IMG/VR virus record: IMGVR_UViG_3300048927_000762
Coordinates: 1-22,795 of that record
DNA length: 22,795 bases
Direction: 5' to 3' (one strand)
Source: a virus
The position numbers and the translations under genes are program-made. Positions 1-22,795 of the stretch are shown in pieces. A model generated the notes under the pieces. It made no database searches. It was not told where the DNA came from and worked only from the letters and a program-made list of their open reading frames with translations. How positions within the stretch are numbered: the stretch's first letter is position 1; each line of letters starts with the position of its first letter.

Positions 1-495
1 TCAGCCCGGCGTGCTGTCGGGAGAATCCGACACCTGTGTCATTACGGCCTTATCCAGTTCGCCGAGCGGAAGCTCTACCGCCGCAGGCCAAGAGAACGCC
101 CCGGGCTGAGGCAGTAGCGGCAGGACTTGTTCCCATGTCTCGACTCCTGGTGGTGGCGCCAGCGCGAGCGCCTCCAGCGCCTGATTCACGGCGTCGCGCC
201 AGGCGATCATCGCCAGCGCCTCGGCTTTGTATCGCGGCACGCCGCTTTGCGCATAACTACAGCAGCTCTCGATGCTATCGTATCCGCGCGACTTGGGAAC
301 ACTCGCCATCCATGCCCATGCTGCATCCCGGATTTTGTTGTTACGCTGCTCGATTGTTGGGGGCGGTGCATCTTCCCATTTGCCGCCAGCCTTCATATAA
401 GCGTCTATTTCATCCCAAAACCTGTGACCAGGCGGGATAATTAGCCCATCGCTAAGGCGCAGAGCGTTACCGTTTTCGAGAAGACGATAGCTCAT
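1..495 (-). CDS. Tail-fibre assembly/chaperone-like protein
   Basis: This 164-residue protein is the last gene of the late operon in the window, and its TGA stop falls on the first three bases. Its ATG overlaps the TGA of the preceding tail-fibre gene (ATGA), a coupling typical of a fibre and its dedicated chaperone. The N-terminal part (MSYRLLENG..., then GHRFWDEIDAYMKAGG) resembles small tail-fibre assembly proteins. Residues about 70-110 hold a YDSIES...YKAEALAMIAWRDAV helix pattern common in phage proteins encoded after tail fibres. The C-terminus is Pro-rich (LPLLPQPGAFSWP). No signal peptide or membrane segment is visible. The role is inferred mainly from position; a fibre component is the alternative. 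Confidence 0.6.
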   Translation of the reverse strand: MSYRLLENGNALRLSDGLIIPPGHRFWDEIDAYMKAGGKWEDAPPPTIEQRNNKIRDAAWAWMASVPKSRGYDSIESCCSYAQSGVPRYKAEALAMIAWRDAVNQALEALALAPPPGVETWEQVLPLLPQPGAFSWPAAVELPLGELDKAVMTQVSDSPDSTPG

Positions 496-1319
496 GAAGT
501 TATTTCCGAATCGAAGAAGTAGTTTGAGTTGAAAGCATAAGCCCCTGCGGCTGTGACATATATCTCTACGCCGGTCGCCGAAGGAGCGGCGCCGATACTA
601 GAGCAGCCAAATAGGTAATTTGTACTGCTGAAACTTACGCTTGGAGCGGCACGCATCTCTGTTGCGATCCATGTGCCTGATCCAGAACTCGACGAAACAG
701 CGCCGCGCAGCTGCAAGAATCCACGCCGGGCGTAACGCTGTGCAGCGACCAGCTCAAGGGAAATAGGGGCATAGTCGAAGGCAGCCATATCAGCCCCGCG
801 CACCACTGAGACTTCGCGGTAAGTAACGCTGCCGCTGGCTGGAGTCAGCTTGACTAGCAGGTTACCAGTTCCGGTGCTGGATGGAGTGACTAGATTAATG
901 TAGCGCCGACCTGTGCCGGCAGTAATGGTGCCCGTCACGCCGCCGACGTTGACGTTTAAACTGCCGCCACTCAGGTCGCCAACAGCCACGGCTACGGAAA
1001 CGCCGAATGCTCCACGTGGAGCCTCGATTGCTTGGCAAATAGCGCCGCTAGAATGGGTGATTACGCCAGCAGCACTGACGCTGATATTCGCGCCGCCAGT
1101 ATCCGCGAACCATCGGTCATATCCAAACACCGTGGCGGCTAGCGCGCCGCCTGCGAATCCCCGCTGATTGATTCGCATGTCACCATTGATCAGCATGTTT
1201 TGCCCGGCAATGCCAGCCAACCACAAAGGGGATAGCTGCTCACCCGGTGCCGTCTCGCGTATCTCGATTGCCGCGCCGCCACTTTTCGTAAAAACCAGCG
1301 GAATGAGGTCTGTCGCCAT
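492..1319 (-). CDS. Tail fibre/receptor-binding protein
   Basis: A 275-residue protein rich in Gly, Ala, Ser and Thr. Around residues 40-72 it has NMLINGDMRINQRGF...GYDRWFA, a motif recurrent in phage fibre and adhesin tips just before a carbohydrate-binding-like beta domain. The remainder is predicted beta-rich by its alternating small and hydrophobic residues. It starts two bases after the TAA of the upstream fibre gene. The AGGCGTAATCATG junction closely resembles the AGGCGTAACCATG junction of the preceding gene. The C-terminal coding end is AT-rich compared with the operon (21 of 60 G+C at 481-540 by hand count), as expected for a tip exchanged by recombination. The likely role is host recognition at the tail. 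Confidence 0.7.
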   Translation of the reverse strand: MATDLIPLVFTKSGGAAIEIRETAPGEQLSPLWLAGIAGQNMLINGDMRINQRGFAGGALAATVFGYDRWFADTGGANISVSAAGVITHSSGAICQAIEAPRGAFGVSVAVAVGDLSGGSLNVNVGGVTGTITAGTGRRYINLVTPSSTGTGNLLVKLTPASGSVTYREVSVVRGADMAAFDYAPISLELVAAQRYARRGFLQLRGAVSSSSGSGTWIATEMRAAPSVSFSSTNYLFGCSSIGAAPSATGVEIYVTAAGAYAFNSNYFFDSEITS

Positions 1320-1321
1320 GA

Positions 1322-2017
1322 TTACGCCTGTGTAGGGATATTGCTGACGGTGCCGTTTGACAACCGCGCCGGGACCGACCCGTCAGCATTGAGCGGGATC
1401 GGCGAGGCTGTGCCGTCACTCAGACGGGCAGGAACCTTGCGGTGCAGCGCGACCCGCGCGTCGGCACGAGGGTTGGTAAAGTAAAGGTTCGTCGCGCCTT
1501 CCGGCAGGTCATTCGTGGTGGCCGCGACCTGCCCGCTGATCCGGCCCTTGGCGTCGCGGGTAATCTTGTAGATCGCTGTGCCAGTGCCACTATTCGCTAG
1601 GTCCGCAAGACCATAGGTCGTCACACCAGTGGAGCCATCGACCGTCTTGGTCAGGTCCGTGGTGACTGCGAACCCATCAGCCAGTGAGTACCACGCCCGC
1701 GTTCCATCTGGCCCGGTGCCGTAGTACCAGGTGTTGCCGGGAGTGTCAGTGTCCCCCTCCAGGCTGATCTGGATGATCCCAGGAGGCGCGCCCTGGATCG
1801 CGATTGAGCCGATGCCCCGGATGGATGCTGAGCCTCCCCCGCCACCCTGCTCAAGCGCTGTAACGCGATCGGCCAGTGCATCTAGTTGCTGCTGCTGCGC
1901 AGGCGTCAGGCCGCCACCATCGCGGAGCTGGAGGAAGTAGGAGTACCACTCCCGAGTTGGCAAGCCATTGCGGTCAACTAGTGCGGCTTGGGCTTTCGGC
2001 AGGCCAGCAGTCGGCAT
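1322..2017 (-). CDS. Tail fibre/baseplate-associated protein with C-terminal repeats
   Basis: A 231-residue protein. I chose the ATG at 2017 (MPTAGLPKAQ) over an upstream in-frame ATG at 2047 because 2017 lies just after the TAA of the upstream fibre gene, with an AAGG seven bases before it. Residues about 30-57 (LRDGGGLTPAQQQQLDALADRVTALE) look like a short trimeric coiled coil followed by a Gly/Ser linker. The middle contains TNDLPEGATNLYFTNPRADARVA, a segment widely seen in prophage tail fibres. The last 35 residues carry two copies of VPARLS(D/N)GT(A/V)S(P/N)IP. It is likely a trimeric fibre or fibre adaptor. The protein has no hydrolase motif that I can see. Confidence 0.65.
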   Translation of the reverse strand: MPTAGLPKAQAALVDRNGLPTREWYSYFLQLRDGGGLTPAQQQQLDALADRVTALEQGGGGGSASIRGIGSIAIQGAPPGIIQISLEGDTDTPGNTWYYGTGPDGTRAWYSLADGFAVTTDLTKTVDGSTGVTTYGLADLANSGTGTAIYKITRDAKGRISGQVAATTNDLPEGATNLYFTNPRADARVALHRKVPARLSDGTASPIPLNADGSVPARLSNGTVSNIPTQA

Positions 2018-2019
2018 GG

Positions 2020-2796
2020 TTACGCCTTGCGGCCAAACGCCACCCAATCAAAAGGGACGGCATTGATGAAATTGGCATTCGATTGACCGAAGTCGTCACT
2101 ATCGAACTGCACCGAAAAGCCGGATGCGCTCTTGGACGTGATCGCAGGCACGCCAATTTGGCCGCCGGAGGTATGGGTAGCGTTGCGCGGGATCACGTCT
2201 ACCATGAACGGCGCGGAGTCATAGGCCGTCGTGAAGGTGACATTCGCCGCAGTCTGCCGCGCGCCTGCTGCTGGCGCACTGGCACTCCCGTACTGAATCA
2301 GCAGCGTCCCGATCTTGTCCGAGCTTGAGCTGTTGACGATGGGCAGCGCGGGGATGGTCGGCGCGGCCTGCCAAATGAGGTTGCTTCCGTCCGTACCCAG
2401 GATCTTGCCCGATGCCCCCGTCGGGTCGGGGACTTGCAGCACGTCCGACCAGATGAGGTTGGACCCGTCATTGGTCAGGAACAGGCCCGTTTCCAGCGCC
2501 GGGATCGTCGCCCCTGCGCCGCCGCCGGAGTCCACGTCACGGGTCCAAACAGACGTGCCGTCCGCAGCCTTCAGCAGCACGGTATAGGCGCCGTCCAGCC
2601 AGATATTGACGTTCGACCGGCCGGAGCTATCCAGCGGCACCGGGTTGGGGTTTGCCACAGTCAGGGCCGAGTCGGACCACGTGCCTTTAGGCGTGGTGGT
2701 CCCGGCCTCGTAGAACGTCAGGCTGCCCCCAGCCAGCGGGGACAGGCCCAGCAGGTCTAGCATCACTGGCGCGGGGTTGTAGAACCTAAAAGACAT
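2020..2796 (-). CDS. Tail fibre/spike with virion-attachment N-terminus
   Basis: A 258-residue protein. The N-terminus (residues 1-85: LAGGSLTFYEAGTTTPKGTWSD, then PNPVPLDSSGRSNVNIWLDGAYTVLL, then DGTSVW) matches the virion-proximal domain of many podovirus spikes and fibres. A central linker has two copies of (N/T)DGSNLIW. The C-terminal ~95 residues (VTFTTAYDSAPFMVDVIP ... ASGFSVQF ... FDWVAFG) resemble the small beta-sandwich tip domains of fibres (Gp53-like C-terminal type). It has a GGAG-type ribosome site before its ATG. An intrinsic terminator ends only about 14 nt before the start codon, so expression must come from read-through. At 258 residues it lacks a beta-helix depolymerase, so it is more likely an adhesin than an enzyme. 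Confidence 0.75.
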   Translation of the reverse strand: MSFRFYNPAPVMLDLLGLSPLAGGSLTFYEAGTTTPKGTWSDSALTVANPNPVPLDSSGRSNVNIWLDGAYTVLLKAADGTSVWTRDVDSGGGAGATIPALETGLFLTNDGSNLIWSDVLQVPDPTGASGKILGTDGSNLIWQAAPTIPALPIVNSSSSDKIGTLLIQYGSASAPAAGARQTAANVTFTTAYDSAPFMVDVIPRNATHTSGGQIGVPAITSKSASGFSVQFDSDDFGQSNANFINAVPFDWVAFGRKA

Positions 2797-2810
2797 GTGA
2801 ATCTCCGGGC

Positions 2811-2834
2811 AAAAAGAAACCCGCTCATGGCGGG
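2811..2834 (-). terminator. Intrinsic terminator upstream of the first fibre gene
   Basis: On the minus strand CCCGC-catga-GCGGG is followed directly by TTTCTTTTT (plus-strand stem 2820-2824 with 2830-2834, A-rich tract 2811-2819). The stem is short (5 bp, all G-C) but the T tract is good. It sits between the 49-residue membrane protein gene and the start codon at 2796, with no room for a promoter downstream. Confidence 0.65.
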
Positions 2835-2863
2835 CCTTGGGGTCTCTCTCGGGGCGCGACGCT

Positions 2864-3013
2864 CTACTGAAGCGCCACCACTATCAACGCGGCACCTGCA
2901 CATCCAGCGAAAATCAGGGCCGCCAATGCGAGCACTAGGCCCACTCGATCAGCGCCTTTCTTGGTCATATTTCCGGTGACTCCGACATGCGACTTTGGTG
3001 TATTCTTGGTCAC
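2864..3013 (-). CDS. Small single-pass membrane protein (49 aa)
   Basis: I start this ORF at a GTG (3013) because GAGGGAACC lies directly before it, a good ribosome site. An ATG further upstream (3046) would start almost inside the terminator stem. The protein is MTKNTPKSH...NMTKKGADR followed by a hydrophobic run of about 25 residues (VGLVLALAALIFAGCAGAALIVVAL) and one Gln: a basic N-terminus and a C-terminal membrane helix. The gene lies alone between two intrinsic terminators on the minus strand. I do not recognise the family. A holin-like or superinfection-related role is possible but unsupported. A chance ORF cannot be excluded, though the ribosome site and coherent membrane topology argue for a gene. 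Confidence 0.5.
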   Translation of the reverse strand: MTKNTPKSHVGVTGNMTKKGADRVGLVLALAALIFAGCAGAALIVVALQ

Positions 3014-3047
3014 GGTTCCCTCATGCCTGCACATGGGTGGATACAAG

Positions 3048-3080
3048 AAAGCCCCGGTCAGTTCGCGCTGCCGGGGCTTT
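3048..3080. terminator. Strong bidirectional intrinsic terminator
   Basis: A perfect 10-bp inverted repeat AAAGCCCCGG / CCGGGGCTTT with a 13-nt loop. On the minus strand it is followed by CTTGT, giving a TTTCTTGT tail. On the plus strand it ends in TTTCGCTTTG. It lies downstream of the ejection-protein genes (minus) and upstream of the plus-strand lipoprotein gene, so it could insulate the cassette as well as end or attenuate the late transcript. Confidence 0.75.
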
Positions 3081-3088
3081 CGCTTTGT

Positions 3089-3113
3089 GGCTGCCTAGGT
3101 AGGCTGCCTGGGT
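3089..3113. repeat. Tandem direct repeat with internal palindrome
   Basis: GGCTGCCTAGGT (3089-3100) is repeated as GGCTGCCTGGGT (3102-3113), one mismatch at a 13-nt period. A perfect 12-nt palindrome GCCTA-GG-TAGGC spans 3093-3104. It sits about 25-50 bp upstream of the putative -10 of the plus-strand cassette, a position suited to an operator or activator site. No function is shown. Confidence 0.45.
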
Positions 3114-3137
3114 TGGTGGAGGTGTCAACGGACTAGG

Positions 3138-3146
3138 TGATACGAT
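3138..3146 (+). promoter_or_regulatory. Possible extended -10 promoter for the plus-strand cassette
   Basis: TGATACGAT fits an extended -10 element (TG-n-TACGAT versus TATAAT). No convincing -35 hexamer lies 16-18 bp upstream. The cassette is oriented against the late operon, so it needs its own promoter somewhere between the terminator at 3048-3080 and the gene start near 3195. Confidence 0.3.
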
Positions 3147-3194
3147 CCGCCCAACACACACGCCCCGGGTGGGGCCGGGGCTGAGGACATGGAT

Positions 3195-3482
3195 ATGCGA
3201 ATGGGGCTGGTCTTGCTGGGGTGCTTCGCCGTTTCAGGCTGTGTCAGTACCTCTGGCGTTGTGCCCGATGGCCCTGACGGCTACCGGATCATGTCTGAGG
3301 GCAAGACCGGCGCTCAGACCTCTGGCAAGTTGCAATCTCAAAACTACAAAGCGGCCAGCCAGTTCTGTGCTGACAAAGGCCAGGTCGTGGAAACGCTGAA
3401 CACAGATTCCAAGCAGTCGCACCCATTCGGCGGTTTCCCCGAAGCGAACCTTCGCTTTCGCTGCGTCCAGCGCACTGAGTGA
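3195..3482 (+). CDS. Small lipoprotein (moron), possible exclusion factor
   Basis: The first gene on the plus strand, opposite to the late operon. I chose the ATG at 3195 because GAGG lies eight bases upstream; in-frame ATGs at 3189 and 3201 are alternatives. The product (95 residues) starts MRMGLVLLGCFAVSGC, a short signal sequence ending in a lipobox (VSGC), so the mature protein would be lipidated at Cys16 and anchored in the envelope. The mature part (DGYRIMSEGKTG ... AASQFCADKGQVVE ... ANLRFRCVQ) has two cysteines that could form a disulfide. Small phage lipoproteins in such cassettes often block receptors. The position corresponds to the P22 sieA/immI region, so superinfection exclusion is the leading inference, unproven. 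Confidence 0.7.
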   Translation: MRMGLVLLGCFAVSGCVSTSGVVPDGPDGYRIMSEGKTGAQTSGKLQSQNYKAASQFCADKGQVVETLNTDSKQSHPFGGFPEANLRFRCVQRTE

Positions 3483-3488
3483 CCGCAT

Positions 3489-3644
3489 ATGAGCGCGTGG
3501 TTCTATGCCTTGGTCTTCAAGATGGTCATCGCCCCAGTGATGCTCTATGGGTATTGGTTAGTTGCGATCAAGTTGCCAAATGTTTTCAAGCGCTACATCC
3601 CGGATGGGAAGATCAAGGACGCGCTGTATCGCGAGCGTTATTAG
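3489..3644 (+). CDS. Small inner-membrane protein (51 aa)
   Basis: A 51-residue ORF starting six bases after the lipoprotein stop. It reads MSAWFYALVFKMVIAPVMLYGYWLVAIKLPNVFKRYIPDGKIKDALYRERY. Residues 4-27 form one hydrophobic segment, followed by a basic, probably cytoplasmic tail. The tight spacing suggests co-transcription and coupling with the lipoprotein gene (TGACCGCATATG junction). Its 3' end overlaps the convergent ejection-protein gene by 32 nt. The family is not recognised. An envelope partner of the lipoprotein, for example in superinfection exclusion, is plausible. Confidence 0.6.
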   Translation: MSAWFYALVFKMVIAPVMLYGYWLVAIKLPNVFKRYIPDGKIKDALYRERY

Positions 3645-5712
3645 CTGTGGCTGCTGTAGTTGTCCCGGCAGTGAACGAAAGCTGAGAAAGCACCCGGCGC
3701 ACCGAATCAGCGCTCTGCTTGTCTAGCGCCCCAAGTACACGCTTAGCCTCGGCTGGGTTTGCCATTAGGTACGCAAGACGTTCCTTGAGGCGGTCAGAGG
3801 CTTTGTCCTCTACATATGCGGCCGCATCTTTAAGGCCAGGCACAAGTCGCAGAACGGCTTTCCGCCCCAGCCGTGAGCCTATGTCCGTCCTCTCCATGGT
3901 CTGTGAGCCAACAGTCGCCGACGATTGTCTTGCGAACTGACGGCGCATATCTTCTTGGATGGCGTTGATGGCACTGATGTCGTCCTTGGTCAGGATTTCG
4001 GAAGCCTTGGCCTTCTTGAATCCAGTGGCCTTGGCCGCGATTGCATCGAGGTTGTTTGCTGCCTTAGAGAAGCCTGCGGGGGTGATACGCGGGTTACCGA
4101 TAGCGTCGCCGGCAGCGTCCTTCACTGAGCCAGAACTAACACGGATCAGCCGTTCTCCAACCTGCATACGATTGATTGGCTGGGACGCCAGCCTGTATGC
4201 GTTCAAATACTCAGGAAAAGAAGGGGCGCGGGACGCAAGCTCCTTGTCCAGCAGTTCACGAATTCCGAGTAGTTCGCTACTGGCGGCACGCGCAGAAGAC
4301 TTGTCGCCGCCGGCCTTGCCGCTCAACAGGTCCCCGATGTACTGGCGGACGTTGTATAGCCCTGCCACCGAGTCCCCGCTATTCTCCAGCGCCTTATTAA
4401 CATCGTTTAGGGCCGACTGCACGGCAGGATTGCCGGCCTTAGATCTCGCGATCCCATTCACTTGCGCGCGAAGGGCATTTATCGCCGGATCTGTGCCAAC
4501 CATGAGCGCCCTGGCTTGTTGCGCCTGACGTGCCGACTCTGCGCCTTCTGCGAAGGCTCGATCCCGCAAGCCAGCCGTTGATGCGTCGCGGGCCGCCTCA
4601 GCACTAGCAAGCTGCTGAGGGTTGCCGGAAATCCTTTCCAGTTGTGCGATGCGTGCCGCGTTGTTGGCCGTGTCGATCTGCTCAAAGGCACCCCTGCGGC
4701 TGGCGCGCATGGTGTTCTCCAACGCCATCAGCCCAGGGTCCAGCGTCGCCTCACCAAGCGTTCGATTTACGCCTGGCACAGCAGACGGAGTAACTGTGAT
4801 CGCATTCGGATTGGTAGCCTCACGCATCAATGCCTGGCCGGCAGCTTGATCCGTAGTGGAGAGTCCACGGCCAGACAGCATCGAAAGCGCATTCCTACCG
4901 GCGTTGACCGTGGCACCCAGCACCTTGCCGCCGACAGCGCCTAGTCCGCCACCAGTCAGGCCAATGAGGCTATTCAGGCCTCGCTCCTGCTCGTTGACGG
5001 CTGGCTGGAGGCTACCGATAGCCAGGCCTTGCAGCGCATTCCCAGCGACGGTGCGCGGGAGCAGTATTGCGCCAGCAGTCGTCCCGCGCAAAACGGCGCC
5101 AGGGCCAAGGATCTGCAATATGGTTCCGCCGATGTTGCCTGCCCGGCCAGCGCCAGTACTGAGAAGGTCGGCATCGATCTTCTTGCTCTCGGCAGCACCC
5201 TTTTGCAGCTCCTGAGCTGTCTCAGCGACCCTACGCCCACCGTGGTTTGCTATCCCCTGAGCTAATCCATCTAGCCCAATGGCACGAGCGCCCATGGTGA
5301 TCCCGGCGAGATTGCGGTTCAGACTGTCAGCAGCAGCTTGCTTGGTGCCGTCATACAGGCTAACGAAAGACTGGCCGAGTCCTGCCATAGAGCGCTCGTA
5401 GTTGCTCATGCTATCAGTGGCTCTAGGCACCGATTCACTCTGCGGCATGCCTGACTGCCCCGATATCATGCGCGCAAACGCCGAGTCATTGGCTGGGTTG
5501 CCGCCAGTCGGCGCCTCTGCCCCCGGCGCGTCATCCCAAACCACTTGGCTCAGGTCAATAGGCTGCTGCGCCGCTGCCTGGGCCTGCTGCTGAGCAAGCT
5601 GGCTTTCACTCACGCCACCCGTGATGTCGATCTCCAGCGGCTTCTGGACACCAGGCTGTGCCGGCTCATCATCCCACTTGACCTGCTCCAGCAGCGCCGG
5701 ATCAATTGCCAT
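3613..5712 (-). CDS. Large DNA-ejection protein, gp16-like
   Basis: A 699-residue protein, the largest and last of three consecutive ejection-type genes, in the place of P22 gene 16 (about 609 residues). The N-terminus contains two copies of a V-x-W-D-D-x-P motif (VKWDDEP at 11-17, VVWDDAP at 57-63), known from phage internal proteins. A long Gly/Ala-rich, partly hydrophobic region follows (about 195-290: GRAGNIGGTILQILGPGAVL ... LIGLTGGGLGAVGGKVLG), compatible with membrane insertion. The C-terminal half is Ala-rich and helical. No lysozyme or transglycosylase catalytic signature is evident. Its start overlaps the upstream gene by 11 nt. It is likely expelled into the cell envelope at infection to form part of the trans-envelope DNA channel. 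Confidence 0.7.
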   Translation of the reverse strand: MAIDPALLEQVKWDDEPAQPGVQKPLEIDITGGVSESQLAQQQAQAAAQQPIDLSQVVWDDAPGAEAPTGGNPANDSAFARMISGQSGMPQSESVPRATDSMSNYERSMAGLGQSFVSLYDGTKQAAADSLNRNLAGITMGARAIGLDGLAQGIANHGGRRVAETAQELQKGAAESKKIDADLLSTGAGRAGNIGGTILQILGPGAVLRGTTAGAILLPRTVAGNALQGLAIGSLQPAVNEQERGLNSLIGLTGGGLGAVGGKVLGATVNAGRNALSMLSGRGLSTTDQAAGQALMREATNPNAITVTPSAVPGVNRTLGEATLDPGLMALENTMRASRRGAFEQIDTANNAARIAQLERISGNPQQLASAEAARDASTAGLRDRAFAEGAESARQAQQARALMVGTDPAINALRAQVNGIARSKAGNPAVQSALNDVNKALENSGDSVAGLYNVRQYIGDLLSGKAGGDKSSARAASSELLGIRELLDKELASRAPSFPEYLNAYRLASQPINRMQVGERLIRVSSGSVKDAAGDAIGNPRITPAGFSKAANNLDAIAAKATGFKKAKASEILTKDDISAINAIQEDMRRQFARQSSATVGSQTMERTDIGSRLGRKAVLRLVPGLKDAAAYVEDKASDRLKERLAYLMANPAEAKRVLGALDKQSADSVRRVLSQLSFTAGTTTAATANNARDTARP

Positions 5713-7075
5713 AGTCGGTGGTCCCGTCGCTGTACTGGATGACCTTACGGCCGTTTGGCAGGGTGCCCGTGCGCACGACAGTGCGGCCGCTGGCCTGGCC
5801 CCCGTTGGCGTACTTCTGGTTCAGTTGGCGGATCGTCCGCAACGCGGCCATTCGCGTCTCAACCGGTATCGTTGGGTTGGCAAGGTCGCCAGCCATCTGT
5901 TGATAGAGCTGCACGTCTCGGTCGGACTGAGGCCCCTGCATGCGCGGCATCTTGGAGGTAAGTTGGCCCGCGATAGTCTGCAACTGCGCCGTTGCCTGAG
6001 CGCCAGGCGTGGAAGCGCCCACCAGGCCCGCAGCAGCATCAACGAACTGACCACCGCGCCCGCCCGTAGCATTCGGCAAAATGCGCTCGGCTTGGTCAAG
6101 CAGCGATAGGGTATCTTGCGCGCTACGCTGGCGCTCGGCCTGGGTGGCTTCCAATTCAGCGCGGTTCTTGGCCTGTGCAGTAACCTCAGCGGTTCCGCCC
6201 GCTTGCTGGATGGCAGCATTGGTGCGCATGCCAAGTTCGGCTGGCAACGTGGACAGCTCTACTTGACGACGTGCGGCGGCCTCTGCGGCTGCCTTCTCGA
6301 CCGACGTTGGCGTGCGCGCTAGGCCGCTCGCACCGGGCTGTCCACCGAACACCATCTGCCCGGGCGGCTCCTGGCCGCTGGACAAGGATTGGCGGATCTG
6401 CGCTTGCACTTCCGGCGGAAGCGACGGGTCAATGTAAGCGCCCTGCGGCTGTGGCGTCTGAGCAGCACCCAGCGGGATGGTTTGGCCTGCGACGCCACCA
6501 CTGGTGACGATGCCGATCGGCACTTGGCCCTCCTGCTCCAATACCTTGATGTTCGGGTTGGACCGAACGCCGGTATTGACGAACCTGCCGTCACGCATCA
6601 CGTTGTAGTAATAGCCATCATCGCCTACGCGCACCGATTGAACCTGCCCCTGTGCGCCGCCACCCGTTTGAGCCAAGACCTGATACAGCGTCGGCGCCAT
6701 GGTCGCATCGTCCCATTGCTCCGGGAACTGGCCCTGCGGCATCTCACGGGTAAGCATCGGGCGGACTGCGTTCCAGGCGCCTTGGACGGCCTGCGGGTTG
6801 TTCGTCTGGCGAGCCTGTTCCAGGTAGCGGGCAGCGCCGGCCAGCTTCTGCATGCGCCGGTCTTCCTGCCCCTGGAACTGCTGCTGCGTCGCCTGGGCAG
6901 CCTGCGGGTTGATGGCGGCCATTTGGCCCAAGATGGCCTGTTGCTGGTCAGGCTGCGCGGTGTAGGACTGCCCCGCGAGCTGAGCCAACTGGTTCTGTTG
7001 GCCTCGCTGCCGGCCCATCTCGCCCTGCTGCTGGACGTAGGACAGTGCTTCGAGAGGGCTGAGCATGTTTGCCAT
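5702..7075 (-). CDS. DNA-ejection protein, gp20-like
   Basis: A 457-residue protein with a very Gln/Ala-rich helical N-terminus (QQQGEMGRQRGQQNQLAQLAGQ ... ATQQQFQGQEDRRMQKLAGAARYL), as seen in the second ejection protein of P22-like phages. A middle segment (residues about 140-170) contains VRVGDDGYYYNVMRDGRFVNTGV, and the C-terminus ends in RTGTLPNGRKVIQYSDGTTDYGN, both small beta-hairpin-like. It starts at a TAATG overlap with the gp7-like gene and overlaps the next by 11 nt, so the three ejection genes form a translationally coupled block. Assignment rests on order, composition and size (P22 gp20 is about 471 residues) more than on a signature motif. Confidence 0.7.
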   Translation of the reverse strand: MANMLSPLEALSYVQQQGEMGRQRGQQNQLAQLAGQSYTAQPDQQQAILGQMAAINPQAAQATQQQFQGQEDRRMQKLAGAARYLEQARQTNNPQAVQGAWNAVRPMLTREMPQGQFPEQWDDATMAPTLYQVLAQTGGGAQGQVQSVRVGDDGYYYNVMRDGRFVNTGVRSNPNIKVLEQEGQVPIGIVTSGGVAGQTIPLGAAQTPQPQGAYIDPSLPPEVQAQIRQSLSSGQEPPGQMVFGGQPGASGLARTPTSVEKAAAEAAARRQVELSTLPAELGMRTNAAIQQAGGTAEVTAQAKNRAELEATQAERQRSAQDTLSLLDQAERILPNATGGRGGQFVDAAAGLVGASTPGAQATAQLQTIAGQLTSKMPRMQGPQSDRDVQLYQQMAGDLANPTIPVETRMAALRTIRQLNQKYANGGQASGRTVVRTGTLPNGRKVIQYSDGTTDYGN

Positions 7076-7740
7076 TAGGACTTCCTCGCGAAGCTATACA
7101 GGTTGTTGCCGAAGTTGTACGGGCTACCCTGGCTGGCCTGCGGGTTGTAGAGCGACGCCAGTTGATTGGCGCCGTAGCTGCTCTGCCGGCCCTGGAGGTA
7201 GTTGTTCGCCAAGCCTCCCAGCCCCGCAACAAGCTGCGCGTTCGCATCGGCCGACTGGTAGGCGGCGTTCGAGTTGGCATTGCCCACGGCGTTGGCATAG
7301 TTGGTGTTGACACCAGACAGCGCATTGGCAGCGCTCTGGCCCATACCAGCCAAGTTCTGGATCTTGTTGTAATAATTGTTGTACTGCTGCGATGCCAAGC
7401 CCTGGGAGTAGTTCAGCACGTCGGCCTGCTGGCCGCCCGAGTACAGGGAGCCACGAGCGGCAGCGCTGCGATCCAGCCCCTGCAAGCCCTGCTGTTGCGT
7501 CCACTGGTAGTCCGGAGACTCCTTGAAGCTGCTGTAGTTGCCAGAATTGAGCGATGCAAGCTGGTTCAGCGCATTGGTGCCGGTGTCCAGGTAGGGCTGC
7601 ATGTTCGCCTGATTGGCCGAGCGAGCCTGCTCCTGCGCGCGAGTGGTCGCATTCGCTGCACCCTGTGCACCCTTCTTCGCCTGGTTGGCGGCGTAGGCAG
7701 TACTGCCCGCGATTAGAACAGCACCGGTAACTGCGGCCAT
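7075..7740 (-). CDS. DNA-transfer/ejection protein, gp7-like
   Basis: A 221-residue protein. I use the ATG at 7740 (MAAVTGAVLIAGSTAYAA), which forms a TAATG overlap with the GNAT gene; an upstream in-frame ATG would run deep into that gene. The core PYLDTGTNALNQLASL ... SPDYQWTQQQGLQGLDRSAAARGSLYSGGQQADVLNYSQGLASQQYNNYYNKIQNLAGMGQSAA is the recurring signature of phage DNA-transfer proteins. The N-terminus is mildly hydrophobic and may act as the leader removed from, or used by, the ejected protein. P22 gp7 is about 229 residues, so the length agrees. It is packaged in the virion and delivered to the cell envelope ahead of DNA. Confidence 0.8.
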   Translation of the reverse strand: MAAVTGAVLIAGSTAYAANQAKKGAQGAANATTRAQEQARSANQANMQPYLDTGTNALNQLASLNSGNYSSFKESPDYQWTQQQGLQGLDRSAAARGSLYSGGQQADVLNYSQGLASQQYNNYYNKIQNLAGMGQSAANALSGVNTNYANAVGNANSNAAYQSADANAQLVAGLGGLANNYLQGRQSSYGANQLASLYNPQASQGSPYNFGNNLYSFARKS

Positions 7741-8183
7741 TAGTGCAGCCTCTTGGTGTAGGAGGTTTCGGAGTGGGCGTAGCCAGCGCGTTCGTACAGC
7801 GCGGCGGCTTGCGGCGGGCTGGAAGCCAAGGTGACCATCACGACGATGGAGGCGCCCCGAGCGACGCAGGCGGTATCGACCGCAGCAAGGAGTTGCTTCC
7901 CGACGCCTGCGCCCTGCGCCTCCGGCTCGACCCACCAGACAACCTCGTAGGCGGCGTTGATCGAGTTGTTGAACATGAAGGGAGCGACGACCAGCCCGAC
8001 CATGCCGACGACCTTGCCGCCTTCCTCAGCCACCAACATCACGCTATCCATCAACTGGCGAGCGAGTGCGGCCACCGTCTCATCGTCCATCGGCGCATGC
8101 TCGGCATAACTGGTGGTCGCGTAGAACTTGCGGGACATTTCCACGATGCGCGGGACATCGTCCTCGACAGCGATTCGGATCAT
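7740..8183 (-). CDS. GNAT-family N-acetyltransferase
   Basis: A 147-residue protein with the GNAT fold signature. A beta-strand VWWVEPEAQ is followed by the acetyl-CoA pyrophosphate loop Q90-G-A-G-V-G95 and helix KQLLAAVDTA, then a C-terminal ...AALYERAGYAHSETSYTKRLH motif typical of the family. It would transfer an acetyl group from acetyl-CoA to an amine; the substrate is unknown. It lies between a 2OG-oxygenase-like gene (ATGA overlap upstream) and the gp7-like ejection gene (TAATG overlap downstream), so it is expressed with virion proteins. Such context suggests modification of a host or virion protein, or protection against an antibacterial or antiphage factor. P22 has tail genes 26 and 14 near this position. 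Confidence 0.85.
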   Translation of the reverse strand: MIRIAVEDDVPRIVEMSRKFYATTSYAEHAPMDDETVAALARQLMDSVMLVAEEGGKVVGMVGLVVAPFMFNNSINAAYEVVWWVEPEAQGAGVGKQLLAAVDTACVARGASIVVMVTLASSPPQAAALYERAGYAHSETSYTKRLH

Positions 8184-8731
8184 GCGTTTCCCTCGGGCGT
8201 AAAAAAGGCGACTGCTACGAGTCGCCCGGATTCGGGATCAGTGCCGAACGCCGCGAACGGCCATCGGCTGTGGAACAGCGCGGATTCGTAGATGACGCAG
8301 CGGCCCATGCGCATCTCGGCGAGGCCGGTTTGCTCCCAGCGCTCAGCGTCATCCCAGTCGTTGCGGATCTGCTCAAACAGCTCGAAATCGCCTTGCTCGA
8401 TGCGCTCGGCGCCAGTTGCCTTGTGCCGCCAGAAGGCCGTGCCGCCATCGCCTTCGCACAGGTACAGGACAGCGGCATGCGTGCCCCAGCCCATGTCCGA
8501 GTGGATCGCCGCGTTCGGCAGCTCGCCGCCATAGTTCAGGCGGTAGCCCATACCCAGCATCTCCACAGGCCCCATGGCGCGCTCTATGCCCTCGCGCAGG
8601 CCTGGAACGTCCACCAGCGCCACGCGCTTGTAGACCTGGCCGTCGTGCCCGGGCCAGTCGATATAGGGCGCAGCGAGGCCTGCGGCGCGCACTGTGGGTG
8701 CGTCCGCCAGGAAGTCATCGATGATGAGCAT
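8180..8731 (-). CDS. 2OG-Fe(II) dioxygenase-like protein
   Basis: A 183-residue protein with the hallmarks of a non-haem iron dioxygenase: H77-x-D79 in AAIHSDMGWGTHAAVLYLCEGDGGTAFW, a distal H154 in ALFHSRWPF, and R170 in SGRLVAVAFF suited to binding 2-oxoglutarate. The AVLYL ... GGTAFWRH stretch is the usual jelly-roll core. It would couple 2-oxoglutarate decarboxylation to hydroxylation of an unknown substrate, possibly protein residues as in prolyl hydroxylases. It begins at a TAATG overlap with the small gp10 C-terminal-domain gene and ends overlapping the GNAT gene. The 3' coding end contains a perfect intrinsic terminator whose T6 tract encodes Phe-Phe. Confidence 0.75.
   Translation of the reverse strand: MLIIDDFLADAPTVRAAGLAAPYIDWPGHDGQVYKRVALVDVPGLREGIERAMGPVEMLGMGYRLNYGGELPNAAIHSDMGWGTHAAVLYLCEGDGGTAFWRHKATGAERIEQGDFELFEQIRNDWDDAERWEQTGLAEMRMGRCVIYESALFHSRWPFAAFGTDPESGRLVAVAFFTPEGNA
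8201..8226 (-). terminator. Intrinsic terminator inside the 3' end of the dioxygenase gene
   Basis: On the minus strand GGCGACT-cgtagc-AGTCGCC is followed immediately by TTTTTT (plus-strand stem 8207-8213 with 8220-8226, A6 at 8201-8206). The 7-bp stem is perfect and the T tract is canonical. It lies within codons for ...GRLVAVAFF, before the stop at 8180 and before the GNAT start at 8183. Confidence 0.75.
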
Positions 8732-8952
8732 TAGCCGTCCGTAGGCTCGATGTAGGCAACAGCGCCGTAGAGGTCGCGAGAGACTGGGCTGGAGATGCGG
8801 ATGCGGAACACCCAGTTGCGGGCCGGGCCTAGCCGGTTGATGCGGATGCGGCGCTCGTACTGACCCAGGTCGCCCATCGAATACTCGCGCCAGTTAGACC
8901 AGTTGTAGCCGCCGTCCTTGGAGTAGCACACCTCGATCTTTCGGTCGGTCAT
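8731..8952 (-). CDS. Detached C-terminal domain of the gp10-type tail hub
   Basis: This 73-residue ORF starts with ATGA overlapping the stop of the gp10-like gene. Its sequence (KIEVCYSKDGGYNWSNWREYSMGDLGQYERRIRINRLGPARNWVFRIRISSPVSRDLYGA) aligns by eye with the C-terminal ~65 residues of P22 gp10-type hub proteins, where a similar DG-x-x-x-W ... Y-x-x-R ... R-x-G-x-x-R ... F-x-x-R pattern ends the chain. It therefore looks like the family's C-terminal domain encoded as a separate, translationally coupled polypeptide. It could assemble with the hub in trans. Local G+C is high (81 of 120 at 8761-8880), like the hub body and unlike the insert just upstream. Confidence 0.7.
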   Translation of the reverse strand: MTDRKIEVCYSKDGGYNWSNWREYSMGDLGQYERRIRINRLGPARNWVFRIRISSPVSRDLYGAVAYIEPTDG

Positions 8953-10577
8953 GGTGTGTATCCAGTGGTCAAGACCTCAACATTCCAATTGGAGGTTTGG
9001 ACGGCTCCGTTTTGCAGGCCCTTCATCGTCAAACTGATTCCAGAGCCGAGCGGCAAGCTACGTTCAATCACCGATGGTGCGAAAGTAGACGTAGGCGTTG
9101 GAGAGGCATTGGCAACAACTTCCGTGCCGCTGCCTGATTGGACTTCGATATTCACTGTTGCGCCATCAGTGGCGAAGAAATACAGATTGGTCAGCCGAAC
9201 TCCCAACACACCCGAGCCGGTGATCTGCAACTTCCAGCCAGTGCTACCCCCAGGAATGTCGCCATAGCGGATTTCGCCAATGATGGAGCCGTCCATCGTG
9301 GACGAGTTGGCGTTTGGGTCAGGGGTGAAGGTATAGCCGACGTTTGAGTCGCTGATCGGCTGCCAGACAGGCTCCGGCTCGGGCGCTCCTGGCGGCACCG
9401 TTTCTTCCAGCCCCATGCTCGCCAGCAGCTCCAGATAGTTGGCATTGATGCGGTTCTGGTTGTTGTGCACCACACCAGAGGTGCGCTCAGACACCAGCGG
9501 CTGGTCGCCTTCCAACATGTAGTCCCAGTCCAGCACCCACAGCGTGCCGTTCTGGAAGTCGCCACCGATCCACATGTTGTTCCAGCGTGTCAGCGTGTTG
9601 AGGCGCCAACGCTTCAGGCCGTAGGACTCGCGGCGGTGCCACAGGCGCGTCACCACGTCATAGCCCCAGGTCTGGCCGTCAGGGAAAGTCAGGTAATAGA
9701 CCTTGTGTTCGCCGTCCTCCCACTTGAACGCGAACGCCTGCTTCCAGTTGTTGTCCTTGATCGCGTTCTGAATGGCGCCAGTGGACACCGGAATGGCGTT
9801 GTAGCCGTCAAGGCGGTAGACCACGCCATCATCGCCCAGCCAAAAAATGCTGTTGTCCAGCTTGACGACGGATTGCCCAGCAGCGCACCCGCGCTCAATC
9901 AGGACGCGCTTATTCTCAAACGTGCCAGTCGTGGCGCCGCTGTTGTAGAAGAACTCGATGGTGGTCTGGTTGAACACCACCACCTCAAACTGGCTCACCA
10001 CCAACGTGACGATCTTGTCCGGTGAGCCTTCTGACTCGCTGCGGTCCAAAGTGTTGTAGGACAACGCATCGGCAAGGTCGCTGAAGAACCAGTAGCGGCC
10101 GAAAGGCTCGACTTGCAGTAGGTAGCTATCGAGGTAGGCGACCGACTTCGCGCCGGGATAGCCTTCATCCGAAATGACCGTAAAAGTGCTGGTCGCAGTG
10201 TTCCAGACGTAGCCGGTACTTTGCCCCGTTGCGATCAGCAGTTGGTTGCCATTCGTGACTTGGTTGTAAGCCATCGACACGCGGCCGACGCCGGGGATCG
10301 TGCCGCGCACCGTGCTGGTGCCATCGGTCTTGACCTCGCGCAGCTGTGTGCCAGTCACGACGAACAGCGCGCCCTCTACGTTGATCGCGCCACGAATCGG
10401 CTTGGTGCCCAGCACCGCGAACTGACGTAGCCCAGGAGGCGATGCCAGCTTCGTGCGTGTGCGCGTTCCAGGCGCATCCGCTACCTCCGGCAGCCAGTTC
10501 ACCGTGTCTTGCACAGACCACGGGCGGCTCGCGTCGGTGTAGTAGCCGCCGAGTAGGTCGATGGGCTTGAACTTCAT
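8949..10577 (-). CDS. gp10-like tail hub (packaged-DNA stabilisation protein) with a foreign C-terminal module
   Basis: A 542-residue protein. Residues 1 to about 390 match the P22 gp10/phage stabilisation family: VNWLPE near the start, a beta-propeller-like series (GRVSMAYNQVTNGNQLLIATG, YLDSYLLQVEPFGRYWFFSDL), EFFYNSGATTGTFENKRVLIERGCAAGQS, NSIFWLGDDGVVYRLDGY, then WDYMLEGDQPLVSERTSG ... NRINANYLELLASMGLE. P22 gp10 is 472 residues and ends soon after this point. Here a Pro-rich linker (PPGAPEPEPVW) leads into about 140 extra residues of unrelated beta-rich sequence, and the canonical C-terminal domain is encoded by the next gene. The insert is lower in G+C (131 of 240 at 9001-9240). It starts at a TGATG overlap with the gp4-like gene. 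The role is to form the hub that closes the portal. Confidence 0.85.
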   Translation of the reverse strand: MKFKPIDLLGGYYTDASRPWSVQDTVNWLPEVADAPGTRTRTKLASPPGLRQFAVLGTKPIRGAINVEGALFVVTGTQLREVKTDGTSTVRGTIPGVGRVSMAYNQVTNGNQLLIATGQSTGYVWNTATSTFTVISDEGYPGAKSVAYLDSYLLQVEPFGRYWFFSDLADALSYNTLDRSESEGSPDKIVTLVVSQFEVVVFNQTTIEFFYNSGATTGTFENKRVLIERGCAAGQSVVKLDNSIFWLGDDGVVYRLDGYNAIPVSTGAIQNAIKDNNWKQAFAFKWEDGEHKVYYLTFPDGQTWGYDVVTRLWHRRESYGLKRWRLNTLTRWNNMWIGGDFQNGTLWVLDWDYMLEGDQPLVSERTSGVVHNNQNRINANYLELLASMGLEETVPPGAPEPEPVWQPISDSNVGYTFTPDPNANSSTMDGSIIGEIRYGDIPGGSTGWKLQITGSGVLGVRLTNLYFFATDGATVNIEVQSGSGTEVVANASPTPTSTFAPSVIERSLPLGSGISLTMKGLQNGAVQTSNWNVEVLTTGYTP

Positions 10578-10981
10578 CAGTAGTCGTACCCATCGCTGCG
10601 GATGTTGTAGCGACCACGAAGGCCCAAACCAGGCTCCATGCTCATCGGATTGGCCGCGAACGTGTCAGCCAGAATGTCGGACTTCAGCTTGCGCGCATCG
10701 GCGAACACGTCAGGATCGAGCGTGGCGCCGTACATGGGGCGCAAACGAAGTGCCAGGTTGTAGATGATTGCCTCGTCCGCCTCGGGCGGGCTGGGCATGT
10801 CGTCGTCAGGGATTGCCACAGGCGACCAGCCAACCGTGTAGCCGTTGGCCTCCCACCGCGCCATCATCCGGTTCAGAGAATCAATCGCCGTCTTGGAATC
10901 AGCCGCCTCTGGAGCCTCGCTAGCGTCGATTACGCGCAGCAGCCCAAGGGCGCCAATGACGATTTCTGCGACCTTGGTCAT
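10577..10981 (-). CDS. gp4-like tail adaptor protein
   Basis: A 134-residue protein. I use the ATG at 10981, preceded by GGGAG with six bases of spacing, rather than an upstream in-frame start (11029) that would lie across the terminator hairpin. The N-terminal segment VAEIVIGALGLLRVIDASEAPEAADSKTAIDSLNRMMARWEANGYTVGW is the helical signature of P22 gp4-type adaptors (AL-x-LL-x-V ... E-x-x-x-A ... LN-x-M-x-x-W). EADEAIIYNLALRLRP follows. P22 gp4 is 166 residues; this one is shorter at the C-terminus, and I see no evidence of the muramidase region reported for P22 gp4. It would form the ring between portal and gp10 hub, completing DNA retention. Confidence 0.8.
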   Translation of the reverse strand: MTKVAEIVIGALGLLRVIDASEAPEAADSKTAIDSLNRMMARWEANGYTVGWSPVAIPDDDMPSPPEADEAIIYNLALRLRPMYGATLDPDVFADARKLKSDILADTFAANPMSMEPGLGLRGRYNIRSDGYDY

Positions 10982-10992
10982 TCCCGTCTCCC

Positions 10993-11022
10993 AAAAAGGA
11001 GGGGCGACCCGAAGGCCGCCCC
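10993..11022 (-). terminator. Intrinsic terminator with UUCG loop before the gp4-like gene
   Basis: On the minus strand GGGGCGGCC-TTCG-GGTCGCCCC forms a 9-bp stem with one G-T pair and a UUCG tetraloop, followed by TCCTTTTT (plus-strand stem 11001-11009 with 11014-11022, A5 at 10993-10997). It fills most of the 62-nt gap after the small charged-protein gene. The T tract ends 11 nt before the start codon at 10981, leaving no room for a promoter. Confidence 0.8.
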
Positions 11023-11043
11023 TGTTCACTGACTTCTTGTCGC

Positions 11044-11328
11044 TTACTTCTTCTGCTTGTCGGCCTTGGCAGTCTCGGCGGCTTCTGCCTTGGCTTCCTT
11101 CGCATCCAGCTTCTCCTGGCGAGCGCGGTTGGCCTTCAGGACTTCAGCGGCCGCATCAGCGGCGGATACCTCGTCCTCCGGAACCTCCGGGTTCCACTCT
11201 TCGCCGTTGGAGCGCTTGAACTTCGGCAGCTCCCAGCCATCGGTCAGAGCGTCCTCGACCTCATCACCCGGGAACAACTTCACCTCGCCATCCTTGTGCA
11301 GGTACTTGGCGTGCTTGAACTCAGCCAT
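11044..11328 (-). CDS. Small charged protein in the head gene cluster
   Basis: A 94-residue protein starting at MAEFKHAKY. The ATG at 11328 has an excellent AAGGAG six bases upstream, so I reject an in-frame ATG at 11385. The N-terminal half (KYLHKDGEVKLFPGDEVEDALTDGWELPKF) looks like a small compact domain. The C-terminal 45 residues are almost entirely Ala, Lys and Glu (AADAAAEVLKANRARQEKLDAKEAKAEAAETAKADKQKK), predicted to be a long charged helix. I do not recognise a named family. Its place between the head-fibre-like protein and the gp4-like adaptor suggests a minor capsid or assembly protein. A strong terminator follows it. Confidence 0.7.
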   Translation of the reverse strand: MAEFKHAKYLHKDGEVKLFPGDEVEDALTDGWELPKFKRSNGEEWNPEVPEDEVSAADAAAEVLKANRARQEKLDAKEAKAEAAETAKADKQKK

Positions 11329-11338
11329 GTCTGGCTCC

Positions 11339-11542
11339 TTATGCAGTGGTCTTGAGGATGCCGAGCGATGCCAGCGCGGTAGCAAGCTGCGCCGCGGTGA
11401 CGGTCGCCAGGCTCAGCGCGGCCGGCTGAACTGCCGGGGTGGCGCCGAAGAATCCGACCTTGGAGGTGGACTTAGTGCCCACCAAGGTCCCATCCTCGGT
11501 TTCTTGCGCAGCGGCGGCTACGGTGTCATTGGAAAGTGCCAT
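11339..11542 (-). CDS. Head-fibre/decoration-like small protein
   Basis: A 67-residue protein with DGTLVGTKSTSKVGFFGATPAVQPAALSLATVTAAQLATALASLGIL. The G-T-x-x-x-K-x-G-F-F-G-x-T-P-x-x-Q-P core is a recurring motif in small phage proteins encoded directly after major capsid genes and often annotated as head fibre proteins. AGGAG lies six bases before the ATG. It follows the coat gene by 13 nt, consistent with high co-expression. It likely decorates the capsid surface. The motif can also occur inside larger tail proteins, so the exact location in the virion is inferred. Confidence 0.65.
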   Translation of the reverse strand: MALSNDTVAAAAQETEDGTLVGTKSTSKVGFFGATPAVQPAALSLATVTAAQLATALASLGILKTTA

Positions 11543-11555
11543 GCGTATCTCCTAG

Positions 11556-12749
11556 TTAGCTAAAGTCAGTCGGGTTGTTCGGAATGACCACGCCGAACTC
11601 AGGACGCAGCACCGCAGAACCCCACAGAATGTCCACGCGGTTCAAGAACTGGTCGCTGACCGTGTCGTAGTCGCGGATCATGCGCAGGCTCAGACCATCC
11701 AGGTTCATGCGCGACGCATCCTTGTTGGTCGGCAGCGGCAGATCCACCGTCGCGAAGGTCAGGAAGTCACGCGCGAAACCCAGATTGACGCCGGTCTGCG
11801 TGGTCGCTCCCAGCACCACGACATCGGCGTTGTCAGCCGGCGAGGCGGTGACGTTCTGCTCCGGGCCAGAGGTGACAATGGACGGGCTGATCTGCAAGTT
11901 GCCAGAGCCGCCCGCGTAGTCAGCGGTGACCACGAAGGTACGCAGGACGCCGGTGGACACCTTGGTCGCAGGGTTGACGGCATACACATTCGCGAACTGG
12001 ACGTGCTGACCAGCAGCCAGAGTGCCGGTGCCGGTGTCGATGGCGATGGAGCTGCCGGTCTGGTTGGCACCGTTGACGTCGTAGGTGCCCGGAATGGCCG
12101 AAGTGCCATACGCCTGCGCCGGCATGTTGGTGGTCTCGAACCAGTCGAAGCCCGAAGCACGCACCATGATGCCGTCTTCGTACTGATCCCCGATCCGCGA
12201 CTGGCTGTTGAACAACGCCTGCGCACTCTTGACGACCTGGATCGTGCCGCTGGTGTTGGTGACCATGTAGCGCTTCTGCGGCGCCAGGTTGTCGCTGAGC
12301 ATCTTGTTGGCGAGCAGGGCATCACCGATATCCAGCTTGCCGTCCGCATTCGCCACGAAGTTGGCGGCATACGGCAGTGCGCGCGACAGCACCAAGGACT
12401 CGATGCCAGACGCCATGTCGGCGAGGCGCTGTTCCAGATAACGCTCTCGGAAGTCATCGATCTTCAGCGCCATGTCGGAGCTGTTCCAAACCAGGTCAAC
12501 ACCGGTCTGGTCACTGATGGTCAGCGGAACGGTCTTGTCCACCATGGCGCCGGCGTCCATGATGCGGCCTTGGCGGACCTTGCCGTGGGTGGGAACACGG
12601 ATATTCACGGTATCGCCGATCTTGGCGCCGTTGACCGCGAATTCGTCCTTGTATTCCATGTTGATCTTACGGAGGAACGTCAACTTCTGCCGCAGAACGG
12701 ACAGAATCTCCTTCGTAATGAGGTTGGTAGTGAGCAGCGAATTTGCCAT
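11556..12749 (-). CDS. Major capsid (coat) protein, P22 gp5 type
   Basis: A 397-residue protein that begins MANSLLTTNLITKEILSVLRQKLTFLRKINMEYKDEFAVNGAKIGDTVNIRVPTHGKV, the characteristic N-terminus of the P22 coat protein family (gp5 is 430 residues). It continues with an HK97-like fold pattern: SDMALKIDDFRERYLEQRLADMASGIE (spine helix) and a central beta-rich segment (residues about 200-310) that would correspond to the inserted telokin-like domain. AGGA lies upstream of the ATG. It sits directly after the scaffold gene, as in P22. It assembles into the procapsid with scaffold and portal. Confidence 0.9.
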   Translation of the reverse strand: MANSLLTTNLITKEILSVLRQKLTFLRKINMEYKDEFAVNGAKIGDTVNIRVPTHGKVRQGRIMDAGAMVDKTVPLTISDQTGVDLVWNSSDMALKIDDFRERYLEQRLADMASGIESLVLSRALPYAANFVANADGKLDIGDALLANKMLSDNLAPQKRYMVTNTSGTIQVVKSAQALFNSQSRIGDQYEDGIMVRASGFDWFETTNMPAQAYGTSAIPGTYDVNGANQTGSSIAIDTGTGTLAAGQHVQFANVYAVNPATKVSTGVLRTFVVTADYAGGSGNLQISPSIVTSGPEQNVTASPADNADVVVLGATTQTGVNLGFARDFLTFATVDLPLPTNKDASRMNLDGLSLRMIRDYDTVSDQFLNRVDILWGSAVLRPEFGVVIPNNPTDFS

Positions 12750-12774
12750 GTGAGCGGTTTCCTAAGGAAAGGGT

Positions 12775-13647
12775 TTAGCCCCTCCTGGCACGCTCTTTCC
12801 GGCGCACTTCGTCGTATTCCTTCGGGGACATTTCCTCGTAGGACTTGGTAACGGCCGGCGATCCAGAAAGAGTCGTGACGGGCGGGGGCGCTTTGGTCAC
12901 GGTTTTGGGTGTGATCTGACGCGGCGGTTCAGCAGTCAGCGAGGCCTCGATGCGGCCAATGGCTCGGCCAACTCCTGCCGGGGACATGGCTGCGATCTTT
13001 TCGGCTTCTTGCGGGTTCTTGCCCAAGTAGTAGGCGACAGCGGCCGGGTTGTCGGATTCCGCAATTACCTCGACCATCTGTTCGGTCATCGGCAAATACG
13101 GGTTGCTCACAACCTCTTGGAAATCAGGCGCGGACTCAGCGAATGCGGTTGCGCTTTCCTGAAACTTGCGCTGCCGCTCGCGTACTGCTTCGGCCTTCTT
13201 CTGCTCGGCCTGCTGCTTCTCGTCCTGACCCTTTCGCCAGTCGTACCAAGCCCGATTGAACTTGCCGACATCGAATTCGTAATCCTCGATCTTCGGCTCG
13301 TCGTCTTGGGCGGCTGCTTCCTGCCTGGGCTGCACAGGCTCAGGCTTGTTACGCATTGCCTGTTCCCGCCAGTAATCCCGGTCTCGCTCTGTTTCACGCC
13401 AGTTTTTCGTCAGTTCATCGATGCGCTTTCCAACGCCCTTGCGGGGCTGGGCGGTCGCGTCTTCCGCTTCCGAAGCTGCCGAGCCTTCGGTGTCGTTCTG
13501 CTCTTCGTGCTGGCCTTCTTCGACCTCTTCTGCAGCAGCGTCCTGCTGTGCAGCCTTGGTCGATTCTTCCTTCACGGTTCGCGCGGCAATGCCCGCATCA
13601 AGGTGGCTGTTGTCCACCGGCTGCGGCTTCTCTTCTTCGTTGCTCAT
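12775..13647 (-). CDS. Scaffolding protein
   Basis: A 290-residue highly charged protein between portal and coat genes, the scaffold position in P22 (gp8 is 303 residues). I use the ATG at 13647 (MSNEEEKPQPVDN), preceded by AGAGG; an upstream in-frame extension enters the portal gene. The sequence is acidic and Ala/Gln-rich at the N-terminus, helical in the middle (KGVGKRIDELTKNWRETERDRDYWREQAM ... EQKKAEAVRERQRKFQESATAF), and ends in a basic helix (MSPKEYDEVRRKERARRG). That matches the C-terminal coat-binding helices of P22-type scaffolds. It directs procapsid assembly and exits before DNA fills the head. Confidence 0.8.
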   Translation of the reverse strand: MSNEEEKPQPVDNSHLDAGIAARTVKEESTKAAQQDAAAEEVEEGQHEEQNDTEGSAASEAEDATAQPRKGVGKRIDELTKNWRETERDRDYWREQAMRNKPEPVQPRQEAAAQDDEPKIEDYEFDVGKFNRAWYDWRKGQDEKQQAEQKKAEAVRERQRKFQESATAFAESAPDFQEVVSNPYLPMTEQMVEVIAESDNPAAVAYYLGKNPQEAEKIAAMSPAGVGRAIGRIEASLTAEPPRQITPKTVTKAPPPVTTLSGSPAVTKSYEEMSPKEYDEVRRKERARRG

Positions 13648-13666
13648 TTGCGCCTCTGGGCGAGTT

Positions 13667-15781
13667 TTAGCCCGGCATGCCGGCCGGTGCGGTTGGGTCG
13701 AAACCCTGATCGCCGCCCATAAAAAAACCCCCTTGCGGGGGCTGTTGGGTCGGCGGTGGAACTTGTGGATCAGGGGGTGGCCCCTGCATTCCATTCATTG
13801 GGTCAGGCGGCGGCATTGCTGGCTGTATGCCCTGTAGCTGCGCTAGCAGCTGCGGCATCATTTGCTGCAAATGCAACTGCTGCGCCATCGTCATGTTTTC
13901 GAGTTGCTGGCCTTCTGCCTGCGCGCCATACAGCTGCGCCTGCGCGTCTGCCTTCTTGGCGTCGGTGATGTCCTTCGGGTTCGGCTCCGGCGGCGCTGGG
14001 GGCTGCTCGCCCTCTTCCGGGTCTAGCAGGCCATGACCAACAAGGATCTTGCGTGCGGCCTTGCGCACCTCTTCCAGGCCCGGCGCGTCCAGCGACTTGA
14101 TGAATCCATACTTGGCGACCATGCCAATCGGCGACGGATCGTTCGCCAGCTGCATCATCGCGTCGGCCGCTTCCATGCGCTGGGTGGTGAAGCTCGGGCC
14201 CACCGTCACAGCGATGTCGAAGCGGCCACGCGACAGGTCGTTCAGCGTCACCTGCTGGCCCGTCTGCTCGTCCAACACCACATGGTTGACGCGCACCACC
14301 TTCTCGGCTCCATCCTCGCCGATGATGCGAATCTGTCGCTCGGTGTCGTAAATCTTCGAGATGAGGTCGTTGACCACCTCGAAGTCGAACTTCTTGGCGT
14401 AGGCCAAGTTGTCCATGTAGTCGAAGTTGGCGATATCGCCTTCGCGCTGACGCGCCATGATTGCCCGGCCACTGGTCTCGTTGGACCGCTGCCCCAGGCT
14501 GGCGTCGTAGATGCCCGTGGCTGCCTTGATGTCATCGCTGGAGATGGCCGCAGCCTGCGCCAGAGCGACCGGGAACTGTGCCGTTGGCTCGCGGGAGGGC
14601 TTGCCGCCGTTGGGTAGGTCCCTATCGGATTTGTACAGCAGAACCGGAGGGCGGCTGGTCTTCAGGTTGTTCCACTGCGCCTCATAGCCGGCGACCGACT
14701 CAGCCGGCGCCATGAACGGGCTGTAGGGCTGGTCGGCCAACACCTCAATGAAGGTGGAGCGCTCGTAGTTGTACATGCGCTGTGCGTCCTTGCCGAAGCG
14801 CACGGCGCCGAAGAACCGCTCCTTGCCCTTCAGGTCTAGAATCTCGCCCCACACAGGGACAAGCGGGATGAAGCGGCCAGCCCATTCGTTCGGGCCTTCT
14901 AGGATCTCGGCACCGGACACCACGCACTGCCAGACCTTTTCGCGCTCGGCCCATCGAGAGCGCTGCTCGGTGATACCTTGGGCAGCCAACTCGTCACGTA
15001 CCGGCGTCAACTCAGCCTCGTCGTAGGACGAGCCATCCGACATAAGGACGAGCTTGTAGGTCTCCTTGGTCTTGTACCAATATTCGGAGACGGTCAGTTC
15101 TTCATCGTCGAACCAGTCCTTGTTGGTCTCGTCGCAGTCATTCACGGATATCAGTCGGGCATCCGGCCACTTCTCGCGGAAGGCAGCCCTAGCCCACCGA
15201 CTATCCACGAACGCATACCGTGCATCGCGACGGTCCTTGGCGCGCGCAGCAGGATCGAACACTACGGAGAAGGGATTGGCGATCTCCTCCCGCTTGATGA
15301 CCATGTCGAAGCCGCCATCGTCCTCATAGCTGTAGTTCAGCCGCCAAACGCCGAACCCGCCACCTACGGCGAACTGGAACGCGGTGTCGCAGGCTCGGTC
15401 AGCCTCGGCCACCTGATCGATATTGCGGATCAGCCCTTGACGGATCTCGGCCAGGTCAGCGTCGCTATCCTCCACCGCCCTCACCTTCGCCTGCGGCCGG
15501 TTCTGGCGCTGGTCGTTGGTGATCTGCTTCATGGCCTGGCGCAGCTTGTTGACCGTGTACATGGGGCGGCCCTTGCGGGTGCTTGCCATCCAGTCGTCCC
15601 ACTGCGATTCAGGCAGGAAGGCGAATTCCATGTCGCACTCGGCCTTCTCGTACTCCTCCTTCCAGTAGTCGCGCGCAGTCTGGTGACGCTTGAGCATCTC
15701 CTTGTGCAAGTCCTCCTTGTCCACGCCCGAGCGCTCGGTGGCGTACTTCGGATCGTCAGGCGTGTTCTTGTACTCGGCCAT
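13667..15781 (-). CDS. Portal protein, P22 gp1 type
   Basis: A 704-residue protein (P22 gp1 is 725). The N-terminal half carries the family pattern: TARDYWKEEYEKAECDMEFAFLPESQWDDWM, VNKLRQAMKQITNDQRQNRPQ, TAFQFAVGGGFGVWRLNYSYED, NPFSVVFDPAA. The middle continues with FFGAVRFGKDAQRMYNYERS and SLGQRSNETSGRAIMARQREGD. The C-terminus is a Gln/Met/Pro-rich tail (LHLQQMMPQLLAQLQ ... PPPDPQVPPPTQQPPQGGFF), in the place of the P22 barrel helix. Its ATG forms TAATG with the TerL stop. A canonical intrinsic terminator lies inside its last ~75 nt. It forms the dodecameric DNA entry channel. Confidence 0.9.
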   Translation of the reverse strand: MAEYKNTPDDPKYATERSGVDKEDLHKEMLKRHQTARDYWKEEYEKAECDMEFAFLPESQWDDWMASTRKGRPMYTVNKLRQAMKQITNDQRQNRPQAKVRAVEDSDADLAEIRQGLIRNIDQVAEADRACDTAFQFAVGGGFGVWRLNYSYEDDGGFDMVIKREEIANPFSVVFDPAARAKDRRDARYAFVDSRWARAAFREKWPDARLISVNDCDETNKDWFDDEELTVSEYWYKTKETYKLVLMSDGSSYDEAELTPVRDELAAQGITEQRSRWAEREKVWQCVVSGAEILEGPNEWAGRFIPLVPVWGEILDLKGKERFFGAVRFGKDAQRMYNYERSTFIEVLADQPYSPFMAPAESVAGYEAQWNNLKTSRPPVLLYKSDRDLPNGGKPSREPTAQFPVALAQAAAISSDDIKAATGIYDASLGQRSNETSGRAIMARQREGDIANFDYMDNLAYAKKFDFEVVNDLISKIYDTERQIRIIGEDGAEKVVRVNHVVLDEQTGQQVTLNDLSRGRFDIAVTVGPSFTTQRMEAADAMMQLANDPSPIGMVAKYGFIKSLDAPGLEEVRKAARKILVGHGLLDPEEGEQPPAPPEPNPKDITDAKKADAQAQLYGAQAEGQQLENMTMAQQLHLQQMMPQLLAQLQGIQPAMPPPDPMNGMQGPPPDPQVPPPTQQPPQGGFFMGGDQGFDPTAPAGMPG
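13721..13741 (-). terminator. Intrinsic terminator inside the 3' end of the portal gene
   Basis: On the minus strand CCCCC-GCAA-GGGGG is followed by TTTTTTT (plus-strand stem 13728-13732 with 13737-13741, A7 at 13721-13727). It has a GNRA-type loop, five G-C pairs and a perfect T tract. It encodes Pro-Pro-Gln-Gly-Gly-Phe-Phe of the portal C-terminus, upstream of scaffold and coat. Confidence 0.75.
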
Positions 15782-17088
15782 TAAGCAAATTCCGAAGAGA
15801 AGGAGAGCCGCACGGGCTTTGACGCGTTGCGATCAGTCGCGGTGTAGTCCACTGCCATCAGGCCGAATGCGTCCGCCGCATGGCTGGCCCAATCGTGGTT
15901 TGGCCCGAACCCGATGTTCCGCGTCTCGTCGCGCTTCTCGTGATACCAGCCCAGCGCATCGCGCCCAGGCTCGGTAGGCCGTTCGTTGAACCAGATGGAC
16001 GGGAACAGCCTGCGGGTCGCCTCGATGCGGCTCATCGCAGCACCAGCGCCCATGTTGGGCACCACGCGCACCTGGAAGCCGGCAGTCTTCAGCGCCGACT
16101 CGTAGCTGACGTTGAATACCTTGTCGTGCGTCGCGCCGTCGTGCGGCAGCACGCACAGGGCCGACTCATAGCCACTGCGGCGCAACCAGTCCACATGCAC
16201 CGACAGCTCTTGCCCGATAGCCTCGTAGTAGTCCAGAACCCGCACCACCTGGCCCACGAACTGCACGATCCAGATAGCGCAGGCGTCGGCCTTGGCGCCA
16301 GTACCGCCGATATCCCAATAGGCCCGCAGGGTCATCAGCGGATCGCGGGAAAGATCGCCAATCCGGCCAGCCTTCTTGGCGTCGGCCAGCGCCTTGGCGT
16401 AGTAGGCGCCAGCAATGGCCGTCAGGTACTCGCCCTCCCAGATATGCGGGTACTGGTCCGGCCGTTCCTCAAGGTCGCTCAGCCTCTTACGCGCAAGGAT
16501 CGCCGGGAACTTCGGGTTGTCCCGATAGTTCAGCTCGACCACCTTGACCAGCGGATTCTCAGTCCGCCGGAAGCGCTCGACAGGCGCCGACTTGCGGGCC
16601 GGGTTCCAGGTAATCCACGTCTCCGCGTTCCAGTCGTCGCCTTCCTCGCGCAGGGTTGGGATGAGCGTGTCCCAGGCGTAGTCAGTGACCGGCTCAGCCT
16701 CATCGACCCAGCACAGCAGGATGCGGCCCTTGGACTTCACCGAGCCGATATTGCGATCCAGGCCAGCGAAGGAGAACCACACGTTGCCATCGCGGCTCTT
16801 GATGAACTTCTCTCCCACCGACCAATAGGCCGACAGGGCTGGATCATCCTCAATGGCCCGCTTCACTTCCTCCAGTGATGAGTCGTCCAGCGAGTTCATG
16901 AACTGCCGAGCGCACAGCACCTGACCCTTGATGCCGGCCCGCCCAAACCGCATGCCCTGCACCGCTGCCATCTTGGCGAACGAGCGAGTCTTGCCAGAGC
17001 CACGGCCACCGTATGCGCCGCGCACGTCCGCCCGCCCCTGGAAGACTGGAATCAGCTTCGGGGGGAGAGCGATTTGAAGCTGGGTCAT
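15781..17088 (-). CDS. Terminase large subunit
   Basis: A 435-residue packaging motor. Residues 26-34 (YGGRGSGKT) form the Walker A loop, ILLCWVDE at 123-130 is Walker B with the catalytic Glu, and WITWNP at 158-163 is the coupling motif. The C-terminal RNase H-like nuclease has D259 in YWDIGGTG, D317 in LPHDGATHD and D406 in SHAADAFGL as metal ligands. The arrangement and length match the PBSX/Terminase_3-type large subunits rather than P22 gp2 strictly (499 residues). Its ATG overlaps the TerS stop (ATGA) and its stop overlaps the portal start (TAATG). It cuts concatemers and pumps DNA through the portal. Confidence 0.92.
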   Translation of the reverse strand: MTQLQIALPPKLIPVFQGRADVRGAYGGRGSGKTRSFAKMAAVQGMRFGRAGIKGQVLCARQFMNSLDDSSLEEVKRAIEDDPALSAYWSVGEKFIKSRDGNVWFSFAGLDRNIGSVKSKGRILLCWVDEAEPVTDYAWDTLIPTLREEGDDWNAETWITWNPARKSAPVERFRRTENPLVKVVELNYRDNPKFPAILARKRLSDLEERPDQYPHIWEGEYLTAIAGAYYAKALADAKKAGRIGDLSRDPLMTLRAYWDIGGTGAKADACAIWIVQFVGQVVRVLDYYEAIGQELSVHVDWLRRSGYESALCVLPHDGATHDKVFNVSYESALKTAGFQVRVVPNMGAGAAMSRIEATRRLFPSIWFNERPTEPGRDALGWYHEKRDETRNIGFGPNHDWASHAADAFGLMAVDYTATDRNASKPVRLSFSSEFA

Positions 17089-17456
17089 TCCAGCGGGACG
17101 AGCTTTATTGAGGTGATGGTTTCGACCGGGCCGCCGTTGGGGCCGCTCAGCTCAACGCCCTTACGCTCCTGGTAGTCCTCAGGGAAGCGTGCCGCCATCG
17201 ACCGCGACCACAAGGATGCATTGAACTTGTCGGCGGTCAGGCCGCATTGCCCTTGCGTTTCCCACCAGTCCTGCGCCCACTGCCTCGCACGCGTAAAGGC
17301 GTCCGAAAAGTCAGGGATGGTCTCGGCCCATAGGTACAGGGTGGACTTCGCAACGTCCAAAGCGCAGGCCATTTGGACTACCGACTTTCCTTGCTTCCCA
17401 AGCTCAATGACCGTCGCGCAGTATTCAGGGCGGTAGTCAGTAGGGCGGCCAGTCAT
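17085..17456 (-). CDS. Terminase small subunit
   Basis: A 123-residue DNA-recognition subunit directly upstream of TerL with an ATGA overlap. I use the ATG at 17456 (TGATG overlap with the upstream gene, GGTGAG six bases before it); a GTG one codon earlier (17459) is possible. The N-terminus GRPTDYRPEYCATVIELGKQGKSVVQMACALDVAKSTLYLWAETIPDFSDAF contains a helix-turn-helix (about residues 24-45) typical of phage small terminases. A helical oligomerisation region (RARQWAQDWWETQGQ) follows. It binds the pac or cos site, which in many such phages lies in or near this gene; I did not identify the site. Confidence 0.85.
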   Translation of the reverse strand: MTGRPTDYRPEYCATVIELGKQGKSVVQMACALDVAKSTLYLWAETIPDFSDAFTRARQWAQDWWETQGQCGLTADKFNASLWSRSMAARFPEDYQERKGVELSGPNGGPVETITSIKLVPLE

Positions 17457-18313
17457 CACACACTCACCGTCAAAGAGCTAGGCCCAGTGACCCAGCCCGG
17501 ATTGTTGAAGTACGGAGCCGGCTGCACGCGGATCACATGCCATGCCGAATAGACCTCGCCGTTGTCCAGCGTGGCGTCCACGCGGATGCGGCAGTTGCCG
17601 GCGTACTGAGCTGCCACGGTGACCTGCACCTCGCGGCCGCTGATGGCTGGGCTGGACATGACGCACTGCGACGTATCCCATGTCTGCCAGGTGGCCGACA
17701 CGATGGACCGCCCCGGTTGGATCGCCCCATTGAAGTTGGTCACGAGGCAGCGTTTCTCTGCCGCGTACAGGCTCGCCCTGAACACCCGATCGCGCTGGTA
17801 GGCCGATAGGTAATTCCGGGTCGCCCGGCCGATCTCTTGGCAGGCCTCTACCACCGGCTCTGGCACGGCCGTTGGCGTCACCGAAAGCTGTAACCCGTAC
17901 AGATAGGCCGGGAAGCCAGTCGCTGGCGCGTTGCTCACCTCCAGCAGCAATCGCACCCCATTTAGGCCAGTCTCCAGCCACGCGTCAGTCGGATATGCAG
18001 ATGCGTCAAAGCTGAACTCGCTCGGCGTGCCGTAGCTGATCGGCTGCGAAGCCAACACATCGCCATTGAGAGGGTCATACAGCACCATCATCGGAGTGTT
18101 GCCTGGCGGCAGACCGTCAGTTGCGGTATAGGTGATCGACCCGGCAATCACATCGCCAGGCGCAGGCTGCGAACCGCCGTTGTAGAGCAACTGAAAGATT
18201 GCCGTGGTGCCTGACGACACGCTGATCTCGTAAGCCGAGCCGTTCCAAGAGCTAGGCGGCGGCGCATCAAAATCGACATGCCAAAGCCCCGGATTCGCCA
18301 GCAGGTTAGCCAT
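17456..18313 (-). CDS. Unassigned beta-rich protein upstream of terminase
   Basis: A 285-residue protein of unknown function. The N-terminal two-thirds (WHVDFDAPPPSSWNGSAYEISVSSGTTAIFQLLYNGGSQPAPGDVIAGSITYTATDG ...) reads like a lectin-like or carbohydrate-binding beta-sandwich. The C-terminal ~90 residues (SIVSATWQTWDTSQCVMSSPAISGREVQVTVAAQYAGNCRIRVDATLDNGEVYSAWHVIRV) look like a small Ig-like or phage decoration-type domain with two cysteines. It has no signal peptide. It overlaps the glycosyltransferase gene by 8 nt (ATGGCTAA) and is coupled to TerS by TGATG. The pairing with a glycosyltransferase raises the possibility that it is a virion or cell-surface protein acting on, or modified with, sugars; this is speculation from context. 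Confidence 0.7.
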   Translation of the reverse strand: MANLLANPGLWHVDFDAPPPSSWNGSAYEISVSSGTTAIFQLLYNGGSQPAPGDVIAGSITYTATDGLPPGNTPMMVLYDPLNGDVLASQPISYGTPSEFSFDASAYPTDAWLETGLNGVRLLLEVSNAPATGFPAYLYGLQLSVTPTAVPEPVVEACQEIGRATRNYLSAYQRDRVFRASLYAAEKRCLVTNFNGAIQPGRSIVSATWQTWDTSQCVMSSPAISGREVQVTVAAQYAGNCRIRVDATLDNGEVYSAWHVIRVQPAPYFNNPGWVTGPSSLTVSV

Positions 18314-18890
18314 GGATCACCGCCAGCACGTCGTCCACGGCAATGTCCTGCATGCTGTCACGCACGATGCAATGCTCCCGGTTCCAGTACGGCGCGTAAC
18401 GCTCGAAATGCTTTTGCCCCTGCCCATGCAGCGCGACCACCTTGGGCACGCCTAGCGCGTCCGCCATATGAGCCGTTCCCGTGTCCGGACAGATGACCGT
18501 ATGGGCGGCGTTGAGCGCCTGCACCCAGGCCTTGCGGCTCCAGTGAGCGGTGACCACCAGTGCAGCAGGCAACGCTTCGAACAGCGCATCCCATCCACCC
18601 CAATGCCGACCTGTATCCCTGACCGCCGGCGCAATGACAATGCCCGACCGCTCCACAGGGGGGAGCAGGACGTGTCGCATCGGCTCACGGCCTGTTGCGG
18701 CCAGCCAAGCATCCGCTTGGTGGCGCATATGTAGATCCCTGGGGGCAATTCCCAGCCCTGCATCCAGCCACGCCACCGGCACGCCAGACACGCGGTGCTG
18801 CTCCCGGGCGATGCATGAGTCGCCAGCCCGCATAGCAGGAAGCGCCATCAGCACGTCGCCTAGGTGCAGGGTCAGCAGGTTGAACGTCAC
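18306..18890 (-). CDS. Short GT9-family glycosyltransferase
   Basis: A 194-residue protein starting at GTG (18890) that overlaps the Rz stop (GTGA), with GGAG seven bases upstream. Residues 11-20 (GDVLMALPAM) match the N-terminal GD-x-L-x-x-LP loop of heptosyltransferase-like GT9 enzymes. Residues 134-156 (CPDTGTAHMADALGVPKVVALHG) are the diagnostic C-domain motif (D-[TS]-G-x-x-H-x-A-x-A-L-G-x-P). ADP-heptose:LPS transferases are about 320-350 residues, so the N-terminal Rossmann domain here is strongly shortened, as if minimised. If active it would move a sugar from a nucleotide donor, perhaps to LPS or to a phage protein. No membrane segment is seen. Its place between lysis and packaging genes is unusual. 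Confidence 0.75.
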   Translation of the reverse strand: MTFNLLTLHLGDVLMALPAMRAGDSCIAREQHRVSGVPVAWLDAGLGIAPRDLHMRHQADAWLAATGREPMRHVLLPPVERSGIVIAPAVRDTGRHWGGWDALFEALPAALVVTAHWSRKAWVQALNAAHTVICPDTGTAHMADALGVPKVVALHGQGQKHFERYAPYWNREHCIVRDSMQDIAVDDVLAVIHG

Positions 18891-19429
18891 TGCACAACTC
18901 CACAGCTCTCGGCCAGCTTCCGCGTCGCGATCAGTTCGGCCTGGAGCCAGCGGACTTGGTTGTCTGCATCGTCTCCGACCCGAAGAACTCGACCGAAAGC
19001 CTCTGCCGGTACTGAGGCGGCTGCATCAGCGCTTCCGACAGCGGGTCGAGCTTGATCTTTGCGGGGGGCGGACATGCACGTGGCCCACTCGCTGCGCAGC
19101 CTGACGTTGCCAGCGCGAAGATCAGCCACAAGGGTAGTTTGGTGCTGCTCTGCACTCTTGCGGCCATCCTCATAGTTCCTCGCCGCCTCGGCGGACTTGG
19201 CGTGATATTCCTGGCGGGCGCGCTCGGTGGCCATGGCGACCTGACTGGCCAGCGCCACCATCTTTTCGACATAGGCGTCGTACTGGGCCTGCACCTTGGC
19301 CGTCTCCGCCTCCTGGCTGGACTTGCCGTGCTGGCATCCGCCGATGAACAGGGCGCTTGCAACGGCCGCATACAGCCCTACTCGGATCAGACCCAGGTAA
19401 GGCCGCAGCGGGTCAAGGGCGCCGAGCAT
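18887..19429 (-). CDS. Rz: Inner-membrane spanin subunit (Rz-like)
   Basis: A 180-residue i-spanin. I use the ATG at 19429, with AGAGG six bases before it; a TTG at 19435 has no spacing from that ribosome site. A membrane anchor lies at about 14-31 (GLIRVGLYAAVASALFIGG), followed by a long periplasmic coiled coil (KVQAQYDAYVEKMVALASQVAMATERARQEYHAKSAEAARNYEDG). The C-terminal block VRLRSEWATCMSA ... DDADNQVRWLQAELIATRKLAESCG is characteristic of the Rz family. It pairs with the nested Rz1 lipoprotein to fuse inner and outer membranes at the end of lysis. It ends overlapping the GT9 start (GTGA). Confidence 0.88.
   Translation of the reverse strand: MLGALDPLRPYLGLIRVGLYAAVASALFIGGCQHGKSSQEAETAKVQAQYDAYVEKMVALASQVAMATERARQEYHAKSAEAARNYEDGRKSAEQHQTTLVADLRAGNVRLRSEWATCMSAPRKDQARPAVGSADAAASVPAEAFGRVLRVGDDADNQVRWLQAELIATRKLAESCGVVQ
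18931..19173 (-). CDS. Rz1: Outer-membrane spanin lipoprotein (Rz1-like), nested in Rz
   Basis: An 80-residue ORF entirely inside Rz in another frame. I choose the ATG at 19173, with GCGAGGAACT directly upstream; a second ATG lies two codons later. It starts MRMAARVQSSTKLPLWLIFALATSGC, a signal peptide ending in a lipobox-like TSGC with the lipidated Cys at 26. The Pro-rich CPPPAKIKLDP and a short helical tail (DPLSEALMQPPQYRQRL) follow, as in o-spanins. The -3 residue is Thr rather than Leu, a mild deviation. A nested o-spanin is the classical lambda/P22 architecture, which supports this call strongly. Confidence 0.85.
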   Translation of the reverse strand: MRMAARVQSSTKLPLWLIFALATSGCAASGPRACPPPAKIKLDPLSEALMQPPQYRQRLSVEFFGSETMQTTKSAGSRPN

Positions 19430-19760
19430 GTTCAACCTCTTGCATGTGGTCCCTGAGATCCTGGCGAAGCTGCATCACCTGCTGCGCGCGGCTCTCGTCC
19501 AAGCGCATCATCTCGGCCTGGCTCTCGTTCCGCCGATTTGCTGAGTTCACGTCAATGTCTTTGATCTTCTCGCCTAGCCGCGCCTCGGTCGCCTGTATCT
19601 CCACCTTCAACTCACGCTTGATGGCATCGGCCTTTTCGTTGGCCTGATTGGCGATGTAGCCGGTGACCGCAATGCTGCAAATGGCCGGGACGAGGGCAAT
19701 ACAGATGGTCACCCAGACCGCCGGAGTGATGCCGGAGCCTGGACGACGTACCGGCCCCAT
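19413..19760 (-). CDS. Membrane-anchored coiled-coil protein of the lysis cluster
   Basis: A 115-residue protein with a basic N-terminus (MGPVRRPGSG), one membrane segment at about 14-36 (AVWVTICIALVPAICSIAVTGYI), and a long charged coiled coil to the C-terminus (EKADAIKRELKVEIQATEARLGEKIKDIDVN ... DLRDHMQEVEHARRP). It starts one base after the holin-candidate stop and overlaps the Rz start by 17 nt. It has the build of an i-spanin-like or holin-accessory protein. No family is recognised. It is the fourth of four consecutive small membrane proteins, so a function in lysis timing or envelope disruption is inferred from context. Confidence 0.6.
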   Translation of the reverse strand: MGPVRRPGSGITPAVWVTICIALVPAICSIAVTGYIANQANEKADAIKRELKVEIQATEARLGEKIKDIDVNSANRRNESQAEMMRLDESRAQQVMQLRQDLRDHMQEVEHARRP

Positions 19761-19761
19761 C

Positions 19762-20079
19762 TCAGGCTGGGCGCTGCTGCTTGATGAACTTGGCGATCAG
19801 CCCTACGCCCGCAAGAGCGCGGATGCTCCACGCAAGCTGCGTCGGCATCGACTCATCGCTGAGCATGCCAAGGCCCGCCGCTTCCTGGTACAGCGTCGGC
19901 GAAGCCATCAGTGCGGCAAACACCCACGTCGTGTAGTGCTTCACTACCGTCTTAGCAGGCACAAGACCCTGCGGCGCAATCGTGACCTTGCTTCCTTGCG
20001 GGATCGACCCACCATTGCCCGGGGGCGGCGGAGGCGGAGGAGACCGGGGCGGCGTCAGGATGGGAGTCGGGGTACTCAT
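19762..20079 (-). CDS. Holin candidate with Pro-rich N-terminus
   Basis: A 105-residue protein. Residues 1-24 are strongly Pro-rich with seven consecutive prolines. Two hydrophobic or amphipathic segments follow, at about 50-72 (TTWVFAALMASPTLYQEAAGLGM) and 82-99 (LAWSIRALAGVGLIAKFIK), ending in a basic KQQRPA. Small phage proteins with this paired-segment, R/K-x-x-K-Q ending layout are often annotated as holins. Because the endolysin has no signal or SAR sequence, a canonical holin is required, and this is the best of the four membrane candidates. Its start overlaps the upstream gene (ATGA). Confidence 0.55.
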   Translation of the reverse strand: MSTPTPILTPPRSPPPPPPPGNGGSIPQGSKVTIAPQGLVPAKTVVKHYTTWVFAALMASPTLYQEAAGLGMLSDESMPTQLAWSIRALAGVGLIAKFIKQQRPA

Positions 20080-20399
20080 TCGGTTTCGCGCTCCTTCTGG
20101 CGCTCAAGTTCTTTTTCGATCTGCTCGGAGAACTTCGGAGCCACGACGTAGACCGCCGCCCGGTAGGCTTCGGCCTGGCGCATCGATACGCGCGCCTCGC
20201 TAGCAACCCATGCGATCCAGACCATGCCGGCGACCAGACCAGCGATCGACATTCCAATGGCAAATCCATGCCACATCGTGCCGACACCCTCGACGCGCAC
20301 GGTGTTGACGTTCCGAGACGCGGCTGGGTCATTGCGGCGCTGGAGAGCGTCGCGGATCTCATTGACCGTCTTCTCCATGCTGCTGAGCTGCTGGTCCAT
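20076..20399 (-). CDS. Small membrane protein of the lysis cluster (107 aa)
   Basis: A 107-residue protein with a soluble helical N-terminus (QLSSMEKTVNEIRDALQRRND), one strong membrane segment at about 43-66 (WHGFAIGMSIAGLVAGMVWIAWVA), and a helical charged C-terminus (SEQIEKELERQKERETE). It is coupled by TAATG upstream and ATGA downstream. No named family is recognised. Its topology with one membrane helix in the middle resembles pinholin or antiholin-type regulators as well as unrelated phage membrane proteins. A partner to the neighbouring holin candidate is plausible. Confidence 0.55.
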   Translation of the reverse strand: MDQQLSSMEKTVNEIRDALQRRNDPAASRNVNTVRVEGVGTMWHGFAIGMSIAGLVAGMVWIAWVASEARVSMRQAEAYRAAVYVVAPKFSEQIEKELERQKERETE

Positions 20400-20683
20400 T
20401 AGCCCTTGGCCTCACGGGCATCCATACGAAGCACCATGTCGCGCACCTCGGTTAGGGTGGAGGCGATGGCCTCAATGCGCCGGGATTGCTCCTTGAAGTC
20501 CTCGCGGCTGGGCATCTCGGCAGCCACCTTCATCTCCAGCGTGGAGACCCGCTTCTCCAGCTCCCGGTGGCGAACCTCGGCCTTCTCCATCTCCTTGTCC
20601 GCGCGCGCAGAGATCCTCTGCACGTAGAAGATGGCTAGGCCAGCCAGCAACGGCGCTAGCAGGCCCCACCAGTTGATTTCCAT
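20399..20683 (-). CDS. Membrane-anchored coiled-coil protein after endolysin (94 aa)
   Basis: A 94-residue protein starting at the ATG at 20683 in a TGATG overlap with the endolysin stop, with AAGGG nearby; a GTG one codon earlier is possible. Residues 2-22 (EINWWGLLAPLLAGLAIFYVQ) form an N-terminal membrane segment. The rest is a charged coiled coil (ARADKEMEKAEVRHRELEKRVSTLEMKVAAEM ... EVRDMVLRMDAREAKG). The architecture resembles i-spanin-like or holin-associated proteins. The function is unknown. Together with the gene at 19413-19760 it gives two separate membrane/coiled-coil proteins in addition to Rz. Confidence 0.6.
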   Translation of the reverse strand: MEINWWGLLAPLLAGLAIFYVQRISARADKEMEKAEVRHRELEKRVSTLEMKVAAEMPSREDFKEQSRRIEAIASTLTEVRDMVLRMDAREAKG

Positions 20684-21129
20684 CACCCTTCCCCTCTCAG
20701 GAAGACCGCGCGCTCAGCCTCGCGACGGCGCGTCAGCCCCTTCATCACCTTCCCGGCGGCACGGTTCCAGCGGGGGAACTGAGCAGCAGCACCGGTGATA
20801 TCACCTGCGTTGAAAAGCTTCAGAAGGGTCGAACCACGGAAGTTCTTCAGCCCGACGTTGTAGGCAAGAGAGGCCATCGCGCCTAGCTGGTTGTCCGTAG
20901 CAGACCGCTTTAGGCTGGACCTCACACCATCAACGAACTCGGTTACGTCGGCGCGCAGGCGGTTGTCGGCCATCTGCTGCGTCCATACGGTGCCAGGCTG
21001 GATTCCCGGGCCAGTAGCGCCCCAGCCAATCGTCCACGGCGCACCGCCAGTCGCAGGGTCCGGGTACGCCTTCAGTTCGCAGCTCTCGAACTGGCGGACC
21101 AGCGATGTGGCTACGTTGTAGGCGGACAT
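20683..21129 (-). CDS. Endolysin, GH24 lysozyme
   Basis: A 148-residue muralytic enzyme. The ATG at 21129 is preceded by GGAG with five bases of spacing. An in-frame ATG 25 codons upstream (21204) lacks a ribosome site and would lie in the structured leader, so I reject it. The catalytic triad of T4/P22-type lysozymes is visible: E15 (FESCELKAY), D24 (YPD) and T33 (WTIGWG), with a short PATGGAP insertion between D and T. Further family blocks are AMASLAYNVGLKNFRGSTLLKLFNAGD and FPRWNRAAGKVMKGLTRRREAERAVF. It has no signal or SAR segment, so it depends on a holin. It cleaves the glycan strand of peptidoglycan. Confidence 0.92.
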   Translation of the reverse strand: MSAYNVATSLVRQFESCELKAYPDPATGGAPWTIGWGATGPGIQPGTVWTQQMADNRLRADVTEFVDGVRSSLKRSATDNQLGAMASLAYNVGLKNFRGSTLLKLFNAGDITGAAAQFPRWNRAAGKVMKGLTRRREAERAVFLRGEG

Positions 21130-21213
21130 TAGGACTCCGGTATAGGCGCCCGCCCCGCAGCCAGCTAAGCGCAAGGGTTGATCTGGAATCAGGGTGGCGG
21201 GCATGAAGTAGAA

Positions 21214-21420
21214 GAGGCCCGACCGCCAGGGGAAGCGCCCGAGCCTCGATTGCGGTGGCCGGAGCTGATCCCGGCATGTGGGCTTGCACCTAGAGGGCTT
21301 TAGTCCTCCGAGTCGGCCATCATCGCTTTGCAGCTAGGCCGATAGGCTCCCTACTATTGCAAACACGGCACCCGTGCATTCACCGCAATTCGGTGCGAGC
21401 GACCGGGCTCTCCCAGTCCA
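21214..21420 (-). ncRNA. Candidate structured leader RNA in a 365-nt gene-free gap
   Basis: The stretch 21130-21494 has no convincing gene but, read on the minus strand, is packed with inverted repeats. In order they are GACTGGG/CCCGGTC (loop AGAG, one G-T pair, 21418-21401); CACCG-aattg-CGGTG (21395-21381); CACGG-gtg-CCGTG (21376-21364); TTTGCA (21363-21358) pairing TGCAAA (21332-21327); TCGGCC pairing GGCCGA in an interleaved (pseudoknot-like) order; GGAGG/CCTCT; GCCGG-8nt-CCGGC (21275-21258); and GAGGC/GCCTC (21247-21214) followed by TTCTACTTC. It lies between the Q-like/GIY-YIG genes and the endolysin, where lambdoid phages have pR', the Q-loading site and a leader terminator. A regulatory leader or phage sRNA is inferred. 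I see no convincing -35/-10 pair. Confidence 0.45.
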
Positions 21421-21471
21421 GACTCGCGGAATCATTAGGCGTGACTTGTCCGGGGTAGAATTGCCCTTTCC

Positions 21472-21494
21472 GTTGGGTCCACGCAAAACCCAAC
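21472..21494. repeat. Perfect inverted repeat abutting the GIY-YIG gene stop
   Basis: GTTGGGT-9nt-ACCCAAC is a perfect 7-bp stem whose last base touches the stop codon at 21495-21497. On the minus strand it is followed by GGAAAGGG, with no T tract, so it is not a standard intrinsic terminator. It may be a mRNA 3' protective hairpin, a processing site or part of the leader structure. Confidence 0.5.
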
Positions 21495-21959
21495 TCAGAA
21501 CTTCACTGCAAATCCCTTTGACCTGACCTCTTTCCGAAAGCGGTCAAGCTCTAGCGCGGTCAGGTCATCCTCCTTTTTTCTGCGCGCCCGATACGCCTCA
21601 AGTGAGGCGGTCTCTATATCCATGCGGGACATGGGCCAGTGCCTGCCCGTTATCATCTTCTCCACCTCGGCCGCCACCTGAGCAAGTCCGTCGCTCTCAA
21701 ATCTGATCCACTCTCCGCACGACTTCCTGTCTGCGAAGCGCTGGTGCATGGCGCTCTCAAGTGCCTTTGCAACCGCCGAACAGGGGCACTTGACCTTATA
21801 CCCAGCCCCGATCTTGATAGGGCACCCAGTCTGCACAGACGCCAGCCGGGACTCCGGGAATACACTCATCCCGACCTTTACAAACTCAACCCCGGACGTA
21901 TCTGCCGCGCTGAACAAGTAGACGAAGCAAGGCCCATCATCCTTTGCAATTCTAGGCAT
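21495..21959 (-). CDS. GIY-YIG/T5orf172 (MUG113-like) domain protein
   Basis: A 154-residue protein overlapping the end of the Q-like gene by 8 nt (ATGCCTAG). The N-terminal ~90 residues show the pattern of the T5orf172/MUG113 branch of the GIY-YIG superfamily: VYLF (13-16) for GIY, VKVG (27-30) for YIG, R38 in ESRLASVQTGCP, E68 in ALESAMHQRF, and GEWIRF (82-87). The C-terminal 60 residues are charged and helical (MDIETASLEAYRARRKKEDDLTALELDRFRKEVRSK). The family is nuclease-related, but several members are not shown to cut DNA. It may be a DNA-binding or nicking accessory to late gene control. A homing nuclease is less likely because it sits in frame-coupled order, not as an insertion. Confidence 0.7.
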   Translation of the reverse strand: MPRIAKDDGPCFVYLFSAADTSGVEFVKVGMSVFPESRLASVQTGCPIKIGAGYKVKCPCSAVAKALESAMHQRFADRKSCGEWIRFESDGLAQVAAEVEKMITGRHWPMSRMDIETASLEAYRARRKKEDDLTALELDRFRKEVRSKGFAVKF

Positions 21960-22653
21960 TCACCACCCCATTCAGAGCGCCAGAGAGTTGCTTTGCCGCT
22001 TCGGACTCTGCGTCGGCCAATTTCAACAGAAGCCACTCGTAGACGGGCTTCCAGTTCCGCACATAGTTTCGGGAATCTGTCTTCAGCGCATTAGCGCGGG
22101 ACAGGTCGCTCACTTTGCTTAGGCCCGTGCCTCTGCATGCGGAGCATGTGATTAGTAGCTCAGCTTCAAATGCCTCACCACGCCCTTCACAGTGAGGACA
22201 GTTTGACCTGCCAGCCAACTCACGAATGGCTGCCTGTGCCAGGCTGGGAAGGCTCTCTAGGGTTGATACGGGCCAGCATTCGGCGCGGACACGAGCTAAC
22301 TTCGCAGCGGCCCTTTCTCGCTCTTCCCTCTGCTGAGCAGTAACGGTCCCGGCCCAGCCAATGCACACTTCAGCCAGACCGAATTCAGTTCGAGCCTCTG
22401 ATAGCCGTCGCTGCTGGCGGCGCAGTTCAGGCTCTACAAGGGCAATGACCGCATCCCGTAGCTTGTGCCTACGCAAAGCCGCCCCATCAGGCCACCAACA
22501 TGCCTCAAGCACCTCCCGTCCCAGCCCAGGCGGCACGAACGCCAGCGCCCCGGCAATGTCCTGATTTGTCAGCTCAGCGACACCGCCGCGCCCCGTGTCG
22601 AACTTGATCGTCTGCGGGTTGAGCCGCGCCAGCAGTTCCCGAACGTTAGCCAT
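21952..22653 (-). CDS. Q-like late antitermination protein (zinc-finger)
   Basis: A 233-residue protein. Residues 152-178 (CPHCEGRGEAFEAELLITCSACRGTG) contain paired C-x-x-C-x-G-x-G motifs, the DnaJ-like zinc site seen in lambda-type Q antiterminators. The flanks (LTNQDIAGALAFVPPGLGREVLEACWWPDGA ... LRRHKLRDAVIALVEPELRRQQRRL; NYVRNWKPVYEWLLLKLADAE) are helical. It lies immediately upstream of the lysis and morphogenesis operon, as Q does in lambda and gp23 in P22. Q proteins load at the late promoter and let polymerase ignore terminators, which fits the many intrinsic terminators downstream. Its start overlaps a 48-residue ORF by 8 nt. Confidence 0.65.
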   Translation of the reverse strand: MANVRELLARLNPQTIKFDTGRGGVAELTNQDIAGALAFVPPGLGREVLEACWWPDGAALRRHKLRDAVIALVEPELRRQQRRLSEARTEFGLAEVCIGWAGTVTAQQREERERAAAKLARVRAECWPVSTLESLPSLAQAAIRELAGRSNCPHCEGRGEAFEAELLITCSACRGTGLSKVSDLSRANALKTDSRNYVRNWKPVYEWLLLKLADAESEAAKQLSGALNGVVNA

Positions 22654-22792
22654 TGCCCTTCCCCTCGTGGTGTTGGTTGGCGGCGCGGCGCCGCTTCTTC
22701 AGTTCTCTGCGGATCTCGACCAGCAGCGCCTGCGCCCTGGGTATCTCGGCGCGGAATGCCCGCTCGGCCTTGACAAGCTCAGCATCGGTCAT
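22646..22792 (-). CDS. Small basic protein (48 aa) upstream of the Q-like gene
   Basis: An ORF reading from an ATG three bases from the window edge: MTDAELVKAERAFRAEIPRAQALLVEIRRELKKRRRAANQHHEGKGNG, ending in TAA inside the Q-like start (ATGGCTAA). It is one charged helix with an extremely basic cluster (KKRRRAANQHH). The ribosome site would lie outside the window, so the ORF could instead be the C-terminal end of a longer gene. The 8-nt overlap with the next gene supports it as real coding sequence. Function unknown; a small regulator or nucleic-acid binder is possible. Confidence 0.5.
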   Translation of the reverse strand: MTDAELVKAERAFRAEIPRAQALLVEIRRELKKRRRAANQHHEGKGNG

Positions 22793-22795
22793 GCC

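Follow-up and report, generated by a model that had tools for sequence, protein, structure and literature searches.

A locus in the virus record IMGVR_UViG_3300048927_000762 raises the question of how a tail hub of the P22 gp10 type can be encoded in two open reading frames, the first of which ends in a stretch unrelated to the family. The record is a 22.8-kb fragment, and its positions 1–22,795, the whole of the 22,795 nucleotides analyzed, are referred to here as the window. In P22, the lower body of the tail is formed by six copies of gp10, and the gp26 needle, which extends from its center, plugs the channel (PMC3741392). An initial annotation, made from the sequence of the window alone, described a hub gene split by a foreign cassette. 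We consider it likely that this locus encodes a P22-type podovirus hub made of two chains and carrying an exchangeable, probably surface-binding, module.

Gene order and identity of the two hub ORFs

The genes on the minus strand of the window follow one another in the order gp4-type tail adaptor, hub ORF, 73-codon ORF, DUF6445 gene, acetyltransferase gene and DNA ejection family gene. The adaptor gene (10577..11029, minus strand; PF11650 P22_Tail-4; phrog_637, head-tail adaptor Ad3) lies directly upstream of the hub ORF and adjoins it, and the gene assigned by family match to DNA ejection (7075–7743, minus strand) lies downstream, which is the placement of P22 gp10-type hubs. The hub ORF, ORF1, encodes 542 amino acids (8949–10577, minus strand) and ORF2 encodes 73 (8731–8952, minus strand). 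The two share the tetranucleotide ATGA (8949..8952, minus strand), in which ATG at 8952–8950 starts ORF2 and TGA at 8951–8949 terminates ORF1, a geometry that probably reflects termination-reinitiation. The DUF6445 gene (8180..8731, minus strand; PF20043) is directly downstream of ORF2.

ORF1 matches phrog_578 (head closure Hc3, gp10 type) at 6.6e-125 and PF11134 with 28.5 bits, above the cut-off of 25, and its profile matches the solved hubs of P22, Sf6, Pam1 and Pan3. These matches, together with Foldseek and the family alignment, define a hub core in residues 1–389 (9411..10577, minus strand), which extends to the first strand of a C-terminal β-hairpin. The initial annotation had the ORF follow the gp10 family to about residue 390 and continue for about 150 unrelated residues, and this description is confirmed: in the alignment the core ends at approximately residue 386–389 and is followed by 153 unrelated residues (8952..9410, minus strand), predicted with low confidence to be all-β and assigned to no known family, and then by the stop codon. 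ORF2, taken in the same annotation for the canonical C-terminal segment of the family restarting at the ATGA overlap, proves to be just that. It matches the C-terminal part of phrog_578 (profile positions 409–471 of 486, 1.6e-10) and, at 2.7e-37, the final 71 positions of phrog_19101, aligns with the C-termini of single-chain hubs and retains the hub-family motif. The break falls in the loop of the β-hairpin, between ...LELDxxxGVGL and DPxxxLxWSxDGG....

The P22, Sf6 (7sg7), Pam1 and Pan3 hubs share with the window the core profile, the predicted fold, the C-terminal motif and the neighboring gp4-type adaptor, but each of them is one module-free chain of about 440–475 residues, whereas the window has a separate C-terminal segment and a 153-residue module. 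A single chain, in which the C-terminal part begins 7–53 residues past the core, is also found in 14 annotated phage records, so that the two-gene form is not universal. Since the P22 gp10-type family is characterized by a single polypeptide, the window, with its C-terminal segment in an ORF of its own, represents a split variant.

Both chains are under selection for protein sequence. The dN/dS values range from 0.04 to 0.55 across core, module and second chain, the highest being those of second-chain pairs with locus L103; for ORF2 of the window they are 0.14–0.22 against L002, L003, L101 and L107, and 0.55 against L103. By its core the window is nearest to L002, yet its C-terminal segment has 82–83% amino acid identity to the segments of L107 and L003 and 72% to that of L002; from these identities the segment, too, seems to recombine.

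Recurrence of the split among related hubs

Viral contigs were searched for hub loci with the core, the C-terminal segment, the module and further queries, and 149 non-redundant hubs were classified: 59 have one chain with a short loop at the break point, 50 have one chain with a loop of more than 30 residues, 37 are split and 3 have no detectable C-terminal segment. Most relatives are thus single chains with a loop of 7–106 residues, and two of them, L133 and L135, hold a 162-residue insert at the same loop. Two further split cases are the viral contig L169 and the Stenotrophomonas-group prophage L160; the C-terminal segment was found in 4 of 91 Stenotrophomonas genomes, a sporadic occurrence that is expected of prophages. 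The loop lengths of one-chain hubs (e.g. L029, L038, L047 and L097) cluster at about 13–14, 42–46, 80 and 90 residues and give the impression of a stepwise gain of small units at one hairpin.

On a tree of the cores, the clade of the window comprises 27 hubs, all 26 scorable members of which are split, and one-chain hubs occupy other branches. The split state requires at least 5–6 changes on this tree, which was built quickly and has some long branches. For one case the deep branches do not matter. L049, which groups with the one-chain hubs L051 and L060, has a 300-residue Gly-rich module, a stop and a restart between core and C-terminal region, and its DNA is 92% identical to that of L051 in the core and 91% in the C-terminal region; the split of L049 is an independent and recent one. 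L071, with a DUF285 module, and L169, with a different module and a core 83% identical to that of L071, belong to a group that is otherwise single-chain.

No split hub of the survey has an empty slot at the break; there are either 156–434 extra residues on the hub chain or intervening genes. In most split relatives the hub extends past the core by 156–434 residues, as compared with 153 in the window. A SPRY gene occupies the gap in L107. In L108 the core gene is separated from the gene for the C-terminal segment, which is itself fused to another domain, by a gene that matches glycosyltransferase-2 weakly (L108:4937–5563). An arrangement of the L108 type is apparently present in L120 and L122 also. 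The proposal that a cassette carrying its own stop and restart was inserted into an intact hub gene therefore survives in part: an unrelated module does sit at a fixed point with the C-terminal segment restarting behind it, but the point is one of recurrent exchange rather than the site of a single event.

The place of the second chain

Structure predictions bear on whether the first chain is complete by itself. The model of L133, a single chain with an insert at the loop, has a mean pLDDT of 78.9 and matches solved P22-type hubs in Foldseek with TMt of 0.80–0.88. Chain 1 of the window modeled alone has an overall pLDDT of 79.6, but its core end and module are poorly predicted (block means 36–69), and its best Foldseek matches, the Pan3, P22, Pam1 and Sf6 hubs, reach TMt of 0.65–0.67. 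A strand at residues 377–388 of the L133 model is not formed in that of window chain 1. This comparison, between single-chain models of different proteins in which part of the drop in TM-score comes from the missing segment itself, is suggestive of a terminal domain for which the second chain is required.

The C-terminal segment is also found in another context. The hub of L003 carries a module of the window type, and in the same locus the C-terminal segment is additionally fused behind a GTA TIM barrel in a 595-residue protein (L003:5632–7419). The barrel matches PF13547 at 1e-106 and is 57–59% identical to its closest relatives, proteins of the Xanthomonas phages XAJ2 and LucasX. Proteins with a GTA TIM barrel are found in Rhodobacter phages and are related to the gene transfer agent RcGTA (PMC8601537). 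The ORF of L003 thus has the same domain as these tail proteins of Rhodobacter phages, XAJ2 and LucasX, but in L003 it is joined to the terminal segment of a short-tail hub, and the window has no TIM barrel. In our searches a TIM barrel on a podovirus hub segment was found in L003 only, the other five loci recovered in the same search having no hub core. The family phrog_19101 (595 aa), which is of unknown function and whose last 71 positions correspond to the 73-residue ORF of the window, fits over its full length the L003 type, a TIM barrel followed by the C-terminal segment; the window has the terminal segment only. That phrog_19101 ends in a hub segment offers an explanation for this family.

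Given such fusions, the C-terminal segment might have left the hub and become a small protein in its own right or a portable anchor, for example a holder of cargo elsewhere on the tail. The 595-residue TIM-barrel protein of L003 ends in it and another domain is fused to it in L108, so that it evidently tolerates cargo. Yet the segment lies downstream of the core in 37 of 37 split loci, which were scored as split by that position and so necessarily have it there, it keeps the hub-family motif, and chain 1 of the window, to judge from its model, would lack part of the solved hub fold by itself. We regard a segment lost to the hub as improbable, and the roles of anchor and hub component are compatible.

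Exchange of the module

The modules of related split hubs belong to many families. A He_PIG Ig domain is found, often with WD40-, BNR- or sortilin-like repeats (β-propeller) behind it, as are DUF7483, laminin-G-like (LamG-like), SPRY, DUF285 and Gly-rich modules, and those of several relatives match PHROGs of tail fiber, minor tail or virion structural proteins. Because several of the alternative modules belong to such tail-fiber and virion-structural families, a receptor- or glycan-binding role of the module is plausible.

Split hubs whose cores are at least 75% identical form 75 pairs, many of which have members in common and so are not independent events, and in 58 of these pairs the modules are less than 35% identical. 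In several pairs of loci a good DNA alignment reaches the point where the core or the Ig domain ends, is lost in the module and picks up again near the restart codon, with identities before and after the break of 98% and 93% in L119/L021, 90% and 90% in L131/L129, 83% and 93% in L111/L112, 83% and 81% in L138/L148, and 84% and 90% in L107/L103. The break point is a recurrent site of exchange for many unrelated modules, as these sequence comparisons indicate.

The window shows the same pattern. In a sliding comparison with the DNA of L002, an identity of about 90% gives way to about 60% across the module and climbs back to about 90% in the DUF6445 gene, which thus forms a conserved flank. The core is 96% identical to that of L002 and 68% to that of L101, and for the module the order is reversed, with 84% identity to L101 and 64% to L002. 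No homologue of the module was found in annotated phages, Pfam or PHROGs; its only relatives are in L002 and L003, from the scan of viral contigs, and in L101, which was recovered via the C-terminal segment. The insert of L133, of similar length and within one chain, has no homology to the window module that is recognizable by eye, and no family was found for it.

Low G+C content was considered as a mark of foreign origin and rejected as inconsistent. The counts given for it initially, 131/240 at 9001–9240 versus 81/120 at 8761–8880, are reproduced exactly, and the module has a GC of 0.564 and a GC3 of 0.63 against 0.60 and 0.81 for the core; in L002, however, the module (0.619) is not poorer in G+C than the core (0.607), so that the bias is not a trait of the lineage.

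The initial annotation further suggested that the module protrudes where P22 has its needle and may have acquired a plug function. As a plug or needle substitute closing the tail channel in place of gp26, it would account for the fact that no needle-like gene was recognized between the hub and ejection genes, although in a 22.8-kb fragment this counts for little. A plug should be conserved, yet no part of the locus varies more than the module, which is freely replaced by unrelated folds, including β-propellers, Gly-rich sequences and DUF285, and we judge a plug unlikely, slightly more so than a C-terminal segment that has left the hub.

The junction between the chains

The ATGA junction of the window is shared by L002 and L101, and other split hubs have other frames and other stop codons. 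In the 32 loci in which module and C-terminal segment are adjacent, a start codon lies at −7 to +9 nucleotides from the last base of the stop codon. The C-terminal segment is in the relative frame of the window at 22 of these junctions, in another frame at 6 and in the same frame behind the stop at 4, and TGA, TAA and TAG are all used. Since the start stands beside the stop in three frames and with three stop codons, coupled re-initiation fits the data, and the pattern argues against an assembly error and against a conserved product of frameshifting.

Programmed ribosomal frameshifting at the overlap would yield some full-length fused hub, in which chain 2 would be mainly a C-terminal extension, and where the frame of the window is shared a single kind of frameshift could indeed fuse the chains. 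Against this stand the 10 junctions in one or other of the two remaining arrangements, the conservation of a start codon beside the stop and the presence of a whole intervening ORF in L003 and L107, and we consider such frameshifting quite improbable. An error of sequencing or assembly, for which the initial annotation asked that the 8949 junction be re-checked, would mean that the real genome has module and C-terminal segment in one chain, like L133. A single frame change at 8949–8952 would indeed fuse the two ORFs, and L133 and L135 are examples of one-chain relatives with an insert. Such an error is nevertheless very unlikely, to the point of being negligible, because the split recurs in 37 non-redundant loci, with the same ATGA in the independent contigs L002 and L101, adjacent starts and stops in all the combinations described, and dN/dS below 1 for both chains.

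A proposed two-chain hub with a replaceable domain

We propose that the last domain of the hub is a small β structure, the first strand of which would close the 389-residue core and the remaining strands of which would be supplied, in trans, by the 73-residue second chain, made by coupled termination and re-initiation. A cut at the loop of the β-hairpin would leave a free C-terminus to carry the module, which a multi-copy hub would bear several times, presumably exposed on the virion. The module is swapped by recombination between the conserved sequences on either side; as a stop codon closes it and no return to the frame of the hub is required, one in-frame join and a restart codon are enough for a new module. 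Judged from the kinds of module in relatives, its likely job would be to bind or digest host surface material at adsorption. Splitting is not strictly needed to carry cargo, because in L133 and L135 a single chain accommodates an insert of comparable length.

In modular phage receptor-binding proteins, a conserved part binds the particle and a highly variable C-terminal domain can be replaced. The split hub likewise combines a conserved carrier part with an exchangeable domain, but here the hub itself serves as the carrier, and a second, downstream chain would complete its fold. Neither a split P22-type hub nor module exchange on a hub is described in the open-access literature searched, subscription papers being outside that search. 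As a tentative interpretation, to which we would give somewhat less than an even chance, the hub may have evolved into an open socket: two coupled chains would turn an internal insertion, with its two in-frame joins, into a terminal fusion with one, many domains could be displayed in this way, and the short chain would be a second, portable port for cargo such as the GTA TIM barrel of L003.

Tail hubs are usually regarded as conserved structure, and host range is attributed to fibers and spikes. If the two-chain reading is correct, split hubs with swappable domains would represent an additional, unannotated site of host interaction in some podoviruses and prophages. They would also provide a natural route for grafting a domain onto a virus tail, by a single in-frame fusion with the second chain completing the fold.

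The exchange of whole domains does not look like mutagenesis by a diversity-generating retroelement. A reverse transcriptase match (RVT_1) above cut-off was found in 2 of 28 related records, those of L115 and L119 (the record of the window is outside these 28), and in that of L119 it is far from the hub; both records belong to the split clade. In L107, an ORF that by eye resembles an HNH-type homing endonuclease (L107:7015–7686) lies just downstream of the acetyltransferase gene, and the DNA similarity of L107 to the window and to L103 breaks at this ORF.
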